A stretch of DNA of 64,000 nt from the NCBI RefSeq assembly GCF_018324685.1, contig NZ_AP023354.1, forward strand, positions 5,580,001 through 5,644,000, given 5' to 3'. The notes beneath the pieces were generated by a model. The model saw nothing but the letters and a program-made list of their open reading frames with translations. It was not told the origin of the DNA and did not search any database. How positions within the stretch are numbered: the stretch's first letter is position 1; the number at the start of each line of letters is the position of its first letter. Below are positions 1 to 64,000 of the stretch, in pieces. The DNA comes from Actinocatenispora sera. GTDB lineage: Bacteria > Actinomycetota > Actinomycetes > Mycobacteriales > Micromonosporaceae. A program made the translations under genes and the position numbers.

Positions 1-55
1 CGGACCGTTTCCGCCGATACGATCCAGTTGCAGGTTCGGACGAAGGGATGCACCT

Positions 56-1996
56 GTGACGTTGGGTGATCGGAACGACCGATCGTCCGACCGTTCCGGT
101 CGGTCGAACGGTCGGCCCACCCCGGCACCGGATGCGGAGCCGCACCCAACCGCGCCCGACGACTGGCCCACCATCCCGTGGGCCGGTCCGGAGCCCGCGG
201 TCGGCGCGCCACCGCCGCCCGCGCCCCGCCGCGCCGGCGAGGCGCCGACGACCGGCCCGACGCCGAACTTCGCCGACCACGCCGGCGACGAGAGCTACTG
301 GACCCGGGCCGTCCGGCAGCGTCCGATCGACCCCTTCGCCGGGCCACCACAGCCCGGCTTCGTCCCACCGCCCGACCCGCCGTGGCTCCACGCGCCCGAG
401 GCGGGTCCGACCCCGCCTCGACCGGCCGGACCGCACCCGCCCCCAACCGGGCCGACCGTCCCCCAGGGCGCCGGGCCGACCATCCGCCGGGCGGCCGGGT
501 CGGCCATGCCACCGACGCCCGATCCGGCCTCGTCCACCGGGGCCCCCACGATGCCGTCGGACGGCGACCAGCCCCGCACCGGCTCGGCCGGCGCCGCCAC
601 CGGTGTCCGGCCCACCGATGCCGGCGTGGGTCCGGACTCCCCTCCCGGCGACGCCGGTCGGAACGACCAGGGCGGCGACCCGCTCGAACCACCGCCCTGG
701 GTCCGGCCGGACTGGGCGCGCGGCGAGACGCCCCCGGGCCCGTTCGGTGTCCCGCCCGACGCGGCGGATGTCGGCGCGCCGCACCGATCCGGTGGCGCGC
801 AGCGAACCGGCGCCGATCCGGCCGACACCGTCCCACCGCGGCCCGGTGCCGACCGGTCCGGCGCCGACCGGTCTGGTGCCGACCGGTCCGGTGCCGACCG
901 GTCCGGTGCCGACCAGGCCGGTGCCGACCGGTCCGGTGCCGACCGGTCCGGTGCGACCGCGAACGGCCGGTCCAGCCCCCGAGACACCGGCCCACGAGAC
1001 ACCGGCCCACGAGACACCGGGCCGCGAGACGGCCGGCCACACGACACCGGGTCCTGGGACACCGGGTCCCGGGATGCCGGGCCACGCAAGGGCGGGTCGT
1101 CGGACGGCAGGACCTGGGACGCCGGATCCTCGGCTGCCGGACCACGGAACGCCGGTCGCTCGGACGGCAGGACCTGGGACGCCGGGCCCTCGCCCGCCGG
1201 GCCGGACGGTTCCCGGACCGATGACGGCGGTGGCGAGCCGTCCGACGTCGACGACGACGAGTTGCTGCCACCGGCCGGTACGGCCCGGCGTGGTCAGCTC
1301 ACGGTGGCCCGGCTGCAGCCGGCCAACGTACGCCAACTGGTCCGCGCGGCGCCGCCGCAGCCGGCCGGGAAACCGCCCGGCTCGGCGAGCGCCGCCGGCG
1401 TGCTGTGCGGGATCCTCGCCGTACCGATGCTCGCGACGACCGGCGCGCTGTTCGCCACCGGCGCCCACCCGGCGCTCGCCGGGAGCACGTTCGTCATGGC
1501 GATCCTGTCGGTGGTCGGCGGGGTCCGGCTGATCCAGCGCGGCAGTCCGCTGTTGCCGCTGCTGTGTGCGGCGTTCTCGGTGCTCGGCGGCGTACTGCTG
1601 ATCAGCGGTGCGGTCGGCTCCGGCGTCCTGATCAGCGTCGTCGGTACGGTCTGGCTGCTGTTCACGGCGCTGGCACTGATCATGGTGCTGCTGTTGCGGC
1701 GCCGCCGGGTGCGCCGGTGGCTGACCGCGCGCGGCAGGGAGTGGCAGCGCGGCCGGCCGGCGCCGCGGCGCTGGCGCTGGCGGCGCCGCATCCAGCTGCC
1801 GGAACGGCTGCGGGTACGACCGAAGCTGCGCCTGGTGTCCCGGCTGCGGCCGGCGCAGCAGACCCGCCGGACCCGCCGGCCGGCCAAGGTCAAGCGGGTC
1901 GGCCGGCACGTGCGTGGCGGGCGGCGGCCCGGCGCGCGGTCCGGCCCGGTCGGCTTCGTCGGCCGCGACTCCCCGGACCGGCCGCCACAGGACTGA
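56..1996 (+). CDS. Pro-rich, repeat-containing multi-pass membrane protein
   Basis: 646 aa, GTG start with a GAAGGGA-like ribosome site about ten bases upstream. I do not recognise a family. The first ~430 residues are low complexity, rich in Pro, Gly, Asp and Arg. They include two blocks of short tandem repeats: GADRS-type pentapeptides around residues 265-300 and PRDTG-type pentapeptides around 308-325. Residues ~446-562 hold about four hydrophobic segments (AAGVLCGILAVPML, then FVMAILSVVGGV, LLPLLCAAFSVLGG, LISVVGTVWLLF). The last ~85 residues are strongly basic (RRRRVRRW and later Arg-rich runs), which suggests a cytoplasmic nucleic-acid- or lipid-contacting tail. It converges on the ilvC end. 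Function unknown. Confidence 0.75.
   Translation: MTLGDRNDRSSDRSGRSNGRPTPAPDAEPHPTAPDDWPTIPWAGPEPAVGAPPPPAPRRAGEAPTTGPTPNFADHAGDESYWTRAVRQRPIDPFAGPPQPGFVPPPDPPWLHAPEAGPTPPRPAGPHPPPTGPTVPQGAGPTIRRAAGSAMPPTPDPASSTGAPTMPSDGDQPRTGSAGAATGVRPTDAGVGPDSPPGDAGRNDQGGDPLEPPPWVRPDWARGETPPGPFGVPPDAADVGAPHRSGGAQRTGADPADTVPPRPGADRSGADRSGADRSGADRSGADQAGADRSGADRSGATANGRSSPRDTGPRDTGPRDTGPRDGRPHDTGSWDTGSRDAGPRKGGSSDGRTWDAGSSAAGPRNAGRSDGRTWDAGPSPAGPDGSRTDDGGGEPSDVDDDELLPPAGTARRGQLTVARLQPANVRQLVRAAPPQPAGKPPGSASAAGVLCGILAVPMLATTGALFATGAHPALAGSTFVMAILSVVGGVRLIQRGSPLLPLLCAAFSVLGGVLLISGAVGSGVLISVVGTVWLLFTALALIMVLLLRRRRVRRWLTARGREWQRGRPAPRRWRWRRRIQLPERLRVRPKLRLVSRLRPAQQTRRTRRPAKVKRVGRHVRGGRRPGARSGPVGFVGRDSPDRPPQD
845..954 (+). 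repeat. 15-bp tandem repeat inside the first CDS
   Basis: About seven copies of a 15-bp unit close to GGTGCCGACCGGTCC, in frame, encoding GADRS repeats. A second in-frame array of GACACCGGCCCACGA-like units follows at about 983-1030. Unit length is a multiple of three, so copy-number change would lengthen or shorten the protein without breaking it. Confidence 0.8.
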
Positions 1997-2117
1997 ACCA
2001 CCGGCCCCGAAACCCCGCGCGCCGCAGGCGGTACCGCGGGCCGCGGGCGGGGCGCACTCCCGGAGACGGTCGCGCGAGGCTTCCGGAGACGCAGACGGGG
2101 TCGGGGACGGAGACAGA

Positions 2118-2150
2118 GACGGGGCCGGCACCGGTGTGCGCGGCCCCGTC
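2118..2150 (-). terminator. Likely rho-independent terminator of ilvBNC
   Basis: Perfect 10-bp inverted repeat, GACGGGGCCG and CGGCCCCGTC, with a 13-base loop, 15 bases past the ilvC stop. The following minus-strand sequence is pyrimidine-rich (TCTGTCTCC) but has no pure T tract. Confidence 0.6.
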
Positions 2151-2164
2151 CTGGTCGGTACGGC

Positions 2165-3232
<1,068 letters not shown>

Positions 3233-3748
3233 TCAGGCTGTACTACGCAGGGTGGGGCTGGTGATGGAGCGGGCGCCGCGGCCGATCGCGACCAGGCCGG
3301 ACTGCACCATCTCCTTGATGCCGAACGGCTCCAGCATCCGCAGCAGCGCGTCCAGCTTGTCGCTGGTACCGGTGGCCTCGATGGTCAGCGCCTCCGGCGA
3401 GGCGTCCACCACCTTGGCGCGGAACAGCTGGACCGCCTCCATCACGTGGGTGCGGCTCTGCACGTCGGCGCGGACCTTCACCAGCAGCAGCTCGCGCTGA
3501 ACCGAGGCGTCGGTCTCCAGCTCGACGATCTTCAACACGTTGACGAGCTTGTTCAGCTGCTTGGTGACCTGCTCCAGCGGCGAGGATTCGACGTTGACCA
3601 CGATGGTGATCCGCGAGATGCCCGGCTGCTCGGTCTCGCCGACCGCGAGCGAGTCGATGTTGAACCCGCGCCGGCTGAACAGCCCCGACACCCGCGCCAG
3701 GACGCCGGGCTTGTCCTCCACCAGTACTGACAAGGTGTGCTTACTCAT
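3233..3748 (-). CDS. ilvN: Acetolactate synthase small (regulatory) subunit
   Basis: 171 aa from the chosen start. It binds and activates IlvB and carries valine feedback inhibition. The N-terminal ACT domain begins at MSKHTLSVLVEDKPGVLARV (residues 1-20) and includes the family segment GLFSRRGFNIDSLAVG. The C-terminal ALS_ss_C domain follows (LEPFGIKEMVQSGLVAIGRG at the end). An in-frame ATG ten codons upstream (position 3778) is rejected: it lacks a ribosome site, whereas 3748 has GCGAGGAC at good spacing and fits family N-termini. The ribosome site lies inside a GGAGCGAAGCGAGGA repeat element. Confidence 0.96.
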   Translation of the reverse strand: MSKHTLSVLVEDKPGVLARVSGLFSRRGFNIDSLAVGETEQPGISRITIVVNVESSPLEQVTKQLNKLVNVLKIVELETDASVQRELLLVKVRADVQSRTHVMEAVQLFRAKVVDASPEALTIEATGTSDKLDALLRMLEPFGIKEMVQSGLVAIGRGARSITSPTLRSTA

Positions 3749-3823
3749 GGCCGTCCTCGCTTCGCTCCGGGCGGCCATGAGGCACGAAACGCCGTGCCCA
3801 TGATTCGCTCCACTTCGTTTCGC

Positions 3824-5653
3824 TCATAGGTCGTCCTCATCGAAGGCGGGGCGGACACCCCGGGCGAACAGGATGTCGTCGTTGCCGACGCCGGGCGGCA
3901 CCATCGGCCACACCATGGCGTCCTTGCCGACCACGAACTCGGCGACCACCGGCCGGTCGTCGATGTCCATCGCCTGCTTGATCGTGGCGTCCACGTCGTC
4001 GGCCGACTCGGCCCGCAGCCCCACGCAGCCGAGCGCGTCGGCCAGCTTGACGAAGTCGGGCACCCGGTGCTTGTGGGTACCGAGGTCGGTGTGCGAGTAG
4101 CGGCCGTCGTAGAACAGCGTCTGCCACTGCCGGACCATGCCCAGGTTGCCGTTGTTGATCACGGCGACCTTGATCGGGATGCCCTCCAGCGCGCAGGTGG
4201 CGAGCTCCTGGTTGGTCATCTGGAAGCAGCCGTCGCCGTCGATGGCCCAGACGGTACGGTCCGGCCGGCCGGCCTTCGCCCCCATCGCCGCGGGCACCGC
4301 GAACCCCATGGTGCCGGCGCCGCCGGAGTTGATCCAGGTACCGGGCTTCTCGTACGAGATGAACTGGCTCGCCCACATCTGGTGCTGGCCCACGCCGGCG
4401 ACGTAGATCGCGTCCGGGCCGACCAGCTCGCCCAGTCGCTGGATCACGTACTGCGGGGCGAGCGTGCCGTCCGACGGCTCCTCGTAGCCCAGCGCGTACC
4501 GCTCGCGCAGGTCGCGCAGCTGCGCCCACCAGGCGGACAGTTCCGGGCCCTCGCCGCCGTTGTCGGCGATCTCGGCCCGCATCGCGGTCAGCAGCTCGGT
4601 CAGCACCCACTTGGCGTCGCCGACGATCGGCACGTCGGCGTGCCGGTTCTTACCGATCTCGGCCGGGTCGATGTCGGCGTGTACCACCGTCGCGTCCGGC
4701 GCGAACGAGTCAAGCCGGCCGGTCACCCGGTCGTCGAAGCGGGCGCCGAGGGCGACGATCAGATCGCTGCGCTGCAGCCCGTACACCGCGCTGACCGAAC
4801 CGTGCATGCCGGGCATGCCCAGGTGCTGCGGGTGCGAGTCGGGGAACGCGCCGCGCGCCATCAGGGTGGTCACCACCGGGATGCCGGTCAGCTCGGCCAG
4901 CTCCCGCAGCTGGTCGGTGGCGTGCGCCTTGAGCACCCCGCCGCCGACGTAGAACACCGGCCGCTGGGCGGTGCGCATCAGCCGCGCCGCCTGGCCGATC
5001 TGCTTGCCGTGCGGGTGCGTCGTCGGGTGGTAGCCGGGCAGGTCCAGCGCCGGTGGCCAGCTGAACGTGGTCTGCGCCTGCAGCACGTCCTTCGGGATGT
5101 CCACCAGCACCGGGCCGGGCCGGCCGGACAGCGCCAGGTGGAACGCCTCGGCGACCACCCGGGCGATCTCCGCCGGGTCCTTGACCAGGTAGTTGTGCTT
5201 GATGATGGGCAGCGTGATGCCGCAGATGTCGGCTTCCTGGAACGCGTCGGTGCCGATCAGGGCGGTGCTCTGCTGCCCGGTGATCGCCACCACCGGCACC
5301 GAGTCCATGTACGCGTCGGCGAGCGGCGTGACGAGGTTGGTCGCGCCAGGCCCGGAGGTCGCCATGCAGACGCCCACCTTGCCGGTGGCCTGCGCGTACC
5401 CCTCGGCGGCGTGGCCGGCGCCCTGCTCGTGCCGGACAAGTATGTGCCGGATCTTGGTGGAGTAGAACAGCGGGTCGTAGGCCGGCAGGATGGTGCCACC
5501 GGGGATCCCGAAGACGACCTCGGTGTCCAGCGCCTCGAGCGCGGCGATGAGTGCCTGGGCGCCGGTCATGGGAGTGCTGGTACCGGTGCCGCCGGGGCGG
5601 GGGGCCGGGCGGGCGGCCCGACTGGCCGCCGGCGGGGTTGCGGGTTTCGTCAT
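3824..5653 (-). CDS. ilvB: Acetolactate synthase large (catalytic) subunit
   Basis: 609 aa from the ATG at 5653. ThDP enzyme that condenses two pyruvates, or pyruvate with 2-oxobutyrate. Residues 1-28 are an Ala/Pro-rich extension. The catalytic Glu is in [17 protein letters not shown] (Glu76). The central FAD-binding domain and C-terminal ThDP motif ([19 protein letters not shown] to [12 protein letters not shown]) are complete. An open frame continues upstream to 5770 but would run through the attenuator terminator, so the internal ATG is preferred. The ribosome site is weak. Followed by ilvN after a 75-bp spacer. Confidence 0.96.
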
Positions 5654-5741
5654 CGCAGTCCGATCCGGGTTGACGGTGAGCTTCAGGTGGACGGCGTGCT
5701 TCGGGCCACGGCCCCCGGCGGCCGGGCAGGTCGACCGAAGG

Positions 5742-5777
5742 CAAAAAGAAGGCCTGCGTGCCACACGCACACAGGCC
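5742..5777 (-). terminator. ilvB attenuator: rho-independent terminator
   Basis: On the minus strand an 11-bp stem (GGCCTGTGTGC paired with GCACGCAGGCC, one G-U) with a 5-base loop is followed by TTCTTTTTGCC. This is the terminator hairpin of a transcription attenuator. It lies between the leader peptide and ilvB, 28 bases past the leader stop codon. A T-run terminator is conspicuous in this GC-rich DNA. Confidence 0.85.
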
Positions 5778-5805
5778 GCGCACCGTCACCGGAGTGACGG
5801 TGCGC
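5778..5805 (-). promoter_or_regulatory. ilvB leader pause/antiterminator-side hairpin
   Basis: Perfect 12-bp inverted repeat GCGCACCGTCAC and GTGACGGTGCGC with a 4-base loop, directly abutting the terminator stem and overlapping the leader stop codon by one base. Its position means a ribosome stalled on or released from the leader peptide would control its folding. The exact set of alternative pairings was not computed. Confidence 0.7.
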
Positions 5806-5843
5806 TAAATAAGTACTACGAGGACGTGCCGACTCGACTGCAT
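5805..5843 (-). CDS. ilvB leader peptide (MQSSRHVLVVLI)
   Basis: Twelve codons and a TAG stop. Six of the last six residues are Val, Leu, Val, Val, Leu, Ile, exactly the end products of the pathway. The stop codon touches the first attenuator hairpin. No Shine-Dalgarno is present, and the start ATG coincides with the predicted transcription start, so translation is probably leaderless. Charged branched-chain tRNAs would let the ribosome finish and the terminator form; starvation would stall it on the Val/Leu/Ile codons. Actinobacterial ilvB leaders of this kind are known; this one is read directly from the sequence. Confidence 0.85.
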   Translation of the reverse strand: MQSSRHVLVVLI

Positions 5844-5878
5844 GAGCTAACTCTGACGCATCCCAGCGCTCCCGTCAA
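5844..5878 (-). promoter_or_regulatory. ilvBNC promoter
   Basis: Minus-strand TTGACG (5873-5878), 17-base spacer, CAGAGT (5850-5855), then six bases to the A of the leader ATG. Spacing is ideal for a sigma-A-like promoter and puts +1 on the start codon. Confidence 0.7.
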
Positions 5879-6003
5879 CCAGTCTCACATCGTGGTTCAC
5901 GCCACTTCTCGCCGGGCAGATCCCCTGGTTCCCACGCTCGTTGAAGGCTGAATGAGGGTTAAGTAAGTGTCCCGAGTGGTGGAACGAACGACCCGGGTCG
6001 GTG

Positions 6004-6031
6004 TTCACCGGCCGGTTTCGCGTGACAGACT
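6004..6031 (+). promoter_or_regulatory. ilvD promoter, leaderless
   Basis: TTCACC (6004-6009), 16-base spacer, CAGACT (6026-6031), then seven bases to the ilvD ATG. There is no Shine-Dalgarno before the ATG. The -10 resembles that of the divergent ilvB leader. Confidence 0.55.
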
Positions 6032-6038
6032 GTCCGCC

Positions 6039-7934
6039 ATGGCTGAACTGAGGTCGCGGACCTCCACCGCGGGACGCAACATGGCCGGCGCCCGGGCGCT
6101 GTGGCGGGCCACCGGGATGACCGACGACGATTTCGGCAAGCCGATCGTCGCGATCGCCAACAGCTTCACCCAGTTCGTACCCGGTCACGTGCATCTCAAG
6201 GACCTCGGGCAGCTCGTCGCCGGCTCGGTCGCCGAGGCCGGTGGCGTCGCCAAGGAGTTCAACACCATCGCGGTCGACGACGGCATCGCGATGGGCCACG
6301 GCGGCATGCTCTACTCGCTGCCGTCCCGCGAGCTGATCGCCGACGCGGTCGAGTACATGGTGAACGCGCACTGTGCCGACGCCCTGGTGTGCATCTCCAA
6401 CTGCGACAAGATCACGCCGGGGATGCTGATCGCCGCGATGCGGCTCAACATCCCCACCGTGTTCGTCTCCGGCGGGCCGATGGAGGCCGGCAAGACGGTC
6501 GCGATCGAGGGCATCGTGCACGACAAGATCGACCTGATCGACGCGATGATCGCCTCCGCCAACGACTCCGTCACCGATGACCAGCTCGACTCGATCGAGC
6601 GGTCCGCCTGCCCGACCTGTGGCTCGTGCTCCGGCATGTTCACCGCCAACTCGATGAACTGCCTGACCGAGGCGATGGGGCTCGCCTTGCCCGGCAACGG
6701 TTCCACGCTCGCCACGCACAGCGCGCGCAAGGCGCTGTTCGAGCGCGCCGGTCGGACCATCGTCGACCTGGCCAACCGGTACTACGGCAAGGACGACGAG
6801 TCGGTGCTGCCGCGCTCGATCGGCAGCCGGCAGGCGTTCGAGAACGCGATGGCGCTCGACGTGGCCATGGGCGGGTCGACCAACACCGTGCTGCACCTGC
6901 TCGCCGCGGCCCGCGAGGCCGGGCTCGACTTCGGCGTCCGCGACATCGACGCGATCTCCCGCCGGGTGCCCTGCATCGCCAAGGTGGCGCCGTCGGTCGC
7001 GAGCGGAGCGAGCAAGGACGGCGCTGCGGGCCCGGTCCGGATTTATCACATGGAGGACGTGCACCGGGCCGGCGGCATCCCCGCGATCCTGGGCGAGCTG
7101 GACCGCGGCGGGCTGCTGCACCGCGACGTACACGCGGTGCACGCCGACACGCTGGACGAGTGGCTGTCCCGCTGGGACGTGCGGGCCGCCGAACCCGCGC
7201 CGGAGGCGGTCGAGCTGTACCACGCGGCGCCCGGCGGGGTGCGCACCACCGAGGCGTTCTCCACCGACAACCGGTGGGACCGGCTGGACACCGACGCCGA
7301 GCACGGGTGCATCAGGGACGTGGCGCACGCGTACACCGCCGACGGAGGGCTCGCCGTGCTGCACGGCAACATCGCCGTGGACGGCTGCGTGGTCAAGACC
7401 GCGGGGGTACCGGAGGAGGTCTGGACGTTCCGCGGCCCGGCGAAGGTGTTCGAGTCGCAGGAGCAGGCGGTCGACGGGATCCTCGACAAGACCGTGCAGC
7501 CCGGCGACGTCGTCGTCATCCGGTACGAGGGCCCCAAGGGCGGGCCGGGCATGCAGGAGATGCTGCACCCGACCTCGTTCCTGAAGGGCCGCGGGCTGGG
7601 AAAGGCGTGCGCGCTGATCACCGACGGCCGGTTCTCCGGCGGGACCAGCGGGCTGTCGATCGGCCACATCTCCCCCGAGGCGGCCGGTGGTGGGCTGATC
7701 GCGCTGGTGCGCACCGGCGACGAGATCGCGATCGACATCCCGAACCGGTCCATCGAGCTGCTGGTCGACGACGCCGAGCTGGCCCGGCGCCGGGCCGCGC
7801 AGGAGGCGCGGGAGCGGCCGTACACGCCGGTCGACCGGCAGCGCACGGTGTCCGCGGCGCTGCGCGCGTACGCGGCGATGGCGACCGCGGCGAGCGACGG
7901 CGCCTACCGCGACGTGGACCAGATCGCCCGCTGA
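6039..7934 (+). CDS. ilvD: Dihydroxy-acid dehydratase
   Basis: 631 aa from the ATG at 6039, which gives the family N-terminus [21 protein letters not shown]. The open frame extends 24 codons upstream, but that part covers the promoter. The enzyme dehydrates the dihydroxy acids to branched-chain 2-oxo acids using an Fe-S cluster. Cluster and substrate motifs are [12 protein letters not shown] (Cys118, Cys122) and [18 protein letters not shown] (from Cys191). KGGPGMQEM and [12 protein letters not shown] are also present. Oddity: about 13 extra residues at roughly 319-335 between KVAP and [11 protein letters not shown], encoded by a GAGCGGAGCGAGC repeat. Divergent from ilvB. Confidence 0.96.
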
Positions 7935-7973
7935 CGACGGCTCCGGCCGGCGAGCCACGGCGCACGGCCGCGG

Positions 7974-8615
7974 TCAGTGGCCCGGGGCCGCGAGCAGGTC
8001 GGTGACCAGGCGGCGCATGGTGTCCCGGACCCGGCCGGCCGCACCGTCGGCAAGAAGCGTCCGGATCGGCGGGGCGTGCAGCGAGCCGAGCAGTACGTGC
8101 CCGACCAGTTCGGCATCCAGGTCCGGGCGGGCCTCGGCGATCAGCCCGGTGAGGTGCTCGTACCACCAGGCGTAGGCGTCAGTGGCGGCCTGGGTCGCGG
8201 TCGCGTCGTGGTCCTCCGGCTCGGCGCGCTGCGCGGCGGCGGATCGTTGCGGGCCGGCGGCGGCGTACTCGTAGGCGGAGATCAGCACGCTGTTGCGGCT
8301 GGCGACGTCGACCACGGCATCGAAGAACGCGGTGAGCCGCTCGACGGCGGGCGCGCCCGGGCCGAGCGGCGGCGGTCCGGTACGGATCCGCCGGGACAGG
8401 TCGTCCATCCGCTCGTCCACCAGCGCCCGCAGCAGGCCGGCGCGGCTGCCGAACCGCCGGAAGACCGTGCCCTTGCCGACTCCGGCGGCGGCCGCGACGG
8501 CGTCGACCGAGACGTGCTCGGCGTCCTCGCGGGCGAGCAGTTCCTCGGTGGCGCGCAGGATCGCGGCACGGTTGCGGGCCGCGTCCGCCCGCTCGGCGCC
8601 GATCGCCATGCTCAC
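7974..8615 (-). CDS. TetR-family transcriptional repressor
   Basis: 213 aa with a GTG start; an ATG two codons later (8609) is equally possible. The N-terminal TetR helix-turn-helix spans about residues 12-65: RAAILRATEELLAREDAEHVSVDAVAAAAGVGKGTVFRRFGSRAGLLRALV. The C-terminal half is a helical ligand/dimer domain of the SCO1402-like type with no recognisable specificity. It is divergent from the MDR oxidoreductase at 8704 and the two share two related dyads, so it probably represses both. Ligand unknown. Confidence 0.92.
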   Translation of the reverse strand: MSMAIGAERADAARNRAAILRATEELLAREDAEHVSVDAVAAAAGVGKGTVFRRFGSRAGLLRALVDERMDDLSRRIRTGPPPLGPGAPAVERLTAFFDAVVDVASRNSVLISAYEYAAAGPQRSAAAQRAEPEDHDATATQAATDAYAWWYEHLTGLIAEARPDLDAELVGHVLLGSLHAPPIRTLLADGAAGRVRDTMRRLVTDLLAAPGH

Positions 8616-8621
8616 CCCACT

Positions 8622-8677
8622 AGCGGACCAACGGTCCGGATAGTATCGTCGACAGCAAGCGGACCGTCAGTCCGCTT
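8622..8677. promoter_or_regulatory. Two TetR-type operator dyads
   Basis: Dyad 1 is AGCGGAC-N5-GTCCG at 8622-8638; dyad 2 is AAGCGGAC-N5-GTCCGCTT at 8657-8677, the latter a perfect 8-bp-arm repeat. Both share AGCGGAC-N5-GTCCG and flank a perfect -10-like TAGTAT (8641-8646). Placement between the divergent repressor and oxidoreductase suggests cooperative autoregulation. Confidence 0.65.
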
Positions 8678-8703
8678 GATTCTTGTTCTCGAAGGGGAAG
8701 CAT

Positions 8704-9696
8704 ATGCGTGCGATCGTGCTGCACCGGACCGGCGACCCGGACGTCCTGCAACCCGCCGATCTCCCGGCGCCCGAGCCCGGCCGCGGTGAGGTGCTGGTAC
8801 GCACGGAGGCCATCGGCACGCACTTCGCCGAGACCCGGCTGCGGGCCGGCACGCTGCCCGGGATGCCGGCGGCACTGCCCGCGGTACCGGGGTTCGAGGC
8901 GGCCGGCGTGGTCACCGCGGCCGGACCGGACGTCGACACCGCGCTGGTCGGCGCCCGCGTCGCCGCCATGGCGGTGGGCGGCAGCGGCAGCTACGCCGAG
9001 TACCTGACGGTGCCGGTCAGCGGCGTGGTCCGGCTGCCCGCCGGCGTCTCGGCACTCGACGCGGTCGCCGTCGCCACCCCGGGGGCGGTGGCGCTCGCCC
9101 TGGTCCGTACCGCCCGGCTGACCGGCACCGAGCAGCTCCTGGTCGAGGCGGCGGCCGGCGCCGTCGGCGGCTACCTGCTGCAGTTCGCCACCGAGGCCGG
9201 CGCAGGCCGCATCGTCGCCACCGCCGGTACCCCCGCCAAGCGCGAGCACGTCCTCGACCTCGGCGCCGACGTGGCGGTCGACCACCGCCGACCCGGCTGG
9301 CCGGAGCGGGTCGCCGAACTCGCCCGCGCCGACGGGCGACGCGGGCTCGACGTGGTCTTCGAGTCGATCGGCGGCGCCTCGGTCGGCGCGCTGCTGGCCG
9401 CGATGGCGCCCGGCGGCCGGATCCTGCTGTACGGCAACCTGTCCGACCAGCCGGCCGCGATCGGCGCCGGTGACCTGCTGCCGCGCGGGCTGACGCTGAT
9501 CGGGTGCAGCGGCGCACCCGGCGACGGCGCCTGGTACGACACCACTCTGGCGGCCCGCGACGAGGTGCTGGAACGGTTGGCGCGCAAGCAGATCCGGCCG
9601 CTGATCGACAGCGTGCTGCCGCTCGCGGATGCGGCCGAGGCGCACCGCCGGCTGGAGGCCGGCGGCAACACCGGCAAGATCATCCTCGTGCCCTGA
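8704..9696 (+). CDS. MDR-superfamily NAD(P)H:quinone-type oxidoreductase
   Basis: 330 aa, ATG at 8704 preceded by GAAGGGG; an in-frame ATG seven codons earlier lacks a ribosome site. GroES-like N-terminal domain (RAIVLHRTGDPDVLQPADLPAPEPGRGEV) and a Rossmann domain whose nucleotide loop reads AAAGAVGGYLLQFA (about residues 150-163). The zinc-ligand cysteines of alcohol dehydrogenases are absent, so it belongs to the zinc-independent quinone oxidoreductase/enoyl reductase branch. Substrate unknown. Divergent from and probably controlled by the adjacent TetR regulator, in the style of detoxification modules. Confidence 0.9.
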   Translation: MRAIVLHRTGDPDVLQPADLPAPEPGRGEVLVRTEAIGTHFAETRLRAGTLPGMPAALPAVPGFEAAGVVTAAGPDVDTALVGARVAAMAVGGSGSYAEYLTVPVSGVVRLPAGVSALDAVAVATPGAVALALVRTARLTGTEQLLVEAAAGAVGGYLLQFATEAGAGRIVATAGTPAKREHVLDLGADVAVDHRRPGWPERVAELARADGRRGLDVVFESIGGASVGALLAAMAPGGRILLYGNLSDQPAAIGAGDLLPRGLTLIGCSGAPGDGAWYDTTLAARDEVLERLARKQIRPLIDSVLPLADAAEAHRRLEAGGNTGKIILVP

Positions 9697-9759
9697 CCCG
9701 GCGCAGCGGCGAGCCCCGGCACGCCGCTGACGCCCGCGTGCCGCGCCGGCCGGCCGCGC

Positions 9760-10362
9760 TCAGGCCGAGACGAACTTCGGCTCGTGCAGGTCGATGTAGT
9801 GGACGTCGTCCAGGTGCGACATCTCCTCGTCGATGATCCGGGCCGCGTCCGGCGGCGGGGACTTGCGCTCGGCCTTCCGCGCCTCGGCCTCGCTCGTGAA
9901 GGCCACCGTCTCGGTGAAGTACCCGTCCTCGTCGATGGCAACGGTCGCGCCCACGACATCCGGGCGGTACCGGGAAATCATCTCGCCGGACTGCTCGACC
10001 AGCGTGTGCAGCCTCTCCCGGCCGTGCACGCGACCCTGGATCACCTGCACGAACCCGGCATCGTCCCGGCCGCCGGAGAGCACCGTCGTGACGTCGTGGC
10101 AGTCGTGGAACGTGGCGCCGTCGACGAAGTTGCGCTCCATCCGCGACCACCAGTCCGACTGCTCCGCACGCCGGCTGTTGCGCTCGGCCGCCTCGGCGGA
10201 CTCGAACCGGACCAGGATCACGCAGGTACCGTCCGCGCTGATCCCGTACGTCGAGCCGAGGAAGCCGATGGCACCCGGTTCGATCTCCTGGTGCCACTGT
10301 TCCAGCGTTGCCATGGTCGCGTCCGCGTCGCTGACCTTGCCCTGGATGATCTGCATGAACAT
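9760..10362 (-). CDS. Two-domain ABM-like (dimeric alpha-beta barrel) protein
   Basis: 200 aa from the ATG at 10362; a GTG three codons upstream is an alternative. The protein is an internal duplication: FMQIIQGKVSDADATMATLEQW near the N-terminus and FVQVIQGRVHGRERLHTLVEQ near residue 108. Each is followed by a GxxGxxxGI or VGATVAIDEDGYF strand and an EAEAR helix. This is the ferredoxin-like fold of antibiotic-biosynthesis-monooxygenase-type proteins. Such domains bind small ligands or act as monooxygenases or stress proteins; no specific activity is assigned. It stands alone between convergent neighbours. Confidence 0.7.
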   Translation of the reverse strand: MFMQIIQGKVSDADATMATLEQWHQEIEPGAIGFLGSTYGISADGTCVILVRFESAEAAERNSRRAEQSDWWSRMERNFVDGATFHDCHDVTTVLSGGRDDAGFVQVIQGRVHGRERLHTLVEQSGEMISRYRPDVVGATVAIDEDGYFTETVAFTSEAEARKAERKSPPPDAARIIDEEMSHLDDVHYIDLHEPKFVSA

Positions 10363-10432
10363 GTCGCTCACCCCCGCAACTTCCACGGTAGAGGCGAGCG
10401 ACCGCCAGCACCTCCGTCAATCAGCGCACTCG

Positions 10433-10717
10433 TCAACCGCCTGCCACCGACGGGATCACGTGCAGTTCGGCGCCCGCCGGGACGGGCGTGTCGAGGCCGG
10501 CGAGACCGCGGCATTCCGCCCCGTTGACGTAAAGGTTCACGTATCGGCGCAGGGTGCCTTGCTCGTCCCGGAGGCGACGATCCAGTCGCGGGTAGCTCGC
10601 GGCCAGCCGGTCGAGGGCTCCGCGCAGCGTGGTGTCCGGCGGCAGGTCGAGCGACAGGTGACCGGAGCCGCCGGCATCGGCCCGCAGCACACCGGGAAGC
10701 AGCACGGTGACCGTCAT
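10433..10717 (-). CDS. MoaD/ThiS-like ubiquitin-fold sulfur-carrier protein
   Basis: 94 aa, ending VIPSVAGG with the C-terminal Gly-Gly required for adenylation and thiocarboxylation in this family. The body (MTVTVLLPGVLRADAGG, LPPDTTLRGALDRLAASYP, RRYVNLYVNGAECRGLAGLD) matches the MoaD beta-grasp pattern. Start ATG at 10717 has GAGGACG as ribosome site and lies five bases past the stop of the upstream BNR-repeat gene, so the two are one operon. No molybdopterin or thiamine genes are nearby, so its partner is unknown. Confidence 0.82.
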   Translation of the reverse strand: MTVTVLLPGVLRADAGGSGHLSLDLPPDTTLRGALDRLAASYPRLDRRLRDEQGTLRRYVNLYVNGAECRGLAGLDTPVPAGAELHVIPSVAGG

Positions 10718-10722
10718 CGTCC

Positions 10723-11834
10723 TCACCCCACCACGGCGGCCCGGACGCACAGCACGTCGGGCAGGTGCGCGGCGATCTGCTGCCAGTGCTCCCCCTCGTC
10801 CGGGCTGGCGAACACCTCGCCGGACCGGGTGCCGAAGTAGACGCCGGGCACCGGCGCATCGTCCACCCCATCGCGTCGCGCAGCACGGTCGGGTAGAACC
10901 GCTGCTGGGGCAGGCCCTCGGTGAGCGCGGTCCAGCTGCCGCCCGCGTCCTCGCTGCGGTACACCCGGCAGGCCGCCTCCGGCGGGATGCGGTACTCGTC
11001 GGCCTGGATCGGGAAGTTGTAGACCACGCCCGGCCGGTGCGGATGCGACACCATCGTGAAGCCGAAGTCCGACGGCAGCCCGTCGGCGATCGAGGTCCAC
11101 GCCGCCCCGCCGTCGTCGCTGCGGTAGACGCCATGGTGGTTCTGCGCGAACAGCTGGTCGGGCCGGTCCGGATGACGGGCCACCTTGTGCACGCACTGGC
11201 CGAACTCCGGGTACTCGTTCGGCAGGAACTTCGCCCGGATGCCGTGGTTGTTCGCCTGCCAGCTGGCACCGCCGTCGGTGGTGGTGTAGACGCCGCCGGT
11301 CGACATCGCCACCACGACCCGGTCGGCCTCGTGCGGATGCGGCAGCACCGTGTGCACCGCCTTGCCACCGAACCCGGGCGTCCACTCCGGCCGGTGCGGG
11401 TGGTCCCACAGGCCGCGGACGAACTCGAAGCTGCGGCCGCCGTCCTCGGACCGGAACAGCGCCGACGGCTGCACGCCCGCGTACACGACGTCGGGCTGGT
11501 CGGTGGGGCCGGGGGCCAGCTGCCACACCTGTTCCAGGCTGGCCTCGGTGTCGTCCGGGAAGGCGATCGGCGCGTCGGCCGGCTCCTGCCAGGTCGCGCC
11601 GAGGTCGTCGCTGACCGACACCCCGGGACCCCAGTGCTGGCTCGCGCTCCCGGCCAGGATGCGGGGCCGGGCGCCGCGGGTGTCGATCATCGCCGCGTAG
11701 ACCGCGTGCATCGGGAAGTGCGGTCCGGTGAACTCCCAGTGGCTCCGGTCGCCGCTGGTGGCAAGGAACAGGCCCTTGCCGGTGCCGATCGCCAGCGCAA
11801 CGGTGCCGGCGGCCGAACCGTGCTGTGCTGTCAT
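10723..11834 (-). pseudogene. BNR/sialidase-like beta-propeller protein with a -1 frameshift
   Basis: Start ATG at 11834 (GGAGAGGGTG ribosome site). The first ~320 codons give a beta-propeller with BNR/Asp-box motifs (SDDLGATW, SEDGGRSF, TTDGGASW, SDDGGAAW, SEDAGGSW), like the WD40/YVTN 'exo-alpha-sialidase' proteins. After LRDAMG near position 10870 the frame shifts. The natural continuation (DDAPVPGVYFGTRSGEVFASPDEGEHW, written here in part) lies in the next frame and ends at 10723, five bases before the MoaD-like start. One extra G in the GGGG run near 10870 would restore a single ~370-aa protein. It is either a sequencing error or a real recent mutation. Confidence 0.78.
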
Positions 11835-11941
11835 CGTGGTCACCCTCTCCCGCCGGTGACCGCGTCGCCCCGGCCCGGCGTGCACGAAACGTGGCCGCTA
11901 GTATGCGCCGGCCCTCCGACAGCTTTCGCCCGAACGAGCGA

Positions 11942-11979
11942 CCTCGCGCGACGGCACCGGTGGGTACCGCCGCGCGAGG
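11942..11979 (-). terminator. Long GC hairpin downstream of the small secreted-peptide gene
   Basis: Arms CCTCGCGCGACGGCACC and GGTACCGCCGCGCGAGG pair over about 17 bases with one mismatch and one G-U, loop four bases. It lies between the peptide gene (ending 12077) and the next minus-strand start (11834). No T tract. Confidence 0.5.
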
Positions 11980-12076
11980 TCCGGGGATCCAGCGTGGTCA
12001 TGAGGCTCGGTACCGCACCGGCCCGGTGGCGTGGTGGTGGACCGACAGAGCCAGGACCAGCCACCGAGGGTCATGC

Positions 12077-12196
12077 TCAACGAGCCGTGGGACAGCGGGC
12101 CGGGCGTGGAGCCGCCGGGCTGGTCACGATGGCGGCGAGCGCCAGGGCGGCGGTCATCCCCACACCGGCGAGCCGTAACAGAATACGGTGGGGCAT
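12077..12196 (-). CDS. Small secreted peptide
   Basis: 39 aa. A strong ribosome site (GGAGGGG, four bases before ATG) supports translation. Residues 1-8 are basic (MPHRILLR), residues 9-25 hydrophobic (LAGVGMTAALALAAIV), and the tail is TSPAAPRPARCPTAR with one Cys. This looks like a Sec signal peptide with a short mature part. A second open frame begins two bases after the stop (TGAGCATG) and continues for about 58 codons, so a frameshift or a coupled second peptide is possible. It is divergent from the TrmB/LuxR-type regulator at 12389. No family recognised. Confidence 0.5.
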   Translation of the reverse strand: MPHRILLRLAGVGMTAALALAAIVTSPAAPRPARCPTAR

Positions 12197-12221
12197 CTGC
12201 CCCTCCTCGTGCCGAGATCCA

Positions 12222-12270
12222 CAAGATGGACGAAAGGCGACATCGATGAAAGGTGACATGTCGCATCTTG
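12222..12270. promoter_or_regulatory. Nested dyad between peptide gene and regulator
   Basis: CAAGATG (12222-12228) pairs with CATCTTG (12264-12270), and CGACAT (12238-12243) pairs with ATGTCG (12258-12263), giving two concentric inverted repeats. It is a candidate operator or mRNA hairpin for the divergent pair. Confidence 0.5.
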
Positions 12271-12388
12271 TCGGCCCAGGCGGGCGGGCGGAACCGCCGC
12301 ACGCGGCGGGAAGGTGTCGGCGGCGGCATCCCGCCGGGATCGCAGCGGCCGACGGGAGGCCGACGGGGACGGTGTTCGGGAGGAAGTC

Positions 12389-13339
12389 ATGTTCGAGACG
12401 TTGGGGCTGTCCACCGCGGCCGAGCAGCTCTACCTGGAACTGCTGGAGCGGCCCGGCGCCCGCCCGGACGCCCTGACCCGGTCCGACCGGGATCCCGACG
12501 CCGTCGGCGCCGCGATCGGCGAGCTGCGCGGGGCCGGACTGCTGCTGCCCGGTCCGGGCTGCACCGCGGTCGCGCCGGACGTCGCGGTCGAGCTGCTCGC
12601 GCACCGCCAGGAGGAACTGCTGCGCCGGGCTCGGGCCGCGGTCGAGCCGCTGCTGCTGCGCTACCGCCAGGTCGGCAGCCCGGATCCGGTCGAGCTGGTG
12701 GCCGGCAGCGAGCAGGTGTCACTGCGCTACGAGCAACTGGTTCGCTGCGCCCGCAAGGAGATCCTCGGCTTCGACAAGCCGCCGTACGTGGTGCCCGTGC
12801 GCGATCTCGGCATGGAGCTGGCGAGCCTGGGCCAGCGGGTGCGCTACCGCGCCGTGTACGCGCGGCCCGCGCTGACCATGCCCGGCCGGCTGTCCGATGT
12901 GGACACCCTGAAGAACGCGGGCGAGCAGGCCCGGATCCTGCCCGACCTGCCGTTCAAGCTGCTGATCGTGGACCGCCGGTGGGCGATGGTTCCGGTCAGC
13001 GAGGGCACCGAGGTGGAGCGCGCGATGGTGGTCCGGCCGTGCTCGCTGCTCGATGCGCTCGTCGCCACCTTCGACTCGTACTGGCAGCGCGCGGTGCCGT
13101 TCGGCGACGCCGGCCGGGCGAGCACCACCGGCGGCCGGGCCGCGCCGGACGATCTCTCCGAGGCCGACCGGCAGGTACTGGCGCTGCTCGCCACCGGGCT
13201 CACCGACGAGCGGATCGCCGCGCACCTGGGCCTCGGCCTGCGTACCGTGCAGCGCCGGGTGCGCGGTCTGATGGACCGGCTCGGCGCCGGAAACCGCTTC
13301 CAGGCCGGCCTGCAGGCCGCCCGCACCGGGCTGCTCTGA
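12389..13339 (+). CDS. TrmB/LuxR-type transcriptional regulator
   Basis: 316 aa, ATG at 12389 after GGGAGGAAGTC. Residues ~1-75 form a winged-helix of TrmB type (FETLGLSTAAEQLYLELLERPGA to IGELRGAGLLL). The middle ~150 residues resemble a phospholipase-D-like or sensor fold (EQVSLRYEQLVRCARKEILGFDKPPY). Residues ~256-310 are a LuxR C-terminal helix-turn-helix: LSEADRQVLALLATGLTDERIAAHLGLGLRTVQRRVRGLMDRLG. This two-HTH layout is common in actinomycetes. Neighbours are a divergent small secreted peptide and a convergent fatty-acid gene pair, either of which could be its target. Confidence 0.88.
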   Translation: MFETLGLSTAAEQLYLELLERPGARPDALTRSDRDPDAVGAAIGELRGAGLLLPGPGCTAVAPDVAVELLAHRQEELLRRARAAVEPLLLRYRQVGSPDPVELVAGSEQVSLRYEQLVRCARKEILGFDKPPYVVPVRDLGMELASLGQRVRYRAVYARPALTMPGRLSDVDTLKNAGEQARILPDLPFKLLIVDRRWAMVPVSEGTEVERAMVVRPCSLLDALVATFDSYWQRAVPFGDAGRASTTGGRAAPDDLSEADRQVLALLATGLTDERIAAHLGLGLRTVQRRVRGLMDRLGAGNRFQAGLQAARTGLL

Positions 13340-13359
13340 GCAGCACCGGTCGGGCGCGG

Positions 13360-13401
13360 CGCTCAGGGCCGTTCGAGCAGCGCTCAGGGCCGTTCGAGCA
13401 G
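13360..13401. repeat. Perfect 21-bp tandem duplication over a gene 3' end
   Basis: Unit 13360-13380 is repeated exactly at 13381-13401. The right copy holds the last codons and stop (TGA at 13384-13386, minus strand) of the acyl-CoA ligase; the left copy is just outside the gene. Confidence 0.95.
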
Positions 13402-15036
13402 CACGGTGGCACCCTCGTCGGCCAGTTCGGCGCGGATCAGGTAGTGCATCTTCTTGCCGGTGGCGGTGCGCGGCAGCTCGTCGACGAACCGGTACGCCCG
13501 CGGGCGCTTGAAGTCGGCCAGCATCGGATGCTCGCGGCAGTGCCGGTCGCATTCGGCCGCGGTCAACCCCTCCCCCGCCGGCTGCACGTACGCGACGACC
13601 AGCTGGCCCCACCGCTCGTCCGGGATGCCGACCACGATCGAGTCGGCGACCAGCGGATGCTCGTTGAGTACCTCCTCGACCTGCACCGGGTGGACGTTCT
13701 CGCCGCCGGAGATGATCATGTCGTCGCGGCGGCCGACGACCGTGACGAACTCCTGCTCGTCCCAGGTGCCGAGGTCGCCGGAGTAGAGCCAGCCGTCCCG
13801 GAACCGGGCGGCCTGCTCGGCAGCGTTGTTGACGTAGGAGTAGCCGGACTTGACCGAGCGCATGATGATCTCGCCGGTCTCGGTGCCGTCCTTGGCCACC
13901 GTGTCGGTCGGGTCCGTCGGCCGGTCGTCGTACACCTTGACCACCGCGACGTCGTCGTCGGTGCAGGCCCGGCCGGCGCTGCCGGCGTGCTCGGGCAGGT
14001 CGCCGGGGCGCAGGAAGGTGTTCCAGAACGCCTCGGTGGTGCCGTACCCGTTGAAGATGCGCGGCGTGAGCACCTGCTGGTAGCGCAGGCACGCGGCCCG
14101 CTCCAGCGGCGCGCCCATCGTCACCACGCCGCGCAGCGTGGACAGGTCCCGCGGGTTCTTCTCCTGCGCGTCGGCCAGCATCGCGAGGTTGGTGGGCGCG
14201 CCGATCAGGTACGTCAGGCCGTGCTCGGCGACCATGTCCAGGCACGCGTCCGGATCGAACTTGCGCATCGTCACCCCGGCCGCGCCGGCGTAGAAGATCG
14301 CGTTCGGGCCGCCCGGCGAGATGCCGCCGCGGTGGAACCACGGCGTCATGTTGAGCGTCCGGTCGGTCGGGTCCAGCGGGAAGTGCATGATCACGTCGTG
14401 CGCGGTGAGCACCTCGGCGACGCTGGGCAGCGACACACCCTTCGGCATCCCGGTGGTACCCGAGGTGTACAGCCGCACCGTCTCGTCGAAAGCGCCGGCC
14501 GGGTGCGCCGGTACCGCGCCGTCGGCCGGCAGCCCGTCGGCGAGCAGGTCGTCGAACGCGGTGATCCCGTCGGGTGCGGGCGCCTCCGCGGTCGCCGCCG
14601 CGACGATCGCCGGGACGTGCCCCGCGCGCTCCAGCGCCGCGACGGCCATCGGCGCGATCGCCGCGTCGAACACGTAGCCGACGGGCTCGCTGTCGTCGAG
14701 CACGTGCGCGGTCTCGCCGGCGGAGAACCGGAAGTTGATCGGTGCGGCGATCGCGCCGAGCTGCTGCGCGGCGAGGTAGCACAGCGCGAACTCGCTGCCG
14801 TTGAACAGCTGGAAGACCAGCACGTCGCCGGGCGCCACGCCGCGCGCGGCCAGGCCGGCGGCGAGCCGGTTCACCTCGGCGCCCAGCTGCGCGTACGTGT
14901 AGGACCGGTCGCGCGCGGTGTCGTGCAGCGCGAGTTCGTCGGCGAACCGGTGCACGTTGCGCCAGAAGCCGGACAGGAACGTGAAGTGCTGCTCGAAGAC
15001 CGCGCGGTAGGCGGTCGGATCGTAGGTGTAGGACAC
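13384..15036 (-). CDS. Acyl-CoA synthetase / AMP-dependent ligase
   Basis: 550 aa. It activates a carboxylic acid to the acyl-AMP and then to the CoA thioester. The AMP-binding P-loop is LYTSGTTGMPKG (residues 189-200). Further motifs are FNGYGTTEAFWNTF (A5), YSGDLGTWDEQEFVTVVGRRDDMIISGGENVHPVQVE (A7-A8 hinge) and the catalytic Lys in PRTATGKKMHYL (A10) near the C-terminus. It is complete and of normal length. It lies 51 bp downstream of the ketosynthase gene on the same strand, so the pair may act together on a fatty acyl substrate. Substrate not predictable from sequence alone. Confidence 0.93.
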   Translation of the reverse strand: MSYTYDPTAYRAVFEQHFTFLSGFWRNVHRFADELALHDTARDRSYTYAQLGAEVNRLAAGLAARGVAPGDVLVFQLFNGSEFALCYLAAQQLGAIAAPINFRFSAGETAHVLDDSEPVGYVFDAAIAPMAVAALERAGHVPAIVAAATAEAPAPDGITAFDDLLADGLPADGAVPAHPAGAFDETVRLYTSGTTGMPKGVSLPSVAEVLTAHDVIMHFPLDPTDRTLNMTPWFHRGGISPGGPNAIFYAGAAGVTMRKFDPDACLDMVAEHGLTYLIGAPTNLAMLADAQEKNPRDLSTLRGVVTMGAPLERAACLRYQQVLTPRIFNGYGTTEAFWNTFLRPGDLPEHAGSAGRACTDDDVAVVKVYDDRPTDPTDTVAKDGTETGEIIMRSVKSGYSYVNNAAEQAARFRDGWLYSGDLGTWDEQEFVTVVGRRDDMIISGGENVHPVQVEEVLNEHPLVADSIVVGIPDERWGQLVVAYVQPAGEGLTAAECDRHCREHPMLADFKRPRAYRFVDELPRTATGKKMHYLIRAELADEGATVLLERP

Positions 15037-15087
15037 GGTTGCCTCTCAACACCAGTCGGGCCGGCGCCGCCGGCGCTGTCGCGGGGA

Positions 15088-16440
15088 TCAGTCGGGTCGG
15101 GTGAAGACCGCGACGCAGTTCTGGCCGCCGAAGCCGAACGCGTCCGCGATCGCCGCGGACACCGGCAGCGTCCGGGCCGCGTGCGGTACGTAGTCCAGGT
15201 CGCACTCCGGATCCGGGGTGTCCAGGTTGATCGTCGGCGGCACCCGGCCGTCCCGGACGGCGAGCGCGCAGACCATCGCGCCGAGCGCGCCGGCCGCGCC
15301 GATCATGTGGCCGACCATCGACTTCGGGCTGGAGATCGCCAGCCGGTCGGCGGCCGAGCCGAACGCCGCGTGCAGCGCCGCCGTCTCGGTCCGGTCGTTC
15401 GCCCTGGTCCCGGTGCCGTGCGCGCAGACATAGTCCACCTCGTCGGGTTTGACGTCGGCGTTGCGCAGCGCGCCGGTGATCGCCGCGGTGGCCTGCGCCG
15501 CGGTCGGATCGGGCGCGCTGACGTGGAACGCGTCCGCGGTCAGCGCGCCACCGGCGAGCGTCGCGTACGGCGCCGCGCCGCGCCGCGCCGCGTGCTCGGC
15601 GGACTCCAGTACGGCGAGCACGGCGCCCTCGCCGAACACGAAGCCGTCCCGGTCGGCGTCGAACGGCCGGCTCGCCGCCGCCGGATCGTCGTTGCGGGTG
15701 GACAGCGCGCCCATCCGGCCGAGCCCGGCGAACATCACCGGGGTGATCGCCGCGTCGGTACCGCCGCAGATCACCACGTCCGCCTCGCCGGCCGCGATCA
15801 GCCGCCGCGCCTCGACGAACGCGTACAACCCGCTCGCGCAAGCCAGCGCGCTCGCCGTCACCGGTCCGTGCACGCCCAGGTCGATGGCCACCTCGCAGGC
15901 CGGCATGTTGGTCAGCGACGAGGCCACGAAGTACGGCGAGATGTGCCGCTCGTCGCCCGCGAGCAGCTGCCGGGTCGCGCCCTCGATCGTGTCGAACCCG
16001 GCGACCGCGGCGTTGACGATCACCCCGACCCGGTCCGCCGGTACCGCGTCGGGGTCCGGCCGGGTGCTCGCGGGCGCTGGACCGGCGTCGCCCGCGGCGC
16101 GCGCCGGGGCCGGTTCGCCGGCCGTCGCCGCGGTGCCGATCCGCAGCCCGGCGTCGGCGACCGCCTCGCGGGCCGCGGCGACCGCGAACCGGGTGAACCG
16201 GGCCGAGCGGCGCAACCGCTTGCCGGTCAGGACCGCGGCCGGATCGAAGTCGCGCACCTCGGCGGCGATCCGGACCGGCGCCCCGGCCGGGTCGAACGCG
16301 GTGATGGGGCCGACGCCGGACCGGCCGGCGAGCAGGGCACGCCAGGTGCTCTCCCGGTCGTTGCCGACCGGCGTCACCGCACCGAAGCCGGTGACGGCGA
16401 CGCCGCGGGGCGCGCCCGCGGCGGATCCGGCGGCGGTCAT
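15088..16440 (-). CDS. Beta-ketoacyl synthase (KAS II / FabF-like)
   Basis: 450 aa from ATG 16440; a GTG at 16494 is in frame. Decarboxylative Claisen condensation of acyl and malonyl thioesters. The catalytic triad is visible: Cys201 in ALACASGLYA, His in YVCAHGTGT and His in KSMVGHMIGAAG. The nucleophile elbow lacks the usual TACAAG wording but keeps Cys. An Ala/Pro-rich insertion of ~30 residues at about 100-135 is unlike housekeeping FabF. It pairs with the acyl-CoA ligase downstream. There is no ACP, ketoreductase or malonyltransferase gene beside it, so it probably serves a specialised lipid. Confidence 0.9.
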   Translation of the reverse strand: MTAAGSAAGAPRGVAVTGFGAVTPVGNDRESTWRALLAGRSGVGPITAFDPAGAPVRIAAEVRDFDPAAVLTGKRLRRSARFTRFAVAAAREAVADAGLRIGTAATAGEPAPARAAGDAGPAPASTRPDPDAVPADRVGVIVNAAVAGFDTIEGATRQLLAGDERHISPYFVASSLTNMPACEVAIDLGVHGPVTASALACASGLYAFVEARRLIAAGEADVVICGGTDAAITPVMFAGLGRMGALSTRNDDPAAASRPFDADRDGFVFGEGAVLAVLESAEHAARRGAAPYATLAGGALTADAFHVSAPDPTAAQATAAITGALRNADVKPDEVDYVCAHGTGTRANDRTETAALHAAFGSAADRLAISSPKSMVGHMIGAAGALGAMVCALAVRDGRVPPTINLDTPDPECDLDYVPHAARTLPVSAAIADAFGFGGQNCVAVFTRPD

Positions 16441-16463
16441 GGCCGCCTGCTCGCCTTCGGCAT
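16437..16463 (-). CDS. Possible upstream mini-ORF coupled to the ketosynthase
   Basis: ATG at 16463 with a GGAAGGAAGG ribosome site opens an 8-codon frame (MPKASRRP) whose TGA overlaps the ketosynthase ATG as ATGA. This would explain how a gene with a poor ribosome site of its own is translated. The alternative is that the GTG at 16494 is the true start and the mini-ORF is chance. Confidence 0.3.
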   Translation of the reverse strand: MPKASRRP

Positions 16464-16692
16464 CGAGCGCCTTCCTTCCTCGACCGCGGGCCACCGCCCG
16501 ACATGCAGTTTCTCCGGACGTTACCCGCGCGAGCGGCTCCCGGGACGGTCCACACGGGTATAACTTGTCACGGCCGTAGCCTTCACATGGCGGACAAACC
16601 GACCAGCTGGGCAGGATCCCGGGCGAGTGAATGCGCGCGATGCCGGCACGGCGCCGTCGGTCGACGCCCCGCCGGGCCGCACGATCGGCCTG

Positions 16693-19377
16693 TCACTCCA
16701 CAGTGGATGGACCGATGACCCGGGGAACGCCGTCGGAGTGCAGGTCGAAGAACGCCTCCACGTGCTCCACCGGCATCGGCCGGCCGAACAGGTACCCCTG
16801 GGCGTAGCCGCAGCCCGCCGCGGCGAGCGCGGCCACCTGCTCCGCGGTCTCGACGCCCTCCGCCACCACCGACATGCCGAGCCGCTCGCCGAGGCGTACC
16901 ACGATCTCGGCGAGCGGCGCGGCCGGCGCACCCGGACTGACCGGCTCCGCGATCAGCGCGCGGTCGGCCTTCAGGATGTCCACCGGCAGCCGGCGCAGGT
17001 AGGTCAGCGCGCTGTGCCCGGTACCGAAGTCGTCCAGCGCCACCCGGACGCCGAGCTCCCGCAACCCACCGAGGGTGCGTACCGCGGCCGGCACGTCGGC
17101 CACCACGTCCGCCTCGCCGGCCTCCACGATCAGCGCCTCCGGCGGCACCTCGTACGCGTCGAGGACCGCGGCGACCTGGGCGACGAAGTCCGGCTCGCGC
17201 AGCTGGACCGCCGAGAGGTTGACCGCCACCTGTACCGGCCGGTCGTCGGCACGCCAGGTGGCCACCCGCCGGCAGGCCTGGTGCAGCACCCAGCCGCCGA
17301 TCTCGTCGATCAACCCGGCCGCCTCCGCGATCGGGACGAACTCCTCCGGGTTCACCGTGCCCAGCTGCGGGTGCCGCCAGCGCAGCAACGCCTCCACCGC
17401 CACCGGGCGCCGGTCGCCGACCGCCACGATCGGCTGGTACAGCAGGTCGAGCTCGCCGCGCCGGTCCGCGCCGGGCAGCTCCGCGGTCAGCATCGAGCGA
17501 CGCATCAGCTGCACCTCCAGCGACTCGTCGTAACGCTCGGACCTGTTGCCGCCCAACGTCTTCGCCCGCCGCATCGCCACGTCCGCGCCGGCCACCAGCT
17601 CGTCCGGCGTGGCGGTCGGGACGAACTCGGCCACCCCGGCGCTGGCCCCGAGCAGCACCCGGCCGCCGCCCACCGCGTACGGCTCGGCCAGCACGCCGAT
17701 CAGCCGGGCCGCGACCCCGTCCGCGGTCGCCGGGGCGCAGCCGACCAGTACCGCGAACTCGTCGCCGCCGAGCCGCGCCAGCACGTGGTCGGGCGCCAGC
17801 GCCGCGCGCAGCCGCCGCGCCACCTCCACCAGTACCGCGTCGCCGACCTCGCGACCGCGGGTCTCGTTGACCTCCTGCACCCCGGACAGGTCGAGCACCA
17901 GTACGCAGCCGCGCCACGGGTGCGGCCGGTCATGCAGCTCGGCGAGGGTACGCAGCAGCGCCCGCCGGTTCGGCAGCCCGGTCAGCGGGTCGCTGTAGGT
18001 CAGCCGGCTGACCTGGTGGGTCAGCTCGCGGTTCGCGCTGACATCGCGCAGGTGCACCACCACCCCGGCCACCGCCGGCTCGTCCCGGTGGTCGGTCGCG
18101 CTGGACTCGGTGAACCGCCAGGTACCGAAGCCGTCCCGGAGCCGGCCGCTGACCAGCACCCGGGCGTCCGGCGGGTCGACCAGCAGCTCGCGCAGCTGCT
18201 CGGCCAGCGACGGCGCATCCTCCGGGTGGAACAGCGCGCTGAACGGTCGGCCCAGCACCTCGGCATCGGACAGCCCGAACCGGCGGGCCGCGGCCGGCGA
18301 TTGCCAGCGCACGATCAGGCTCTCGTCCAGCACCATCGTCACGTCGTCCGAGCCGGCCACGATCGACCGGAACCGCGCCTCCTGCTCGGCCAGCTCGGCG
18401 GCGTAGCAGCGCACGTCGAACACCGCGAAGGCCTCCCGGCCGGCCACGGTGAGCACCACCAGCACGGCCACCCCGGCCGAGTAGGTGCCGAAGGTCCCGA
18501 CGGTGGCGAGGTGGTACACGGTGGCGACCACGGCGAGCGCGACCGGCACCGACAGCAGCGGCATCCCGGCGAACGAGCTCGGCTGGGTCACGCCGGTGGT
18601 GTCGGTGCGCGTGCCGCTGCGGGAGGCGCCGAGGAAGATCAGCGCCGGCCCGGCCACGGTGCCGGCGGCGGCCGCGAACAGCGCGGCCGGGGGGACGCGC
18701 AGTAGCACCAGGACCACCAGTACCGCCTGGCCCAGCAGCACCAGCGCGACGCCCGCGCCGCAGGCGAGCGCCGCCCGCCGGTAGCGGAAGGCGCGGGCGC
18801 TGATCAGTACCGTGCAGGCCAGCGACACCGCCGCGACCAGCCAGACGAGGACGGCAAGCAGCACCCGGGGTCCGGACGGGCCCAGCCCGTCGCCCTCCAG
18901 CGGCACGATCACGAGCAGCCAGGCCGCGTAGAACACGCTGATCCCGATGCCGAACCCGTCCAGCAGCCGGCGCAGCCGGATCCGCCAGTTCGGCGCCGTA
19001 CCGGGCAGCATCAGCAGGCCGAGCAGGCACAGTGCGGCCGAGATGGTGAAGCCGATCGCGAGCAACCGGGCGCCCCAGCCGTGCGGTACGGCGGCGAGCA
19101 CGACCAACGCGGCGCCGGCGGCGAGCGAGCCCAGCGCCAGCATGCCGGCGCCCCGGCAGGCACCGTGCGGCAGCACCAGCGCCAGCCGCACCAGCAGCAC
19201 GGCGCACAGCACCGGGCCGACGCCGATCGCGGCGAGCGCGGCGCGGGCCGGCAGCACGCCGGCGAGCGCCGCGAGGATGGCCCACCCGTACACCACCGGG
19301 GCGACCGACAGGAGCACCCAGGCTGCCGTCGACCAGCCGGAGTGTCGCAACGCCCGCGAGATGGCCGTCGTCGTCAT
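16693..19377 (-). CDS. Membrane PAS-GGDEF-EAL bifunctional c-di-GMP protein
   Basis: 894 aa. About nine hydrophobic segments in residues 1-310 form an integral membrane sensor. A PAS domain covers about 330-440 (RSIVAGSDDVTMVLDESLIVRW). The diguanylate cyclase domain (DPLTGLPNRRALL near 467; intact LARLGGDEF near 537) follows. The phosphodiesterase domain has the EAL signature (PVAVEALLRWRHP near 661), DDFGTGHSALTYLRRLPVDILK and AQGYLFGRPMP. Both catalytic signatures are intact, so synthesis and hydrolysis of c-di-GMP are both possible. In actinomycetes c-di-GMP controls development. Transcribed alone. Confidence 0.94.
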   Translation of the reverse strand: MTTTAISRALRHSGWSTAAWVLLSVAPVVYGWAILAALAGVLPARAALAAIGVGPVLCAVLLVRLALVLPHGACRGAGMLALGSLAAGAALVVLAAVPHGWGARLLAIGFTISAALCLLGLLMLPGTAPNWRIRLRRLLDGFGIGISVFYAAWLLVIVPLEGDGLGPSGPRVLLAVLVWLVAAVSLACTVLISARAFRYRRAALACGAGVALVLLGQAVLVVLVLLRVPPAALFAAAAGTVAGPALIFLGASRSGTRTDTTGVTQPSSFAGMPLLSVPVALAVVATVYHLATVGTFGTYSAGVAVLVVLTVAGREAFAVFDVRCYAAELAEQEARFRSIVAGSDDVTMVLDESLIVRWQSPAAARRFGLSDAEVLGRPFSALFHPEDAPSLAEQLRELLVDPPDARVLVSGRLRDGFGTWRFTESSATDHRDEPAVAGVVVHLRDVSANRELTHQVSRLTYSDPLTGLPNRRALLRTLAELHDRPHPWRGCVLVLDLSGVQEVNETRGREVGDAVLVEVARRLRAALAPDHVLARLGGDEFAVLVGCAPATADGVAARLIGVLAEPYAVGGGRVLLGASAGVAEFVPTATPDELVAGADVAMRRAKTLGGNRSERYDESLEVQLMRRSMLTAELPGADRRGELDLLYQPIVAVGDRRPVAVEALLRWRHPQLGTVNPEEFVPIAEAAGLIDEIGGWVLHQACRRVATWRADDRPVQVAVNLSAVQLREPDFVAQVAAVLDAYEVPPEALIVEAGEADVVADVPAAVRTLGGLRELGVRVALDDFGTGHSALTYLRRLPVDILKADRALIAEPVSPGAPAAPLAEIVVRLGERLGMSVVAEGVETAEQVAALAAAGCGYAQGYLFGRPMPVEHVEAFFDLHSDGVPRVIGPSTVE

Positions 19378-19542
19378 CCGCCGTCAACCCCTCTCCGCGA
19401 GGCCCGCGTGCGCGCCGGGTGCGGCGTGCGGCCCACGCCCGCGTCCCCCTGTCGGGTGCACAGTCACCGACACAGGTGACAACGAGTCGGGGAACGCGTG
19501 GTTCCGGTCACGTTTGCAGAACCCTCGACAGGCCGATCATCG

Positions 19543-19552
19543 CGATATATCG
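19543..19552. promoter_or_regulatory. PadR-type operator CGATATATCG
   Basis: A perfect 10-bp palindrome, AT-rich against the GC background, 43 bases before the PadR gene start. Autoregulatory PadR proteins commonly bind ATAT-centred palindromes over their own promoters. Confidence 0.5.
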
Positions 19553-19594
19553 TCGAACCATCGCGACCTGTTCCGATCAATCGAGGAGACGCGC

Positions 19595-20635
19595 ATGTTC
19601 TCGCCGCACCACGGCCACGGGCCGCACCCGGCCGGTGCGCCGGTTCCGCCGGGCGCCCGGCCGTTCCACGACGCCCGCTTCGGTCCGCACCCCACGAACG
19701 CGCCGCCCCCCGTGCCGCCGCATCCGGCCCCGCCCCCGGACCGCGCCCACCCGGTCCCGCCGGCGGACTGGGTCCACCCGGTCCCGCCAGGACCGCCGGC
19801 CGGCTGGGGCCACTCCGACCCGCCGGGGCCGCCGTACGGGTGGCCGCCACATCCGGGCGCGCCACCGGAGGCGCCCGCACCGCCCGACGAGGCCGCGGAC
19901 CCGTTCGACTCGATCGAGCCCGAGCCCCCGGCCGGCGACGAGCCGGGCTGGCGCCCCGCCGGCGACGAGCCGGGCTGGCGCTCCGCCGGCGACGGCGGCC
20001 CGCCCGTACCGCCGGTGCCGCCCGGCCCGCCGCCCGCGCCCGGTTTCGGCCCGAACCCCGGACCCGGCTTCGGCCCGCCGCCCGGCTTCGGCCCGCCCGG
20101 CCCCGGGTTCGGCATGCCCGGGTTCGGCGGCCCGGGGCCGTACGGGCCGGGGTTCGGTCCGGGTGCTCCGCGACGCGGCGCGCGGGTCCGGCGCGGCGAC
20201 GTGCGGGCCGCGGTCCTCGCGCTGCTCGCCGAGCAGCCGCGCAACGGCTACCAGCTCATCCGCGAGATCGCCCGCCGCTCCGGCGGCGTCTGGCGGCCGA
20301 GCCCCGGGTCGGTCTATCCGGCGCTGTCCCAGCTGACCGACGAGGAACTGGTCGAGGAGTCGGGCAGTGCGCGGCGCCGCGAGTTCGACCTCACCGACGC
20401 GGGCCGAACGTACGTGCAGGAGCACCCGGACGAGCTGGCCGCACCGTTCGCCAACGCCGCCGAGGCGGCGTCGGACGAGCCGACCGAGCTGTGGCAGTCG
20501 CTCGCCGCGGTGCACGCCGCCACCGGCCAGGTGGTGCACGCCGGCACGCCCGAGGCGGTCGACGCCGCCCGGCGGGTGCTCGACCGGGCACGTCGGGACA
20601 TCTACCGCATCCTCGCCGGGGATGCCGACGACTGA
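19595..20635 (+). CDS. PadR-family regulator with a long Pro/Gly-rich N-terminus
   Basis: 346 aa, ATG at 19595 after GAGGAG. Residues 1-185 are low complexity, rich in Pro, Gly and Phe (PPGPPAGWG, FGPPPGFGPPGPGFG) with a GDEPGWR direct repeat. Residues ~191-285 form the PadR winged helix: RRGDVRAAVLALLAEQPRNGYQLIREIARRSGG (in part), then PSPGSVYPALSQLTDEELVEE and RREFDLTDAGRTYV. The C-terminal helix is a dimerisation arm. The family is a repressor class that senses phenolics or envelope stress; here the ligand is unknown. The Pro-rich arm may mediate disorder-driven contacts. Probably autoregulated through the upstream palindrome. Confidence 0.9.
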   Translation: MFSPHHGHGPHPAGAPVPPGARPFHDARFGPHPTNAPPPVPPHPAPPPDRAHPVPPADWVHPVPPGPPAGWGHSDPPGPPYGWPPHPGAPPEAPAPPDEAADPFDSIEPEPPAGDEPGWRPAGDEPGWRSAGDGGPPVPPVPPGPPPAPGFGPNPGPGFGPPPGFGPPGPGFGMPGFGGPGPYGPGFGPGAPRRGARVRRGDVRAAVLALLAEQPRNGYQLIREIARRSGGVWRPSPGSVYPALSQLTDEELVEESGSARRREFDLTDAGRTYVQEHPDELAAPFANAAEAASDEPTELWQSLAAVHAATGQVVHAGTPEAVDAARRVLDRARRDIYRILAGDADD

Positions 20636-20648
20636 GCCGCCGGGCCCG

Positions 20649-20683
20649 GTGCGGGCCGGAGGAAGGGGCTCCGCCGGCCGCAC
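20649..20683 (+). terminator. Candidate terminator of the PadR gene
   Basis: GTGCGG (20649-20654) pairs with CCGCAC (20678-20683) and the inner GCCGGAG with CTCCG/CCGGC, giving an imperfect GC stem 13 bases past the stop. No T tract. Confidence 0.35.
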
Positions 20684-20770
20684 CCGGGGGCGGCTACCGG
20701 CCGGGCCGGGGCACGGATGCCGCCGGCCCGCGCCGGGTCGGCTACCGGACCGCCGGGTGGGAGTGCGACG

Positions 20771-21346
20771 ATGGGCGACGTGGCAACAGACGTGACCGCC
20801 CGCTTCCGCTACAACGCGGCCATGCCGATCGCGGCGTTCGTGGCGCTGTGCGGCACGGTTCCGCTCACCGTCGCCGGGTGGCCGTTCGCCTTCGTGCTGC
20901 TCATCCCGTTCGCCGTGCTGGTGTGGGGCTGGCGGGCCGGGGTGGACGTGCGCGGCGGGCGGCTGGTCGTGCGGTGGCCGGTCGGGTCCCGCACCATCGA
21001 GCCGGCCGACATCCGTGGCTTCACGATCACTCACCGGAGGGTCAGCGCGGTGCTGGCCGACGACCGGGCGGTGTGGCTGCCCGCGGTGCCCGGTACCCGG
21101 GTGCCGGTGCTCGCCGAGGCGCTCGGCCTGCGGGTGGCCGGGGCCCCCGCGGCCGCGGAGGCCGACGATGAGGGCCCCGGCGAGCCGGCCGAGCAGGCCG
21201 CCGACACCGCCGCCGACGAGGTCACGGCGTCCGACGAGGCCACGGCGTCCGACGAAGCCACGGTGTCCGACGAGGGCGCGGCGTCCGACGACGACGCGGC
21301 ACCGGCCACCGGCGCCGGCGCGCGGCCGTCCACACCCGCGCGCTGA
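20771..21346 (+). CDS. PH-domain-like two-TM membrane protein with acidic repeat tail
   Basis: 191 aa, ATG at 20771 after GGTGGGAG. Residues ~13-55 contain two hydrophobic segments (AAMPIAAFVALCGTVPLTVAG and PFAFVLLIPFAVLVWGW). Residues ~57-120 fit the small bacterial PH-like domain found in actinobacterial membrane proteins (GVDVRGGRLVVRWPVGSRTIE, DIRGFTITHRRVSAVLAD, VWLPAVPG). The last ~60 residues are acidic with ASDEAT-type tandem repeats. The function of this class is not established. The stop codon lies in the first of two near-identical 45-bp repeats. Confidence 0.7.
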   Translation: MGDVATDVTARFRYNAAMPIAAFVALCGTVPLTVAGWPFAFVLLIPFAVLVWGWRAGVDVRGGRLVVRWPVGSRTIEPADIRGFTITHRRVSAVLADDRAVWLPAVPGTRVPVLAEALGLRVAGAPAAAEADDEGPGEPAEQAADTAADEVTASDEATASDEATVSDEGAASDDDAAPATGAGARPSTPAR

Positions 21347-21419
21347 CGTCGCTCGAACGCGCCGGCCCGCCGTTGTCCACACCCGCGCGCTGACATCGCT
21401 CGAACGCGCCGGCCCACCG
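21328..21419. repeat. 45-bp direct repeat over a gene 3' end
   Basis: 21328-21372 and 21375-21419 match over 45 bases with two differences. The first copy contains the final codons and TGA stop of the membrane-protein gene. Confidence 0.93.
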
Positions 21420-21465
21420 CCGCTCGCGAAGGGCGCGCCCGTCGCCGAACAGCAGCCGCGGCCGG

Positions 21466-22404
21466 TCAGAAGGTGAGCACGAGGCGGCCCCGGGTGCCGC
21501 CGGCGGCGAGCCGGCGGTGCGCGTCGGCGGCCCGGTCGGCCGGGTACGTGTCGGCGACCCGCGCGGTGAGCACGCCGGCCTCGGCGGCCCGGCGCAGCCC
21601 GTCGAGCACATCGGTCCGGTGCGCCGCCGCGGCGACCCTGATGCGGTGCACGGTGATCCCGCGCCCCGGCTCGCCCTCCCAGTACCGGAGCGAGGCGATG
21701 CCGCCGCCGTCGGCCACCGCCGGCACGATCAGCTCGTCCAGCACCGCCGCGTCGATCAGGCCCGGCACCCCGTCCGGCGCCTCGTTCCGGAACCGCTGCG
21801 CCACGTCCTCGCCACGGTCCACCACGACGTCCGCGCCGAGCGCGGTGATCAGCTTCCGGTCCGCGGGCGCCGCGTCGGCGAGCACCCGCAGGCCACGCTC
21901 CCGGCCGAGCTGGATGGCGTACCCGCCGACCGCGCCGGCCGCGCCGGTCACCGCGAGGGTGTCGCCCGGCCGCAGCGCGAGCGCGTCGAGCGCGAGCACC
22001 GTCGTCAGCCCGTTCATCGGTACGGTCGCGGCCTCGACCAGGCTCAGCCCCGCGGGTACCGGGACCGCCTGGGCGGCCGGCACCACGAGCAGCTCGGTGT
22101 AGGCGCCCTTGGTCGGGCTGGTGGGGACCGCGATCGCCATCACCTGCTCACCGACCGCGCGCCCGGTGACGTCGGCCCCGACCTCGTCGATCGTGCCGGC
22201 GGCGTCCATGCCCGGGACGTACGGCGGGTCCTGCGCGGTGAGCCGGGCACGGTGGCCGCCGGCGCGCAGCCCCGCGTCGGTGGGGTTGACGGCAGCCGCT
22301 GCGACCCTGATCCGTACCTGCCCCGGGCCGGCGTGCGGCTCCGGCACGTCCAGGCTGCGCAGCTGTTCGGGCCCGCCGAACTCGGTCACACCGACGACCT
22401 TCAT
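21466..22404 (-). CDS. NADP-dependent MDR oxidoreductase (quinone/zeta-crystallin type)
   Basis: 312 aa from ATG 22404 (GGGAGGGGACC ribosome site). GroES-like N-terminus (MKVVGVTEFGGPEQLRSLDVPEPHAGPGQVRIRV, in part), VNPTDAGLRAG, then a Rossmann fold with VTGAAGAVGGYAIQLGRERG. No zinc ligands. Terminates GGTRGRLVLTF, typical of the family. Upstream, a perfect GTTCGA-N6-TCGAAC dyad overlaps the probable -10, so a repressor not encoded next door is likely. Substrate unknown. Confidence 0.9.
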   Translation of the reverse strand: MKVVGVTEFGGPEQLRSLDVPEPHAGPGQVRIRVAAAAVNPTDAGLRAGGHRARLTAQDPPYVPGMDAAGTIDEVGADVTGRAVGEQVMAIAVPTSPTKGAYTELLVVPAAQAVPVPAGLSLVEAATVPMNGLTTVLALDALALRPGDTLAVTGAAGAVGGYAIQLGRERGLRVLADAAPADRKLITALGADVVVDRGEDVAQRFRNEAPDGVPGLIDAAVLDELIVPAVADGGGIASLRYWEGEPGRGITVHRIRVAAAAHRTDVLDGLRRAAEAGVLTARVADTYPADRAADAHRRLAAGGTRGRLVLTF

Positions 22405-22433
22405 CGAGGTCCCCTCCCACGATCGCGCCTCAT

Positions 22434-22455
22434 GTTCGACAACTATCGAACCATA
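22434..22455 (-). promoter_or_regulatory. Promoter -10 with overlapping operator
   Basis: Minus-strand TATGGT (22450-22455) overlaps the perfect inverted repeat GTTCGA-N6-TCGAAC (22434-22451), placed to block the oxidoreductase promoter. Confidence 0.5.
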
Positions 22456-22556
22456 GCGCACGGGCAGGGCAGCGCATCGCCGGTGGGCACTGCGAGCCGG
22501 CCCGCCACCCGTACGGCCACGTCGCGGGCGGTCAGCCGGTGCCCAGGCGCGGGTCC

Positions 22557-22562
22557 TAGGCT
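22557..22562 (+). promoter_or_regulatory. Leaderless promoter -10 (TAGGCT)
   Basis: TAGGCT followed by six bases and the GTG start at 22569; no Shine-Dalgarno. Confidence 0.6.
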
Positions 22563-22568
22563 GGCGGG

Positions 22569-23726
22569 GTGACGACCCACGCCCTCCGCCGGCGGCTGGC
22601 GGCCGCCGGACTCGCCGGACTGCTCACCGTGCTGGCCAGCGCCGGCTGCGCGTTCGGGCCGCCGAACGAGGAAGACCAGGGCACGCCGCCGAAGCTGCCG
22701 AGCCCGTCGGTGTCGTCGGACTCCGACGACGGCGGCGCCACCGTGCAGGTGATCGCGAAGCGGCTGACCGTCCCGTGGGGCATCGCCTTCCTGCCCGACG
22801 GGTCGGCGCTGATCACCGAACGAGACAGCGGCAAGATCCTCAAGCTCAAGTCCCGCGGCGGCAGCGTGGCGAAGCCGACGACCGTACAGACGATCAAGCA
22901 GTCGGTGCACGACGGCGAGGGCGGGCTGCTGGGCATCGCGGTCTCGCCGAAGTACGCCACCGACAAGACGGTCTTCGTCTACTACTCGACCGCCGAGGAC
23001 AACCGGATCGCCAAGCTCAAGCTCGGTGGTACCCCGAAGCCGATCGTCACCGGCATCCCGCACGCCTCGGTGCACAACGGCGGCGCGCTCGCGTTCGGCC
23101 CGGACGGCTACCTGTACGCCGGCACCGGCGACGGCACCGAGACCAGCAACGCGCAGGACAAGTCCAGCCTGGGCGGCAAGATCCTGCGGATGACCACCGG
23201 CGGCAAACCCGCGCCGGGCAACCCGTTCGGCGACTCGCTGGTCTACTCCTACGGGCACCGCAACGTGCAGGGCCTCGCCTGGGACCGCGGCAAGCGGCTG
23301 TACGCGACCGAGTTCGGCCAGGACAGGTGGGACGAGGTCAACCTGATCAAGCCCGGCAGGAACTACGGCTGGCCCAAGGCCGAGGGCAAGAGCGGCAACT
23401 CCGCGTACACCAACCCGCTGGAGACGTTCAAGCCCTCGCAGGCGTCCTGCTCCGGCGCCGCGATCTCCGGCTCGATCCTGGTGACCGGCTGCCTTGCCGG
23501 CCAGCGGGTGTACCTGATGCAGCTCGACGGCAAGGGCGGCATCCTCGGCGCACCCCAGCACACGCTGGACAAACAGTACGGGCGGCTGCGGGCGGTGGTG
23601 GCCGCGCCGGACGGCACGCTGTGGGTGTCCACCTCCAACAAGGACGGTCGCGGCTCGCCGATCGGCGACGACGACCGCATCCTGCGGCTGGTGATCTCGG
23701 GCGGCAACAAGGTGGACAAGAGCTGA
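22569..23726 (+). CDS. PQQ-dependent sugar (glucose/sorbosone-type) dehydrogenase lipoprotein
   Basis: 385 aa, GTG start, probably leaderless. Lipoprotein signal with lipobox LASAGC, Cys at about residue 27, so anchored on the outer face of the membrane. The six-bladed propeller of the soluble glucose dehydrogenase/sorbosone dehydrogenase family follows: VPWGIAFLPDGSALITERDSGKI, HDGEGGLLGIAVSPKY, HNGGALAFGPDGYLYAGTGDG, YSYGHRNVQGLAWD, EFGQDRWDEVNLIKPGRNYGWP. These cover the catalytic His and PQQ/Ca ligands of the family. Substrate not determined. Not in an obvious operon. Confidence 0.92.
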   Translation: MTTHALRRRLAAAGLAGLLTVLASAGCAFGPPNEEDQGTPPKLPSPSVSSDSDDGGATVQVIAKRLTVPWGIAFLPDGSALITERDSGKILKLKSRGGSVAKPTTVQTIKQSVHDGEGGLLGIAVSPKYATDKTVFVYYSTAEDNRIAKLKLGGTPKPIVTGIPHASVHNGGALAFGPDGYLYAGTGDGTETSNAQDKSSLGGKILRMTTGGKPAPGNPFGDSLVYSYGHRNVQGLAWDRGKRLYATEFGQDRWDEVNLIKPGRNYGWPKAEGKSGNSAYTNPLETFKPSQASCSGAAISGSILVTGCLAGQRVYLMQLDGKGGILGAPQHTLDKQYGRLRAVVAAPDGTLWVSTSNKDGRGSPIGDDDRILRLVISGGNKVDKS

Positions 23727-23852
23727 CTCCACGCCGCGATTTGGCGACGGTACGTCACGGCAGCGCGGGGCGCCCCGCGTGTGAAGTGGTAGCGGTCCGC
23801 ACTTCGCGGCACCATGGGGGCCGGCCGTGCCGCCAACCCGACGGAGTTCAGC

Positions 23853-25466
23853 GTGACCAGTGACCCGCACCGCGTGGCGGCGTCCGCCGCGGGAGTCGCC
23901 GAGGCACTTCAGCCGGCCACCCGCCGGTTGCGCACCGGCGCCGGGCGGGTCCGCGCGGCGCTGTCCAGCCGGCCCGGACGGATCACCTGCCGGTACCTGT
24001 TGATGCTGGTGGTGACGCTGATCGGGATGGCCGGCGGGCTGCTGCTGGGTGGCCAGCGATCGGCCGCGGTCGGCCCGTTCCAGGCGCACCTGGCGATCAC
24101 CCCGAGCCTGGTCGGCGACACCAAGGTGCAGATCCCGCCGCTCGGGTCGCTGTCGCTGGACAGCCACGACGGGCCGCTGCACCTGACCATCAACCTCGGT
24201 TCGCTGGACCGCAAGCGGGCCGAGGCGCTCGTCAGCGACCCGAACGGGATCGCCGCGGCCAGCCAGCACGCGATCGGCGACCTCAAGCACGGCATCGAGC
24301 TGCTCGCCATCCAGGCCGGTGCGTCGGCGCTGCTCGGCGGGGTGGTGCTGAACGCGCTGGTGTTCCGCCGGTGGCGGCGCACCGCGATCGCGGCCGGGAT
24401 GTCGGTGCTGCTGCTCGCCGGCGCCGGCGCCTGGACCGCCGCCTCGTTCCGGCCGCAGTCGATCGAGGAGCCACGGTACGAAGGGCTGCTGACGATGGCG
24501 CCGGCGGTGGTCGGCGACGCCCGCAACATCGTGAACAACTACGGCCAGTACTCCCAGGAGCTGCAGCGGCTGGTCGACAACGTCGCCAAGCTGTACGGCA
24601 CGGTCTCCAACCTGCCGGTCTACGAGCCGAGCGAGGGCACCACCCGGGTGCTGCACATCTCCGACATGCACCTCAACCCGGCCGCCTGGGGCGTGGTCGA
24701 GACGGTCGTCAAGCAGTACAACATCGACCTCGTGGTGGACACCGGCGACATCGTCGACTGGGGCTCCAAGCAGGAGGACGCCTACATCGCCAACGTCAAG
24801 AACATCAAGGTGCCGTACGTGTACGTGCGCGGCAACCACGACTCGCCGGCGACCGCCGCCGCGGTACGCAAGCAGGGCGCGATCGTGCTGGAGAACCAGG
24901 TGCGCGCCGTCGACGGGATCACCTTCGCCGGCATCGGCGACCCCCGGTTCACCCCGGACAAGGACACCGAACCGGCCAACCCGAACGACCCGGAGCCGAA
25001 GGACCTCACCGTCGAGGAGTCCGGCAAGCAGCTCGCCGGCACGATCCAGGGGTACGACAAGGACCACGTCGACGCGCCGGTGAACGTGGCGCTGGTGCAC
25101 GACCCCGGTGCCGCGCCGGCGCTGGCCGGCAATGTACCGCTGGTGCTCGCCGGGCACCTGCACCACCGCGAGACGCGCAACCTGGGCAGCGGTACCCAGC
25201 TGATGGTGGAGGGGTCGACCGGTGCCGCCGGGCTGCGCGGGCTGGAGCCGAAGACGCCGACGCCGCTGGAGCTGTCGGTGCTCTACTTCGACACCCAGCA
25301 CGCGCTCAAGGCGTACGACGAGATCAGCGTCGGCGGCACCGGACAGTCCGAGGTGACGCTGCAGCGGCACATCGTCGGGGACGGCAAGCCCGGCGAGTCG
25401 CCCTCCCCCAGCGGCTCGGGCTCGGGCTCGCCGTCCGGCGCGTCGTCACCGACGCCGCGCCGCTGA
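23853..25466 (+). CDS. Membrane-anchored metallophosphoesterase
   Basis: 537 aa from GTG 23853 (CGGAG ribosome site); an ATG at 23814 is in frame. Two membrane segments (about residues 50-70, LLMLVVTLIGMAGGLLLGG, and about 150-200) bracket an extracytoplasmic stretch. The calcineurin-like core has all signature blocks: HISDMH (~268), VVDTGDIVDWG (~296), YVRGNHDSP (~325), and GHLHHRE (~433). Dinuclear metal hydrolase of phosphate esters; substrate unknown. The C-terminus is a Ser/Gly/Pro-rich tail (SPSPSGSGSGSPSG). Converges on the SMP-30 gene. Confidence 0.92.
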   Translation: MTSDPHRVAASAAGVAEALQPATRRLRTGAGRVRAALSSRPGRITCRYLLMLVVTLIGMAGGLLLGGQRSAAVGPFQAHLAITPSLVGDTKVQIPPLGSLSLDSHDGPLHLTINLGSLDRKRAEALVSDPNGIAAASQHAIGDLKHGIELLAIQAGASALLGGVVLNALVFRRWRRTAIAAGMSVLLLAGAGAWTAASFRPQSIEEPRYEGLLTMAPAVVGDARNIVNNYGQYSQELQRLVDNVAKLYGTVSNLPVYEPSEGTTRVLHISDMHLNPAAWGVVETVVKQYNIDLVVDTGDIVDWGSKQEDAYIANVKNIKVPYVYVRGNHDSPATAAAVRKQGAIVLENQVRAVDGITFAGIGDPRFTPDKDTEPANPNDPEPKDLTVEESGKQLAGTIQGYDKDHVDAPVNVALVHDPGAAPALAGNVPLVLAGHLHHRETRNLGSGTQLMVEGSTGAAGLRGLEPKTPTPLELSVLYFDTQHALKAYDEISVGGTGQSEVTLQRHIVGDGKPGESPSPSGSGSGSPSGASSPTPRR

Positions 25467-25517
25467 CGGCTCCTCGCCGTCCGTCCCGGCGCACCGGCCG
25501 GCCGCCCGCGGCGCCGG

Positions 25518-26420
25518 TCAGCGCAGGCCGTTGATGGTGAGCCGCAACGAGTACACCGAGGTGCTGGCGGTGACGAACAGGTGGTTGCGCTTCGGCCCGC
25601 CGAACGTGAGGTTCGAGACGATCTCCGGCAGCCGCAGCTTGCCGATCAGGTCGCCGTCGGCGGCGAAGCAGTGCACCCCGTCGTGGGCGGCCGCCCACAA
25701 CCGGCCCGCGTCGTCGAACCGAATGCCGTCGAACGAGCCGGCGTCGCAGTCGGCGAACACCTCGCCGCCGCCCAGCATCCCGCCGCCGAGCACCTCGTCG
25801 GTCACGTCGAACCGGCGGATGTGCTTGCGCGGCGTGTCGACGATGTACAGGCTCGTCCAGTCCGCGTCGAACGCCAGGCCGTTGGGGCGGTGGAAGTCGT
25901 CGGCGACGACCCGGACGGTGCCGTCCGGGTCCAGCCGGTACACGTGGCAGGCGCCGATCTCGCTGTCGGCGCGGTTGCCCTCGTAGTCGCTGGAGATGCC
26001 GTAGTCCGGGTCGGTGAACCAGACCGAGCCGTCCGGGTGCACCACCACGTCGTTCGGGCTGTTGAACCGCTTCCCCTGGTACCGGTCGGCCAGCACCGTG
26101 ACGCTGCCGTCGTGCTCGGTCCGGGTCACCCGGCGGTTGCCGTGCTCGCAGCTGACGAGCCGGCCCTGCCCGTCCCGGGTGTGCCCGTTGGCGTACCCGG
26201 CCGGCGCCCGGAAGACACCAACGGCACCGGTCGTTTCGTCCCAGCGCAGGACCCGGTCGTTCGGGATGTCGCTGAAGATCAGGTAGCGCCCGGCCGGGAA
26301 GTACGTCGGGCCCTCCACCCACCGGCATCCGGTGTGCAACCGCTCGACCCACTCGTCGCCGTTGACCGGGCGGAACCGCTCGTCCAGCACCTCGAACTCG
26401 GTCCGAATGAGGTCAGCCAT
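25518..26420 (-). CDS. SMP-30/gluconolactonase-family hydrolase
   Basis: 300 aa from ATG 26420 with GGAGGGACC directly upstream; an in-frame ATG at 26435 has no ribosome site. Six-bladed propeller: WVEGPTYFPAGRYLIFSDIPNDRVLRWD, FNSPNDVVVHPDGSVWFTDPDYG, RPNGLAFDADWTSLYIVD, FDGIRFDDAGRLWAAAHDGVHCF. These match the Ca2+-dependent lactonase class (gluconolactonase, senescence marker protein 30), with the Asn and Asp metal ligands in SPNDV and RPNG. It likely hydrolyses a sugar lactone, and could work after the nearby sugar dehydrogenase, but they are on opposite strands. Confidence 0.9.
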   Translation of the reverse strand: MADLIRTEFEVLDERFRPVNGDEWVERLHTGCRWVEGPTYFPAGRYLIFSDIPNDRVLRWDETTGAVGVFRAPAGYANGHTRDGQGRLVSCEHGNRRVTRTEHDGSVTVLADRYQGKRFNSPNDVVVHPDGSVWFTDPDYGISSDYEGNRADSEIGACHVYRLDPDGTVRVVADDFHRPNGLAFDADWTSLYIVDTPRKHIRRFDVTDEVLGGGMLGGGEVFADCDAGSFDGIRFDDAGRLWAAAHDGVHCFAADGDLIGKLRLPEIVSNLTFGGPKRNHLFVTASTSVYSLRLTINGLR

Positions 26421-26490
26421 GGTCCCTCCACGCACGTCGGCGACGGCCTGTCACGCTATCCCACCCGCGCGGCGAAACGGCGACGGCCCG

Positions 26491-26576
26491 GCGTCTCCCG
26501 CGAGACGCCGAGCCGTCGGGCGTCCCCACGAGACACCGAGCCGTCGGGCGTCTCCCCCGAGACGCCGAGCCGTCGG
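26491..26576 (-). terminator. Three tandem hairpin repeats after gatB
   Basis: Three tandem 28-29-bp units, each with an inverted repeat of GCGTCTC/GAGACGC type followed by GAGCCGTCGG, starting nine bases past the gatB stop. The first unit has a perfect 8-bp stem GGCGTCTC/GAGACGCC counted with its neighbour bases. Likely a stacked terminator or mRNA 3' stabiliser for gatCAB. Confidence 0.6.
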
Positions 26577-26585
26577 GCGGGCTCG

Positions 26586-28085
26586 CTACTGCGCGCCGAG
26601 CCGGGCGATGATCAGCTCGCGCACCGACTTCGCGTCGGCCTGGCCGCGGGTCGCCTTCATCACCGCGCCGACCAGGACGCCGGCGGCGGCCACCTTGCCG
26701 TCGCGTACCTTCGCGGCGACGTCCGGGTTGGCCGCGATCGCCTCGTCGACGGCGGCGGTCAGCGCGCCGGTGTCGTTGACGACCTCCAGGTTGCGGGCCG
26801 CCATGACCTCGGCCGGGGTGCCCTCGCCGGCCAGCACGCCGGAAAGCACGGTACGGGCCAGCTTGTCGGTCAGCCGGCCGCCGTCCACCAGTGACTGGAG
26901 TTCGGCGACGTGCGCGGGGGTCGCGGTCAGCTCGGCGAGCTCGGCGTCGTGCTCGTTGGCGTAGCGGGACAGCTCACCCAGCCACCACTTGCGGGCCGAC
27001 TCCGGGCTCGCGCCGGCCGAGACGGTCGCCTCGATCAGGTCGAACGCGCCCGCGTTGTCGATCGCCTGCATGTCCAGCTCGGACAGGTTCCACTCGGACC
27101 GCAGCCGGGCGCGCTTGGCGGCCGGCAGCTCGGGCAGCTCGGCACGCAGCTTGTCCACCCATGCGCGCTCCGGAGCGAGCGGCACCAGGTCGGGCTCCGG
27201 GAAGTACCGGTAGTCGGTGGCGGTCTCCTTGACCCGTCCGCCCATCGTCTCGCCGGTTGCCTCGTTGAAGTGCCGGGTCTCCTGGTGGATGACGCCGCCG
27301 CCGTCCAGCACCTCGGCCTGCCGCCGCATCTCGAACCGGACCGTACGCTCCACGCTGCGCAGCGAGTTGACGTTCTTGGTCTCGGTGCGGGTACCGAACT
27401 CGGTCGCACCGATCGGCATCAGCGAGACGTTCACGTCGGCGCGGATCGAGCCCTGGTCCATCCGCGCGTCGGACACGCCCAGCGCGCGGACGATGTCGCG
27501 GATGGCCGCCACGTACGCCCGGGCGATCGCCGGCGCGTCGGCGCCGGCGCCGACGATCGGCTTGGTGACGATCTCCACCAGCGGGATGCCGGCCCGGTTG
27601 AAGTCCAGCAGCGAGTGGGTGGCTCCGTGGATGCGGCCGGTGGCGCCGCCCACGTGCAGCGACTTGCCGGTGTCCTCCTCCATGTGCGCGCGCTCGATGC
27701 CGATCGTGACCGGCTTGCCGTCCACCTCGACGTCGATCGAGCCGTCGAAGCAGATCGGCTCGTCGTACTGGCTGGTCTGGAAGTTCTTCGGCATGTCCGG
27801 GTAGAAGTAGTTCTTCCGGGCGAACCGGCACCACTGCGCGATGTTGCAGCCCAGCGCCAGGCCGATCTTGATCGCCGACTCCACGCCGACCGCGTTGACC
27901 ACCGGCAGCGCGCCGGGCATGCCGAGGCACACCGGGCAGATCTGGGTGTTGGGCTCGGCGCCGAACGTGGTCGGGCAGGAGCAGAACATCTTCGTCCGGG
28001 TCCCGAGTTCGACGTGCACCTCCAGCCCCATGACCACCTCGTACCGGCTCAGCACGTCGCTGAGGTCGCTCACTGCCGTGGTCAT
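26586..28085 (-). CDS. gatB: Asp-tRNA(Asn)/Glu-tRNA(Gln) amidotransferase subunit B
   Basis: 499 aa from ATG 28085, whose ATGA overlaps the gatA stop. GatB binds the mischarged tRNA and phosphorylates the side-chain carboxylate. Family blocks: [68 protein letters not shown] (in parts), [15 protein letters not shown]. The C-terminal YqeY-like tRNA-tail domain ends [16 protein letters not shown] longer upstream open frame overlaps gatA and is rejected. Confidence 0.97.
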
Positions 28086-29575
28086 GCCGTCACCTCCGGG
28101 GTCTGGTCCGCCAGGCGCGGGGACTGGGTCGACTCCAGCGCCGCGGCCACCCGGTACATCCGGTCGTCGGCCATGGTCGGCGCCATGATCTGCAGGCCCA
28201 CCGGCAGCCCCTCCGACAGTCCACAAGGGACGGAGATGGCCGGCCCGCCGTACAGGTTGGACGGGATCGTGTACAGATCCGCGAGGTACATCTGGGTCGG
28301 GTCGGCGGTGCGCGAGCCGAACGGGAACGCCACGAACGGCGTGGTCGGCGCGGCCAGCACGTCGACCTGCTCGAACGCGGCGGTGAAGTCGCGGGTGACC
28401 AGCGTGCGCACCTTCTGCGCCTGGCCGTAGAAGGCGTCGTAGTAGCCGGCGGACAGCGCGTAGGTGCCGAGGATGATCCGCCGCTTGACCTCCGGGCCGA
28501 AGCCGCGGTCGCGGGTCAGCGACATGACCTCCTCCAGCGCGCGGCTGCCATCGTCACCGACCCGCAGGCCGTAGCGCACGCCGTCGAACCGGGCCAGGTT
28601 CGACGAGCACTCGCTCGGCGCGATCAGGTAGTAGGCGGGCAGCGCGTACTCGAAGTGCGGGCAGCTGACCTCGACCACCTCGGCGCCGAGCTTGGTCAGC
28701 GTCTGCACGCCGGCCTCGAACGCCGCCACCACACCCGGCTCGGCGCCCTGCGCCGCGGCGAACTCGCGCACCACGCCGACCTTCACCCCGGTCAGGTCGC
28801 CGGTCAGGCCGCGGCGGGCCGCCTCGACGACCGGCGGTACCGGGGCGTCGATGCTGGTGGAGTCGCACCGGTCGTGGCCGCCGATGACCTCGTGCAGCAG
28901 CGCCGCGTCGGTCACCGTCCGGGTCACCGGGCCGGCCTGGTCCAGCGACGAGGAGAACGCGATCAGCCCGTACCGGGAGACGCCGCCGTAGGTGGGTTTC
29001 GCGCCGACGGTGCCGGTCACCGCGCCGGGCTGGCGGATCGAGCCGCCGGTGTCGGTACCGATGGCGAGCGGCGCCTCGCGGGCCGCGACCGCCGCGGCCG
29101 AGCCGCCGCCGGAGCCGCCCGGGATCCGGCCGGTGTCCCACGGGTTGCAGGTCGGCCCGTACGCGGAGTATTCGGTGGACGAGCCCATCGCGAACTCGTC
29201 CATGTTGGTCTTGCCCAGGACGACCAGGCCCGCCTCGCGCAGCTTGCGCACCAGCGTCGCGTCGTACGGCGGGAGCCAGTTCTCCAGGATCTTCGAGCCG
29301 GCGGTGGTCGGCATGTCCTGGGTGACGATGATGTCCTTGACCGCGATCGGGACCCCGGCCAGCGGGCCGAGCTTCTCCCCCGCCGCGATCCGCCGGTCCA
29401 CCTCGGCCGCCTGCGCCACCGCGGACTCGCCGGCCACGTGCAGGAACGCGTGCACGGCGGGATCCACCGCGTCGATGCGATCCAGGTGGGCCCGGGTCAC
29501 CTCGACCGCGGACGTCTCGCCGGCGGCGATCGCCGCACCCAGCTCCTCGGCCGTCCGGCCGGTCAGCTCACTCAT
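28082..29575 (-). CDS. gatA: Asp-tRNA(Asn)/Glu-tRNA(Gln) amidotransferase subunit A
   Basis: 497 aa. Glutaminase of the amidase-signature family that supplies ammonia to GatB. The Ser-cisSer-Lys triad is visible: Lys80 in [10 protein letters not shown], Ser155 in [12 protein letters not shown] and Ser179 in [12 protein letters not shown]. It is full length. Middle gene of gatC-gatA-gatB; 4-bp overlap with gatB and 45 bp after gatC. The organism therefore probably makes Gln-tRNA (and perhaps Asn-tRNA) indirectly, as most actinobacteria do. Confidence 0.97.
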
Positions 29576-29620
29576 GCCCGCTCCCCACTCGCTGCCGGGC
29601 CGCTGATCTGCGCGCGCACC

Positions 29621-29920
29621 TCAGGTCTCCTCGGACAGGATCTGCGGCACCCGGAACCGGTCGTTCTCGACCGCCGGCGCGCCGGCCAGCGCCGCCTCGC
29701 GGGACAGCCCGGGGCGCGGCTCGTCGGCGCGCATCACGTTGGTCAACGGCACCGCGTGCGAGGTCGGCGGGATGTCGTCGGCGGCGACCTCGCCGATCCG
29801 CGCCACCGACGACACGATCTGATCGAGCTGGCCGGCGAACGTGTCCAGCTCGTCCTCGGTCACGGCAAGCCGCGCGAGGTGCGCGAGGTGCGCGACCTCC
29901 TCGCGGGAGATGGCGGCCAT
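29621..29920 (-). CDS. gatC: Asp-tRNA(Asn)/Glu-tRNA(Gln) amidotransferase subunit C
   Basis: 99 aa, the usual size. Small scaffold that wraps GatA and Gat[21 protein letters not shown] (start), then [18 protein letters not shown] and the C-terminal family pattern LREDEP-like [19 protein letters not shown] and FRVPQIL. Start ATG at 29920. First gene of the operon; a TAGACT -10-like box lies about 90 bases upstream near 30013-30018 on the minus strand. Confidence 0.94.
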
Positions 29921-30087
29921 CACTGGCTCCTTGTCGGTCTTGGCTTGGGTGTGATCTCGACCGGCGGGCACCGGTCCACCTGCGCATTCGTACGCGCTAC
30001 GCAGCGTCTCCGCGAGTCTATTGCGGCGCCCTCGCCCGCTTCTTCCCGGTCCACCGCCAGCCAGCCCGCCCCACCGGCGCCCGGTCG

Positions 30088-30627
30088 CTACCGGCCGGCC
30101 AGCTCGGCCTCCAGCTCGGCGATCGTCGCCCGCAGCCATTCCTTGTCCGCCTTTCGGGTGGCGGCGCCCAGCGTCAGCATGCCCCGGCGGTACCGGTCGG
30201 TCATCTCGGCGGCGCGCCGGGGCCGGCCGCGGTCGTAGAAGAAGCTCGCCGGCTGCGAGTAGAAGTCCAGCCGGCGGCGCAGCACCGCGAGTTGGTCGGC
30301 CACGTCCGGCAAGCGCGACAGGAACGCCATCAGGACGAAGAACGAGTTGCGGTCGGTGATCTCGACCTCGCCGGGCTCGCGCAGCCGCCGCAGCAGCTCG
30401 GCCCGGCCGGACTCGGTGAGCGACAGCACCTGGCGGGGCGTCGCACCGGCCCCCTGCTGCTGATGCCGGTCGAGGTACCCGGCGGCGCGCAGCCGGTTGA
30501 TCGCGGGGTAGAGCGCGCCGTCACTGACCGGGCGGACGTGCCCGGACAGCCCGGAGATCCGCGACCTCAGCTCGTAGGCGTGCAACGGCTCCTCGGCGAG
30601 GAACCCGAGGATGCACAGGCTCAGCAT
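30088..30627 (-). CDS. PadR-family transcriptional regulator
   Basis: 179 aa from ATG 30627 (ACAGGAGGGCC ribosome site); an in-frame ATG at 30657 is less likely. The N-terminal winged helix begins at once: [26 protein letters not shown], then [21 protein letters not shown] and [22 protein letters not shown]. The C-terminal Vir_act_alpha_C-like helical domain includes [14 protein letters not shown]. It is divergent from an alpha/beta hydrolase, with three palindromes between them. This is the common PadR repressor-plus-target arrangement. Confidence 0.92.
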
Positions 30628-30662
30628 GGCCCTCCTGTCGGTCGGCTCACAAACCATCGTAA

Positions 30663-30722
30663 CGAGTTGACTCGATCCGACCTACCTCTATTAGAGTCCT
30701 CACCAACATACCTCGATTCGAG
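30663..30722. promoter_or_regulatory. Three palindromic operators between PadR and hydrolase genes
   Basis: CGAGTTGACTCG (30663-30674), CTCTATTAGAG (30686-30696) and CTCGATTCGAG (30712-30722) are each perfect palindromes. The last two share CTC-N5-GAG and sit 26 bases centre to centre, on one helix face plus about half a turn. Strong candidates for the PadR protein's sites. Confidence 0.65.
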
Positions 30723-30796
30723 ATAGTCGGAGGGCGCCGTCCCTCGCGACGTGTGCCCACCGGCCGGCCGACCCTCACCGAAGGACAGGTGCCCGA

Positions 30797-31522
30797 ATGA
30801 CCATCCGCCACGCCCAGGTACGCCCCGACGCGCGGATGCGCTGGGTCGAACTACCCGGCACCGACCCGGCCCGGGTGTACGTGCACGGCCTCGGGTCCAG
30901 CTCGCCGGCGTACTTCGCCGGCGCCGCGACGCATCCGGCCGATGCCCGCCGGCGTTCGCTGCTCGTCGACCTGCTCGGGTACGGGATCAGCGACCGGCCC
31001 GCGGACTTCTCGTACACGCTGGCCGCACAGGCCGAGGCGCTCGCCGCCGCACTGGACTCCGCCGGCGTACGCGCCGCGGAGGTGGTGGCGCACAGCATGG
31101 GCGGCGCCGTCGCGATCCTGCTCGCCGCCCGCCGACCCGACCTGGTCTCGCGGCTGGTCGCGGTCGAGGCCAACCTCGACCCGACACCGCGGCGCCGCCT
31201 CGACGGCTGGGACGAGGAGTCCTTCGCCGCCGAGGGGTTCGCCCGCACGCTGACCGCGGTGGGTGAGGAGTGGGCCGCGACCATGCGGCTGGCCGACCCG
31301 GTCGCGGTCTACCGCAGCGAACGGTCCCTCGGCGCGGCCGACCTGCGCGGCACGATCACCAACCTGCCGATGCCGACCGTGTACGTGCAGGGCGCCCGCA
31401 GCGGCCCGCTGGCCGGCGCCGCCGAGCTGGCCGAGGCGGGCGTCGAGGTACGCGTGGTCGCCGACGCCGGGCACAACGTCATGCTCGACAATCCAGACGG
31501 CTTCGCCGCCGCCCTGGCGTAG
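30797..31522 (+). CDS. Alpha/beta hydrolase
   Basis: 241 aa. Ribosome site AAGGA at about 13 bases. Nucleophile elbow VAHSMGGA (Ser100), oxyanion segment YVHGLGSSS (residues 28-36) and catalytic His in DAGHNVMLDNP near the C-terminus. The usual acid would follow the strand TVYVQGARSG but I do not see a clear Asp there. Serine esterase/lipase/haloperoxidase-type fold; substrate unknown. Likely the regulated partner of the divergent PadR gene. Converges on the GGDEF-EAL gene. Confidence 0.88.
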   Translation: MTIRHAQVRPDARMRWVELPGTDPARVYVHGLGSSSPAYFAGAATHPADARRRSLLVDLLGYGISDRPADFSYTLAAQAEALAAALDSAGVRAAEVVAHSMGGAVAILLAARRPDLVSRLVAVEANLDPTPRRRLDGWDEESFAAEGFARTLTAVGEEWAATMRLADPVAVYRSERSLGAADLRGTITNLPMPTVYVQGARSGPLAGAAELAEAGVEVRVVADAGHNVMLDNPDGFAAALA

Positions 31523-31571
31523 TGGCCCGCAGGTACCGCCGCCAGTCAGGGCCGGGAGGGTACCGAAGGCG

Positions 31572-33641
31572 TCAGGTGTGGGCGGGGTCGGCGGCGTCGG
31601 CGGGCTGGCGCACCCGGGGCGGGCGGTAGCGGGCCAGCCAGCTGGTCAACTCGGCGGCCGGCATCGGCCGGGCGTAGAACCAGCCCTGGGCGACCTGGCA
31701 GCCCAGCGACGACAGCCGGCGCCAGGTGCGCTCGTCCTCCACGCCCTCGGCGACCACCCGCATGCCGAGCGCGCCGGCCAGCTCGATGATCGACCGGACG
31801 ATCGCCGCGTCGTCCGGGTCCGAGCCCATGCCCAGCACGAACGACCGGTCGATCTTCACCTCGGACAGCGGCAGCCGGCGCAGGTGCAGCATCGACGAGT
31901 AGCCGGTACCGAAGTCGTCCAGCGACAGCGCGATGCCGAGCCGGTCGAGCCGGCGCAGCGTGGCGAGTACCCGGCGCGGGTCGGCCATCAGCGCGCCCTC
32001 GGTGATCTCCAGTTCGATCTGGCTCGGCGCCACGTCGTGCTTGTCCAGCAGGGCGGCGAGGTGGTCGACCAGGTCGGCGGTGTGCAGGTCACGGACGCTG
32101 ACATTGACCGCGGCCCGCAGCCGCAGCCCGTCGCGCTGCCACTGCGCCACCCGCGCCACCACCTCGTCGAGCACCCGGTAGGTCAGCAGCCGCATCACCG
32201 CGGTGTGCTCGGCGGCGCGGATCACCTCCTCCGGTCCGACCATGCCGTGCTCGGGGTGGCGCCAGCGCAGCAGCGCCTCCACCCCGACCACCTCGCCGGA
32301 GTCGATCGCCACCTGCGGCTGGTAGAACACGCCCAGCTCGCCGAGTTCGGGACGGTCCGGCCGCTCCAGCGCGCGGCGCAGGTCGCCGAGCAGCCCGAGC
32401 CGGGCGGCGGAGTTGTGGTCGGCCTCCGGTGCGTACACCGAGACCGAGTCGTTGCGCTGCTTCGCCTCGTACATCGCGACGTCGGCGTGCTGCAGCAGCT
32501 CGTCGAAGTCGGTGCCGTGCCGCGGGTACACCGCCACCCCGATCGAGGACGCCACCTCCAGCGGCATCCCGTCCAGATGTACCGGCCCGGCCAGGACGGC
32601 CGCGACCCGCTCGGCGAACGCGTGCGCGGTGTCCAGGTCGCCGACCGTGGTGCGCACCACCGCGAACTCGTCCCCGCCCAGCCGTGCGACGAGCACGTCC
32701 TCGGGCAGCCGGGCCCGCAGCCGGCGGCCCGCCTCGACCAGCAACCGGTCCCCGACGCCGTGCCCGAGCGCGTCGTTGACCTCCTTGAACCGGTCCAAGT
32801 CGAGCACCAGCAGCAGCGGGCCGGGGCGCGCGTCGCCGTCCCGGCGGGCGATGTCGTCCTCGATGCGTTCCTGCAGCGCCTTGCGGTTGGCCAGGCCGGT
32901 GAGCGGATCGTGCCGGGACTCCCGGTCGCGTTCGGCGGCGACCCGGGCACTGCGGTACACCGCGAACAGCGGCACCAGGATCAGCGCGATCAGCCACGGG
33001 CTGGTGCTGATGGCACCCGCCAGCACCGGCGCGAGCAGCAGCAGCGCGCCGGTGGTCTGCAGCTCGAAGGACAGCCCGCCCCACACCGTCGACCACCAGT
33101 TGCCGCCGAACCGGAGCCGGACCGCCGTGTCCACGATCAACTCGCTGACGACGAACCACGCGGCGGCGGCGCCGACCACCGCGACCGCGTGCCAGCCGGT
33201 GGCGCGGAACACGTCGTCGCGGACGGTGTGCAGCACCAGTGCGGCGGCCCCGTAGGCGAGCAGGTACTGGGCCAGGTTGAACGCGGCGCGCCACAACTTC
33301 GCGTGCAGTCGCCAGGTCGACCCGAGGATGGCGACGACGGCGAGCAGCACGGCCGGCCCGAGGCCCCACAGCAGCAGCACGGTGAACCCGAAGCACACCG
33401 ACGGGAACACCCCGACCGAGCTGCTCCGCTGGCGCGGACCGCTGAACGGACCGGCGTCCACCACCGCCGCCAGCAGGATCAGCAACCAGGCGTCGACCGG
33501 CAGGTCCGGGATGGCGCGGACGAGCCCGGGCAGGCCGAGCGCGACGACTGCGGCACCGGCGGCGATCACCGCGGCGAGGTAGCCGACGAAGACCCGCTTG
33601 TGCCGCAGTGGCGGCTCGTTGCGCAGTGCCGTCGACTCCAT
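31572..33641 (-). CDS. Membrane GGDEF-EAL c-di-GMP protein
   Basis: 689 aa, ATG after GGAGGGGTGG. Residues ~15-240 contain about seven hydrophobic segments (FVGYLAAVIAAGAAVVALG, AWLLILLAAVVDAG, FGFTVLLLWGLGPAVLLAVVAILG and others) and a MASE-like sensor is plausible. GGDEF domain: DPLTGLANRKALQ and intact LARLGGDEFAVV near 320. EAL domain: VGVEALLRWRHPEHG near 452, SLDDFGTGYSSMLHLRRLPLSEVKIDRSFV (in part), AQGWFYARPMP. There is no PAS domain, unlike the paralogue at 16693-19377. Both active sites look intact. Confidence 0.93.
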   Translation of the reverse strand: MESTALRNEPPLRHKRVFVGYLAAVIAAGAAVVALGLPGLVRAIPDLPVDAWLLILLAAVVDAGPFSGPRQRSSSVGVFPSVCFGFTVLLLWGLGPAVLLAVVAILGSTWRLHAKLWRAAFNLAQYLLAYGAAALVLHTVRDDVFRATGWHAVAVVGAAAAWFVVSELIVDTAVRLRFGGNWWSTVWGGLSFELQTTGALLLLAPVLAGAISTSPWLIALILVPLFAVYRSARVAAERDRESRHDPLTGLANRKALQERIEDDIARRDGDARPGPLLLVLDLDRFKEVNDALGHGVGDRLLVEAGRRLRARLPEDVLVARLGGDEFAVVRTTVGDLDTAHAFAERVAAVLAGPVHLDGMPLEVASSIGVAVYPRHGTDFDELLQHADVAMYEAKQRNDSVSVYAPEADHNSAARLGLLGDLRRALERPDRPELGELGVFYQPQVAIDSGEVVGVEALLRWRHPEHGMVGPEEVIRAAEHTAVMRLLTYRVLDEVVARVAQWQRDGLRLRAAVNVSVRDLHTADLVDHLAALLDKHDVAPSQIELEITEGALMADPRRVLATLRRLDRLGIALSLDDFGTGYSSMLHLRRLPLSEVKIDRSFVLGMGSDPDDAAIVRSIIELAGALGMRVVAEGVEDERTWRRLSSLGCQVAQGWFYARPMPAAELTSWLARYRPPRVRQPADAADPAHT

Positions 33642-33741
33642 CCACCCCTCCGAGACGGAAGAAGGTCACCGGCGGGCCGACGCGCCGGGGCACATGCCCG
33701 CCGGTCGCCGAGGTTGCGCCGTGTGGACCCGCACAACTGGA

Positions 33742-33765
33742 CGACCTCGGTGTGAAACGAGGTCG
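33742..33765 (-). terminator. Hairpin between ligA and the GGDEF-EAL gene
   Basis: Perfect 8-bp inverted repeat CGACCTCG/CGAGGTCG with an 8-base loop, about 125 bases past the ligA stop. It may end the ligA transcript or act in the leader of the downstream gene. No T tract. Confidence 0.4.
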
Positions 33766-33889
33766 ATCGGGCACAGTGACGCCTACCTGGCGCAGTATGG
33801 ACCTGCCATCCGTGACAACGCTGAGTGTCCGCCGAACGGCGAACAAAGTCGGCCGTTTTGTTACCTCCGGGTGATGCGGCCCGATCTGG

Positions 33890-36385
<2,496 letters not shown>

Positions 36386-36937
36386 TCAGAGGATGCCGCC
36401 GGCGGCCCGGGGCGCGGTCGGGCTCACCGACTGGTCCCCGACCCGCTCCCGGGCGAGGAAGTTCTCCACGTCGAACAGGTTGCCGTTGCTGCGGCGCACC
36501 ACGTTGAGCAGGGTCGACATCTGGGCGATCTCCTCGACCTGCTCGCTGACGAACCACTGCACGAACGTCTCGCCGGAGTAGTCGTGGTCGGCCCGGGCGG
36601 CGGCCATCAGCGTGTCGATCTCGTCCGCCACGTCGCGTTCCTGCTGCAGCGCGAGCGCGATCAGCTCCTCGGCGTTGTCGAAGTCGTTGCGCACCTCGTC
36701 CACACCCGGCACCGCGACCGGCATGTTCTGGTCCATCAGGTACTGGATCATCATCATCGCGTGGTTGCGCTCCTCGAGCGCCTGCCGGTAGAAGTGCGCG
36801 GCGAGCCGCGGCAGGTCCCGGTTGTCGAACCAGACCGCCACCGCGACGTACTGCTGGGCCGCGGTGAACTCGTTGCGTACCTGGGTCTGCAACAGCTGCG
36901 CGAACTTGGTGCGGGGCAGCTTCTTCGGCACCGACAT
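36386..36937 (-). CDS. Ferritin (non-haem iron storage)
   Basis: 183 aa. Four-helix ferritin with ferroxidase ligands in FTAAQQYVAVAVWFD, QALEERNHAMMMIQYLMDQ (Glu and His), IALALQQERDVADEID and FVQWFVSEQVEEIAQM. Resembles mycobacterial BfrB rather than haem bacterioferritin: no obvious haem-ligand Met. Start ATG at 36937 has no Shine-Dalgarno but a TAGGGT box seven bases upstream, so probably leaderless. Stores iron and limits Fenton chemistry, which fits with Fe-S users such as IscS nearby. Confidence 0.93.
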   Translation of the reverse strand: MSVPKKLPRTKFAQLLQTQVRNEFTAAQQYVAVAVWFDNRDLPRLAAHFYRQALEERNHAMMMIQYLMDQNMPVAVPGVDEVRNDFDNAEELIALALQQERDVADEIDTLMAAARADHDYSGETFVQWFVSEQVEEIAQMSTLLNVVRRSNGNLFDVENFLARERVGDQSVSPTAPRAAGGIL

Positions 36938-37279
36938 GCGCCGCACCCTACCCCGCGTCACCCCGCGACGACCCGGTTTCGCCGCGAGCGACGGCGCTGC
37001 GCCGGCTGATCCGGGCGTTGGCCGTCGACGAGCGGACACGGCATCGTGATCGACACCCGGAGCCGGGTCCGCATTGCCAGCCACCCGGCTCGCTCCGCGT
37101 GGAGCTTTGCAGAGACCTTCCAGGGTCGGTTTCGGAGTCCCGCGTGCGGCTGCGGCGGCCCCGTCTGCCCGCTCGCAGCGTTCTCGCCCAGCCCGTGTGC
37201 AGGCCCGGCACACGAACGGCTCGCCTTGCGAGCAGACAAACGCACCTCGCGTCGCTCGGCCGGGGGCCCGAAACAGACC
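36938..37279. other. 342-bp gap without a supported gene
   Basis: It holds the ferritin promoter (TAGGGT on the minus strand at 36945-36950) and a GCTCGC-N3-GCGAGC hairpin near 37219-37233 that may end the MetE-like transcript. It also has several GAGCGACGGCG/GCTCGCTCCGCG-type short repeats related to those in ilvD and ilvN. I looked for tRNA and riboswitch folds and saw none. Confidence 0.5.
36945..36950 (-). promoter_or_regulatory. Leaderless promoter -10 of the ferritin gene (TAGGGT)
   Basis: TAGGGT on the minus strand, seven bases before the ATG at 36937; no ribosome site. Confidence 0.55.
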
Positions 37280-38296
37280 CTAGCGGACGTCCGGTTCGTC
37301 GGCGATCCGGCGGGCGGCGTCCCGGGCGTACCGCAGGGCCGCCCTGGCCTGGTCCGGGCCGGCGCCGACCAGCCCGCACGCCTGCGTGAGCACCATCTGC
37401 CCGGGCAGCCGGGACGGCGGCAGCCCGAGCCGGTGCCAGAACTCGCGTACCGCGTCCGCCGCCGCCGCGTCCGCGCCCCGCGACGCGGTGGCCGGCACCG
37501 CACCGGCGAACAGGCCGAGCCCGGCGTCCAGCGCCTCGCCCCAGGCGTCCAGCCCCGCCGCGTCCGAGGGCAGCAGCGCGGTGTCCACCGCGACCGCGGC
37601 GGCGCCGGCGGCCCGCACCAGCCCGACCGGTACGTCGGCGGCGCAGCAGTGCACCAGCGCCGGCACCCCGCCGGCGGCCAGCACGGTGTGCAGGGTCTCG
37701 GTGGCGTCCGGCTCGGCCACCGGCCGGTAGGTGCCGAGGCCGCTCTCGGTGCGCACCCGCCCGGCGAGCACCGCCGGCAGCGAGGGCTCGTCGAGCTGCA
37801 GCAGCACCCGGGCACCCGGCACCCGGGCGGCGACGTCGGCGACGTGCGCGGCGACGCCCTCGGCCAGCGAGGCGGTCAGGTCGCGCAGCGCGCCGGCATC
37901 GCGCAGCACCGTGCCGCCGGACGGCAGCTCCAGCCCGGCCGCGAGCGTGTACGGCCCGCCGACCGCGACCTTCAGCAACCCGGTGTAGCCCTCGGCCACC
38001 TCGACGAGCTGGTCGAGGTCGCGTTCCAGCAGGTCACGGGTTCGGCGCAGGTCGCGGCCGGGGCGGGCGGCGATGCGCCAGCGGGCCGCGTACAGCTCGA
38101 CCGGAAGCTCGGTGAGCAGCCCGGCGGTACGGCCGAGCAGCTCGGCGCCGGGGCCGCGGTCGGGCAGCTCGGGCAGGTACGGCAGGTCGGGCAGCTCGCC
38201 GAACACCACCCGCAACGCCTCGCCCGGGTCGGTACCGGGCAGCGATCCGACGCCGGTGGCCGCGCCGGCCGGCCACGGGTACCCCTGTTCGCTCAC
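37280..38296 (-). CDS. MetE C-terminal-like (cobalamin-independent methionine synthase family) protein
   Basis: 338 aa, about half the length of true MetE, so it lacks the N-terminal barrel. GVGSLPGTDPGEALRVV and LKVAVGGPYTLAAGLELP near the start, LLQLDEPSLPAVLAG in the middle, VHCCAADVPVGLV (His and Cys zinc-ligand positions) and MVLTQACGLVG near the end fit the UROD/MetE-like fold with its zinc site. Actinobacteria carry such a protein beside ligA (Rv3015c-like); its reaction is not established. GTG start at 38296 with TAGCCT six bases upstream, so leaderless. Confidence 0.85.
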   Translation of the reverse strand: MSEQGYPWPAGAATGVGSLPGTDPGEALRVVFGELPDLPYLPELPDRGPGAELLGRTAGLLTELPVELYAARWRIAARPGRDLRRTRDLLERDLDQLVEVAEGYTGLLKVAVGGPYTLAAGLELPSGGTVLRDAGALRDLTASLAEGVAAHVADVAARVPGARVLLQLDEPSLPAVLAGRVRTESGLGTYRPVAEPDATETLHTVLAAGGVPALVHCCAADVPVGLVRAAGAAAVAVDTALLPSDAAGLDAWGEALDAGLGLFAGAVPATASRGADAAAADAVREFWHRLGLPPSRLPGQMVLTQACGLVGAGPDQARAALRYARDAARRIADEPDVR

Positions 38297-38302
38297 GACG
38301 GC

Positions 38303-38308
38303 AGGCTA
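38303..38308 (-). promoter_or_regulatory. Leaderless promoter -10 of the MetE-like gene (TAGCCT)
   Basis: TAGCCT on the minus strand, six bases before the GTG at 38296. Confidence 0.55.
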
Positions 38309-38341
38309 CTTGGCCGCGCCCGCACCGCCGGCCCCGGGCGC

Positions 38342-38421
38342 GTTGATCAAGGGCCCGCGAAGTTGATCAAGGGATCGGGACATCCCCATCTGGGACTTCG
38401 TGCCCCGATCCCTTGATCAAC
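38342..38421. repeat. TTGATCAA-type REP-like inverted repeat
   Basis: An 18-bp perfect inverted repeat, GTTGATCAAGGGATCGGG at 38362-38379 and its complement at 38404-38421, with a 24-base loop. A partial third copy GTTGATCAAGGG is at 38342-38353. It lies between divergent genes. Confidence 0.85.
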
Positions 38422-38480
38422 GCGGGCGGCGCGCGGCGGGGGCGCGGGCGGCGCGCGGGGGGCACGCGGCGGGGGCGCGC

Positions 38481-38502
38481 GGGGGGGGGGGGGGGGGGGG
38501 GG
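38481..38502. repeat. Homopolymer run of 22 G
   Basis: Twenty-two consecutive G on the plus strand, preceded by a GC-only, G-rich stretch, 66 bases before the aldehyde dehydrogenase ATG. It could be a slippage-prone tract, a G-quadruplex or a read/assembly artefact. Confidence 0.9.
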
Positions 38503-38568
38503 TGCCTGTGGCGGGCCGGATCGCCGAAACCCGCCACGGCGCGGTGCCGGCGGGGCGAGGCTGTCGGC

Positions 38569-39942
38569 ATGGCGATCGCGACGGTGAATCCGGCGACTGG
38601 CGAGACGCTGCGCACCTTCGAGCCGTACCCGGACGAGGAGGTCGCGGCGCGCATCAGGCGGGCGTACGAGACCTTCGGTGGCTATCGGAACACCAGCTAC
38701 GGTCAGCGGGGCGAGTGGCTGCGGGCCGCGGCGGACCTGCTGGATGCCGAGGCCGACCGGACCGCGGTCACCATGACCACGGAGATGGGCAAGCCGCTGC
38801 GGCAGGCGCAGGCCGAGGTCGGCAAGTGTGCCCGAGCGATGCGCTTCTACGCCGACCGGGCGGCGGAGTTCCTCGCCGACGAGCCGGCGGATGCGACCGC
38901 GGTCGGCGCCCGCCGCGCGTACGCCCGCTACCAGCCGCTCGGCGTGGTCCTTGCGGTGATGCCGTGGAACTTCCCGCTGTGGCAGGTGGTGCGGTTCGCG
39001 GCGCCGGCGTTGATGGCCGGCAACGTCGGACTGCTCAAGCACGCCTCGAACGTGCCGCAGACCGCGCTCTACCTGGGCGAGCTGTTCGAACGGGCCGGGT
39101 TCCCGGCCGGCTGCTTCCAGACCCTGCTGATCTCCTCCGGCCAGGTGGAGCGGGTGCTGCGCGATCCGCGGGTGGCGGCGGCGACGCTGACCGGCAGCGA
39201 GCCGGCCGGCCGCTCGGTGGCGGCGATCGCCGGCGACGAGGTGAAGAAGACGGTACTGGAGCTGGGCGGCTCGGATGCGTTCGTGGTGATGCCGTCGGCC
39301 GACCTGGACCGGGCGGCGCAGGTCGGGGTCACCGCCCGGGTGCAGAACAACGGCCAGTCCTGCATCGCGGCGAAGCGGTTCATCGTGCACACCGAGGTGT
39401 TCGACGAGTTCTCGGCCCGGTTCGTGACCCGGATGAAGGAGTTGCGGATGGGCGACCCCACCGACGAGATCACCGACGTCGGTCCGCTCGCCACCGAGAC
39501 CGGCCGGGACGACGTGGAGGAGCTGGTGGCCGACGCGGTCGGCCGCGGCGCCACGGTACTCACCGGCGGGGTCAGCCCGGACCGCAAGGGCTGGTACTAC
39601 CCACCGACCGTGGTCGGTGACCTCACCCCGGGCATGAAGATGTACGGCGAGGAGGTGTTCGGGCCCGTCGCCGGGCTCTACCGGGCCAGCGACATCGACG
39701 ACGCCATCCGGATCGCCAACGACACCGGCTTCGGCCTCGGCGCGAACGCCTGGACCACCGACCCGAACGAGGCGGACCGGTTCGTCGACGAGCTCGCCGC
39801 CGGCGCGGTGTTCGTCAACGGCATGGTCACCTCGTACCCGGAGCTGCCGTTCGGCGGGATCAAGCGCTCCGGGTACGGCCGGGAGCTGTCCGCGCACGGC
39901 ATCCGCGAGTTCTGCAACGTCAAGTCGGTCTGGCTCGGCTGA
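38569..39942 (+). CDS. NAD(P)+-dependent aldehyde dehydrogenase (succinate-semialdehyde type)
   Basis: 457 aa from ATG 38569 (CGAGG ribosome site). Starts MAIATVNPATGETLRTFEPY, the GabD/YneI-type N-terminus. Catalytic Cys265 in QNNGQSCIAAKRF, general base Glu231 in VLELGGSDAF, MPWNFPLWQV (Asn in the oxyanion hole) and LTGSEPAGRSV cofactor loop are intact. The C-terminus PFGGIKRSGYGRELSAHGIREF matches succinate-semialdehyde dehydrogenases, but the aldehyde is not certain. Upstream DNA holds a 22-G run and an inverted repeat that could affect expression. Confidence 0.94.
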   Translation: MAIATVNPATGETLRTFEPYPDEEVAARIRRAYETFGGYRNTSYGQRGEWLRAAADLLDAEADRTAVTMTTEMGKPLRQAQAEVGKCARAMRFYADRAAEFLADEPADATAVGARRAYARYQPLGVVLAVMPWNFPLWQVVRFAAPALMAGNVGLLKHASNVPQTALYLGELFERAGFPAGCFQTLLISSGQVERVLRDPRVAAATLTGSEPAGRSVAAIAGDEVKKTVLELGGSDAFVVMPSADLDRAAQVGVTARVQNNGQSCIAAKRFIVHTEVFDEFSARFVTRMKELRMGDPTDEITDVGPLATETGRDDVEELVADAVGRGATVLTGGVSPDRKGWYYPPTVVGDLTPGMKMYGEEVFGPVAGLYRASDIDDAIRIANDTGFGLGANAWTTDPNEADRFVDELAAGAVFVNGMVTSYPELPFGGIKRSGYGRELSAHGIREFCNVKSVWLG

Positions 39943-40034
39943 CGGCGCGCGGCGCGGTCGACCGCCGGCACGCACCACGCAGTGCGGCACCCTGGCCGAG
40001 CCCCGGGCGGCGCAGGGCGGCACCCCGGCCGAGC

Positions 40035-40114
40035 GGCACGCACCACGCAGGGCACGCACCACGCAGGGCACGCACCACGCAGGGCACGCACCACGCAGGG
40101 CACGCACCACGCAG
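40035..40114. repeat. 16-bp tandem repeat, five perfect copies
   Basis: GGCACGCACCACGCAG repeated five times without change, flanked on both sides by GGCGGCACCCCGG-type copies. It fills most of the 281-bp gap 39943-40223 between the aldehyde dehydrogenase and MDR genes. No spacers, so not CRISPR. Confidence 0.95.
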
Positions 40115-40223
40115 GGCGGCACCCCGGTCGAGCGGCCCGCGCGGCCCGCGCGGCGACAGGGCGGGCACCTCGGCCGGGCGCCGGTGGCGGAGATCGGGCA
40201 GTGGTGACGGGTGGGAGTACGCG

Positions 40224-41207
40224 ATGGGCGAGACGATGCGGGCGGCGGTCTGGACCGGACCCGGCGGGCCGGAGACGATCGAGGTACGGGCCGTGCCGCG
40301 GCCGGCCGCCCGCGACGGGTGGACGCTGGTCCGGGTGCGCGCCGCCGGACTGAACCGGTCCGAGCTGATGACCCGGCAGGGCCACTCCCCCGGCGTCGAC
40401 CCGCCGCGGGTGCTGGGCATCGAGTGCGTCGGCACGGTCGCCGAGTCGCTCGACCCGCTGCTGCCGGCCGGTACCACGGTCGCCGCGGTGATGGGCGGCA
40501 TGGGCCGCGCCTTCGACGGCGGGTACGCGCAGTACGCGTTGCTGCCGGACCGGCTGCTGATCCGGCTGAGGACCACGCTGGACTGGCCGACGCTCGGCGC
40601 GCTGCCCGAGACGTTCCTGACCGCGCACGGCTCGCTCACGGCGCTCGGCGCCGGCAGCGGCGAGACCCTGCTGGTGCGCGGCGGTTCGTCGGCGCTGGGG
40701 TTGGCGGCCGTGTCGCTCGCCCGCGAGCGCGGCCTGAGCACGCTCACCACCACCCGCAACCCGGAGAAGGTGGCGCGGCTGGCCGCCAACGGCGCCGATC
40801 ACGTGGTGCTCGACGACGGCGACCTGGCGGCCGCGGTACGCCGGATCCTGCCGGCCGGGCCGCACCTGATCCTCGATCTGATCGGCGCGCCGACGATGCT
40901 CGACTCGCTGCACCTGGTGCGGCGCGGCGGCACCGTGTGCATGACCGGGCTGCTCAGCGGCGAGTGGGTGGTGCCCGAGTTCGAACCGGTCGGCTCGATC
41001 CCGTCCGGTACCAAGCTGACCGCGTTCGGCTCGGGTGACCTGGCCGGCCGGGCCGGCGCGGATGCGTTGCGGCGCATCGTGTCCGACGTCGAGGCCGGCC
41101 GGTACCGGCCGGTCGTGGACCGGGTGTTCGAACTCGACGAGGTCGCCGCCGCGCACCGGTACACGGAGGAGAACCGGGCCACCGGCAAGGTGGTGCTGCG
41201 GTGTTGA
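40224..41207 (+). CDS. MDR-superfamily (zinc-independent) alcohol dehydrogenase/quinone oxidoreductase
   Basis: 327 aa, ATG after GGTGGGAG. MRAAVWTGPGGPETIEVRAVPRP (GroES-like), VRAAGLNRSELMTRQGHSP, VLGIECVGTV, then a nucleotide loop LLVRGGSSALGLAAVSLARERG and HLILDLIGAPTMLDSL. Lacks zinc cysteines. Ends ATGKVVLRC. The third MDR enzyme of the window, not closely similar by eye to the other two. Substrate unknown. Confidence 0.9.
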   Translation: MGETMRAAVWTGPGGPETIEVRAVPRPAARDGWTLVRVRAAGLNRSELMTRQGHSPGVDPPRVLGIECVGTVAESLDPLLPAGTTVAAVMGGMGRAFDGGYAQYALLPDRLLIRLRTTLDWPTLGALPETFLTAHGSLTALGAGSGETLLVRGGSSALGLAAVSLARERGLSTLTTTRNPEKVARLAANGADHVVLDDGDLAAAVRRILPAGPHLILDLIGAPTMLDSLHLVRRGGTVCMTGLLSGEWVVPEFEPVGSIPSGTKLTAFGSGDLAGRAGADALRRIVSDVEAGRYRPVVDRVFELDEVAAAHRYTEENRATGKVVLRC

Positions 41208-41253
41208 ATCCCGCTCGCGCGAAGCCAGCCGCGTCCCCCACCCCATCCGGTCG

Positions 41254-42051
41254 CTAGTCGGTGGCCACCGTGAACGGGGTGAACAGGCGCTTGACGTCGC
41301 CGGGTGGGGTGCCGCCGGTGGACATCAGGCTGACCCGGGCGCCCCGCTCCAGCCGGTCCGCGGCCCACGCCTCGAACTCCGGCTGGTACGAGGAGATGTC
41401 CAGCCGGATCGGCCCGTCGGCCAGGTCGGTGCACAGCGCCATCGCGGTCGCCACGTCGTCCGCGACCACCGGGCCGAGCAGGTTGTGCGCGCCGTTGCGC
41501 CAGCTCGCGCCGTACCCGCCGGCGGCGATCCGGAGCCGGCCGAAGCCGGCCAGCCGGCGCAGCAGCCGGGACCGGTCGGCGCCGAACGCGTCGGCGTCCA
41601 GCCGCAGGATCTCCGGCAGGTCGGTCGGCCAGGCCGGCCGGGTCGGTGGCAGGTCGGGGCGGGGCCCGGACAGCGTACCGACGTAGGTGACCGAACTGCC
41701 GTCGGTGGCGAACCCGAGCTGCTCGTACAGCGGGCGGCCGTTGTCGGTGGCGCGCAGGCAGACCGGGCCGCCAGCGGCCGCCAGCGCGCGCGACATCAGG
41801 GCCCGGCCGAACCCCTGCCGCTCGTACCGGGCGGCGACGAGCATCATGCCGATCGCGGCGTGCGTGTCGTACCGGGTCAGCGTCACCGCACCGGCGAGAC
41901 CGCCGTCGGCCGCGTCGATCCCGTACACCTCGGCGAGCTCGATCAGCAGCGCCCAGCGGCGATCCTCGCGCAGCCAGCCGCGGTCGGCCGACAGCTCCTG
42001 ACAGGCCGGCACGTCGGCTGACGTCAACCTGCGTATCTGCACGCTGATCAT
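41254..42051 (-). CDS. GNAT-family N-acetyltransferase
   Basis: 265 aa from ATG 42051; a GTG at 42066 is an alternative. N-terminal GNAT fold: MISVQIRRLTSADVPACQEL, then MMLVAARYERQGFGRALMSRAL, the acetyl-CoA pyrophosphate motif A (Q/RxxGxG/A as RQGFGRA near residue 85), and LYEQLGFATDG. The C-terminal half is a second, degenerate GNAT-like domain (DLPEILRLDADAFGADRSRLLRRL). Substrate unknown. Divergent from the aldo/keto reductase. Confidence 0.88.
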   Translation of the reverse strand: MISVQIRRLTSADVPACQELSADRGWLREDRRWALLIELAEVYGIDAADGGLAGAVTLTRYDTHAAIGMMLVAARYERQGFGRALMSRALAAAGGPVCLRATDNGRPLYEQLGFATDGSSVTYVGTLSGPRPDLPPTRPAWPTDLPEILRLDADAFGADRSRLLRRLAGFGRLRIAAGGYGASWRNGAHNLLGPVVADDVATAMALCTDLADGPIRLDISSYQPEFEAWAADRLERGARVSLMSTGGTPPGDVKRLFTPFTVATD

Positions 42052-42221
42052 CCTCACCGGCGGCACCGGGCCGCGTCACTGTGTTTCGGCTCTCGCCGGC
42101 ACGACCGCGGCCGCGGCGAGCCTGGTCCTCGCGCTCCCAGGACAACCGGAGCCTGGTCGCCGGCGCCGACGCGGACGACGGTGAAGACAGCCGCGGCGAG
42201 CGCCGTGGCGGAAAGGCAACG

Positions 42222-43088
42222 ATGACAGCGAAGCAGCTTCCCGGCGGCACCTACCGCGTCGGCGACCTCGACCTCACCCGCGTGGGGTACGGCGCGATGC
42301 AGCTCGCCGGGCCCGGGGTGTTCGGTCCGCCGGCGGACCGGGACGGTGCGATCGCGGTACTGCGCGCCGCGGTCGACGCCGGCATCAACCATCTCGACAC
42401 CGCCGACTTCTACGGCCCGTACGAGACGAACGAGCTGATCCACGAGGCGCTCGCGCCGTACCCGGACGACCTGCACATCGTGACGAAGGTCGGTGCCCGG
42501 CGCGACGAGCAGGGCGGCTGGCCGCCGGCCCGGCGCCCGGAACAGCTGCGCGAGCAGGTCTACGAGAACCTCAAGCACCTCGGCCTGGACGTGCTCGACG
42601 TGGTCAACCTGCGGGTCGGCGGGGTGCACTCGCCCGAGCCCGGCTCGCTGGCCGAGCCGTTCGAGGCGCTCGCGCAGCTGCGCGAGCAGGGCCTGATCCG
42701 GCACCTGGGCGTCAGCAACGTCACCGCCGAGCAGCTCGCCGAGGCGCGCGCCATCGCGCCGGTGGTGACCGTGCAGAACATGTACAACATCGCCCAGCGC
42801 GACGACGACGGCCTGGTCGCGGCGACCGCGGCGGACGGTATCGCGTTCGTGCCGTACTTCCCGCTCGGCGGGTTCTCGCCGCTGCAGTCCGACGCGCTGG
42901 ACGCGGTGGCAAAGCGGCTCGACGCCACCCCGATGGCGGTCGCGCTCGCCTGGCTGTTGCGGCGCTCGCCCAACATCCTGCTGATCCCCGGTACCTCGAA
43001 CGTCGCCCACCTGCGGGAGAACATCGCCGGCGCCGGCCTGGACCTGCCCGCCGACGCCCGCGCCGAACTCGACGCCATCGGTACCTGA
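42222..43088 (+). CDS. Aldo/keto reductase
   Basis: 288 aa, ATG after GGAAAGGC. TIM-barrel NADPH reductase. Catalytic Asp and Tyr in HLDTADFYGPYETNELI, Lys in HIVTKVGA; the usual His position falls in DVVNLRVGG and is replaced, as in a known subfamily. C-terminal cofactor segment LIPGTSNVAHLRENIAGAGL. Physiological substrate unknown. Converges on the MFS gene with only three bases between the two stop codons. Confidence 0.92.
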   Translation: MTAKQLPGGTYRVGDLDLTRVGYGAMQLAGPGVFGPPADRDGAIAVLRAAVDAGINHLDTADFYGPYETNELIHEALAPYPDDLHIVTKVGARRDEQGGWPPARRPEQLREQVYENLKHLGLDVLDVVNLRVGGVHSPEPGSLAEPFEALAQLREQGLIRHLGVSNVTAEQLAEARAIAPVVTVQNMYNIAQRDDDGLVAATAADGIAFVPYFPLGGFSPLQSDALDAVAKRLDATPMAVALAWLLRRSPNILLIPGTSNVAHLRENIAGAGLDLPADARAELDAIGT

Positions 43089-43091
43089 CGG

Positions 43092-44309
43092 TCAGGCCGG
43101 CTGCCGCGACCGGCGGCGGTCCAGGCGCAGCACCGCGAGCAGGGCGCCGAGGGACACGACCGCGACCGCGGCGGTGAACGCGATCCCGGCGGTACGCAGC
43201 CCCCACAGGGTGGCCGCCACGCCGACCGCGACGACCGGCAGCGAGATGCCGACGTAGGCGACGACGAAGAAGCTGGAGACGGTGGCCGCGCGCTCGGCCT
43301 CCGGGCTCGCGGCGGTGATCGCCGCCATCCCGGACCGGAAGCTGAGCGCCTGCCCGACGCCGATCACGACGGTACCGGCGATCAGCGCCGCGACCGACCG
43401 GCCGAGCAGGCCACCGGCGATGCCGGCCAGCCCGGCCACCAGCACCAGGCAGCCGGCCGGCAGCGCGACGCGGCTCGGTACCCGGGCCAGGCCGACCTGG
43501 CCGATCGCGGAGCCGGCGAACATGGTGAACACCACCAGGCCGGCCAGCGCGCGCGAGTCGAGCCCCAGCACGCTGGCGAGGAAGCCCGGCTCGATCGAGG
43601 TGAGCAGCCCGAACACGGCGAACGCCGCGAACGCCGCCACCGATGCCGGGACGAACACCGCCCGCGCCGGACCCGCCACCGACGGCCGCTGCACGCTCAG
43701 CCGCGCGCCGGGCCGCACCGCGACCGGCTCGGGCGCGCGCAGCACCCCGATCGCGGCCGGTACCAGCAGGACCAGGTTCGCCAGGAACGGCAGGCGCAGC
43801 GGCAGCGGCGCCCATTCGGCGAGCACCCCGGCAAGCAGCGGACCGCAGCCGAGACCGAGCATGTTGACGGTGGTGGCGACCAGCGCCGCGGTCCGCTGCC
43901 GGGCCACCGGCGCCAGGTCGACCAGGGTCACGGTCGCGGTGGTGGTGAAGATCCCCGCCGACAGGCCGGACAGCACCCGACCGACGAACAGCGCGGCCAG
44001 CCCGGCGTCGGACAGGAACACCAGGGCCGAGGCGGCGGAGGCGGCGAGCCCGACGAGCAGCACCCGGCGCCGACCGTACGCGTCGGAGGCCCGGCCGAAC
44101 AGCAGCAGCGCGGCGATCACGCCGGCCGCGTACACCGCGTAGATGACCGTCGTCAGCAGGCTGCCGAAGCCGTATTCGTGCTGGTAGATCGCGTACAGCG
44201 GGGTCGGCAGGGTGGTACCGACCATCGTGACGCCGAACGCGTACGCGACGAACGCGAAGCCGACCGCCGCGCCCCGCCGGGCCGTCCGCTGCTGGGTCAT
44301 GGACCCCAT
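43092..44309 (-). CDS. MFS transporter
   Basis: 405 aa with about twelve hydrophobic segments. Motif A-like LFGRASDAYGRRRVLLVG between segments 2 and 3 marks the major facilitator superfamily; the rest (VGRVLSGLSAGIFTTTATVTLVDLAP) fits drug:H+ antiporter-type exporters. ATG at 44309 after GGAAGGGG. Divergent from a LysR-type regulator, which probably controls it. Substrate unknown; the PE-cluster-like ERAA/AERAATVSSFF loop is not diagnostic. Confidence 0.9.
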   Translation of the reverse strand: MGSMTQQRTARRGAAVGFAFVAYAFGVTMVGTTLPTPLYAIYQHEYGFGSLLTTVIYAVYAAGVIAALLLFGRASDAYGRRRVLLVGLAASAASALVFLSDAGLAALFVGRVLSGLSAGIFTTTATVTLVDLAPVARQRTAALVATTVNMLGLGCGPLLAGVLAEWAPLPLRLPFLANLVLLVPAAIGVLRAPEPVAVRPGARLSVQRPSVAGPARAVFVPASVAAFAAFAVFGLLTSIEPGFLASVLGLDSRALAGLVVFTMFAGSAIGQVGLARVPSRVALPAGCLVLVAGLAGIAGGLLGRSVAALIAGTVVIGVGQALSFRSGMAAITAASPEAERAATVSSFFVVAYVGISLPVVAVGVAATLWGLRTAGIAFTAAVAVVSLGALLAVLRLDRRRSRQPA

Positions 44310-44398
44310 CGTGCCCCTTCCACCGGTTCGTCCTCGGCTCCTTGCGCCGTTCTTCCCCAGCCTGCCAAGCGGCCGGCGATCTCTCCAACGGATTGCTT

Positions 44399-44426
44399 CG
44401 ATCCTGTCGATCGGTACGATCGATCA
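44399..44426 (+). promoter_or_regulatory. Leaderless promoter of the LysR gene
   Basis: TTGCTT (44393-44398) lies 16 bases before TACGAT (44415-44420), which is followed by six bases and the ATG. CGATCG-GTA-CGATCG (44408-44422 region) forms an inverted repeat over the -10 and could be the LysR autoregulatory site. Confidence 0.5.
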
Positions 44427-45293
44427 ATGGAGCTGCGCCAACTCGACCACTTCGTCGCCGTCGCGGAGGAGCTGCACTTCACCCGGGCGGCGCGGCGGGT
44501 GCACGTGGTGCAGTCGAGCCTGTCCGGCTCGATCCGGGCACTGGAGCGCGAGCTCGGCGCCGACCTGTTCGTGCGGACCAGCCGGCGGGTCCGGCTCACC
44601 GCCGCCGGCGCGGCCCTGCTCCCCGCCGCCCGGCAGGCGCTCGCCGCCGCCGCGGACGGCCGCGACGCCGTCGCCGGGGTACGCGGCGTGCTGCGCGGCC
44701 GGCTGTCGATCGGCGTGCTGCAGACGCTCGGCGGCATCGACCTGCCGGCGCTGCTGACCGAGTTCCACCGCAGGCATCCCGGGGTGACGCTGCGGCTGAC
44801 CAATTCCAGCGCGTCCGAGCTGGCCCGGGCCACCGCCTCGGGCGAGCTGGACGTCGCGTTCGTGGACCGGCCGATCGACCCGCGCGGCCTGCGCGAGATC
44901 CCGCTCGGGAGCGAGGATCTGGTGCTCGCGGTCGCTGCCGCCGACCCGCTCGCGGCGGCCGGCACCGTCGCGCTCGACGCGCTCGGCGACCGCGACTTCG
45001 TCGAGTACCGGCCGGACTCGTCGCTGCGCCGGCGCATCGACGAGGTCTGCGCCCGGTACGGGCTCACCCGCCGCGTCTGCTGCGAGGTCGACACCATCGC
45101 GCACCTGGTCGAGCTGGTCGCGCACGGGCTCGGGGTGTCGCTGCTGCCGCCGCTGACCGTGCGCGGCACCGACCGGATGGTCGGGCTGCGTACCGACCCG
45201 CCGATCCGGCGGGAGCTGCTCGCGGTCGTCGCCGCCGACCGCACCCCGCCGCCGGCCGCCACCGCCCTGCTCGCCCTGCTCCCCGACGCCTGA
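44427..45293 (+). CDS. LysR-family transcriptional regulator
   Basis: 288 aa from ATG 44427, which begins at the canonical MELRQLDHFVAVAEELHFTRAARRVHVVQSSLS helix-turn-helix (given in part). The wing follows as LERELGADLFVRTSRRVRLTAAG. The C-terminal periplasmic-binding-protein-like effector domain (LSIGVLQTLGGIDLPALL, EVDTIAHLVELVAHGLGVSLLPP) is complete. An upstream in-frame extension is rejected because it crosses the promoter. It probably regulates the divergent MFS exporter; effector unknown. Confidence 0.94.
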   Translation: MELRQLDHFVAVAEELHFTRAARRVHVVQSSLSGSIRALERELGADLFVRTSRRVRLTAAGAALLPAARQALAAAADGRDAVAGVRGVLRGRLSIGVLQTLGGIDLPALLTEFHRRHPGVTLRLTNSSASELARATASGELDVAFVDRPIDPRGLREIPLGSEDLVLAVAAADPLAAAGTVALDALGDRDFVEYRPDSSLRRRIDEVCARYGLTRRVCCEVDTIAHLVELVAHGLGVSLLPPLTVRGTDRMVGLRTDPPIRRELLAVVAADRTPPPAATALLALLPDA

Positions 45294-45414
45294 GCTGACA
45301 CCGCCGCCGGCATCCGTGCTGCGCCGCGCTCGACGGCGCCCCGCTCACCAGCCGCACGAACGCTCGGCCGGCCCCGCACGAACACGTCGACCCGCCGCGT
45401 ACGAGGGGCCGGGG

Positions 45415-46497
45415 TCAGGCGGCGCGGGCGGCAGCGGCGATGGTCGCCGAGCCGAGCACCACGTCGCCGGCCGGATCCGGGCGGTACGCCACGATCGCCT
45501 GGCCCGGCGCGACCCCGCTGGCCGGCGCCCGCAGCGTCGCGGTGAGCCCGGCGGCGTCGTAGTCCACGGTTGCGTCGAACACCTCGCCGTGCGCGCGCAG
45601 CTGCACCTGGCAGTCGAACGGGCCGACCGGCGGCGGCACCGTCCACACCGGACGCTCGGCGGTGACGGTGTCGACCGCGAGCGCCTCCCGGCGCCCCACC
45701 GTCACCGTGTTCTGCACCGGCGTGATGGACAGCACGTACCGAGGCTGGCCGTCGGGCGCCGGCCGGGTCAGGTTCAGCCCGCGCCGCTGCCCCACCGTGT
45801 ACGCGTAGGCCCCGTCGTGGCTGCCGAGCACCTCGCCGGTGTCGGCGTCGACGATGTCGCCCGGCTCGCTGCCCAGCTCGCGGTGCAGGAACCCGCGGGT
45901 GTCGCCGTCGGCGATGAAGCAGATGTCGTGGCTGTCCGGCTTGTCGGCGACGGCGAGGCCCCGCTGCGCCGCCTCGGCCCGTACCTGCGCCTTGGTCGAG
46001 TCGCCGAGCGGGAAGACGGCGCCCGCCAGCTGGTCGGGCCGCAACACGGCCAGCACGTACGACTGGTCCTTGGCGTGGTCGACGGACCGGCGCAGCACCC
46101 CGTCGGCCAGCCGGGCGTGGTGGCCGGTGACCACCGCGTCGAAGCCCAGCGCGCGGGCCCGGTCCAGCACCGCGGCGAACTTGATCTTCTCGTTGCAACG
46201 CAGGCACGGGTTCGGGGTGCGACCCGCCGCGTACTCGGCCAGGAAGTCCTCGACCACGTCCTCGCGGAACTCCTCGGCCATGTCCCACACGTAGAACGGG
46301 ATGCCCAGCACGTCGGCGGCGCGCCGCGCGTCCCGGGAGTCCTCCAGGGTGCAGCAGCCGCGCGCGCCGGTCCGGTAGGCCTGCGGGTTCGCCGACAGCG
46401 CCAGGTGCACGCCGGTCACGTCGTACCCGGCGTCGACCGCGCGCGCGGCCGCCACCGCCGAGTCGACCCCGCCCGACATCGCCGCCAACACCCTCAT
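45415..46497 (-). CDS. mnmA: tRNA-specific 2-thiouridylase
   Basis: 360 aa from ATG 46497 (GAGGAGGG ribosome site). Thiolates U34 of Lys, Glu and Gln tRNAs. PP-loop SGGVDS (residues 8-13), acceptor/catalytic Cys98 in NPCLRCNE and Cys193 in [12 protein letters not shown], then TVGQRRGLN and a C-terminal beta-barrel. The gene lies one gene away from iscS, the sulfur donor, as in mycobacteria (Rv3024c, Rv3025c). Confidence 0.96.
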
Positions 46498-46617
46498 GTC
46501 CGTTCCCTCCTCGACGCGTACCCTGCCGAGCGTATCCGGCGCGCCGGCGCCGGCCGCTGCCGCGCCGGGGCGGCCCGGCCGATCGGACACGAACGACAGA
46601 ACGGAACAAGGCGGGCG

Positions 46618-47022
46618 ATGAAACGGCTTTCCTGGTGGCCGGTACTGGTGCTGGCGGCGCTGTGCGTGGGGAGCTTCGCGCTGCTGGCCTGGGGCGCGCA
46701 CGAGGCGCGGACCGCGTACGACTGCCTCACCAACGGCGTCTACCCGGCGAGCATCGGCGACGGTGCCTGCGAGCTGCACACCCCGAACGGGATCCGGCGC
46801 ATCCCGCTGCACGGACCGGGCTTCCTGGCCACCGGCATCGCCGGCGTGGTCGGCGCGGTGCTGCTGATCGTCGTCGCGGTACAGACGATCCGCCGGCTGT
46901 TGCGCGCCGGCGCCGCAAACCGGCCGCAGCCCGAACCGAGCGACCGCTCCACCGGCGAGCACGGCGTCACCGGCGCGCAGGACGGCCCGGCCGGGCGCGG
47001 ATCGGTCCGCCGGAAGCGCTGA
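46618..47022 (+). CDS. Small two-TM membrane protein
   Basis: 134 aa, ATG after AAGGCGGG. Two hydrophobic helices at about residues 7-27 ([21 protein letters not shown]) and 70-91 ([21 protein letters not shown]). Between them is an outside loop with two Cys ([21 protein letters not shown]) that could form a disulfide. The C-terminus is basic. It is inserted divergently between mnmA and iscS. No family recognised. Confidence 0.65.
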
Positions 47023-47055
47023 TCGAGCCTCGGTACCGATCGGCCCCGGCGCCGA

Positions 47056-47130
47056 GAAAGCCGGTGCCGAGAAAGCCGGTGCCGAGAAAGCCGGTGCCGA
47101 GAAAGCCGGTGCCGAGAAAGCCGGTGCCGA
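47056..47130. repeat. 15-bp tandem repeat, five perfect copies
   Basis: GAAAGCCGGTGCCGA repeated five times at 47056-47130, with diverged copies on both sides (47041-47145). Intergenic, between the small membrane protein and iscS ends. Confidence 0.95.
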
Positions 47131-47157
47131 GAAAGCCCGGCGCCCGAGACCCAGCGC

Positions 47158-47269
47158 GATCGGTCCTCAGCGGCGGCGGGAGACCGCGGTGGCGCGCTGC
47201 GAGAACCCCGGATCGAGAGAGCCCGGTGCCGATCGGTCCTCAGCGGCGGCGGGAGACCGCGGTGGCGCG
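47158..47269. repeat. 39-bp direct repeat: duplicated 3' end of iscS
   Basis: 47231-47269 (last 27 coding bases, stop codon and nine bases beyond on the minus strand) is duplicated without a mismatch at 47158-47196. Confidence 0.95.
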
Positions 47270-48415
47270 GCGGGCCCGGTCGACCGCGGCCGGCAGCGCG
47301 TCGAGCAGGGCGGTCACGTCGGCGGCGGTCGAGGTGTGGCCCAGGGAGAACCGCAGCGAGCTGCGCGCCCGGTCGGTGTCGGCGCCCATCGCGAGCAACA
47401 CGTGACTCGGCTGCGCCACCCCGGCCGAGCAGGCCGAACCGGTCGAGCATTCGACGCCGGCCGCGTCCAGCAGCATCAGCAGCGCGTCGCCCTCGCAGCC
47501 GGGGAACGAGAAGTGCGCGTTGCCGGGCAGCCGGTCGACCGGATCGCCGTTGAGCACCGCGTCGGGCACCGCGGCCCGGACCCGGGCGACGAGGTCGTCG
47601 CGCAGCGCGGCCACCCGCCGCGCCTCCTGCTGTTGCTGGGAGACGGCATGCTCCACGGCGACCGCCAGCGCGGCCACCCCGGCCACGTCGAGGGTGCCGG
47701 ACCGCACGTCGCGTTCCTGCCCGCCGCCGTGCAGCACCGGCGTGCACGCCACGTCGGTACGCAGCAGCAGCGCGCCGACGCCGACCGGGCCACCGATCTT
47801 GTGCCCGGTGACGGTCATCGCGGCGGCACCGGAGGAGCCGAAGTCGACCGGGACGGCGCCGAGCGCCTGGACCGCGTCGGTGTGCAGCGGTACCCCGGCC
47901 TCGGCGGCGACGGCGGCCAGCTCGGCGACCGGGGTGACGGTACCGACCTCGTTGTTGGCCCACATGGTGGTGACCAGCGCGGCCCGGTCGCCGTGTGCGG
48001 CGAGCGCGTCGGCGAGCGCGTCCGGCGTCACCCGGCCGGCCGCATCGACCGGCACCGGGACCACCGTGACGCCCTGGCGATCGGCCAGGAAGTGCGCCGA
48101 GTCCAGCACCGCATGGTGTTCCGCGGCGCCGACCAGCAGGACGTCCCGGTCCGGTTCGGCGGCGCGCCTGGACCAGGTGATGCCCTTGACCGCCAGGTTG
48201 TCGCTCTCGGTCCCGCCGGAGGTGAACACCACCTCGCTCGGCCGGGCGCCGAGACGCTCGGCGATCTGCTCTCGCGACTCCTCGACCACCCGGCGGGCGG
48301 TGCGGCCGGAGGCGTGCAGCGACGAGGCGTTGCCGAACCGGCCGGCGGCCCGCACGTACGCGTCGAGCGCCGCCGGCAGCACCGGCGTGGTGGCCGCGTG
48401 GTCCAGATACGCCAT
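47240..48415 (-). CDS. Cysteine desulfurase (IscS/NifS class)
   Basis: 391 aa. PLP enzyme giving alanine and a protein persulfide for Fe-S assembly and tRNA thiolation. [23 protein letters not shown] lysine Lys206 in [11 protein letters not shown], His in AAEHHAVL, and the mobile-loop Cys329 in [10 protein letters not shown]. Ends in a basic tail [11 protein letters not shown] whose DNA is duplicated downstream. ATG with TAGGCT seven bases upstream; GAGGGG in between may also serve as a ribosome site. Partner of mnmA. Confidence 0.95.
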
Positions 48416-48448
48416 GCCCCTCAGCCTATTGGCCCCGGTCGGCGGCGC

Positions 48449-48679
48449 CTATTGCAGGTAGGACTCGACCTCGGAGCTGGGGCGCACCCGCTCCGCGGTC
48501 GGGTCCTGGCCGGCGTCCTCCCGGGCCCGGCGCCGGCGCAGCAGATCCCAGCACTGGTCGAGCTGCTGCTCGACGGTGGCCAGCCGGGCCCGCTCCTCGT
48601 CGCTACCGCCGGCTTCGCGCAGCCGATGTTCCTCGGCCACCAGGTCGTGGATCTGCCCCAGTACGTCCTTGTCGTTCAC
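48449..48679 (-). CDS. DUF2630-family small protein
   Basis: 76 aa, GTG at 48679 after GGGTGGGTG. MNDKDVLGQIHDLVAEEHRLRE then LATVEQQLDQCWDLLRRRRARED: a charged helical hairpin typical of the actinobacterial DUF2630 family, whose function is unknown. The C-terminus is SEVESYLQ. It is 33 bp upstream of iscS on the same strand and may be cotranscribed, although iscS has its own promoter-like box. Confidence 0.85.
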   Translation of the reverse strand: MNDKDVLGQIHDLVAEEHRLREAGGSDEERARLATVEQQLDQCWDLLRRRRAREDAGQDPTAERVRPSSEVESYLQ

Positions 48680-48814
48680 CGCACCCACCCCAGTTCTGTT
48701 CACCGTGGCTCGACCGTACCGGGAAACCCGCCGGGACTGCCGATGACTTGGTACACCTCGCGCCGGCGGGCGCCCGGCGCCGGTGCGCCCGCCCGGCCGT
48801 CGCACACCGGGCCG

Positions 48815-49489
48815 TCAGACCGGCGCGACTCGCTCGATCCAGGGATGCCCGGGGTGGATCAGCCGCAGCGCGCCGGCCAGCCAGTCGCGCTGCGCCTCCG
48901 ACAGCAGCGGCAGCGTCGCGGTGAAGTCCGCCACGTCCTTGCCCCGGGCGTGCTTGGCCTTCATCAGCAGCACCACCTCGGCCCGCTGGTACGGCACGCC
49001 GGACGCGGACCGTGCGATCGTGTCGGCGAGCGGCCGGACGAGCCGATCGTCCCGCTTGCACACCCACTGCCGGTGACTGCCCGGATCGAGGAACAGGTCG
49101 GTACGGAACACGTCGTCGGCTGCGGTGGCGGTCCACACCTGGGTGATCTGCGGCGGCGGCAGCTCGTCCGCCGGCAGCGGCCACAGCTTCCCGCCGCCGG
49201 CCGAGTACTGGGCGAGCCCGCCGCCGGCGAGCAGCGCGGCCCGGACCACCGGGAAATCGGGCCGGCAGATGCCGAACTCCAGATCCTCGTGCCCACGCAG
49301 CGGACCGGTACCGGCGTCGCGGTGGAACAGCTCGAGCGCCCAGCCGCCGCACACCCACCACGGCACGTCGATGCCGGCCAGCCGCTGTGCGAGCTGCTCG
49401 GGCGTCCACGGGCCCCAGTTGGTCAGGTCGAGGTCGGCGGGCGCGCCCGCGGCGGGTGCGGGCACGCTCTCGATCGGCGCGTCGGTCAC
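48815..49489 (-). CDS. Nucleotidyltransferase of the aminoglycoside-adenylyltransferase (ANT(2'')) type
   Basis: 224 aa, GTG start overlapping the bioY stop as GTGA, so translationally coupled. The motif WWVCGGWALELFHRDAGTGPLRGHEDLEFGI matches GGWALDLF-(x)-R-HEDLDI of the family. Here the metal-binding Asp is Glu in one position (EDLE), and ELFH replaces DLF. The remaining parts (KLWPLPADELP, YQRAEVVLLMKAKHARGKDVADF) are typical. Many chromosomal members are not resistance enzymes; resistance is not claimed. Confidence 0.8.
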   Translation of the reverse strand: MTDAPIESVPAPAAGAPADLDLTNWGPWTPEQLAQRLAGIDVPWWVCGGWALELFHRDAGTGPLRGHEDLEFGICRPDFPVVRAALLAGGGLAQYSAGGGKLWPLPADELPPPQITQVWTATAADDVFRTDLFLDPGSHRQWVCKRDDRLVRPLADTIARSASGVPYQRAEVVLLMKAKHARGKDVADFTATLPLLSEAQRDWLAGALRLIHPGHPWIERVAPV

Positions 49490-50073
49490 TTGCCGAAGCG
49501 GCGTACGAGCGCCCAGGTGCCGGGCAGCACACCGGCCGCCAGCGCCACCTTGATCGCGTCGCCGATCAGGAACGGCAGCACGCCGGCGACCAGCGCGGCG
49601 GGCACCGTCATGCCGATCATGCCGACCAGCCAGGACACCCCGAACGCGTAGATCACCGCGTTGCCCAGCAGCATCGTGCCGACCGTGCGCAGCGGGGTCC
49701 GGTCGCCGGCCCGGCGGGCCAGCTCGCCGACCAGCAGCCCGGCCGCGACGTAGCCCAGGATGTAGCCGAACGACGCGCCACCGGCGCCGGAGCTACCACC
49801 GGCGAACCACGGCACGCCCGCCATCCCGACGGCAAGGTACAGCGCCATCGACGCGAGCGCCCGCCACGGCCCCAGCGCCGCCGCGACCAGCAGTACCGCG
49901 AACGTCTGGCCGGTCACCGGCACCGGGGACAGCGGCTCGATCGACACCGACAGCTGGGCGGCCAGCCCGGTCACCGCGGCACCGCCGACGACCAGCAGCG
50001 CGTTGCGGGCGACCGAACCGGGGATCAGGTCGGCGAGCACCTGCCGACGCAGCACGACCGGGCTAGTGGACAC
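49486..50073 (-). CDS. bioY: Biotin transporter substrate-binding (S) component
   Basis: 195 aa from GTG 50073, chosen because GGAGG lies five bases upstream; the open frame starts ten codons earlier with TTG. Six hydrophobic helices (NALLVVGGAAVTGLAAQLSV, PVPVTGQTFAVLLVAAALGPWRALASMALYLAVGMAGVPWF in parts). The BioY signature PVTGQTFAVLL and FGYILGYVAAGLLVG are present. Energy-coupling ATPase genes are not adjacent, so it may use shared ECF modules or act alone. A TAGGCT -10-like box lies about 37 bases upstream. Confidence 0.92.
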   Translation of the reverse strand: MSTSPVVLRRQVLADLIPGSVARNALLVVGGAAVTGLAAQLSVSIEPLSPVPVTGQTFAVLLVAAALGPWRALASMALYLAVGMAGVPWFAGGSSGAGGASFGYILGYVAAGLLVGELARRAGDRTPLRTVGTMLLGNAVIYAFGVSWLVGMIGMTVPAALVAGVLPFLIGDAIKVALAAGVLPGTWALVRRFGK

Positions 50074-50404
50074 AACTTCCTCCAGGGGTGCACGTGAAGT
50101 CAACCGCGGACAGCCTAAGGCACCGCAATCGGCGCACCTGTCGGCTTTCCCGCCGGGTACGGCCGGTCACGGGGTCGGGGAGGTGCGCCACGCCCGGCGT
50201 TGCCGGGACGCGGCGCGGTGTCAAGCCCTCGCGACGACAGATCGACACCGCAGACCCTGTGCCGTGACCGGCCAGGCACGGGCCGAACCGGCGGCCGGGG
50301 GCCGGTCGGGGCGGGTACGGCCGCGTCCGGAGCCGGGTCGGCGTCGAACAGCACGAAGCGGTACGCCGCCGCTGCGACGTACCGCTTCGCTCGTGGATGC
50401 CGGG
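50074..50404. other. 331-bp gap: bioY promoter and etfA terminator, no gene seen
   Basis: The bioY side has TTAGGCT on the minus strand near 50114-50120. The etfA side has a perfect hairpin (listed separately). The middle is GC-rich without a codon-biased frame or clear RNA fold. Confidence 0.5.
50354..50389 (-). terminator. Hairpin after etfA
   Basis: Perfect 12-bp inverted repeat CGAAGCGGTACG/CGTACCGCTTCG with a 12-base loop, 16 bases past the etfA stop. Candidate terminator; no T tract. Confidence 0.55.
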
Positions 50405-51364
50405 TCAGCCCTGGCGCTTGCGGATCTCCTCGACCGCCTGCGGGACGACCTTGAACAGGTCGCCGACGATGCCGTAGTCGGCCAGCTCGAAGATGGGTGC
50501 CTCATCGTCCTTGTTGATCGCGACGATCGTCTTCGAGGTCTGCATGCCGGCCCGGTGCTGGATCGCGCCGGAGATGCCGATCGCCAGGTACAGCTGCGGC
50601 GACACCGTCTTGCCGGTCTGGCCGACCTGGAACTGGTGCGGGTAGAAACCGGAGTCGACCGCGGCCCGGGACGCGCCGACCGCGCCGCCGAGCAGGTCCG
50701 CCAGCTCCTCGATCAGGGCGAAGTTCTCGGCGCTCGCGACGCCGCGACCGCCGGAGACGACCACGCCGGCCTCGGTCAGTTCCGGGCGGGAACCCTTCTG
50801 CTCGGCGACCCGCTCCAGCACCCGGGCGCCCTTCGCGGCGTCGGACACGGTGGCGTCGACGCTCACCCGCTCGCCGGCGGCCGGGGCGGGCTCCGGGGTC
50901 ACCGAGTTCGACCGCACGGTGATCACCGGCAGCCCGTTCGCCTTCGCCGTGACGATGGTCGAGCCGGCGAACACCACCTGGGTGACGGTGCCATCGGCGG
51001 CGATGTCGGAGACGTCGGTCAGCAGCCCCGCGTCCAGCTTGACCGCGAGCCGGCCGGCGATCTCCTTGCCCTCCTGGCCGGAGGCCAGCAGCACCGCCGC
51101 CGGCGATACCTCGCCGGCCAGCCGGGCCAGCACCTCCGCCTTCGGCGCCACCAGGTGGCCGGCGATCTCGTCGCTCTCGGCGGCGTAGATCTTGACCGCG
51201 CCGTACTCGGCCAGCGGGCCGGCGAGCGCGTCGGCGGTGCCAGGCGCCCCCAGGACCACCGCGGCCGGCTCGCCGAGCCGGCGGGCCAGCGTCAGCGCCT
51301 CCAGGGTCACCTTCTTCACGCCGCCCGACGCTGTGCCGTCCGCGACGACCAGTACCTCAGCCAT
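50405..51364 (-). CDS. etfA: Electron transfer flavoprotein alpha subunit
   Basis: 319 aa. N-terminal Rossmann-like domain ([24 protein letters not shown]) and the C-terminal FAD domain with [35 protein letters not shown] (in part), [26 protein letters not shown]. With EtfB it carries electrons from acyl-CoA dehydrogenases to ETF-quinone oxidoreductase. Separated from etfB by a 528-bp membrane-protein gene on the same strand, which is unusual. Homologue of fixB (Rv3028c). Confidence 0.95.
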
Positions 51365-51405
51365 CTGTCCCTGCCTCCGCGATCGCGGTCAATGGGTGCG
51401 GGCGA

Positions 51406-51933
51406 CTACCGCCCGGCGGCCTTCTTGACCTTGTGGTATTCGTACATGTTCCGGAAGATCGCCCACCAGTTGAAGACCAGCACCGAGCTGATCGACCACC
51501 AGCCGAACAGCAGGTTGTGCGTCTGTGCCTTGGTGTACGCCCGCCGCAGGTCCTCGACCGTGCCGGTGTGGGTGTTCGTGCTCTGCTGCCACCACAGCAG
51601 CATCCCGGTGTGCTTGAGGAAGTCCGCCTGCAGCTGCTGCTGCCCGTCCTGGCCGGGTGGGAGCTGACCGGGCTGCGGGTACTGCTGGGCCGGCGGGAAC
51701 TGGCCCTGCTGCGGGTACTGCTGAGCCGGCGCGGCGGGTGCCTGCTGGTACGGCCCCGGCTGCTGGTACGGCCCTCCCTGCTGGTACTGCCCCGGCTGCG
51801 GGTACTGGCCCTGCGGCGGGTACTGCGCGGGCGGCTGCCCGTACTGGCCCGGCGCGTACTGCTGGGGTGGCTGCGGCGCGCCGGCCGGCTGCTGCCAGCC
51901 CGGCGCCGACACCTGGTTGTGGGGTGAAGTCAT
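51406..51933 (-). CDS. Q/P/Y/G-rich single-pass membrane protein between etfB and etfA
   Basis: 175 aa. Residues 1-100 are low complexity built from QYP, GQYPQPGQ and PYQQPG units. Residues ~104-175 (LKHTGMLLWWQQSTNTHTGTVEDLRRAYTKAQTHNLLFGWWSISSVLVFNWWAIFRNMYEYHKVKK, given in part) include a Trp-rich hydrophobic helix near 145-162 and a basic end. Nine bases after the etfB stop. TAGCGT overlaps that stop codon, six bases before the ATG, and no ribosome site is visible, so it may have its own leaderless promoter. No family recognised. Confidence 0.7.
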   Translation of the reverse strand: MTSPHNQVSAPGWQQPAGAPQPPQQYAPGQYGQPPAQYPPQGQYPQPGQYQQGGPYQQPGPYQQAPAAPAQQYPQQGQFPPAQQYPQPGQLPPGQDGQQQLQADFLKHTGMLLWWQQSTNTHTGTVEDLRRAYTKAQTHNLLFGWWSISSVLVFNWWAIFRNMYEYHKVKKAAGR

Positions 51934-51942
51934 GGCCAGACG

Positions 51943-52722
51943 CTAGACGAACTTCTCAACAGCCAGGAATTCGACCAGCCTGACGCCGCCCTCGCCCTCG
52001 TCCGGCACCCGGGTGCCGGACTGCCGCGGCGGCCGCGGCTGCCCGGCCAGCACCGTGGTACGCGCGTTGGCGCCACCCACCGCGTCGGCGGCGACACCCA
52101 GATCCGCCAGCGACAGCGACTTCACCGGCTTCTTCTTGGCCGCCATGATGCCCTTGAAGGACGGGTACCGCGGCTCGTTGATGGTGTCCCAGACGCTGAC
52201 CACGGCCTTGCCGGTGGCCTGGACGACCTCGTAGCCCTCGTCGGTCTGGCGCTCGATGGTCCGCGTGTCGCCGTCCACGGTCAGCTTGCGGGCGCCGGTG
52301 AGCGCCGGCACGCCGAGCCGCTCGGCGATCATGTGCGGGACGACCTGGACGCGGCCGTCGGTGGCCTCGGCACCGGCGAGCACCAGGTCCCATTCCAGGG
52401 TGTTCAGCGCGGCGGCGATGACCGCGGAAGTCTGCACCGCGTCGGAGCCGGCGATCGCGTCGTCGACGACGTGCACGGCGCCGTTCGGGCCCATCGACAG
52501 CGCCTTGCGGATCGACTCGGTGGCGCGGTCGGGACCGACGGTCAGGATCGTGACCTCACCGCCCTGCGCCTCGGTGATGCGCAGCGCCTCCTCGATGGCG
52601 TACTCGTCCATCTCGTTGATGACGTTGCTGGCCGACGCGCGGTCGACCGTCCAGTCATCGGACTTCAGCGTGCGCTCGGCACCGGAGTCCGGTACCTGCT
52701 TGACCAGGACGACGATGTTCAT
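51943..52722 (-). CDS. etfB: Electron transfer flavoprotein beta subunit
   Basis: 259 aa, with a strong ribosome site (AGGAGGTCTGC). MNIVVLVKQVPDSGAERTL start, DEYAIEEALRITEAQGGEVTILTVGPDRATESIRKALSMG (in part), the AMP-binding region and the recognition loop VVPHMIAERLGVPALTGARKL. C-terminus extended by a short acidic stretch (GTRVPDEGEGGVRLVEFLA). Homologue of fixA (Rv3029c). Upstream lies a 17-bp palindrome. Confidence 0.95.
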   Translation of the reverse strand: MNIVVLVKQVPDSGAERTLKSDDWTVDRASASNVINEMDEYAIEEALRITEAQGGEVTILTVGPDRATESIRKALSMGPNGAVHVVDDAIAGSDAVQTSAVIAAALNTLEWDLVLAGAEATDGRVQVVPHMIAERLGVPALTGARKLTVDGDTRTIERQTDEGYEVVQATGKAVVSVWDTINEPRYPSFKGIMAAKKKPVKSLSLADLGVAADAVGGANARTTVLAGQPRPPRQSGTRVPDEGEGGVRLVEFLAVEKFV

Positions 52723-52767
52723 CGCTGCCGCAGACCTCCTGCTAACCCGAGCATTGTCACGAGACCA

Positions 52768-52784
52768 CGACCGGTGACCGGTCG
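52768..52784. promoter_or_regulatory. 17-bp palindrome upstream of etfB
   Basis: CGACCGGT-G-ACCGGTCG, perfect 8-bp arms, 46 bases before the etfB start. Candidate operator for a TetR-like regulator of fatty-acid or acyl-CoA metabolism; no regulator gene is adjacent. Confidence 0.55.
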
Positions 52785-52920
52785 CACGCAGCCAACATAG
52801 TCTGCCGGCCGCCGGGGCCCTTCCCGGGCAATGTTACTAGTCGGTAGCCAGCGGCGCGCGGCGACCACCGCGATACATCTCACAGCCCGACCGGCCCGGC
52901 AGCCGCGCGGGCCGGCCCTC

Positions 52921-52926
52921 TAGGGT
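52921..52926 (+). promoter_or_regulatory. Leaderless promoter -10 (TAGGGT)
   Basis: TAGGGT, six bases before the ATG at 52933; no ribosome site. Confidence 0.6.
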
Positions 52927-52932
52927 GCGGGC

Positions 52933-53730
52933 ATGTCGACCGTCCCCGTGCTGCCGCTGACCGGCGAGCGCACCGTCCCCGACCTGCCGGCGGAGAACTA
53001 CTGGTTTCGCCGGCACGAGGCCGCGTACCGGGCGGTCGAGCCGCTGCTGCCGGTGGGGCGGGTGCTGGAGATCGGCGTCGGCGAGGGGTACGGCGCGGAC
53101 CTGCTCGGCGCGGCCGGGTACGGCGCGGACCTGCTCGGCGCGGCCGGTGCCCGGCGCCTGACCGGGCTGGACTACGACGCGGGCACGCTCGCGCACGTGC
53201 GCCGGCGCTACCCGGCGGTCGCGGTGGCGCGGGGCAACGCGGTGGCGCTGCCGGTGCGTACCGGTGCGGTGGCGGCGGTGGTCAGCATGCAGCTGATCGA
53301 GCACCTGTGGGACCAGCCGGCGCACCTGTCCGAGTGCGCCCGGGTGCTCGCACCCGGCGGCACCCTGGTGCTCAGCACGCCGAACCGGCTCACGTTCTCC
53401 CCCGGGTACGACCCGGCCACCGACCGGCCGCGCAACATCTACCACTCCCGCGAGCTGTCCCCCACCGAACTCGCCGGGCTGGTCGCCGCCGTGCTCCCGG
53501 GCGCGACCATGTACGGGCTGCACGCCGGCGCCCGGCTCGCCGAGGTGGACGCCCGCTGCCGCCGGCGCTACGGCACGGACCTGGTCGAGGCGCAGCTCGC
53601 GGTGCCGGCCGCGGAGTGGCCGGCCGGGCTCGCCGAGCTGGTCGGCTCGGTGACCGCGGCCGACTTCGTACTGTCCACATCGGACCTCGACGGTGCGCTG
53701 GACCTGATCGTGGTCGCGGCAAAAAGCTGA
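52933..53730 (+). CDS. SAM-dependent methyltransferase, Rv3030-like
   Basis: 265 aa. Opens with LPLTGERTVPDLPAENYWFRRHEAAY, a block I recognise from Rv3030. SAM motif I is VLEIGVGEGYGADLL (about residues 46-60), then LDYDAGTLAHVRRRYP and MQLIEHLWDQPAHLSECARVL. In mycobacteria Rv3030 belongs to the methylglucose lipopolysaccharide cluster. Oddity: ten residues (GYGADLLGAA) directly after motif I are exactly duplicated at DNA level (53086-53115 and 53116-53145). The duplication lengthens the first helix; whether the enzyme is active is uncertain. Confidence 0.88.
   Translation: MSTVPVLPLTGERTVPDLPAENYWFRRHEAAYRAVEPLLPVGRVLEIGVGEGYGADLLGAAGYGADLLGAAGARRLTGLDYDAGTLAHVRRRYPAVAVARGNAVALPVRTGAVAAVVSMQLIEHLWDQPAHLSECARVLAPGGTLVLSTPNRLTFSPGYDPATDRPRNIYHSRELSPTELAGLVAAVLPGATMYGLHAGARLAEVDARCRRRYGTDLVEAQLAVPAAEWPAGLAELVGSVTAADFVLSTSDLDGALDLIVVAAKS
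53086..53145 (+). repeat. 30-bp perfect in-frame tandem duplication
   Basis: 53086-53115 equals 53116-53145. It encodes GYGADLLGAA twice, immediately after the SAM-binding loop of the methyltransferase. Confidence 0.97.
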
Positions 53731-53751
53731 TCATGCCGGCGGCCGGGGCGG

Positions 53752-53757
53752 TAGGGT
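53752..53757 (+). promoter_or_regulatory. Leaderless promoter -10 (TAGGGT)
   Basis: TAGGGT, six bases before the ATG at 53764; no ribosome site. Its presence gives the DUF885 gene its own start 34 bases after the methyltransferase stop. Confidence 0.6.
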
Positions 53758-53763
53758 CCGCGC

Positions 53764-55278
53764 ATGGATGCACGGCTGCGCGCGCTCTGCGACCTGATGG
53801 TGCCGACCGCACGCGAGTCGGTCGGCCGGCACGAGTACGACGGCGTGGTCCAGGACCTGTCACCCGCAGGGGTGGCCGCCGCGCTGTCCCGGCTGGCCCC
53901 GGCCGGCGCGCACGTGTACCCCGACCCGCACGACGAGGCGCACGCCACGGCGGCCGAGAACGCGGCCCGGGTCGAGTACGGCGAGCTCGCGCTGCACCGC
54001 AGCAACCCGCTGCACCACGTCGCGAACCTCGACCTCGCCTGCTACGACCGGCAGTACGCGCCGGCCGCGGAGCGGTCCGCCGCCCGCAGCGCGCACCTCG
54101 CGGCGTGGCCGGACGCGGTCGACGCGGCGATCGACGCGCTCGACGCGGTACCGGCGCCGGTCGCCCGCGCCACCCTGTCGGCGGCGCGCGGCCTGGCCGG
54201 CCAGATCCGGCCGGCCGACGGTGACGCCGGCACGGCCGCCGCAACCGCCCACCGCCGGCTGCTGGACCACCTGCAGCACTGCGCCCGGACCGGGCCGGAT
54301 TCCCCGGCACTGGGCGAGGCGCGGCTGGCCGGCCTGCTGTCGGCGGCCGAGGCGATGCCGGTACGGCTGGGCGATCTCGCGGTCGCCGCCGACACCGAGC
54401 GGCACCGGCTGCGCGCGATGCTCGCCGAGGCGTGCCGGCGCATCGACCCGGACACCGACCCGGCGACCACGGTCGCGGCGCTGGCCGCCGACCACCCCGG
54501 CATCGACGGGGTACTCGCCGAAGCGCGGGCGCTGACCGCCGAGGTGCTCGACTGGACCGCCCGGCACGAGCTGGTGCCGTACACCGACGGCGAGTGCCTG
54601 GTCGGCCCGGCACCGGAATCGCGGCGCTGGGCGATGGCGATGATGGCCTGGGCCGCCCCGTACGAGGCGGACGCGCCGAGCTGGTACCACGTGACGCCGC
54701 CGGAGGTGAGCTGGCCGGCCGCGGACCGGGAGCAGTGGCTCGCGGTGTTCAGCCGGACCAGCCTGCCGGCGATCACCGTGCACGAGGTGGCGCCGGGCCA
54801 CTTCTCGCACTCCCGGGCGCTGCGCCGGGCGCCGTCCGCGGTGCGCCGCACCCTGATCGGCGAGGCGTTCGTGGAGGGCTGGGCGCACTACGCCGAGGAG
54901 ATGGCGCTGGAGCAGGGGTTTCACGCCGACGATCCCCGGTACGCCGCGGGCGTCGCGCTGGAGGCGCTGGTCCGGGTGGTCCGGCTCACCGCCGCGATCG
55001 GGCTGCACACCGGCGCGATGAGCGTCGACGAGGCGGCCGCGCTGTTCACCTCCGACGCGCACCTGCAAGGGCCGGCCGCGCTGGCCGAGGCGTACCGGGG
55101 CACGTTCGACCCGACGTACGGCCGCTACACCTGGGGCAAGCTCGTGCTCGGACAGGTACGCGACCGGGCTCGGGCGGCGTGGGGCGCGGGGTTCTCGCTG
55201 CCGCGGCTGCATGCCGCGGTGCTGGAGCTCGGCGCGCCGCCGCTGGGGCTGCTCGACACCGCGATCGAACGCGGCTGA
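53764..55278 (+). CDS. DUF885-family putative metallopeptidase
   Basis: 504 aa. The zinc-site-like motif HEVAPGHFSH (His340, Glu341, His346) followed by EAFVEGWAHYAEEMALE are the DUF885 hallmarks. The N-terminal ~300 residues are helical. No signal peptide, so cytoplasmic. The family resembles gluzincin peptidases but the activity is little studied. It sits between the Rv3030-like methyltransferase and the Rv3032-like glycosyltransferase, where mycobacteria have the GH57 enzyme Rv3031. Confidence 0.87.
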   Translation: MDARLRALCDLMVPTARESVGRHEYDGVVQDLSPAGVAAALSRLAPAGAHVYPDPHDEAHATAAENAARVEYGELALHRSNPLHHVANLDLACYDRQYAPAAERSAARSAHLAAWPDAVDAAIDALDAVPAPVARATLSAARGLAGQIRPADGDAGTAAATAHRRLLDHLQHCARTGPDSPALGEARLAGLLSAAEAMPVRLGDLAVAADTERHRLRAMLAEACRRIDPDTDPATTVAALAADHPGIDGVLAEARALTAEVLDWTARHELVPYTDGECLVGPAPESRRWAMAMMAWAAPYEADAPSWYHVTPPEVSWPAADREQWLAVFSRTSLPAITVHEVAPGHFSHSRALRRAPSAVRRTLIGEAFVEGWAHYAEEMALEQGFHADDPRYAAGVALEALVRVVRLTAAIGLHTGAMSVDEAAALFTSDAHLQGPAALAEAYRGTFDPTYGRYTWGKLVLGQVRDRARAAWGAGFSLPRLHAAVLELGAPPLGLLDTAIERG

Positions 55279-55370
55279 TCCGGCCGGCCCCGCGACCGGA
55301 GCGATCCGCGGCCCGGCCCGGGCGACCCGGGGTGCGTACCGGCGGGTAACGGGTGCCAGAATCGGTGCCC

Positions 55371-56654
55371 ATGCGCGTGCTGATGCTGTCCTGGGAATAT
55401 CCGCCGGTCGTCGTCGGTGGCCTCGGTCGGCACGTGCACGCGCTGTCGGTGGCGCTCGCCGCGGCCGGGCACGAGGTCACCGTGGTGACCCGGCACGGTA
55501 GCGAGCCGGACGGCACCGACGCGCCGCTGGACGAGATCCGCGACGGGGTACGGGTGGTGCGCGCGCCGGCCGACCCGCCGCTGTTCCCGTTCAGCACCGA
55601 GACGCTGCTGGCGTTCACCATGTCGCTCAACCACGCGCTGACCCGGGCCGCCCTGCGGGTGGCCGGCGAGCAGGGCTTCGACGTGGTACACGGGCACGAC
55701 TGGCTCGTCACGCACGCCGCGGTGACGCTCAAGCACCACCTGGGCGTGCCGCTGGTGGCGACCGTGCACGCCACCGAGGCGGGCCGGCACTCCGGCTGGC
55801 TGCCCGGCGAGCTGAACCGCTGCATCCACTCCGTCGAGTGGTGGCTGACGTACGAGGCGCGCCGGGTGCTGGTCTGCTCGGACTACATGCGCTGGGAGGT
55901 CAGCCGGCTGTTCGAGCTGCCGGGCGGCAAGGTACGGGTGATCCCGAACGGCGTGGACCCGGCCGCGTTCGCCGCCACCCCGGGCCAGGTGCGCGCCGCC
56001 CGGCAGCGGTTCGGCGGCGACGGTCCGCTGGTCGTGTACGCCGGCCGGCTGGTGCACGAGAAGGGTGTGCAGGACCTGATCGCGGCCACGCCGACGCTGC
56101 GCCGGCGGTTTCCCGGGCTGCGGGTGGTCGTCGCCGGCGAGGGCAAGTACGCCGAGGAGCTGGTCGCGGAGGTCCGGCGCCGGCGGCTGTCGCGCACCGT
56201 CGAGTTCGTCGGCTTCCTCGACGCCGAGCTGCCGGCGCTGTTCGCCGCCGCCGACTGCGCGGTGGTGCCGAGCCGGTACGAGCCGTTCGGGATGGTGGCG
56301 GTGGAGGCGGCGAGCGCCGGCGCACCGCTCGCGGTGTCGGCGACCGGCGGGCTCGGCGAGTTCGTCGCCGCCGGCCTCGCCGCGGTCAGCTTCGCGCCGA
56401 AGGATCCCCGCTCGCTCGCGGAGGCGGTCAGCTCGGTCCTGGCCGACGAGGTACTGGCGCGCCGGCTGGCCCGGCAGGGCCGCAGCCTGGTGGCGGAGCG
56501 GTACGCCTGGCCGGTGATCGCCGAGCGCACCCTGGAGGCGTACGGCCAGGCGCAGCGGGACGAGCGGGCACTGCGCGCGGCCGGTACCGCCGACGGCCCG
56601 ATCCCGCCGATCGTGGTCCCGGACGGCAACCTGCTCCGCGACGGCTCCGCCTGA
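55371..56654 (+). CDS. GT4 glycosyltransferase, Rv3032-like (glycogen synthase-type)
   Basis: 427 aa from ATG 55371; CAGAAT lies eight bases upstream and no ribosome site is visible. MRVLMLSWEYPPVVVGGLGRHVHAL is the start expected of Rv3032. GHDWLVTHAAVTLKHHLGVPLVATVHATEAGRHSGW (in part), VIPNGVDP, VYAGRLVHEKGVQDLI, and the ExxxxxxxE retaining motif in SRYEPFGMVAVEAASAGAPL are all present. Rv3032 is an alpha-1,4-glucosyltransferase for methylglucose lipopolysaccharide and glycogen; the same donor/acceptor here is inference. Confidence 0.93.
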   Translation: MRVLMLSWEYPPVVVGGLGRHVHALSVALAAAGHEVTVVTRHGSEPDGTDAPLDEIRDGVRVVRAPADPPLFPFSTETLLAFTMSLNHALTRAALRVAGEQGFDVVHGHDWLVTHAAVTLKHHLGVPLVATVHATEAGRHSGWLPGELNRCIHSVEWWLTYEARRVLVCSDYMRWEVSRLFELPGGKVRVIPNGVDPAAFAATPGQVRAARQRFGGDGPLVVYAGRLVHEKGVQDLIAATPTLRRRFPGLRVVVAGEGKYAEELVAEVRRRRLSRTVEFVGFLDAELPALFAAADCAVVPSRYEPFGMVAVEAASAGAPLAVSATGGLGEFVAAGLAAVSFAPKDPRSLAEAVSSVLADEVLARRLARQGRSLVAERYAWPVIAERTLEAYGQAQRDERALRAAGTADGPIPPIVVPDGNLLRDGSA

Positions 56655-56764
56655 CGCCGGGCGATCGTGCCGGACCGATCGACGCTCGAGCCCCGGGCGG
56701 GTTCCCTCCGTCGTGCCCGCCGTCCGACCGACCGCGCCGAGCGCGCCGGCCAAGCGGACGATGC

Positions 56765-56824
56765 TTGACAGGCGGGGTGAAACGTACTTAAGTGCACCTC
56801 ATCAGTTAGGAAACTTTACTGATG
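56765..56824 (+). promoter_or_regulatory. Chitinase promoter and dyad
   Basis: TTGACA (56765-56770), 17-base spacer and TTAAGT (56788-56793). Just downstream is CATCAGT-N11-ACTGATG (56800-56824), perfect 7-bp arms around an AT-rich core GTTAGGAAACTTTAC. It is the only AT-rich stretch nearby. The dyad after the -10 is suited to repression of the chitinase gene. Confidence 0.6.
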
Positions 56825-56894
56825 GGCCGGGCGCGCGACCGGCCTGCGTCCCTCCGCACCTCCCCTGCGTCACACCCCGCGTCAAGGAGTCCCC

Positions 56895-58385
56895 ATGCTT
56901 CGATCACGCCTGACCGCCGCACTCGCGGCGGCCGGTACCGTGCTCGGCGGCGCCGTCGCCATCGGGTTCGCGGTCAGCGGACCGGCGACCGCGGCGAGCA
57001 CCCTGCCGTCGCACGTGTCCGCCCCGTACTTCGAGACCTACAACGGCGACAGCCTGGCCCAACTGGCCCAGCAGTCCGGCAACACGTACCTGACGCTCGC
57101 GTTCCTGCAGACCGCGTCGAAGGGCTCGTGCACGCCGTACTGGGACGGCGACACGTCGATGCCGGTCGACGCGAGCCAGTACGGCAGCGACATCGACACG
57201 ATCCGCGCCGGCGGCGGCGACGTGATCCCGTCGTTCGGCGGGTACACGGCGGACAACACCGGTACCGAGCTCGCCGACTCGTGCACCGACGTCGGCCAGA
57301 TCGCCGCCGCGTACGAGAAGGTGATCACCACCTACGACGTGACCCGGCTCGACCTCGACATCGAGGACAACTCGCTGACCAACTCGGCCGGCATCGACCG
57401 CCGCAACGCCGCGATCAAGCAGGTGCAGGACTGGGCCGCGAGCAACGGCCGCACCGTCCAGTTCGCCTACACGCTGCCGACGACCACCGGCGGACTCGCC
57501 AGCTCCGGGCTGAACGTGCTGCGCAGCGCGGTGTCGCACGGCGCGCGGATCGACGTCGTCAACATCATGACGTTCGACTACTACGACGGCGCGAACCACG
57601 AGATGGCCACCGACACCAAGACCGCCACCACCGGGCTGCAGAGCCAGCTCGCCGGGCTCTACCCGGACAAGTCGGCCGCCGAGCTGTGGCACATGATCGG
57701 CGTCATCGAGATGCCGGGCATCGACGACTACGGCGCGGCGGAGACGTTCACCACCGCGGACGCACCGGTCGTCGAGCAGTGGGCGCAGGACAAGGGCCTC
57801 GCCGGCCTGTCGTTCTGGGCCCTGCAGCGCGACAACGGCGGCTGCCCCGGCACCGGCGGTTCGGACAGCTGCTCCGGCATCCAGCAGGACACCTGGTACT
57901 TCAGCCACACGTTCGCCGCGTTCAACGGCGGCGGCACCAGCCCGACCACCCCGCCGACGACGCCGCCCACCACCCCACCGACGACCCCGCCGGCCGGCAG
58001 CGGCCTGGTCGACGGTGACTTCGAGGCCGGCTCGCTCGCCCCGTGGACCTGCACCGAAGGGTCCGGGAGCATCGTGTCCTCGCCGACCCACGGCGGTGCC
58101 GGCGCGCTGAAGCTGTCGCCGACCTCGTCCGACAACGCCACCTGCAGCCAGTCGGTGACGCTTCGCGCGAACGCCAGCTACACCGTCACCGCGTACGTGC
58201 AGGGCGACTACGCGTTCCTCGGCACCACCGGCGCCGCCACCGACGCGAACGCCTGGACGAACGCCGGCGAGTACACCAAGCCGTCCGCCACCTTCACCAC
58301 CGGAGGCAGCGGCACCGTGCAGGTCTTCGTGCACGGCTGGTACGGGCAGGGCGCCGTCTACGTCGACGACGTCAGCGTGAGCTGA
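56895..58385 (+). CDS. Secreted GH18 chitinase with C-terminal carbohydrate-binding module
   Basis: 496 aa, ribosome site AAGGAG. Sec signal peptide about residues 1-33 (cleavage after GPATAA likely). The GH18 barrel carries the catalytic DxDxE as RLDLDIED (Glu157), with IPSFGGYT (SxGG) and VNIMTFDYYDG upstream and downstream. A Thr/Pro linker (TTPPTTPP repeats, ~350-370) leads to a beta-sandwich of CBM4/9-like type (GLVDGDFEAGSLAPWTCTEGSG to VYVDDVSVS). Probably endo-acting on colloidal chitin. The 3' end is tandemly triplicated. Confidence 0.93.
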   Translation: MLRSRLTAALAAAGTVLGGAVAIGFAVSGPATAASTLPSHVSAPYFETYNGDSLAQLAQQSGNTYLTLAFLQTASKGSCTPYWDGDTSMPVDASQYGSDIDTIRAGGGDVIPSFGGYTADNTGTELADSCTDVGQIAAAYEKVITTYDVTRLDLDIEDNSLTNSAGIDRRNAAIKQVQDWAASNGRTVQFAYTLPTTTGGLASSGLNVLRSAVSHGARIDVVNIMTFDYYDGANHEMATDTKTATTGLQSQLAGLYPDKSAAELWHMIGVIEMPGIDDYGAAETFTTADAPVVEQWAQDKGLAGLSFWALQRDNGGCPGTGGSDSCSGIQQDTWYFSHTFAAFNGGGTSPTTPPTTPPTTPPTTPPAGSGLVDGDFEAGSLAPWTCTEGSGSIVSSPTHGGAGALKLSPTSSDNATCSQSVTLRANASYTVTAYVQGDYAFLGTTGAATDANAWTNAGEYTKPSATFTTGGSGTVQVFVHGWYGQGAVYVDDVSVS

Positions 58386-58442
58386 CCATGCCGACAACCT
58401 CAGCGTGAGCTGGTCTACCCACAACGTCAGCGTGAGCTGACC
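58371..58442. repeat. 27-28-bp tandem repeat: triplicated chitinase 3' end
   Basis: The core TCAGCGTGAGCTG occurs at 58372-58384 (end of the gene, stop TGA included), 58400-58412 and 58427-58439, each followed by a related spacer ending ACAAC. Confidence 0.9.
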
Positions 58443-58456
58443 GTATGCGGAATCGG

Positions 58457-58494
58457 GGTCAGGGCTCGGCGCGGTCGCGCGCCGAGCCCTGACC
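58457..58494. terminator. Bidirectional terminator hairpin
   Basis: Perfect 17-bp inverted repeat GGTCAGGGCTCGGCGCG and complement with a 4-base loop, between the convergent chitinase and ThDP-enzyme genes. Confidence 0.75.
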
Positions 58495-58506
58495 GTCGGG
58501 ATCCGG

Positions 58507-60078
58507 CTACACCGGGTCGGTGCGGGGCTCGATCAACACGTTGAGCAGGTACGGCACCCGGGACTCGAACGCGCGATGCAGCGCCGGGGCGAGTTGCCGG
58601 GCGGTGGCGACCGTCTCGCCGGCACCGCCGAGCGCGGCCACCACCTTCTCCAGGCGCAGCCCCGGAGTCCGGTCGTCGGCGCCGCGCAGCCCGGCGGTGC
58701 CGAAACTGCCGTTGTTGCCGACCACCAGCACGACCGGCAGGTGGTGTCGCACCAGCGACTCGACCTCCAGTACCGAGCCGGCGGCGGCGCCGTCACCGAG
58801 CAGCCCGCACACCGGACGGTCCGGGCAGGCCAGCGCGGCACCGAGCGCGTAGCCGAGGCCGGCGCCGCCGTTGCCGTACCGGCCGCCGTCCAGCCAGCTG
58901 CCCGGCCGGCCCGGGTCGAGGTGCCGGGCGGCGGCGGTCACCACGTCGCCGCCGTCGCCCACGATGATCGCGTCGTCGGTCAGCGCCCGGCGCAGCTCCG
59001 CGTACAGCCGGGTGGCGCGGATCGGTTCGCGGTCGTCGGCGAGGTGGCCGGCCTCCTGGGCCCGGGCGGTGTCCTCGGCAACGCGCAGCAGCTCGATCCA
59101 GTCCGCGTGGTCGGCCCGCACGCCCCGGTGATCGGCCATCCCGGACAGCACCAACCGCAGGTCACCCGCCACCCAGAGCATGCCGTCGTCTCCGGCCGGC
59201 ACCCCGGCCGCCGGTGGCGCGTCCACCACGTGGATCAACCGGGCGTCGGTCCCGCCGCCAAGCCGCAGGTCCGGCGCGGTACCGAGGACCGCGACCAGAT
59301 CCGCCCGCGCCAGCGCGGCCCGCTTGCAGCACCGGAACGCGAGCGGATGGTCGCCGGGCAGCGCGCCGCGCGCGAGCCCGGTGGTGAAAACCGGGACCCG
59401 CCAGGTCTCGGCGCACTCGCGCAGCGCGGCGACCGCGTCGGAGCTGTACACGTCGGAGCCGGCGATGATCACCGGCCGTTCGGCCGCGGCCAGCAGCGCA
59501 CCAGCCCGGGCCACCGCCGCCGGATCCGGCTCGACCGGCGGCGGCAGCGTCGGCGCCGGCAGCTGCGTCTCGCCGGTGCAGAACACCACGTCCATCGGCA
59601 GGTCCAGGAACGCCGGGCCGCGGTGCGGGGTGAGCGCCGCGACGACCGCCGCGTGCACGTCGGCGCCGATGTTGCCCACCTCGGTGCAGGTGGCGGCCGA
59701 GTTCGTCACCGAGTCGACGATGGCGACGTGGTCCAGCGCCGGCAGGCTGCCCGTACCCCAGCGCCACGCCGGCGCCCGGCCGGCCAGCACCACCACCGGG
59801 GCGGCGTTGAAGTGCGCGGCGGTGATCGCCGAGACGGCGTTGGTGACGCCCGGGCCGGCGCCGAGCACCGCCAGCCCCGGGCGGCGCAGCAGCGTCGCGA
59901 CCGCCTCCGCGGCGAACACCGCCGTCTGCTCGTGCCGTACCTCGACGACGCGCATCCGGGCGGCCCGCGCGGCATCGTGGATCGCGGGCACGTGCTCGCC
60001 GGCCGGCGTGAACACCTCGCCGATGCCGTACCCGGCGAGCGCCGCCACGGCCAGCTCCCCGCCGCGCCCGGAGACCAT
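58507..60078 (-). CDS. ThDP-dependent enzyme (acetolactate synthase/oxalyl-CoA decarboxylase-like)
   Basis: 523 aa from ATG 60078, which has GGAGGGG nine bases upstream; GTG 60087 is an alternative. Three ThDP-enzyme domains. Catalytic Glu in VEVRHEQTAVFAAEAVATLL (about Glu50). ThDP/Mg motif GLLGDGAAAGSVLEVESLV to VLVVGNNGSFGTAG. Not a housekeeping IlvB: divergent from the 3824-5653 protein and lacking IlvN nearby. Substrate unknown; benzoylformate decarboxylase-, oxalyl-CoA decarboxylase- and ALS-like members all share this layout. Convergent with chitinase. Confidence 0.88.
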   Translation of the reverse strand: MVSGRGGELAVAALAGYGIGEVFTPAGEHVPAIHDAARAARMRVVEVRHEQTAVFAAEAVATLLRRPGLAVLGAGPGVTNAVSAITAAHFNAAPVVVLAGRAPAWRWGTGSLPALDHVAIVDSVTNSAATCTEVGNIGADVHAAVVAALTPHRGPAFLDLPMDVVFCTGETQLPAPTLPPPVEPDPAAVARAGALLAAAERPVIIAGSDVYSSDAVAALRECAETWRVPVFTTGLARGALPGDHPLAFRCCKRAALARADLVAVLGTAPDLRLGGGTDARLIHVVDAPPAAGVPAGDDGMLWVAGDLRLVLSGMADHRGVRADHADWIELLRVAEDTARAQEAGHLADDREPIRATRLYAELRRALTDDAIIVGDGGDVVTAAARHLDPGRPGSWLDGGRYGNGGAGLGYALGAALACPDRPVCGLLGDGAAAGSVLEVESLVRHHLPVVLVVGNNGSFGTAGLRGADDRTPGLRLEKVVAALGGAGETVATARQLAPALHRAFESRVPYLLNVLIEPRTDPV

Positions 60079-60147
60079 CCGCGCCACCCCCTCCGCCCGC
60101 CGATCAACCCCCGCCGGCGCGGGGGCGTCGAGACGGGCCTGGGTCGA

Positions 60148-60849
60148 TCATGGCCCGGCCGGTGTCGGTCCGGGCGCGAACCGGGCAGGACGGCCGGGCC
60201 GGGCGGGCGCCTCGACCCGCAGCTGCGGCAGCGGCAGCCGGCTGCGCAGCGGTCGGGCCGGCACCCCGCCGGCGATCGTGTACTCGTCGATGTCGCGGGT
60301 GGCCACCGCGTTCGCCGCGAGGACGCTGCCGCGGCCGATCCGCACCCCGCGGGTGACGGTCGCCTTGGTACCGAGCCAACAGTCCGGCCCGATGCGCACC
60401 GGAGACTTGACGATGCCCTGGTCCTTGATCGGCCGGGACAGGTCGGTCGTGACGTGGTCGAAATCGGCCACGTAGACCCAGTCCGCGATCAGTGTCGCGG
60501 CACCGACCTCGATGTCCAGGTAGCCGTTGATCCGCACGTCGGCGCCGAGCACCGCCTTGTCGCCGATGCGCACCGTGCCCTCGTGTGCCCGGATCGCCGT
60601 GCCGTCACCCAGGTGCGACCAGCGGCCCAGCACGATACGGCCCCGGCCACGCGGTGCGGTCAGCTCCACCCGCCGGCCCAGGAACACGAAACCCTCGGTC
60701 ACCACGTCCGCCCGGCGCAGCCGCAGCAGCGCGAACCGCCAGTAGCGCAGCAGGTAGTACGGGGTGAACGCCCGGTGCCGCCAGATCCAGGCGAGCGACG
60801 CACGGGTCGCGAACCTCGCCTGCCGCCCATCGCGTCGCCGCCGCACCAT
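60148..60849 (-). CDS. Left-handed beta-helix acyl/acetyltransferase, Rv3034c-like
   Basis: 233 aa from ATG 60849, leaderless (TACGTT six bases upstream). MVRRRRDGRQARFATRASLAWIWRHRAFTPYYLLRYWRF (in part) is the N-terminal helical part I recall from Rv3034c. Hexapeptide repeats follow: RIVLGRWSHLGDGTAIRAHEG, RIGDKAVLGADVRINGYLDIEVG, IGPDCWLGTKATVTRGVRIGRGSVLAANAVAT, with catalytic His in DFDHVTTDL. In mycobacteria such an enzyme acetylates or acylates methylglucose lipopolysaccharide; here by analogy. Confidence 0.88.
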   Translation of the reverse strand: MVRRRRDGRQARFATRASLAWIWRHRAFTPYYLLRYWRFALLRLRRADVVTEGFVFLGRRVELTAPRGRGRIVLGRWSHLGDGTAIRAHEGTVRIGDKAVLGADVRINGYLDIEVGAATLIADWVYVADFDHVTTDLSRPIKDQGIVKSPVRIGPDCWLGTKATVTRGVRIGRGSVLAANAVATRDIDEYTIAGGVPARPLRSRLPLPQLRVEAPARPGRPARFAPGPTPAGP

Positions 60850-60855
60850 GCCCCG

Positions 60856-60861
60856 AACGTA
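60856..60861 (-). promoter_or_regulatory. Leaderless promoter -10 (TACGTT)
   Basis: TACGTT on the minus strand, six bases before the ATG at 60849. Confidence 0.55.
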
Positions 60862-60910
60862 CCCGACGGGCCGGTCCGGCCGGGCCACCGTTCGCCGGGC
60901 GCCGCGACGC

Positions 60911-62254
60911 TCAGCGCAGCGAGCCGGCCAGGGCACGCGCGGTGCGGGTGACCCCGCGGCTCGGATCCTCGATGTCCCCGGACGCGTCCAGTCGCAGCAC
61001 CAGGTTGCTGCGCCGGACCAACACGGTGGTACCGGTGTCCGAGGTGACCCGGACCGCCTCGTCGCCGAGCCCGGGCAGCGTGGTGCGGTGGCGGGTGCCG
61101 GACAGATCCGAGCGGAAGCCGGCGTGCGCCATGCGCGGCGCGGACAGCGGCCCCTTCGTGCCGTACCGGGTCAGGGTGAGGGTGACCCGCGCGTTGCGGC
61201 CGGACGCGGCGCCGCCCAGGTAGGTGCAGGTCGACTCGTCGCCGGTGTCCGACGGGTAGTCGCGGACCAGGCCGGCACCGAACGCCGCCCGTACCCGCTG
61301 CGCGGTGAGCCGGGCGCACGCGTCGGGGGCATGCCCGTACGCGCCGGGGTCGGCGAACGCGCCGGTGAAGAACAGGATGCCGGCGCCGCACGGCACCAGG
61401 ATGACCAGCGCCACGACGGTCAGCGCGCCGAACAGGCCCGGGTACCGCAGCCAGTGCCGCCGCGGCTCGTCGGCCCCGCCGTCCAGCGCCGCGGCCAGCT
61501 CGTCCAGCTCCCCGGTGTCGCTCAGCTGGTTGGCGCCGGGCAGTACCGACTGCGCCCCGTTCTCCTCGCCCGCCGGCGCGTCGTCGGCGCCGCCCTCAGC
61601 CGGGCCGGCCCCGCCACCCGCGGCCTCGTCCCGCAGCGCGCCGCTCTCACCGTCCTCCGGCGAGCCCGCCTCACCATCCTCGACGGCGGCGGCAGCCGCG
61701 CTCGGCACCACCACACCGCCGTCGACCGCGGCCGCATCCGCGCTGTGCGCCACCTCGACCGCGGCCTCATCCGCGCTCGGGGCCACCTCAACGGCGTCGA
61801 CCGCGGTGCCGTCGGCATCCGGCGCCTCGTCGGCATCCGGCGCCTCGTCGGCGTCCAGCGCCTCGTCGGCGTCCAGCGCCTCGTCGGCGTCCAGCGCCCG
61901 CTCGTCGGCATCCCGCGCCTCGTCGGCATCCGGGATTTGCCCGTCGGCATCCGGCGCCTCACCGGCGTCCAGCGCCCGCTCGTCGGCCTCGGGCGCCTGG
62001 TCGGTGGTCGGGGCCCGGTCGTCGCCGTCGGCCGGTGCCCGGTCCTCGCCTGCGTGGGCGTCGGGGTCGGTGGCGGCTTCGGCAGACGGTGAGCCGGCCG
62101 ACACACCGTCCACAGTGGACTCCGTGGCCTCCGGTTCGCCCGCGGCGGTGTCGTTCCCGGCCGGTTCCGGCCCGGTCGGGTCGGACAGCGCCGCGTCCGG
62201 CGCCGGGGTGGCGGCGCCGGACGACTGGTCGGCGGTACCGGCGATGTCCGGCAC
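60911..62254 (-). CDS. Single-pass membrane protein with acidic repeat region
   Basis: 447 aa, GTG at 62254 whose G is the last base of the upstream methyltransferase TAG (TAGTG), so translationally coupled. Residues 1-270 are extremely acidic with tandem ADEALDADEAPDAD-type repeats. One membrane helix at about residues 283-310 (LFGALTVVALVILVPCGAGILFF). The ~130-residue extracytoplasmic C-terminus (ACARLTAQRVRAAFGAGLV, STCTYLGGAASGRNARVTLTLTRYG) has two Cys and resembles DUF3558-like lipoprotein domains only loosely. Function unknown. Confidence 0.72.
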   Translation of the reverse strand: MPDIAGTADQSSGAATPAPDAALSDPTGPEPAGNDTAAGEPEATESTVDGVSAGSPSAEAATDPDAHAGEDRAPADGDDRAPTTDQAPEADERALDAGEAPDADGQIPDADEARDADERALDADEALDADEALDADEAPDADEAPDADGTAVDAVEVAPSADEAAVEVAHSADAAAVDGGVVVPSAAAAAVEDGEAGSPEDGESGALRDEAAGGGAGPAEGGADDAPAGEENGAQSVLPGANQLSDTGELDELAAALDGGADEPRRHWLRYPGLFGALTVVALVILVPCGAGILFFTGAFADPGAYGHAPDACARLTAQRVRAAFGAGLVRDYPSDTGDESTCTYLGGAASGRNARVTLTLTRYGTKGPLSAPRMAHAGFRSDLSGTRHRTTLPGLGDEAVRVTSDTGTTVLVRRSNLVLRLDASGDIEDPSRGVTRTARALAGSLR

Positions 62255-63213
62255 TACGGCTTCACACCCGTGATCTCGACGTTGTAGAACAGCTCCTTCG
62301 GCACGATGTGCGACAGCACGTTCGTGTCCACACTGGACAGCGCCCGCCAGGAGCGGTAGGCGAAGTTGGCCCAGCCCCAGCCGAGCTTCTCCTTCGGCAC
62401 CGCCGCCTCGAAGGTACGCACCGGCCAGCCGAGCAGCGCCGCGGTCAGCTCGTCGGTGGCCACCTCGACGTCCATCGCGCCGGCCCGGATCGCGGTACGG
62501 CGCAGCTGCTGCGGATCGAACGTGTGGATGTCGACGACCGCCTCCAGCGCCGCCGCGGCGGAGGACTCGTCGAGTTCGGCCTGCGGCCGCCGCCAGTCGG
62601 TCAGTCCGGGCAGCTTCGTGAGGTTCGTGGTCGCCCACCAGGTCAGCTGGCCCAGCTTGCGGGCGTAGAAGTCGCCGACCTTGCTCGGCTCGCCACAGAA
62701 CACGAACCGGCCGCCCGGTCGCAGCACCCGCAGCACCTCGCGCAGCGCCTGCTCGACGTCCGGGATGTGGTGCAGCATGGCGTGCCCAACGACCAGGTCG
62801 AAGCTCGCGTCGTCGTACCCGATGGTCTCGGCGTCGCTGACCCGGCCGTCCACGTCCAGCCCGAGCTGCTTGGCGTTGCGCAGCGCCACCTCGACCATGC
62901 CCGGCGAGATGTCGGTGACGTGGCCCTTCTCGATCACCCCGGCCTGCATCAGGTTGAGCAGGAAGAACCCGGTGCCGCAGCCCAGCTCCAGCGCGTTGCG
63001 GTACGGCCAGCCGCCGGTGCCGGCCACGTGCGCGAACCGGTCCCGGGCGTAGCTGACGCAACGCTCGTCGTACGAGATGGACCACTTCTCGTCGTAGGTG
63101 TTGGCCTCCCAGTCGTGGTAGAGGATGTTCGCCTGCTTCGGATCGTCGCGGGCGGCCTCGACCTCGGCGGCGCTGGGATGCGACTGCGTGCTCGCGTGAC
63201 CGGGCTCGTTCAT
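62254..63213 (-). CDS. SAM-dependent methyltransferase (Rv3037c/Rv3038c-like)
   Basis: 319 aa, ATG with GGGGAAGTG upstream. HDWEANTYDEKWSISYDERCVSYARDRF then SAM motif I NALELGCGTGFFLLNLMQAGV, post-I VTDISPGMVEVALRNA, motif II-like FDLVVGHAMLHHIPDVEQALREVLRVLRPGGRFVFCGEPS (in part). The C-terminal half (WTTNLTKLPGLTDWRRPQAELDESS-like; GWPVRTFEAAVPKEKLGWGWA) matches the mycobacterial MGLP-cluster methyltransferase from memory. Likely an O-methyltransferase on sugar or lipid. Five bases after the enoyl-CoA hydratase stop. Confidence 0.9.
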   Translation of the reverse strand: MNEPGHASTQSHPSAAEVEAARDDPKQANILYHDWEANTYDEKWSISYDERCVSYARDRFAHVAGTGGWPYRNALELGCGTGFFLLNLMQAGVIEKGHVTDISPGMVEVALRNAKQLGLDVDGRVSDAETIGYDDASFDLVVGHAMLHHIPDVEQALREVLRVLRPGGRFVFCGEPSKVGDFYARKLGQLTWWATTNLTKLPGLTDWRRPQAELDESSAAAALEAVVDIHTFDPQQLRRTAIRAGAMDVEVATDELTAALLGWPVRTFEAAVPKEKLGWGWANFAYRSWRALSSVDTNVLSHIVPKELFYNVEITGVKP

Positions 63214-63217
63214 CGGG

Positions 63218-64000
63218 TCACTTCCCCGTGAAGTCGGGCTTGGCCTTGGCCACGAAGGCCCGCATGCCGACGTTCTTGTCCTCGGTGGCGAACAGGGCGG
63301 CGAACAGGTGGCTCTCCAGTGCCAGCCCGCTCGCCAGGTCGACCGACAGGCCGCCGTCGATCGCCTGCTTGGCGGCGCGCAGCGCCTGCGCCGGGCCGGT
63401 CAGGTAGGGCTGGACCGAGGCCACCGCGGCGTCCAGCACCGACTCGCCGGCCGGTACGAGCGCGTCGACCAGGCCGAGGCGCAGCGCCTCCTCGGCGGCG
63501 ACGTGCCGGCCGGTGAAGATCAGTTCCTTGGCCTTCGACGGGCCGATCAGCCGGGGCAGCCGCTGGGTGCCGCCGGCGCCGGGGATGATGCCGAGGCCGA
63601 TCTCCGGCTGGCCGAGCTTCGCGTCCGCCGCGGCGATCCGGAAGTCGCAGGCCAGCGCCAGCTCGCAGCCGCCGCCCAGCGCGTACCCGGCGATCGCGGC
63701 GACGACCGGCTTCGGGATGCGGGCGACAGCGTCGAACGCGGCGGTCAGCTCCGGCGCCCGGGCGGCCATCTGGGCGTACCCCTCGTCGGCCATCTCCTTG
63801 ATGTCGGCGCCGGCGGCGAACACCTTCTCACCGCCGTACACGATCACGGCGCGGATGTCGTCCCGGCTGGTCGCCTCGCCCGCGGCGGCCCGCAGCTCGT
63901 CCTGGACGGCCCGGTTGAGCGCGTTCATCGGTGGCCGGGTCAGGCGGATCACGCCGACCCCCGGCTGCTCGTCGAGCGTCTCCAGCCGAACGAACTCCCC
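63218..64000 (-). CDS. Enoyl-CoA hydratase/isomerase (5' end beyond the window)
   Basis: The frame is open to the last base, so the start codon lies past 64000; a GTG at 63952 is internal (codons before it read GEFVRLETLDEQPGVG). Crotonase fold: oxyanion-hole strands FAAGADIKEM and GYALGGGCELALACDFRIA, catalytic Glu in LGQPEIGLGIIPGAGGTQRLPRLIG (in part), C-terminal helix LFATEDKNVGMRAFVAKAKPDFTGK. Hydrates 2-enoyl-CoA in beta-oxidation or isomerises it. Position matches echA17 (Rv3039c), inference from order. Cotranscribed with the methyltransferase and acidic membrane gene. Confidence 0.92.
   Translation of the reverse strand, partial: GEFVRLETLDEQPGVGVIRLTRPPMNALNRAVQDELRAAAGEATSRDDIRAVIVYGGEKVFAAGADIKEMADEGYAQMAARAPELTAAFDAVARIPKPVVAAIAGYALGGGCELALACDFRIAAADAKLGQPEIGLGIIPGAGGTQRLPRLIGPSKAKELIFTGRHVAAEEALRLGLVDALVPAGESVLDAAVASVQPYLTGPAQALRAAKQAIDGGLSVDLASGLALESHLFAALFATEDKNVGMRAFVAKAKPDFTGK

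Follow-up and report, generated by a model that had tools for sequence, protein, structure and literature searches.

A probable attenuator on a predicted leaderless mRNA before ilvBNC in Actinocatenispora sera, with a leader that stops ahead of its first hairpin

The 64,000-nucleotide stretch of the Actinocatenispora sera genome analysed here (the window) carries on its minus strand, in this order, a promoter, a leader open reading frame (ORF), a hairpin (hp1), an intrinsic terminator and the genes ilvBNC. The promoter comprises a -35 element TTGACG (5873..5878) and, 17 nt from it, a -10 element CAGAGT (5850..5855), both assigned from the sequence and from promoter-anchored scans; 6 nt separate CAGAGT from an ATG at 5843, which is also the predicted transcription start. 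The leader ORF (5805..5843; called from spacing and frame conservation) consists of 12 codons, MQSSRHVLVVLI, followed by a TAG stop at 5807-5805, and includes the putative sensor codons GUA-CUU (Val-Leu; 5811..5816), rare synonyms recognized from family conservation and from codon usage in the window. The 12-bp hairpin hp1 (5778..5805; folding and family covariation) takes the last base of the leader UAG as its first base, and the intrinsic terminator (5742..5777; terminator scan, folding and family conservation), a hairpin with a U-rich tract, begins on the base right after hp1: its 11-bp hairpin occupies 5777-5751, the tract at it reads TTCTTTTT, and its tail, at 5750-5742, is TTCTTTTTG. Downstream on the same strand lie ilvB (acetolactate synthase large subunit; 3824..5593; NCBIfam NF005860, 1097.9 bits, cut-off 881), whose start at 5593 was chosen from likeness to relatives, ilvN (acetolactate synthase small subunit; 3233..3778; NCBIfam NF008864) and ilvC (ketol-acid reductoisomerase; 2165..3178; NCBIfam NF004017). 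The gene ilvD (dihydroxy-acid dehydratase; 5967-7934, plus strand; NCBIfam) is divergent from ilvBNC; its ORF is listed as starting at 5967, 124 nt away from position 5843, where the leader is predicted to begin. Also on the plus strand, at 56-1996, a 646-amino-acid ORF contains GADRS and RDTGP tandem repeats, with hydrophobic segments nearer its end.

A preliminary description of this DNA had placed a promoter, leader, hairpin and terminator ahead of ilvBNC; sequence, scripts and folding find each element where it was said to be, and the NCBIfam matches identify ilvB, ilvN and ilvC downstream. The locus has two hallmarks of an attenuator, a short ORF with end-product codons before the first gene and an intrinsic terminator between that ORF and the gene. 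Folding of the leader gives -54.4 kcal/mol, where shuffles average -34.3 (z -6.4, with none of 200 shuffles equally low), and the hairpin part folded alone gives z -8.6. A simple terminator scan recovers the terminator; a simple promoter scan did not find a sigma-70-type site. An Rfam scan of the whole window at the gathering score gave no matches, and a second copy of the motif was not found in the A. sera genome with up to 2 mismatches permitted.

Leader-peptide attenuation of ilvB has already been reported in actinobacteria, as have leaderless ilvB leaders with terminators, in Streptomyces lividans and nearly so in Corynebacterium glutamicum, and the earlier statement that leaders with regulatory codons precede ilvB in this group agrees with reports for Streptomyces, Corynebacterium glutamicum and Mycobacterium tuberculosis, with Streptomyces coelicolor as a contrary case. 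The ilvL leader before ilvBHC of Streptomyces lividans resembles the A. sera locus in having a leaderless leader peptide (a predicted one in A. sera), Val/Leu/Ile codons and a terminator before ilvB; its peptide IlvL is MRTRILVLGKRVG, and its leaderless transcription is reported from RNA-seq (PMC8079986). In the three-hairpin attenuator of C. glutamicum ilvBNC, transcription is given as starting a single nucleotide away from the ATG of the leader, CUU and GUA are named as control codons, and both the valine codons and the leader ATG matter for regulation (PMC11857589). A hairpin adjoining the terminator is common to A. sera and the C. glutamicum/ilvB-II motif; in contrast to A. sera, the antiterminator and terminator there are proposed to share a GCC, with a further hairpin upstream (PMC11857589, PMC10272879). 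Such shared boundary bases, which characterize a C. glutamicum-type fast attenuator, are not found in the A. sera window. The M. tuberculosis ilvB1NC leader shares an upstream ORF rich in branched-chain amino acids, a regulatory GUA and a terminator, and replacement of its LVVI by AAAA (Ala) abolishes induction; it differs in the mutually exclusive antiterminator proposed for it (PMC13236596). Seliverstov et al. 2005 likewise found short ORFs holding Ile/Val/Leu runs, together with terminators, before ilvB in actinobacteria, but these ORFs are described as overlapping the terminator hairpins, and Micromonosporaceae are absent among the genomes listed in the available text (PMC1262725).

Of 150 sampled genomes of the family to which A. 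sera belongs, 148 have an IlvB match, that of A. sera among them. Upstream DNA was taken from 100 of the 147 other IlvB-matching genomes, the remaining 47 not being taken in, and these relatives cover 39 of the 41 genus labels with an IlvB match. A first peptide scan, for high Ile/Leu/Val density, missed most Micromonosporaceae leaders because they hold few such codons, and was replaced by promoter-anchored scans. The family scan demanded TTGAC and NANNNT with 16-19 nt between them and, 5-9 nt further on, a start codon, and it preferred a V-[LV] peptide tail; all 101 regions (100 relatives and the window) passed, each with a short ORF. Their spacer is 17 nt in 90 and 18 nt in 11, and the -35 element, of which the scan preset TTGAC, is TTGACT in 89, TTGACG in 8 and TTGACA in 4. 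When the start was picked by position alone, with no peptide rule, GTACTT lay in frame in all 99 regions that hold it. The frame is preserved over 13 start-to-sensor lengths, and a stop is kept despite changes of codon (UGA in 62, UAG in 37 and UAA in 2 of 101); both suggest real translation. All 100 relatives share the order of hp1 followed by the terminator, and at least 5 consecutive T follow the terminator in 98 of the 101 regions, L167, L168 and L170 being the exceptions. The leader arrangement is beyond chance.

The two hairpins are also conserved as structures. Across an alignment of 96 distinct sequences (duplicates removed), 97.9% of cells in the hp1 and terminator columns pair, and changes on both sides occur in 8 of 15 pairs of hp1 and terminator and in 7 of the 10 pairs of hp1. 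Cells changed on both sides number 108 in the two hairpins, against 30.8 in shuffles (none of 500 as high) and at most 30 when partners are slid out of register. This covariation is almost wholly that of hp1, the 5 terminator pairs counted being nearly invariant; one more helix of the terminator, in which columns 81-85 pair with 109-113, has 33 double-changed cells, 31 of them in one pair.

Spacing upstream of the ORF bears on how the leader would be translated. The -10 element is placed for a start at the start codon in every one of the 101 family regions, with 6-7 nt between the two, and a like rule of promoter, start and short ORF held in 67 of 81 named loci (80 loci and the window). Two Streptomyces loci (L060, L079), which encode the S. 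lividans IlvL peptide with GUA-CUU, have a gap of 7. From this spacing alone, the leader mRNA of A. sera is probably leaderless, and together with the family conservation it supports the suggestion that the branched-chain attenuator ahead of ilvBNC is complete and probably leaderless. Leaderless translation of such a leader is not new, S. lividans IlvL and the near-leaderless C. glutamicum leader having been reported earlier.

Within the peptide, conservation centres on two codons. GUA and CUU are each present in 100 of 101 family leaders, and they make up 4.5% of Val and 1.0% of Leu codons, respectively, in the window (44 ORFs selected by third-position GC; 17,106 codons). The codon after CUU varies, most often being ACC (Thr; 46/101) or AUC (Ile; 21/101), and 20 of the 101 leaders have just two Ile/Leu/Val codons after the start. 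The V-L-V-V-L-I run pointed out in the preliminary description is therefore not the conserved core; what the family keeps is GUA-CUU. The ACC after CUU stands alone (as in L088 and L113); threonine is the precursor of isoleucine, which may be coincidence. Arg or Cys follows GUA in three Nocardioides leaders (L047, L055 and L071; LVRTRRVS, LVCTRRVS), so that the pivot codon across actinobacteria may be GUA rather than CUU.

To compare architectures, 158 leaders were assigned, made up of the family set of 101 and the named loci. For the latter, L001-L007 were not included, L010, L011 and L046 were removed against double counting, 8 of L008-L080 yielded no leader and 3 a weak one, and L056 and L076 remained unassigned; L110 and L061, which lack an in-frame GUA, were measured from GUU. 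In 107 leaders (the 101 family leaders and L019, L021, L023, L026, L031 and L061) the ORF closes within 3-9 nt of its last GUA, in front of hp1; in the other 51 it runs through, with the stop 15-42 nt past GUA and, in 49, inside hp1. The A. sera ORF thus stops before hp1, unlike the Mycobacterium ORFs in this set, which run through hp1 arm 1, and unlike those of Streptomyces L060 and L079, which extend 18 nt past GUA into hp1. Across both groups, 151 of the 158 have hp1 beginning 6-9 nt downstream of GUA. Fifteen family leaders have one extra codon before the stop, and in 14 of these the distance from GUA to hp1 is still 8-9 nt, as the stop there becomes part of the hp1 base. Since the stop moves between clades while the interval from GUA to hp1 stays fixed, it is the sensor-to-hp1 distance, not the place of the stop, that is kept. 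Given the usual ribosome footprint, a ribosome holding GUA in its A site would extend just as far as the foot of hp1; were the stop in the A site instead, it would cover most of hp1 arm 1.

The spacer between hp1 and the terminator measures 0-2 nt in all 158 leaders. As stand-alone evidence it was dropped: 21 of 38 control terminators follow a hairpin of 10 bp or more, 18 of them with a 0-2-nt spacer, and 946 of 3160 shuffles show a short spacer with such a hairpin. Taken jointly, a GUA-hp1 distance of 6-9 nt, an hp1 of at least 10 bp and a spacer of at most 2 nt occur in 151 of 158 leaders, versus 168 of 3160 shuffles.

We consider it likely that these elements act as a ribosome-mediated attenuator of ilvBNC transcription, with a leader mRNA that is leaderless. 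RNA polymerase would start at or beside the leader ATG, and a ribosome loading on the 5' end would translate the 12 codons. Were charged Val or Leu tRNA in short supply, it would stall at the rare GUA or CUU with its front at the foot of hp1; hp1 would remain folded, and more polymerases would read through into ilvBNC. With ample charged tRNAs, the ribosome would reach UAG and open hp1, and the terminator, 27 nt ahead of the ribosome, would fold and stop transcription; in the absence of translation the terminator would be expected to fold as well. The start site, the stalling and the opening of hp1 by the ribosome are steps that we infer, and the sign of the starvation response is presumed by analogy with work on relatives.

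Alternatives can be weighed by whether they need a sensor at all, and by how its position would be conveyed to the terminator. If hp1 and the terminator were simply a constitutive tandem terminator limiting ilvBNC, the leader ORF would have little regulatory role. The two hairpins do fold together stably, adjacent hairpins are common at control terminators, and changing the candidate codons of S. coelicolor left ilvB regulation unaffected (Craster et al. 1999, cited in PMC1262725); yet rare sensor codons, frame and promoter-start spacing are kept over 39 genus labels, and codon mutants of relatives lose induction, which makes this account very unlikely. How the S. coelicolor leader switches without an evident antiterminator was noted as ambiguous (PMC1262725). 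A classical antiterminator, mutually exclusive with the terminator, whose 5' arm would pair upstream on a stall, has been proposed for C. glutamicum, where mutants fit the shared GCC boundary (PMC11857589), and for M. tuberculosis (PMC13236596). In the A. sera family, GUGCG of hp1 arm 2 can pair with CGUGC of the terminator 5' arm, the 5 column pairs each being retained in at least 91% of 96 sequences. Against this, folding with a ribosome stalled at GUA (163 leaders, with L010, L011 and L046 still included) left all terminator 5' bases free in 91 of 110 stop-before leaders, though among run-through leaders this held for just 31 of 53, with some of these bases sequestered in the other 22. Placing the ribosome on the stop gives weak pairing of the terminator 5' bases (median total -5 kcal/mol), and the sign would be wrong. 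A four-pair version of the arm2-arm3 helix has no cells changed on both sides, which equals shuffles, a count that near-invariant bases make uninformative. A scan for column helices of 4 or more pairs, with every pair retained in 80% or more of the sequences, found covariation in hp1 and the terminator only, bar a single cell in one variant of hp1 that is out of register; no covarying helix in conflict with the terminator appeared among the 96 sequences, the candidate bases being near-invariant. Covariation support was likewise not found for arm2-arm3, arm1-arm3 or leader-terminator antiterminators, again at near-invariant bases. In the window, hp1 (5805-5778) and the terminator (5777-5751) fold fully together with no shared bases and so give no sign of a classical two-state RNA switch, and we regard an antiterminator of this kind as unlikely here.

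The preliminary description favoured ribosome release as the switch: prompt release at the stop would free hp1 and let the terminator form, and delayed release would hold hp1 open. The stop does adjoin or overlap the base of hp1 in family leaders. In Escherichia coli, termination fell from about 90% to below 10% when the stop was moved from 28 to 5 bp before a terminator, and was maximal above 27 nt (PMC4824070). In stop-before leaders this distance is 26-54 nt (median 28) and reaches at least 27 nt in 91 of 105, so that a ribosome still at the stop mostly leaves the terminator far enough ahead for release not to be needed; against that argument, the run-through leaders, at 19-49 nt (median 25), reach 27 nt in only 21 of 49. 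In 51 of 158 leaders the ORF runs past the start of hp1 with the GUA-hp1 distance retained, and 14 of 15 family leaders with an added codon keep hp1 8-9 nt from GUA. Release does not, moreover, read amino-acid supply on its own. With the stop shifting between clades and GUA-hp1 held at 6-9 nt in 151 of 158 leaders, we do not favour release, which seems highly improbable as the switch.

The constancy of that distance admits a further reading of the proposed attenuator, in which slack in the RNA between ribosome and polymerase is limiting: hp1 would be a folding strut, not a base-pair competitor, and the sensor would act through space, not sequence. Distances were tabulated for 105 stop-before and 49 run-through leaders (4 leaders with more than 12 nt between GUA and hp1 left out), taking 8 as the distance between the terminator base and the active site. 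With a ribosome stalled at GUA and both hairpins folded, 20-25 nt (stop-before) or 16-23 nt (run-through) separate its P site from the polymerase active site; the figure given for a fully collided E. coli ribosome-polymerase pair is 28 nt (PMC11711091). A span of 16-25 nt falls short of this, so hp1 or the terminator could not close completely, which would weaken the terminator; once the ribosome stands on the stop and hp1 is open, the span comes to 40 nt or more (stop-before) or 33 nt or more (run-through), and the terminator fits. A coupled ribosome has been seen to lower hairpin termination in vitro (PMC10135430). Action through space would explain why the sequence of hp1 drifts while its place is fixed. 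In an equilibrium model with the 28-nt limit, the probability of an intact terminator base drops from about 1.0 to a median of 0.83 in the 105 stop-before and 0.49 in the 49 run-through leaders (0.76 in the window), falling below 0.5 in only 8 of the former and 26 of the latter. Such partial weakening at equilibrium counts against a strong, static form of the idea, and for this reason we hold the slack reading tentatively, as possible but not probable. If it is correct, there could be attenuators that have no competing stem, and their geometry would be the feature to search for.

What appears to be new is the family-wide variant whose leader ends ahead of hp1 and in many cases has very few sensor codons; among the literature matches listed, no identifiable paper describes it. 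An Actinoplanes RNA-seq study (Wolf et al. 2017) may have reported such a leader. The variant constitutes a natural experiment on the role of stop position, and the constant GUA-hp1 distance, together with hairpins that do not compete, makes switching without a clear antiterminator testable. The six stop-before leaders from outside the family belong to Frankiales metagenome-assembled genomes (MAGs), Blastococcus, Klenkia, Phytoactinopolyspora and a Mycobacteriales MAG; 4 of them have GUA-GUU or GUA-GUC instead of GUA-CUU, and L061 is without GUA. Within the family, L168 (G026) and L170 (G002) have the leader and hairpins as elsewhere and a degraded U-tract, so that attenuation may be weak or lost there.
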